From an uncultured Ruminococcus sp. (lineage in GTDB: Bacteria; Bacillota; Clostridia; Oscillospirales; Acutalibacteraceae): DNA of 13,456 nt. Shown piece by piece: positions 1 to 13,456 of the stretch. The translations under genes were made by a program, and so were the position numbers. Position 1 is the first letter of the stretch. Each line of letters opens with the position of its first letter. Below the pieces are notes generated by a model. The model worked only from the letters and a program-made list of their open reading frames with translations. It searched no databases and had not been told where the DNA came from. The stretch spans positions 1-13,456 of the forward strand of contig CACYBZ010000314.1 in NCBI GenBank assembly GCA_902772795.1, given 5' to 3'.

Positions 1-21
1 AAATTTTGGATTTTTACGGAG

Positions 22-116
22 TGTTAAAGGGTTGCACCCTTTAAAATCCTGCCAAGGGGACGTTGTCCCCTTGACCCCTACCCGCTTTTTGAAAAAAGCG
101 GGGCAAAAACTTTTGA
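22..116. repeat. Three-hairpin intergenic repeat, left copy
   Basis: Three perfect inverted repeats follow one another. Hairpin 1 pairs 24-32 with 36-44 (9 bp, TGC loop). Hairpin 2 pairs 53-61 with 65-73 (9 bp, GTT loop). Hairpin 3 pairs 81-89 with 94-102 (9 bp, TGAA loop). Linkers AAATCCTGC and ACCCC and the tail GGGCAAAA...CTTTT are shared with a second copy at 13368-13456 in the same orientation. The element lies 82 bases beyond the murG stop codon. It has no protein-coding look. It could serve as a structured 3' end for the murG transcript, but no U-tract follows a stem on the minus strand, so it is not a textbook intrinsic terminator. I recall similar repeats between genes in Ruminococcus-type genomes; that is memory, not a search result. 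Confidence 0.85.
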
Positions 117-197
117 TTGTCACCGCTTAAAGCAAGCGTATTTTAAATTGACGACACTGCCATATATTTTTTCCCTGCACACCCTGCAAACGGTCGC

Positions 198-1316
198 TTA
201 CGCCCTGACACATTCCTTTATGATAGCCAGAATCCTTTCGTTAGCGTCGGTAATCGCTGTTTTTCTGGCATTTGCCGAATACTCTTTCAGTTTTTCAGGG
301 TCTTTCAGCATTTCATCAACGGTCTGCGTGAGTTTTTCGGGCGTAAGATCCTTTTCTTCTATGACACAACCTGCATTGGCATTCACCAGCGACATCGCAT
401 TATGATACTGATGATTCTCCGCAACATTCGGCGACGGTATCAGAATGGCAGGTTTTCCCTGTACCTGCAGTTCACTCACCGTCATTGCCCCTGCACGACA
501 TATCACCAAATCACATGCTGACAAACATATCGGCATATTGTCAATGAACTCCCTGATGTCCAGATTGTCACACTTCGCTATGTCACAACCCTTTTCTTTG
601 AGCAAATCGGGAAACCATTTTCCGAATTTGCCGTAGGCATGGATAATCTGATATCTGCCGTCCTTACCGCTTCTGGCAATGTAATCGGCAACACTTTCGT
701 TAATCCGCTGAGCACCCAGACTTCCCCCGAAAGAAAGCACAACAGGACGTTCATCAAGTCCCAGTATCTTTCGTGACGTTGCCTTGTCTGCGGTAATGAT
801 TTCTTTTCTGACGGGATTTCCCGTTACCACAAAATGAGCGTCTGACGACATATGTTTTTCCGCATCGGGATTGGCAAGCATGACTGTCCGTGCGTGTTTT
901 GCCAGCATCTTGTTCGTGATTCCCGGGAAAGCATTCTGTTCATGAATGAGTGTGGGAATTCCCAGTTTCGTGGCAGTACGCAGTACAGGGCCACTGACAT
1001 AACCACCCGTTCCGATACAAATATCAGGATTGAATTCCTTAATGATTTTCTTCGACTCTATACTTGACGTTATTGCCCGTCTGACCGTTGCCATGTTATG
1101 TACCATCGACGACGGCGACAGACTTCTTTTGAATCCGCTGACTTCAATACCGACAAAACGGTAACCTGCTTTCGGTACCAATGTTTCTTCCATTCCGCCC
1201 TTTGCCCCGATATAAAGTATCTCGGTATTTTTTATATGTTCCCTGACGGTTCCTGCTATCGCCAGTGCTGGATTGATATGTCCCGCTGTGCCACCGCCTG
1301 CCAATATGATTTTCAT
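198..1316 (-). CDS. murG: UDP-N-acetylglucosamine--N-acetylmuramyl-(pentapeptide) pyrophosphoryl-undecaprenol GlcNAc transferase (MurG)
   Basis: MurG adds GlcNAc from UDP-GlcNAc to lipid I, giving lipid II on the inner face of the membrane. The 372-residue product is close to the usual 355-365. It has the N-terminal glycine-rich loop GGGTAGH (7-13), GTGGYVSGP (102-110), HEQNAFPG (125-132), the C-domain GGSLGAQ loop (197-203), RAGAMTVSE (274-282) and ENHQYHNA (300-307), all MurG signatures of the GT-B fold. I chose the ATG at 1316 because the family begins directly with this glycine-rich strand and AAGGAG lies about 10 bases upstream. An in-frame ATG at 1373, also preceded by AGGAG, would add 19 residues, part of them encoded by a hairpin, and cannot be fully excluded. 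It is the last gene of the dcw block, 90 bases after ftsW. Confidence 0.97.
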   Translation of the reverse strand: MKIILAGGGTAGHINPALAIAGTVREHIKNTEILYIGAKGGMEETLVPKAGYRFVGIEVSGFKRSLSPSSMVHNMATVRRAITSSIESKKIIKEFNPDICIGTGGYVSGPVLRTATKLGIPTLIHEQNAFPGITNKMLAKHARTVMLANPDAEKHMSSDAHFVVTGNPVRKEIITADKATSRKILGLDERPVVLSFGGSLGAQRINESVADYIARSGKDGRYQIIHAYGKFGKWFPDLLKEKGCDIAKCDNLDIREFIDNMPICLSACDLVICRAGAMTVSELQVQGKPAILIPSPNVAENHQYHNAMSLVNANAGCVIEEKDLTPEKLTQTVDEMLKDPEKLKEYSANARKTAITDANERILAIIKECVRA

Positions 1317-1340
1317 CGTTCTTTCGCTCCTTGTACCATC

Positions 1341-1380
1341 GTCCGACAGTTTCCATGAAACGCCGTCGGACATTTTTTTA
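1341..1380 (+). terminator. Hairpin plus T-run facing the plus strand, upstream of murG
   Basis: GTCCGAC (1341-1347) pairs with GTCGGAC (1365-1371). An inner stem GTTTC/GAAAC (1349-1353 with 1357-1361) closes a three-base loop, with a small asymmetric internal loop between the stems. On the plus strand an A and then seven T follow at 1372-1379, the layout of an intrinsic terminator pointing against the genes. On the coding strand the T-run becomes an A-run before the stem, so it should not stop murG transcription. It may block antisense transcription, or act as an RNA stem in the murG translation-initiation region. Confidence 0.45.
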
Positions 1381-1406
1381 TTGCTCCTGCCACAAATATA
1401 CTCTGC

Positions 1407-2906
1407 CTAATTCTTCTCAATGCTGGCACTTCGGGAAATGGACAGCACTACCCCCATTTCTCCGAGCAGCATCCACAGCGATGTACCTCCGTAACTGAAA
1501 AACGGAAGACTGATACCTGTGTTCGGCAATGTATCCGTAATGACCAGTATGTTAATCAGAACCTGTATGCCTATCTGTGAAACCAGTCCTATGCCCAACA
1601 ACATACCGAATTTGTCACGGGCTTTCAGGGAAATCATTATCCCCCTGACTATCAGCCCCATAAATATCAACAGAATAATGACTCCGCCGATAAAGCCAAG
1701 TTCTTCCACCACAACCGCAAAAACAAAGTCATTCTGCGGTTCGGGAAGATACAAATATTTCTCTCTTGACTGCCCCAGTCCCAGACCTGTCAGTCCGCCT
1801 GACCCTATCGCATACAGTGAATTCATCGTCTGCCAGACTTTCCACTGCATATCACTTGAAAGATTTTCTTCCAGAGCCAGCCCCCAGCCGTCAAGACGTT
1901 CCTGTGCATACTTCAGATTACCTGTTACCTGCAGAACCAGAAAACCTGTGGCAAGCAAAACACCTCCAAAGGCAAACCACCGAATCCGTACACCTGAAAC
2001 AAACATCATCAGCAACAACAAAGTGAAAATAATGACAATACAGGAATAATGCGGTTCCATAAACAACAGCACTCCTGCACCCAGACCAATCAGAACAGCG
2101 GGTTTCACGCCGTGTCTGAATGTCCCCATCTCCTGAAAATGGTCATGCCCCTGCCTCGCATAGAATAAGACAACAGCAAATTTCATAATTTCCGATGCCT
2201 GAAAGGAAAACCAGTCTCCGACATCTATCCAACGGTGTACTCCGTTTCTTGCCGGCATTATCAGTACCACTCCCAGCAAAACAAAGGCTATCAGCAGAAC
2301 ACCTGTACGAAACCGATACAGTTCATGATAATCAATCAGGGATATCAGTACCATAAGTACTACCCCCGATACAGCAAAAATCGCCTGACGTAACAGATAA
2401 TGATAACTTTTTCCGCCGTTGTTGTAATACGAATAAGCATATGACGCTGAAAACATCATCGTCACACCGATAATCAGCAGGACAACAATCAGCAGGAAAA
2501 ACGGTATATCCATACCGTTCCGCACCGAAACTATGCGTCGGAGAAAATTCCTTTTTCTTCCTTTTTTCGGCTTTTCCTTTTGGCGTTCCTTTACTCTTGC
2601 CCTGACCTGTGTTGTCTGCCGATTACCCAGTGTTCTTTCTGTCGTTTCCGCTGTGGGTTCTGTTATCCGTGGTCTGTCATAATCATAATAGTCTTCTGTT
2701 TTCTGTCTTCTCGTTGTACGGGCTCTTTCTCTTTCTGCCGTACTGCGGTAATTTCTCGTCTGTGAGGCATTTCTCGTTGTCCTTGCACTGCCTGAACTCC
2801 GCTTTCTTTCCGAAACGCTTCTGCTTTGCTGTGTACGTCTTTCTCCGCTGTCACTCCCCTGCGTGGTCGTGTATCGTGATGACGTACGTCTTGAATGTTC
2901 CGCCAT
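1407..2906 (-). CDS. ftsW: FtsW/SpoVE-family SEDS peptidoglycan glycosyltransferase with long basic N-terminal extension
   Basis: SEDS proteins polymerise lipid II into glycan strands together with a class B PBP; the partner is probably the PBP encoded two genes upstream. The membrane core starts near residue 134. It carries RNGVHRWI (220-227) and FQASE (235-239; usually FQPSE), PEPQNDFVFAVVVEELG (388-404) with D393 at the position of the essential SEDS aspartate, and LPFFSYGGTS (467-476). The product is 499 residues against about 370-420 for usual FtsW. The excess is residues 1-130, a low-complexity Arg/Ser/Thr-rich cytoplasmic tail in which ARTTR occurs twice. The start at ATG 2906 follows a GGCGGTG ribosome-binding site; an in-frame TTG at 2921 is less likely. 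The gene lies 38 bases after mraY. Assignment to FtsW rather than RodA rests on the dcw location. Confidence 0.95.
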   Translation of the reverse strand: MAEHSRRTSSRYTTTQGSDSGERRTQQSRSVSERKRSSGSARTTRNASQTRNYRSTAERERARTTRRQKTEDYYDYDRPRITEPTAETTERTLGNRQTTQVRARVKERQKEKPKKGRKRNFLRRIVSVRNGMDIPFFLLIVVLLIIGVTMMFSASYAYSYYNNGGKSYHYLLRQAIFAVSGVVLMVLISLIDYHELYRFRTGVLLIAFVLLGVVLIMPARNGVHRWIDVGDWFSFQASEIMKFAVVLFYARQGHDHFQEMGTFRHGVKPAVLIGLGAGVLLFMEPHYSCIVIIFTLLLLMMFVSGVRIRWFAFGGVLLATGFLVLQVTGNLKYAQERLDGWGLALEENLSSDMQWKVWQTMNSLYAIGSGGLTGLGLGQSREKYLYLPEPQNDFVFAVVVEELGFIGGVIILLIFMGLIVRGIMISLKARDKFGMLLGIGLVSQIGIQVLINILVITDTLPNTGISLPFFSYGGTSLWMLLGEMGVVLSISRSASIEKN

Positions 2907-2944
2907 AAATTCACCGCCCAATGATTTCTTTCCAACAGTTTTCT

Positions 2945-3976
2945 TCAGCCTGCGTTGGCATAGGTGTAGATGGTCGCCAGTACCGTCAATACTCCTGCCA
3001 CTGCCGTAATCAGACTAAAGACAATCACAATCTTTACTTCTGACCACCCGCACATCTCAAAATGATGATGTATCGGACTCATCTTGAACAGGCGTTTTCC
3101 CTGTCCCGTTCTCTTCTTCGTTATCTTGAAATAGCTTACCTGCATCATTACCGAAAACATCTCTACAATATACATAATACCTATCGGAATAACCAGAACA
3201 GGCATATTGATTCCGTAAGCCACCGCACAAAGATATCCGCCTAAGAACAGTGAACCTGTATCTCCCATAAATACCTTTGCCGGGTGAAAGTTCCATACCA
3301 GAAAGCCCAGACAAGCCCCCGACAGTGACGCTGACATGACGGACATTCCGTTATTCAGCAGATAACCCGCAATAACCATGAATATCATCGAGGCAAAAAA
3401 GGTTACTGAACCGTCAAGTCCGTCTATACCGTCCGTGAGATTGGTCGCATTGACAAAACCTACTATCACGATAACCGAAACTATCCAGTAGAAAATACCG
3501 AAATCTACTCTGCCGACAAACGGTATGACCGTTCCCGAACTGCAACCGCCCAGCTTCAAGGCAAACACATATGCAACCGCTACCAGAAACTGTAATACCA
3601 GTTTCTGTTTTTCGGTAAGTCCCTCATTATGCTTGTGTAGGATTTTGATGTAGTCATCAACAAAACCGATAACCCCGAACAATGTCGCCATGATAATTCC
3701 TGCAATAAACTGTACATGATCCTGTACTGACTGATTGTTCGGATTGAGGATATTCAGTACTACATAACATACCACCGAAACAAAAACAGACGCTATGATA
3801 AACATTATTCCCCCCATAGTGGGTGTGCCTGATTTTTTCTGATGGGATTTCGGCCCCTCGTCCCTGATGGGTTGCCCGAATTTCAGCTTGTGAAGTTCGG
3901 GTATCAGAAATTTTCCTATCACAGACGATACCACAAATGAGGCTATCGCCGAAATCACTATCATCCAATTACTCAT
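2945..3976 (-). CDS. mraY: Phospho-N-acetylmuramoyl-pentapeptide transferase (MraY)
   Basis: MraY transfers phospho-MurNAc-pentapeptide from its UDP carrier to undecaprenyl phosphate, forming lipid I. The product is an integral membrane protein with about ten hydrophobic segments. At 343 residues it has family length. Diagnostic motifs are KSGTPTMGG (48-56), DDYIK (107-111) with the Mg-binding aspartates, NATNLTDGIDGLDG (176-189), FMGDTGS (236-242) and the cytoplasmic HHHFE (303-307). The ATG at 3976 has GGAGGT eight bases upstream. It sits 60 bases after the PBP gene and 38 before ftsW, with no promoter or terminator visible in either gap, so co-transcription is expected. Confidence 0.98.
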   Translation of the reverse strand: MSNWMIVISAIASFVVSSVIGKFLIPELHKLKFGQPIRDEGPKSHQKKSGTPTMGGIMFIIASVFVSVVCYVVLNILNPNNQSVQDHVQFIAGIIMATLFGVIGFVDDYIKILHKHNEGLTEKQKLVLQFLVAVAYVFALKLGGCSSGTVIPFVGRVDFGIFYWIVSVIVIVGFVNATNLTDGIDGLDGSVTFFASMIFMVIAGYLLNNGMSVMSASLSGACLGFLVWNFHPAKVFMGDTGSLFLGGYLCAVAYGINMPVLVIPIGIMYIVEMFSVMMQVSYFKITKKRTGQGKRLFKMSPIHHHFEMCGWSEVKIVIVFSLITAVAGVLTVLATIYTYANAG

Positions 3977-4036
3977 GTTTTTTTACCTCCGATTATCTTC
4001 TGTTACGATATGGTTTTCTGCTGTCGGCTGTGCTGA

Positions 4037-6319
4037 CTACATGACACCGTTACCGTAATTACTGTCCTGTTCAAAGTTGACTGAAATGACGGTTCCTGAC
4101 TTGACCTTTGACCCTGCCTTGATATCCTGTGAATAGGATATTCCTTCGCCCTGAGCGTTTGACCCTACAATACTGACGTTAAGGTCGTAATAGGACGCTT
4201 TCTCATTGACTTCGGGAACTGTGAGTTTTGTCAGGTCGGGAACTTCCACAATGTCCGAATTCACACTGGCTTCGTCTGTGTACAGTACGACTGTTCCTTT
4301 CTGTGGCAGTCTGGATTTCGCTGTGGGTATCTGCGAAATAACCTTGTCACCGTCACCTTTGACCACAACATTGAATCCGCCTGCGGTGATTCTGCTTTTT
4401 GCTTCGCTGACTTTCGCACCGATGTAATTGTCTGCGGTGGTATCCATCAAAGCGATTTCTTCTTTGGTGTATTCCGTTTCAATATTGAGATACGGCAACA
4501 CTTCACTCATAATGTTGGCAAATACGGGAGCGGCTACTGAACTTCCATAATAACTGTCACCGAGCGGTGTGTCAAAATACACCAGCATACAGACTTTCGG
4601 GTCACTGGCGGGGGCAAATCCGCAGAATGACGCAATATACTGCTGTGAACCGTCTGCATTGTAGACCTTTTTCTCTGATGTTCCCGTTTTTCCTGCCACC
4701 CTGTATCCTGCTACATAACTGTTCTTTGCCGAACCTGTCTTGGAATTCTCCTCCATAGCTTCAATGACTTTCTTCGTCACTTCTTCGGATACCACGTGTC
4801 GTCTGACTACGGGTTTACGGCTTTCTACCACATGACCTTCCGTGTCGGTGATTTCCTTGACAATGTACGGCTGCATCAGCTTTCCACCGTTGCCTACTGC
4901 GGAAATTGCCGTTACCATCTGAATAGGCGTAATGGCAAAGTTCTGCCCGAATGACGCTACCGCCAGATCCATCGGCTGCATAGCTCCTGTACCGTCACCA
5001 AAGAAAATATCTGACTGTTCACCCGGCAAATCAATTCCTGTCTTTTCGGAAAAACCGAATGCCTGATAATATTCCCAGAACTTTTCCGCTCCTACCGCCT
5101 GCCCTATCTGCATGAACGCAGGGTTACAGGAATTACTCAATGCCTGCTTGTAGTTCTGTACACCGTGTCCTGATTCTTTATGACAGCCTATCGGCTGAGC
5201 TCCCTCAAACGGCACATATGACCCTGTACAGGTATATGTACTCTGGTCTGTGATAGTCCCCTCCGACCAGCCCATACACGATGTAATGACTTTCCATACC
5301 GAACCGGGATAATAAGTATCGGCTACCGCCTTGTTACGCCATTGTTTGGCAAGTGCTTCACTTTCGGCTTTGTCTTTCTGCGTTTCGGGAAGTTTGTCTA
5401 TCTGTGCCTGTACATTCGGGTCGGCAATCGTGAACGGGTCATTGAGATCATAGCCGTTTTCCACCGCACAACCCAGAATGGCTCCCGTTTCTACTTCCAT
5501 CATTACCGCTACCGCACGGTTGGCAACTTTGTTTTCGGTAATTCCCTGCTTCAGATATTTCTCCATGGTGTGCTGTACCTTTTCGTCAATGGTAAGCACT
5601 AAGTTATTACCGTCCTGTGCGTCTACTTTCTGTTCGTATTTGAACGGCATTTCCGTTCCCCGTGCATTTCTTGCTGTGATAATTCGTCCCGGTGTTCCCG
5701 TCAGGTAAGAATCATACTGATATTCTATTCCCTCCAGTCCTGCCCCGTCCGAACCTGTAAAACCGATAATCGCCGAGGCAAAATCACCATAGGGATAATA
5801 GCGTTTATAGTCCTCAATAAGACTCACCAGCGTGATTGACCCGTATTTATCTTCTATTTCCTGACATAATTTCAAAACTTTGTCTTTGGCTTCTGTTTCC
5901 ACTTTTCGCTTGACAACGGCATAATAGGTCTTACCCTGCGTTTTCTTGAATATCTCGTCCTGATTGATATCCAGAATTTCCGCCAGTTGCTGGGAAACAA
6001 ATATCCGCTGTCCATCATTTTCAAAGTTGTTCGGCGTGAGTACTACCTGCCATACCGTCGCACTCTGGGCAAGCGTATTGCCGTTGGTATCGTAGATTGT
6101 TCCTCTTTTTGCCGAAACAGTGGTATCGTTCAGTTGCAGAGCATATGCCTTTTTCTGCAATTCCTCCCCTCGGTAAAGACTGAAATAAGCCAGTCGACCT
6201 ATCGCCAGACAGACAAATCCGCCTATGAGCAAAATCCACATGAAAATCTTTGTCCGCAGAACAATCAGCTTTCTGCTTCTTGTCTGTTGCACTGCGTCTG
6301 TACGTTTTTTGAAAATCAT
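4037..6319 (-). CDS. Class B penicillin-binding protein (PBP2B/SpoVD/FtsI type) with two PASTA domains
   Basis: This is a D,D-transpeptidase that cross-links septal peptidoglycan. The 760-residue product has a basic cytoplasmic start, one membrane segment (about 25-49), a PBP dimerisation domain (about 65-225) and a transpeptidase domain (about 240-610). The catalytic motifs are intact: SVWK (340-343) with nucleophile S340, SCN (397-399) and KTGT (544-547). Two C-terminal PASTA repeats follow (about 630-683 and 690-749). Two PASTA domains fit vegetative PBP2B-type proteins, whereas B. subtilis SpoVD has one, but orthology cannot be settled here and no symbol is given. The start at ATG 6319 has AAGGAGG five bases upstream. 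A 153-base gap separates it from the nucleotidyltransferase gene, in which I see no convincing promoter; a small stem (6331-6336 with 6349-6354) abuts the ribosome-binding site. Confidence 0.95.
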   Translation of the reverse strand: MIFKKRTDAVQQTRSRKLIVLRTKIFMWILLIGGFVCLAIGRLAYFSLYRGEELQKKAYALQLNDTTVSAKRGTIYDTNGNTLAQSATVWQVVLTPNNFENDGQRIFVSQQLAEILDINQDEIFKKTQGKTYYAVVKRKVETEAKDKVLKLCQEIEDKYGSITLVSLIEDYKRYYPYGDFASAIIGFTGSDGAGLEGIEYQYDSYLTGTPGRIITARNARGTEMPFKYEQKVDAQDGNNLVLTIDEKVQHTMEKYLKQGITENKVANRAVAVMMEVETGAILGCAVENGYDLNDPFTIADPNVQAQIDKLPETQKDKAESEALAKQWRNKAVADTYYPGSVWKVITSCMGWSEGTITDQSTYTCTGSYVPFEGAQPIGCHKESGHGVQNYKQALSNSCNPAFMQIGQAVGAEKFWEYYQAFGFSEKTGIDLPGEQSDIFFGDGTGAMQPMDLAVASFGQNFAITPIQMVTAISAVGNGGKLMQPYIVKEITDTEGHVVESRKPVVRRHVVSEEVTKKVIEAMEENSKTGSAKNSYVAGYRVAGKTGTSEKKVYNADGSQQYIASFCGFAPASDPKVCMLVYFDTPLGDSYYGSSVAAPVFANIMSEVLPYLNIETEYTKEEIALMDTTADNYIGAKVSEAKSRITAGGFNVVVKGDGDKVISQIPTAKSRLPQKGTVVLYTDEASVNSDIVEVPDLTKLTVPEVNEKASYYDLNVSIVGSNAQGEGISYSQDIKAGSKVKSGTVISVNFEQDSNYGNGVM

Positions 6320-6472
6320 AACTGCCTCCTTGTCGGAATATCACACAACCGACAGCATGACAACCGAATCCCTTTAAAAGAAAACCACTGTCATTTTATT
6401 TTCGTCTGTCGGAAATCATATTCCCCAACGCTATAAAAGGATAATTCCCTTTTTAACCACAGACTGACAAGG

Positions 6473-7582
6473 TCAAAGTCTGCGTAGTGCTTTCCATGTT
6501 CTCACGGTGTCTTTCCGTTTGACTGTCAGGGCTCTGCCCAGGCGGTAGAAAAACAGAAAGGGAAGCAAAAATTTGTGTCGGTAAAAAAACGGGTGATACT
6601 CCCTGACTTTAGCCATCGGCAAAAATAATCTGTTTTTGATGAACATTCGCTTTGCTTCAGCACGACTGCTACCGCACTCTTTCATATTTTTATTCAGAAT
6701 ATTGTTTATATTACCGTATGCCCCTGAAAAAATCATATATTCCAGCATCTTTTCCGCCTCAGCGTCCAGTGCCTCCCCGTTAAACAGGTGAAAAGCAATC
6801 TGTCTGTTCTTCTGTTCAAACAGGTCAATCCCCATTTTTGCGGTTTCCCTGTCAATATACGCCTTGTCGAGTGTACTGCCCTTTTTCTTCCAGAAAACAT
6901 AGGTGTCCATTACATAACGCAGACCTGTTCCGCTACCGTAATAATGGCGGAATTCATGGGCAATCAGATAAATATACAGGTCTTCATCGCTGAAATGATA
7001 ACCATATCCGTTGTCACTGTCTTTGATAATACGTTTCTGTACATCGTGATAATACTCATACAGTTTATCCTGATCCGATTTTCCGAACAGTTCCGTGTGC
7101 ATTTCAAAATTGCTGACAGGCGGTTTGTGATAATCCTTTCCCAGACTTTTACAGGTAAACCCCTGCTCTTTCATAATCCGCTTTACCTGTTTTTCGCATT
7201 TGCCGTCATACAGAATGTCAAAATCCGCCATCTGCCGCATACCGATATACGGATAAAAGTCCTTGATGACAATGCCTTTCAACGGCATATAGCGTATGTG
7301 TTCCGCCTCAAAACGGGAAAAAAGTATTATCTTCTCCATTTCCATGGTAGACACTCTGCTGATAGCCTTGCCCTTTTCTTCCAGAAAACGACTGTCTGCC
7401 ATGCCGACAGCCTCCAGTCCGCAACAGACAATCGCTGTGAGCATGTGATATCTTGCCACCGAGTAAAGCTGTTCAAGACTGAGTTGTTCCACACGGGCCT
7501 TGTCGGGAACGTCACCATTGATGACACAACGGATAAGATAAATCATTTCGTCCGTTATCTTTCTGTATTCCTGTTCCGTCAT
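6473..7582 (-). CDS. Uncharacterised nucleotidyltransferase family protein (NTP_transf_5-like)
   Basis: The 369-residue product resembles the uncharacterised nucleotidyltransferase family often found near PqqD-like and peptidase genes (Pfam NTP_transf_5, from memory). The core is PLKGIVIKDFYP (100-111), in which LKG takes the place of the usual GS/GG motif, then MRQMADFDILYD (115-126), where D120 and D122 form the expected metal-binding DxD. EMHTELF (160-166) and HEFRHYYGSGTGLR (209-222) are further conserved-looking blocks. The C-terminus (318-369) is basic and aromatic with a hydrophobic PFLFFY stretch, perhaps membrane-associated. Substrate and reaction are unknown. The start at ATG 7582 is set by GGGAGTG five bases upstream, which overlaps the TGA of the preceding peptidase gene (4-base gap), so the two are translationally linked. 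Confidence 0.85.
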   Translation of the reverse strand: MTEQEYRKITDEMIYLIRCVINGDVPDKARVEQLSLEQLYSVARYHMLTAIVCCGLEAVGMADSRFLEEKGKAISRVSTMEMEKIILFSRFEAEHIRYMPLKGIVIKDFYPYIGMRQMADFDILYDGKCEKQVKRIMKEQGFTCKSLGKDYHKPPVSNFEMHTELFGKSDQDKLYEYYHDVQKRIIKDSDNGYGYHFSDEDLYIYLIAHEFRHYYGSGTGLRYVMDTYVFWKKKGSTLDKAYIDRETAKMGIDLFEQKNRQIAFHLFNGEALDAEAEKMLEYMIFSGAYGNINNILNKNMKECGSSRAEAKRMFIKNRLFLPMAKVREYHPFFYRHKFLLPFLFFYRLGRALTVKRKDTVRTWKALRRL

Positions 7583-7586
7583 TTTT

Positions 7587-8081
7587 TCACTCCCTGTCCT
7601 GCTCAACGTAGTTCTTCTGCCATCGGTTATGTTTCTTTGTACGACTTCTGCCAAAAAGCCTGTGTAATCTGACAAGAATTTTCTTCAATGGAATACGTAT
7701 TTTCGTCGTGTGCAGCCAGATAAAGGAATACAACCGATAACCCTTTTCATTGACGCTGTGTTCCTTGCCGTTACGGATAAACCCCGTCATGACACCAAGA
7801 ATATCCTTATCTGTAATGCCGTATTCCTTTCCGACACAATTATCCCCCAGAATGACATAATCCTGTTCCCTTACCTGAATGACACGATGCAGAACATAAG
7901 CAGACGGCGGTCGGCGGTACAAAACCACATCACCAACCTGACAACGCTTATTTTCTTTCTTTTTCAGGATAAACATATCTTTTCCCTGACGCAACAACGG
8001 CAACATACTTACTCCGACATTCGTATAAGTCAGACTGCCGTATCGTTCAAGGTATTCTTCATAGTTCGACGGATTAGTCAT
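7587..8081 (-). CDS. S24/S26-family (signal peptidase I-like) serine peptidase with Ser/His dyad
   Basis: The 164-residue product has a compact signal-peptidase-like fold. GVSMLPLL (23-30) gives the nucleophile S25. VGDVVLYRR (49-57) and YVLHRVI (62-68) put H65 where bacterial type I signal peptidases have the general-base lysine, as in SipW and ER-type enzymes. YVILGDNC (75-82) matches the conserved GDN box. No N-terminal membrane anchor is present; the C-terminal third (118-150) is basic and amphipathic. It may cleave a leader or signal peptide of a product handled by the neighbouring genes, which is inference. I took the ATG at 8081, which overlaps the pqqD-like gene by 8 bases; a GTG at 8090 is an alternative adding three residues. 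Confidence 0.85.
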   Translation of the reverse strand: MTNPSNYEEYLERYGSLTYTNVGVSMLPLLRQGKDMFILKKKENKRCQVGDVVLYRRPPSAYVLHRVIQVREQDYVILGDNCVGKEYGITDKDILGVMTGFIRNGKEHSVNEKGYRLYSFIWLHTTKIRIPLKKILVRLHRLFGRSRTKKHNRWQKNYVEQDRE

Positions 8082-8334
8082 CAATCGCACCGATTTCTCT
8101 TAACTGACTGACAGTAGTAACAACGTCATTCCGTATAACCTCGTCTGATGCGTCATAGCGTTCTTTCATGTTGCTGATAATTTCTTCTGTCGTCATACCT
8201 TTCTGGAGCAAATCCAGAATCACCCCAAGCGTAACATTTCCCCTGACTACACCTGAAAACTTTGCTTTTCCGCTGGGTACAATAATAGTTTCATTTGCCG
8301 TCTTGTGTACAAGAAAATTTTTGTTGAGTTTCAT
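8074..8334 (-). CDS. PqqD-like protein (peptide-recognition/RRE fold)
   Basis: The 86-residue product matches the PqqD family in size and pattern: a short N-terminal strand region, then a helical part with LGVILDLLQKGMTTEEI (36-52) and a C-terminal helix ending VSQLREIGAIDD (75-86). PqqD-like domains bind leader peptides of ribosomally made, modified peptides and present them to enzymes. Here the partners would be the S26 peptidase and nucleotidyltransferase encoded directly downstream. The start at ATG 8334 follows AAAGGAT about nine bases upstream. The upstream gap of 209 bases to ftsL holds a 12-bp inverted repeat. No symbol is given because nothing else of a PQQ pathway is present. Confidence 0.82.
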   Translation of the reverse strand: MKLNKNFLVHKTANETIIVPSGKAKFSGVVRGNVTLGVILDLLQKGMTTEEIISNMKERYDASDEVIRNDVVTTVSQLREIGAIDD

Positions 8335-8441
8335 CTTTCATTATCCTTTCTTTACTTTGCCACAGATATAACCGTGAGCCTCAAAAACATATTTCTTAAA
8401 ATACTGTCCGTTTTTTTACCCCAAAACAGTCAAAAAATAAT

Positions 8442-8496
8442 GGTTGTAACAAATCAAATTTTCCTCCGTTTCCTCTCTGATATGTTTGTTACAACC
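8442..8496. promoter_or_regulatory. Perfect 12-bp inverted repeat upstream of pqqD-like gene
   Basis: GGTTGTAACAAA (8442-8453) is exactly complementary to TTTGTTACAACC (8485-8496), with a 31-base spacer. On the minus strand it is followed by a T-rich run (8432-8440), so it could be a long-loop terminator after ftsL. Alternatively each arm holds its own short palindrome, TTGT-A-ACAA and TTGT-T-ACAA. Their centres (8448 and 8490) are 42 bp apart, about four helical turns, as expected for paired operator sites. The spacer holds a GGAGG (8463-8467) on the coding strand. I see no good promoter beside it. Confidence 0.6.
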
Positions 8497-8543
8497 GCTT
8501 TCTTTTTTTATTTCTGTATACAGTATATGTCCGTTGTCCGATA

Positions 8544-9041
8544 TTAAGACCACAAACTGCTGATTGCTTCTGTGATTATTTCAAAAATATTTTCTCCCTC
8601 TTTTTCAGCGGTTTCCACTTTATCTCCCTCTTCCAGACTGATATACTCTTTCTGGTAAGAATCCGCCCTGCTCATTCCCAGTTCCGACTGGGCACTTTTT
8701 TCTACAATATCCGATGAATACCTTGCTTCTACTTTCATTTTCGACTGTATGTAAAGACTTTTCTTTTCTTCCAGTTTTTCGCTTTCATTGGATATCTTCT
8801 GATTGAGTTCCGTCAGTTCTACCTGTCCCACAATAACCTGCACAATCATCACAATCACTACTGCACTCATCGCTAAAATTCTGATAACTCTGCTTTTGAT
8901 TGCCTGCTTCTGCTGGGCAATTCTGACTTCTTCCTGTTGTTTCTGTTTCTGTTTCTGTTTTTCCTCCATTTCCTCAAAGGAAACGTCTTCCGTTTCAAAT
9001 AACGAAATATCATATGCTTCTTCGTTATAAGACAATGCCAT
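8544..9041 (-). CDS. ftsL: FtsL/DivIC-like septum formation protein
   Basis: This is a bitopic division protein: an acidic and Gln/Lys-rich cytoplasmic part (1-50), one membrane segment (about 53-72), then a coiled-coil region (75-105) and IVEKSAQSELGMSRADSYQ (112-130), the FtsL/DivIC-type element normally followed by a short acidic tail. FtsL scaffolds the FtsW-PBP synthase complex. The identification rests on topology and on position right after rsmH, since sequence conservation in this family is low. The 165-residue product is longer than usual FtsL (about 110-120), mainly through the N-terminal part with a KQKQKQ tract encoded by TTTCTG repeats (8940-8957). The start at ATG 9041 follows GGGAG; upstream in-frame ATG and TTG codons lack suitable spacing. 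It has its own promoter at 9183-9211. Confidence 0.85.
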   Translation of the reverse strand: MALSYNEEAYDISLFETEDVSFEEMEEKQKQKQKQQEEVRIAQQKQAIKSRVIRILAMSAVVIVMIVQVIVGQVELTELNQKISNESEKLEEKKSLYIQSKMKVEARYSSDIVEKSAQSELGMSRADSYQKEYISLEEGDKVETAEKEGENIFEIITEAISSLWS

Positions 9042-9182
9042 AGTAACACTCCCGCTCATTGCAGATTTTTTTCTCAACAATGTTTCCTCTTATGTACTTT
9101 CTTCCCTCAAATTTCTCTCTGTTTTTTCGGTAAACCCTTTTTACACGGATATCATTTTACGCTCCATATGCCCATTAGCTAT

Positions 9183-9211
9183 ATTCTACTATATGCCAAC
9201 CCTTTTGTCAA
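9183..9211 (-). promoter_or_regulatory. Sigma-A type promoter for ftsL and downstream genes
   Basis: On the minus strand TTGACA (9206-9211) and TAGAAT (9183-9188) are separated by exactly 17 bases. The -35 box is a perfect consensus match and starts 15 bases after the rsmH stop. The resulting leader before the ftsL start is about 135 bases, with no obvious structure. Confidence 0.82.
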
Positions 9212-9225
9212 AGTTTTTTAAGCGG

Positions 9226-10158
9226 TCACGATAATTTTTTTATTGCCCGTAATCTGGCACTTCTCGAACGGGGATTGACTGCCAGTTCTTCTGCACAAGC
9301 CTGTACGGATTTTTTCAGCACCAGTTCTCCTGCGGGTGTCTTTCCGCATACGCATACGGGAAAATCTTTCGGACAACAACACCCCTCACACTGCTTTGCC
9401 ATGTATTTCTTGACAATCCTGTCCTCCAGCGAATGAAAGGTAATGACTGCCATAATTCCGCCTTTGTTGAGTAAGGCAAATCCTTCCGACAATCCCTCCG
9501 AAAGCCGTTCCAGTTCTCCGTTGACGGCTATCCGCAATGCCTGAAAGGTCTGTCTTGCCGGGTGTCCCTCACGTTTCTTATAGGACGGTACGGCACTTTT
9601 TATGATTTCTGCCAGCTGTAATGTGGTTTCAACCGGCTGTTTCTCCCGTTCCCGAATAATTGCTCTGGTGATGGGTCTGGCAAACTTTTCTTCTCCGTAC
9701 CGACTGATAATTCTTACCAGTTCTTCATAAGAAAGGTGATTGACCAGCTCTCCTGCCGTTGTACCCGACTGACTCATACGCATATCCAGCGGGGCATCAC
9801 TGTGAAAGGAAAATCCTCTTTCGGGGGTGTCAAGCTGTCGGGACGATACGCCGATATCCATCAGTATTCCGTCAACACCGTCAATTCCCAGTGCATTGAC
9901 GATACTTCTCATGTCCGAAAAATTGCCTTTACAGATTGTGACATTTCTGTTTTGCCTGAATCTTTCGGTAACAGTGGCAATAGCGTCAGGATCCTGGTCA
10001 ATCAGAATCAGCTTTCCCTCATCGGACAGATATTTCAGTATTTCGGCGGAATGTCCTCCTCCGCCTGCCGTCGCATCGACATAGACTCCTTCAGGTCTGA
10101 TATGCAGTGCCTGTATGGTTTCTTCTTTCAATACAGGTATATGGGAAAATTCCAACAT
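9226..10158 (-). CDS. rsmH: 16S rRNA (cytosine1402-N4)-methyltransferase RsmH (MraW)
   Basis: RsmH uses S-adenosylmethionine to N4-methylate C1402 in the decoding centre of 16S rRNA. It usually opens the dcw cluster, with mraZ before it; here mraZ is absent and a VanY-type gene precedes it. The 310-residue product is of family length. HIPVLKEE (6-13), the SAM-binding VDATAGGGGHS (27-37), DQDPDAI (54-60), MDIGVSSRQLD (100-110), HSLEDRIVK (242-250) and the C-terminal NPRSRSARLR (295-304) are diagnostic. Cysteines at 257-271 form a cluster also seen in some Firmicute homologues. I chose the ATG at 10158 because GGAGGG lies just upstream and the family starts here; an in-frame codon at 10323 is within the terminator of the previous gene. 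Confidence 0.98.
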   Translation of the reverse strand: MLEFSHIPVLKEETIQALHIRPEGVYVDATAGGGGHSAEILKYLSDEGKLILIDQDPDAIATVTERFRQNRNVTICKGNFSDMRSIVNALGIDGVDGILMDIGVSSRQLDTPERGFSFHSDAPLDMRMSQSGTTAGELVNHLSYEELVRIISRYGEEKFARPITRAIIREREKQPVETTLQLAEIIKSAVPSYKKREGHPARQTFQALRIAVNGELERLSEGLSEGFALLNKGGIMAVITFHSLEDRIVKKYMAKQCEGCCCPKDFPVCVCGKTPAGELVLKKSVQACAEELAVNPRSRSARLRAIKKLS

Positions 10159-10204
10159 CTTTCCCTCCCTCTCCTCAGAATACAGCGTGATGCTATCGGA
10201 TTTC

Positions 10205-10233
10205 ATTATATGCTTTCCTGACGTAAATTGCAA
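10205..10233 (-). promoter_or_regulatory. Sigma-A type promoter for rsmH
   Basis: On the minus strand TTGCAA (10228-10233) and TATAAT (10205-10210) are 17 bases apart, with a perfect -10 box. It lies between the terminator at 10303-10345 and the rsmH ribosome-binding site, about 47 bases before the start codon, so it begins the dcw transcription unit. Confidence 0.88.
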
Positions 10234-10302
10234 GTACAATCCGCATATCTTTTGAGAAAACAAATCCATTGCAGTCAATGTCCCCAAAAACGGACAACAG
10301 AC

Positions 10303-10345
10303 AAAAAAACAACCGTACAGCACGCTTTTTTTCTGTGCTGTACGG
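10303..10345 (-). terminator. Intrinsic terminator after the VanY-type gene
   Basis: An 11-bp perfect stem pairs CCGTACAGCAC (10313-10323) with GTGCTGTACGG (10335-10345), with an 11-base loop. On the minus strand TTG and then seven T follow (10303-10309). It begins 22 bases after the stop codon at 10368 and separates the mscL-VanY unit from the dcw block. Confidence 0.9.
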
Positions 10346-10367
10346 TGAAATGTGGTATGTATTTCCG

Positions 10368-11330
10368 TTATTGCAATTTTACTGCTATGATAAATCCGTC
10401 ACAATTATTGCCGTAAATCTGATATTCGCTGTCCCTGGGAACCTGTACCATCGTACTTTCTCCCAACTGTGACGGCACATAGTAAATCATCCATGATGTT
10501 GCCGTGTAATCGGTGGTATATAACGGGTTCTTGATGGTGTGGGTTTTCAACATTTCAATGTACTCCTCCAGACAAAAACCGTTCTGCATGATATATTCCG
10601 AATGGGGCAGTCCCACATAACGGTAATGCCATGTTTCATAGCCTATTCCTGTGACGGCTACTTTATCCTGAGGATAGCGCAGAATAAAACCATACTTTCC
10701 GCAGTTGTTCTTCAGCCAGCGGAACTCCTCACCTTCCCCCAGTACCGATAAATCTTCATCGTCCATAATGGAAAGGTCAAAAGCATATCCTGTCTGATGT
10801 TCACTATACCCCGGTAACAGTACGTATTCTGCCCCGATGTAGTCTTCACCTTTTTCCTCTTTGTCTGCCTGATAGAGTTTTTCCTGCAGTTCCTTGCTCC
10901 GATAGGCACTGTGTATCATGACATTGCTATTTTCCGAAACGTCACAAAGTGCCGAAAGCATATTTTCCGCTTTCTGAGCAACGGTTTCATTGAGCTTTAC
11001 GTCCAAATCCGCCACCTTGAATTTTCCGTTACCCCTGCCGTATATTTCCACAAGGTTATCGCCCTCGAAAGAACACGGATAATTGTTGTTGACCAGTATC
11101 AGAAATCCGCTGTTCAGACGGTCATTTTTCATCTCTACGTCAACAAAGTCACTTTGAATATCCAGATTGGTCACATTCGGCAAGGAACTGATGATAACTT
11201 TCTTGCTTGCCATGACAGACCCTATATTCGCAGAAAAAATAAGAACAAAGGCTGTCGCACTCAGGTAAATGAAAAATACTAAGGCAACCAACAGCGGATA
11301 TTTTTGCTTGATATTCTCCGTAACTGACAA
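10368..11330 (-). CDS. VanY-type zinc D-alanyl-D-alanine carboxypeptidase, membrane-anchored
   Basis: The product should remove the terminal D-Ala from peptidoglycan stem peptides outside the cell. It has a short cytoplasmic start, one membrane segment (about 12-34) and an extracellular VanY (peptidase M15) domain at about 115-265. SAYRS (141-145), SEHQTGYAFD (176-185) with zinc ligands H178 and D185, and ETWHYRYVG (232-240) with probable catalytic E232 and ligand H235 are all present. About 55 residues follow the catalytic core and are unassigned. The start is a TTG at 11330: AGGAGG (11340-11345) lies nine bases upstream and the next in-frame Met would delete the membrane segment. Being chromosomal beside cell-wall genes, it is more likely a housekeeping carboxypeptidase than a vancomycin-resistance determinant. 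It may be co-transcribed with mscL, 54 bases upstream. Confidence 0.93.
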   Translation of the reverse strand: MSVTENIKQKYPLLVALVFFIYLSATAFVLIFSANIGSVMASKKVIISSLPNVTNLDIQSDFVDVEMKNDRLNSGFLILVNNNYPCSFEGDNLVEIYGRGNGKFKVADLDVKLNETVAQKAENMLSALCDVSENSNVMIHSAYRSKELQEKLYQADKEEKGEDYIGAEYVLLPGYSEHQTGYAFDLSIMDDEDLSVLGEGEEFRWLKNNCGKYGFILRYPQDKVAVTGIGYETWHYRYVGLPHSEYIMQNGFCLEEYIEMLKTHTIKNPLYTTDYTATSWMIYYVPSQLGESTMVQVPRDSEYQIYGNNCDGFIIAVKLQ

Positions 11331-11384
11331 CAGCTTTATCCTCCTTTGACGCTGTAAGTCGTCTTTATTCTGTCGGACAGTAAA

Positions 11385-11873
11385 TTATGCTTTCTTCTCC
11401 GCAGAAATCTCAGCAACGACTTCTTCATAACCTTCCAGAATGGAGGTACAATGAGGACATCTTGTTGCTTCAATAGCGATTTCACTCTTACAGAAAGGAC
11501 ATTCTTTGGTCGTTGCTTCTTCCTCTTCTTCTTCCTTCTTCTTGCCGATGGACATAATCTTGTTGATTCCTTTTACCAGCAGGAAAATAATCAACGCCAT
11601 AATCAGGAAATTAATGACGGCAGTAATAAATGCACCGTACTTAATTTCTACTGCCGAACCAAGTACGCCTTCAACAAGTGATGGGAATTCAATCTTGAGG
11701 GATAACTGGTCAAAGTTTATCTTCGTGAACAATCCCAGAATGGGCGAAATAATATTGTCCGTCAAAGATGTGACAATGTTCTGAAACGCAGCACCGATGA
11801 TGACAGCTACTGCCAGATCAAGAACATTACCTTTCATGATAAATTCTTTGAACTCACCAAAAAACTTTTTCAT
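11385..11873 (-). CDS. mscL: Large-conductance mechanosensitive channel MscL with C-terminal zinc ribbon
   Basis: MscL opens at high membrane tension and releases solutes after hypo-osmotic shock. The N-terminal amphipathic helix FGEFKEFIMKGNVLDLAV (5-22) runs into TM1 (about 16-44), followed by an extracellular loop (45-78) and TM2 (about 79-101). After an acidic linker KKKEEEEEE, two cysteine pairs, CPFC (125-128) and CPHC (139-142), form a predicted zinc ribbon absent from the E. coli protein, which brings the length to 162 against 136. The start at ATG 11873 is preceded by GGTG at eight bases. A consensus promoter lies at 12030-12058, giving a leader of roughly 150 bases in which I recognise no known riboswitch. 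Confidence 0.95.
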   Translation of the reverse strand: MKKFFGEFKEFIMKGNVLDLAVAVIIGAAFQNIVTSLTDNIISPILGLFTKINFDQLSLKIEFPSLVEGVLGSAVEIKYGAFITAVINFLIMALIIFLLVKGINKIMSIGKKKEEEEEEATTKECPFCKSEIAIEATRCPHCTSILEGYEEVVAEISAEKKA

Positions 11874-12029
11874 TTCTACAACACCAACCTCTTTACAAAA
11901 ATTTATGATAAGCCGAGTAAATATACATAAGTGTATTGTTTTACGGATAATCTGCCGTTACGAGCAAATGGTAAAACTTTTTACGGAATTACATACCTCC
12001 CCCGATGTACTTACCCTGACTACCTTTTC

Positions 12030-12058
12030 ATTATAAGCCAAAACCATCTTGATTTCAA
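12030..12058 (-). promoter_or_regulatory. Sigma-A type promoter for mscL
   Basis: On the minus strand TTGAAA (12053-12058) and TATAAT (12030-12035) are separated by 17 bases. It lies 37 bases after the tyrS stop codon; no clear terminator for tyrS precedes it. Confidence 0.88.
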
Positions 12059-12094
12059 CAAAAACTTCATATTTTATTATGGAAATTTGTCGCT

Positions 12095-13315
12095 TTACAT
12101 CATAACTTTGTGGAATACTTTCTTTCCCTTTTTGATGACGATGCCTTTGACAATTTCTTCTTTGGTGATGCTGGTTTTCACGTCGGTAATCTTTTCGCCG
12201 TTGACGGAAATTCCTCCCTGTGTGACAAGTCTTCTGCCCTCTGCATTGGACGATGTCAGTCCTGCTCTGGCAAGCAGATTCAGAATACCGATAACTCCGT
12301 CAGTGAAATCTTCTTCGGCAAGTGTACTTGTCGGCATATTTTCTTCTTCGGCATTGCTGGAGAACAATGCTCTGGCGGTTTTCTGTGCTTTTTCCGCTTC
12401 TTCTTCTCCGTGAACCAGCTTTGTCAGCTCATAAGCCAGAATTTCTTTGGCTTTGTTGAGTTCACTGCCCTGCCAGCTTTCCATTTTCCTGATTTCGTCC
12501 ATCGGCAGGAATGTCAGCATTTTGATACATTTGATAACGTCACTGTCATCGACATTCCGCCAGTACTGATAGAAGTCGTAAGGACTGGTCTTTTCGGCTG
12601 AAAGCCATACTGCTCCCGACTGCGTTTTTCCCATTTTCTTACCTTCGGAATTGAGTAACAGATTGATGGTCATCGCATACGCATCTTTGCCCTGTTTTCT
12701 GCGGATAAGTTCTGTTCCTGCCAGCATATTGCTCCACTGGTCGTCACCGCCGAACTGCATATTACAGCCGTATTGATTGTACAGAACATAAAAGTCGTAT
12801 GCCTGCATTATCATGTAGTTGAATTCCAGAAAACTCAGCCCTTTTTCCATACGCTGTCTGTAACATTCTGCTGTAAGCATTCTGTTGACGCTGAAATGTG
12901 CCCCGACTTCTCTGAGCATACCTACATAGTTGAGGTCAAGCAACCAGTCCGCATTGTTGACAAGCATGGCTTTTCCGTCAGAAAAGTCGATAAAACGGCT
13001 CATCTGCTTCTGAAAACATTCTACATTGTGCTGTATGACTTCTTTTGTCATCATCTGACGCATATCCGTTCTGCCTGACGGGTCGCCTATCATAGCTGTT
13101 CCGCCTCCGATTAAGGCTATCGGCTTGTTGCCTGCCATCTGCAACCGTTTCATCAGACACAGTGCCATGAAATGTCCTACATGCAAACTGTCGGCTGTCG
13201 GGTCAAAGCCAATGTAGAATACTGCTTTCCCTCCGTTGACAAGTTCCCTGATTTCCTTTTCGTCCGTAACCTGTGCGAGTAATCCTCTTTCGACAAGTTC
13301 TTCATAAACTCCCAT
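12095..13315 (-). CDS. tyrS: Tyrosyl-tRNA synthetase
   Basis: This is a class I aminoacyl-tRNA synthetase that charges tRNA-Tyr. The 406-residue product has [15 protein letters not shown] (34-48) with the HIGH-type motif HVGH, the tyrosine-pocket region around GGDDQWSN (189-196), the KMSKS-type loop KMGKT (227-231) and a C-terminal S4 RNA-binding domain (about 341-405). The start is the ATG at 13315: a perfect AGGAGG (13322-13327) lies seven bases before it, and the in-frame TTG at 13333 would place that ribosome-binding site inside the gene. Many Firmicute tyrS genes carry a T-box leader; here no T-box motif is seen, and a three-hairpin repeat begins about 50 bases upstream. No promoter is evident between that repeat and the gene. 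Confidence 0.98.
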
Positions 13316-13367
13316 ATTTGTTCCTCCTGACAATAAATCTAAGGGCTGTCCCCCGATTGTGTTTTAC

Positions 13368-13456
13368 TGTTCAAGGGTTGCACCCTTGAAAATCCTGCCA
13401 AGGAGCTTCGCCCCTTGACCCCACCCACTTTTGAAAAAGTGGGGCAAAACTTTTTA
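13368..13456. repeat. Three-hairpin intergenic repeat, right copy
   Basis: This is the second copy of the element at 22-116, in the same orientation and probably complete or nearly so at the window edge. Hairpin 1 pairs 13370-13378 with 13382-13390 (9 bp, TGC loop). Hairpin 2 pairs 13399-13406 with 13410-13417 (one A-C mismatch). Hairpin 3 pairs 13424-13431 with 13436-13443 (TGAA loop). Relative to the left copy, an A-T pair in hairpin 1 is C-G here (13372 with 13388), and a G-C pair in hairpin 3 is A-T here (13427 with 13440). It lies in the region upstream of tyrS and would form part of its 5' leader if transcription starts further right. Confidence 0.85.

Follow-up and report, generated by a model that had tools for sequence, protein, structure and literature searches.

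A PqqD-like, S26-type peptidase and nucleotidyltransferase cassette inside a Ruminococcus dcw cluster is probably part of a scattered LPP-like RiPP pathway

Why should genes for a PqqD-like protein, an S26-type peptidase and a PF14907 nucleotidyltransferase (NT) lie between ftsL and the class B PBP gene of a cell-division (dcw) cluster? The original prediction offered two answers: processing of a peptide encoded elsewhere, or action on an envelope substrate under division control. We followed up both in the window, the whole 13,456-nucleotide stretch of DNA that was analysed, and in related genomes. The minus-strand order is tyrS, mscL, vanY, rsmH, ftsL, PqqD-like, S26-type peptidase, NT, PBP, mraY, ftsW and murG, where tyrS, mraY, ftsW and murG were named by reading and by gene order in relatives. 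In all likelihood, the three inserted genes are the lppB, lppS and lppN of an RiPP pathway like that of the linear polyphosphorylated peptides (LPPs), whose genes are scattered in this genome. The features discussed below are as follows.

9080-8544, minus strand: ftsL/DivIC-like gene, left flank of the insertion (ORF list and profiles; position conserved in relatives)
8432..8506, minus strand: hairpin flanked by a T-run, immediately behind ftsL; probable terminator (fold energy; same stem in the genus)
8334-8074, minus strand: PqqD-like RiPP recognition element (RRE), lppB homologue, 86 aa (PF05402)
8081-7587 from ATG, minus strand: S26-type leader peptidase, lppS homologue, 164 aa (NCBIfam, alignment, AlphaFold model)
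7582-6473 from ATG, minus strand: PF14907 nucleotidyltransferase, lppN homologue, 369 aa (PF14907 E 4.2e-35, from a scan of the longer ORF 7675-6473)
6319-4037, minus strand: class B PBP, SpoVD/PBP2x-like with PASTA, right flank of the insertion (profiles and relatives' order)

An ORF check places the three cassette genes at the coordinates first given, on the minus strand, and bears out their spacing: 8 bases are shared between the end of the PqqD-like gene and the start of S26 at its ATG, and 4 bases separate the S26 stop from the NT ATG. Of the relatives' loci where both genes could be placed, 27 of 43 show the 8-base overlap too. The three reading frames contain no internal stops and differ from those of relatives mostly at third codon positions; these genes are real and intact. 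As had also been reported, the window's ORF list holds no precursor-like peptide, radical SAM enzyme, cyclase or pathway transporter. Besides the hairpin, a repeat search around the cassette returned just short two-copy repeats and short inverted pairs, while a promoter scan (7 predicted vs 5.5 expected) was uninformative.

The reference for our reading is the LPP RiPP system lppAKBSDN of Paenibacillus alginolyticus (Popov et al., May 2026, PMC13381572). According to that account, the RRE protein LppB binds a YxxP leader, the SipW-like peptidase LppS cleaves the leader in vitro only together with LppB, and LppK phosphorylates Ser3 of the core; for LppN, no activity was detected in the heterologous host. 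The PqqD-like protein of the window matches PF05402 (E 2.5e-10, 40.9 bits vs a cut-off of 23.4) and shares 60 and 63% identity with the copies of two relatives. It scores 19.7 bits against the PQQ-biosynthesis equivalog TIGR03859, below its cut-off of 46. When the PqqD family profile was searched against PDB, it matched TbiB1, TfuB1, PbaB1 (9x90) and LppB, the last in its crystal structure with the leader (9x8z, E 1.4e-5). The leader-binding residues N33 and D70 of LppB correspond to N33 and D70 in the window's protein, and F74 of LppB is replaced by Thr.

The S26-type protein has no match in Pfam, and its NCBIfam match to the archaeal-type signal peptidase I model (E 3.7e-11, 43.2 bits) stays below the cut-off of 51.85. 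S25 and H65 are invariant in all 20 aligned sequences, as is D80 in the same alignment; the catalytic Asp of LppS is given as D93 (PMC13381572). Sequence matches in PDB include SEC11, and the AlphaFold model (pLDDT 89) has human signal peptidase, UmuD and LexA as its top, weak fold matches (best E 3.1e-3). The protein fits an SpI/SipW-like leader peptidase with Ser and His, for which cleavage is predicted. For the NT, a sequence search of PDB gave no relative; its fold is that of the nucleotidyltransferase superfamily, with weak nearest PDB matches (best E 7e-3), and points to no particular donor or acceptor. D120 and D122, in the stretch MRQMADFDIL, are invariant in 10 of 10 aligned sequences.

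A wider view comes from the peptidase. When three S26 proteins were used to search a single genome from each species, 58 loci came up; most bear the titles Ruminococcus, Clostridia/Clostridiales or Lachnospiraceae, and many are from rumen. With numerous rumen MAGs among its near kin, the window itself probably stems from a Ruminococcus-like organism of the rumen. The same strand within 3.5 kb of S26 carries PqqD in 43 loci; 42 have an HprK-like kinase there, 35 an ABC exporter and 19 an NT. Uncorrected for contig ends, S26 has all four partners in 15 loci, whereas 14 loci have three of them, 13 have two, 11 have one and five have none. Most often, the genes run kinase, PqqD, S26, exporter, NT; exceptions include PqqD-NT-kinase-S26-ABC at L053, L135 and L144. 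Both a P-loop and an N-x-D-K-P motif are retained in the kinase. It resembles ScmC and HprK models, although the three module kinases that were scanned lie below the NCBIfam cut-offs (29-32 of 125 bits for ScmC; at most 25 of 200 for HprK_rel_A). The three-gene set therefore does co-occur in relatives, as a functional unit would lead one to expect, and is joined there by the kinase and exporter. Taken with the candidate peptide family described below, this five-gene module favours the first of the two original answers, peptide-maturation proteins whose peptide is encoded elsewhere.

The location in the dcw cluster is another matter. We located dcw clusters via rsmH in 60 relatives, with a match in 54, and compared 20 of them; one stops after ftsL, leaving 19 readable clusters that include four same-genus genomes (G001, G002, G004 and G005). 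The claim that ftsL and the class B PBP gene are normally neighbours proved right, with the PBP gene directly after ftsL in 18 of the 19; in the other (L095), an unassigned 192-aa gene occupies the ftsL position before PBP. Since the gap between ftsL and PBP is only 42 to 447 nt in all 19, these clusters have no room for the 1.86-kb cassette, and the position was found only in the window. Conversely, dcw genes were seen near S26 in none of the relatives' 58 loci, within the DNA examined. The hairpin directly after ftsL folds at -18.5 kcal/mol (z -4.5; none of 200 shuffles as low), and the same stem with a variable loop appears, in a comparison by eye, in all four same-genus genomes. A simple terminator scan restricted to loops of 3-8 did not list it. 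We regard the hairpin as a probable terminator that divides ftsL from the cassette.

These observations bear on two alternative explanations. In one, the dcw cluster controls the cassette, whose target is an envelope or division substrate; the cassette's place within that cluster, in the same orientation, would speak for this. Because the location occurs in no relative examined and a genus-wide hairpin stands between ftsL and the cassette, division control is unlikely; relatives' cassette copies also have other surroundings. The division link put forward at the outset was rejected on the absent location and the conserved hairpin, and we consider it highly implausible; the dcw location looks like an accident of insertion without functional tie to division. 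The original prediction would have doubted a functional unit if the genes were found here in only this strain and without co-occurrence: the location is indeed unique, but the absence of co-occurrence is contradicted by the relatives. Uniqueness could also mean that the cassette ended up in the dcw cluster through an in silico misjoin. The source assembly is made up of 480 contigs (84.6% complete, 6.6% contamination), and the junction was found in no second genome. However, both flanks are dcw genes in the same order and orientation as in G002, the breakpoints are intergenic, the GC3 of the cassette (0.40-0.51) resembles that of five neighbours (0.42-0.50), and close kin of the PqqD-like and S26 proteins occur in the same genus and near relatives. 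An assembly artefact is thus very unlikely.

The peptide encoded elsewhere has a good candidate. Comparing small ORFs near the module all against all, as had been proposed for other copies of the cassette, yielded one peptide family of 20 ORFs in 19 loci, with 18 of the 20 ORFs upstream of kinase, PqqD and S26 matches on the same strand; the other large cluster is PqqD itself. The candidate peptides have 32-64 aa, with a YxxP leader that ends in ...EDVITTS and a variable acidic tail. A profile was built from 17 of them; these 17 have no Pfam match and a single, chance-level NCBIfam match (E 0.088), and a PDB search with one peptide gave just two matches (E 0.16-0.18). The profile finds members in 18 of the 60 relatives at E ≤0.05 and, across the order, in 40 of 197 genomes at E ≤1e-3. 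Two such peptides, possibly three, are encoded in the genome of the window: one on contig C349 (E 2.4e-10), a weaker one on C79 (2.8e-4) and a marginal one on C457 (0.028). The C349 peptide keeps the Tyr and Ser and has Thr instead of the motif Pro, while the C79 and C457 copies carry YxxP.

Across 52 peptides, some near-identical, the leader reads Y..P.[IML]E[IV][IV]EF[ED].ED[VI]ITTS. In this alignment, which is anchored on the Asp and has three evidently mis-anchored rows, conservation is 46/51 for Tyr, 30/51 for Pro, 43/52 for Glu, 41/52 for Phe, 52/52 for Asp and 45/52 for Ser. Behind the leader, where acidic residues are frequent, about 1 bit of information is left. The spacing of Tyr and Pro equals that in LppA, and the Tyr-Ser distance is 19 vs 18, a comparison based on the motif strings and residue numbers printed in PMC13381572. 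By analogy with LppA, the near-invariant Ser would be the phosphate acceptor, and the leader would be cut shortly before it.

Peptide and kinase go together across the order. Among the 197 genomes, 56 have the kinase (E ≤1e-10), 40 have the peptide (E ≤1e-3) and 38 have both (Fisher 2e-24, or 4e-20 without the eight genomes recognised as profile sources or as the window's own, both uncorrected for kinship). Only two of the 40 peptide genomes (G099 and G130) lack a kinase match, and no peptide was found at E ≤1e-3 in 18 of the 56 kinase genomes. In the first set of 60, S26 occurs in 16 of the 18 peptide genomes, and nine of 25 S26 genomes are without the peptide. Proximity is less common: 12 of 64 peptide matches lie within 6 kb of a kinase match, and the other 52 are on other contigs or further off, three of them in the two genomes without kinase. 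The cassette likely acts in trans on dispersed peptides. The prochlorosin system, in which one enzyme serves scattered precursors, is a precedent for such action.

The remaining machinery is also divided in the window's genome, where the cassette holds the only S26 match of its kind in the assembly, alongside four PqqD-family matches and four NTs. Another contig, C184, opens with the 34 final codons of a kinase gene whose product is 68% identical to the complete kinase of G002; about 60 bases after the kinase end follow an exporter and then an NT, without PqqD or S26 where relatives usually have them. A diverged full-length kinase (34%) is present on C327. The window's B-S-N and the K(end)-D-N of C184 together make up the full lpp set, although a PqqD or S26 gene could sit off the contig end of C184. 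In G002, the genes are scattered too, with kinase-PqqD-S26 on C29, the NT alone on C50 and a best exporter match of 29% identity, while G001 has all five together (L053). Splitting is seen in two members of the genus, all in draft assemblies where contig ends intervene. In a first NT tree, the window, C184 and C251 copies form a clade (100/99), with the fourth copy of the genome (C112) far off. Reciprocal loss after operon duplication, leaving B-S-N in the window and K-D-N on C184, would fit this tree and the gene content. With the G002 NT added, that copy falls weakly next to the window NT (87/79), and we therefore make no claim to the timing of such loss or to the scenario itself.

From these parts a pathway can be proposed, in which each predicted step is less certain than the pathway as a whole. 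Short precursor peptides would be made at other loci, and the PqqD-like protein would bind their YxxP-type leader. An HprK-like kinase, from C184 or C327, may then phosphorylate the near-invariant Ser behind ...EDVITT. The PqqD-like protein would present the substrate to the S26 peptidase for removal of the leader, the NT might add a further group to the phosphate, perhaps a sugar or nucleotide, and the MsbA-like exporter of C184 would take the product out. Leader binding, phosphorylation and cleavage in trans are what we infer for this genome.

Two further explanations compete with this LPP-like pathway. The cassette may be a decaying relic of an lpp operon that is out of use, which would account for the missing kinase and exporter beside it; NT paralogues are present in the same genome, and in a clade of four the branch of the window NT exceeds all others in length (0.66 vs 0.36-0.46). 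A relic should hardly look so well preserved, given open frames with divergence biased to third positions, conserved residues and 8-base coupling that are kept, and the lack of a second S26 of this type in the assembly; we consider decay improbable. The other explanation is a lasso-peptide pathway, where a B1-like RRE, a kinase and an NTP transferase also occur as tailoring genes, with PsmK and PsmN as precedent. The lasso RREs TbiB1, TfuB1 and PbaB1 outscore LppB against the same PqqD profile, and the best NCBIfam matches of the window's PqqD-like protein are lasso PqqD models, all below cut-off. Yet the B2 peptidase (PF13471) has no match in the window's draft genome, for which reason lasso membership was rejected, and the peptides here carry YxxP vs the WxxP of paeninodins. 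PF00733 (Asn-synthase fold) has four matches in this genome, on other contigs. The published lpp set, being without a cyclase, fits better (PMC13381572), and a lasso pathway has little chance of being the answer. Membership of the cassette enzymes in an LPP pathway is well supported.

What the peptides are for may be hinted at by their neighbours. We took 40 peptide loci away from the module, of which 39 gave 42 peptides above 18 bits, and for 36 of these peptides a same-strand ORF ends within 300 bases upstream. That ORF has at least 700 aa in 21 of the 36; the remaining same-strand gene pairs of these loci, taken as control, show such a length in 11 of 127 cases (Fisher 1.5e-9). A secretion-signal-like N terminus, judged by a crude hydrophobicity rule, is found in 19 of the 36 vs 25 of the 127 (1.6e-4). 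Twenty loci that were taken after the pattern had been seen gave 7/17 (1.3e-3) and 11/17 (2.5e-4), respectively, against the same control. In the window's genome, the C349 peptide starts 17 bases after the gene of a 1744-aa alpha-amylase/CBM26 protein, and the C457 peptide 8 bases after that of a 2097-aa protein. Before the C79 peptide, near the contig end, lies a 147-aa ORF similar to the C-terminal part of a protein (at least 2776 aa) that precedes a G002 peptide. In Ruminococcus flavefaciens ND2009, a cultured relative with all five genes in its genome, a peptide stands behind a 771-aa LRR protein (L135). Other large neighbours have LRR, subtilase, Big_2 or SdrD-like domains, and some have no Pfam domain; exceptions upstream include an ABC transporter (L188), metabolic-looking proteins (L202 and L208), short ORFs or none.

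This pattern is a new candidate clue to LPP function, a matter that the Discussion of PMC13381572 calls unknown. We tentatively suggest, as one possibility short of an even chance, that LPP-like peptides in these Clostridia are small partners of giant secreted proteins (amylase/CBM26, BspA-type LRR, subtilase and others). A common lpp machinery, split in some cases, might mature and export them in trans, and the phosphorylated, perhaps glycosylated acidic peptide might join or anchor the big protein outside the cell. If true, such a partnership would be the first biological role for LPPs, and that role would become testable through the modified peptide on the giant protein. LPP precursors have been searched within 5 kb of the cluster (PMC13381572); if they are dispersed behind giant-protein genes, substrate prediction needs whole genomes rather than cluster surroundings. 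In the open-licence literature, including the main text of PMC13381572, we found no mention of dispersed LPP precursors, which might appear there under other names. For the locus itself, a puzzling PqqD/peptidase cassette in dcw is explained as part of a split operon and not as a division factor.

Among known systems, several share single traits with this one. Paeninodin and pseudomycoidin (PMC9266682), as described there, also combine a discrete RRE with an HprK-like kinase (PsmK) and an NT homologue (PsmN) acting on a peptide Ser, but they have a lasso cyclase and a B2 peptidase in place of the S26 found here. HPr-rel-A (TIGR04352/04353) and SynChlorMet (TIGR04249/04248) are alike in pairing HprK-like and PqqD-like proteins, going by the model names, whereas the three module kinases score far below those NCBIfam cut-offs. 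For the possible purpose of a secreted small partner for giant proteins, QHNDH may be compared: its QhpC subunit undergoes modification and trimming, leaves the cytoplasm through an ABC transporter and assembles with the other subunits (PMC7876137). The likeness in that account, a small subunit of a secreted enzyme with cytoplasmic modification, a dedicated protease and ABC export, is one of analogy only. QhpC/QhpD/QhpE/QhpF involve radical SAM crosslinks and a subtilisin-like protease, and we do not claim homology.

The closest match is the LPP pathway, going by the published description (PMC13381572). The relatives' module has the same five enzyme families in the same order, lppK-B-S-D-N: a discrete RRE, a SipW-like leader peptidase, an HprK-like kinase, an MsbA-like exporter and an NTP transferase. 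Both have short precursors with a YxxP-type leader, a conserved Ser and a variable C terminus. The leaders differ at their centre, HQxIxFETxxS in LPPs vs EF..EDVITTS here, without HQ or FET; the full published leader, YxxPxVLxHQxIxFETxxS, has Px9F spacing where the peptides here have Px6F. We take the published consensus to be a property of the published set and not a defining one, and our claim is therefore of an LPP-like pathway with a variant leader. The arrangement differs as well, with B-S-N in the dcw cluster and K-D-N on another contig of the same genome, and with 52 of the 64 precursor-like genes away from the kinase, many of them behind giant-protein genes. The enzyme set is known in kind; its arrangement is new.

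Two further PqqD-like genes were located in the genome assembly from which the window derives. The one on contig C193 (L039:3980-6165) gives the top PF05402 score of that genome, at 59.6 bits, and has an ABC exporter in divergent orientation. On contig C12 (L043:4252-5600), an unassigned 316-aa protein is encoded just before a second PqqD-like gene, and after the latter comes a radical-SAM-like gene, which shows 27% against a radical SAM protein, with its cysteines judged by eye. This locus is perhaps another RiPP-like locus of the genome.

Near candidate LPP-like precursor peptides, four loci encode a related protein of 453-476 aa, perhaps an additional tailoring enzyme:

L100:4644-6005, 453-476 aa protein near peptide
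L104:326-1717, 453-476 aa protein near peptide
L113:4406-5809, 453-476 aa protein near peptide
L153:5249-6679, 453-476 aa protein near peptide

By eye, half of these (two of the four) carry a SPASM-like cysteine pattern. Several proteins preceding peptides, compared by eye at loci L056, L059, L096, L098, L100, L101 and L174, share similar C-terminal stretches, roughly RAYVxYxDANGNxxTxYG, in which no obvious anchor was seen. At L098:1200-1772 a peptide gene lies ~50-60 bases upstream of the S26 peptidase gene itself; no kinase or PqqD match was found on this fragment.

A distinct paralogue of the PF14907 nucleotidyltransferase (L236:6663-7862 and L237:3644-4861) has 51-53% identity to the copy on contig C112 of the window organism. 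Its downstream neighbours, which resemble ispD and ispF, are the same genes in the congeneric genomes G001 and G005. Upstream of rsmH, the window (10200-13333) carries vanY, mscL and tyrS, as does congeneric genome G002; in several relatives this position is held by a 139-148 aa gene, presumably mraZ.

Module pieces with S26 also occur at L113:7001-9147 and L141:2010-2738, whose records bear the titles uncultured actinobacterium and Eggerthellaceae, possibly through binning errors. LPPs are confined to Bacillota according to Popov et al. (PMC13381572).
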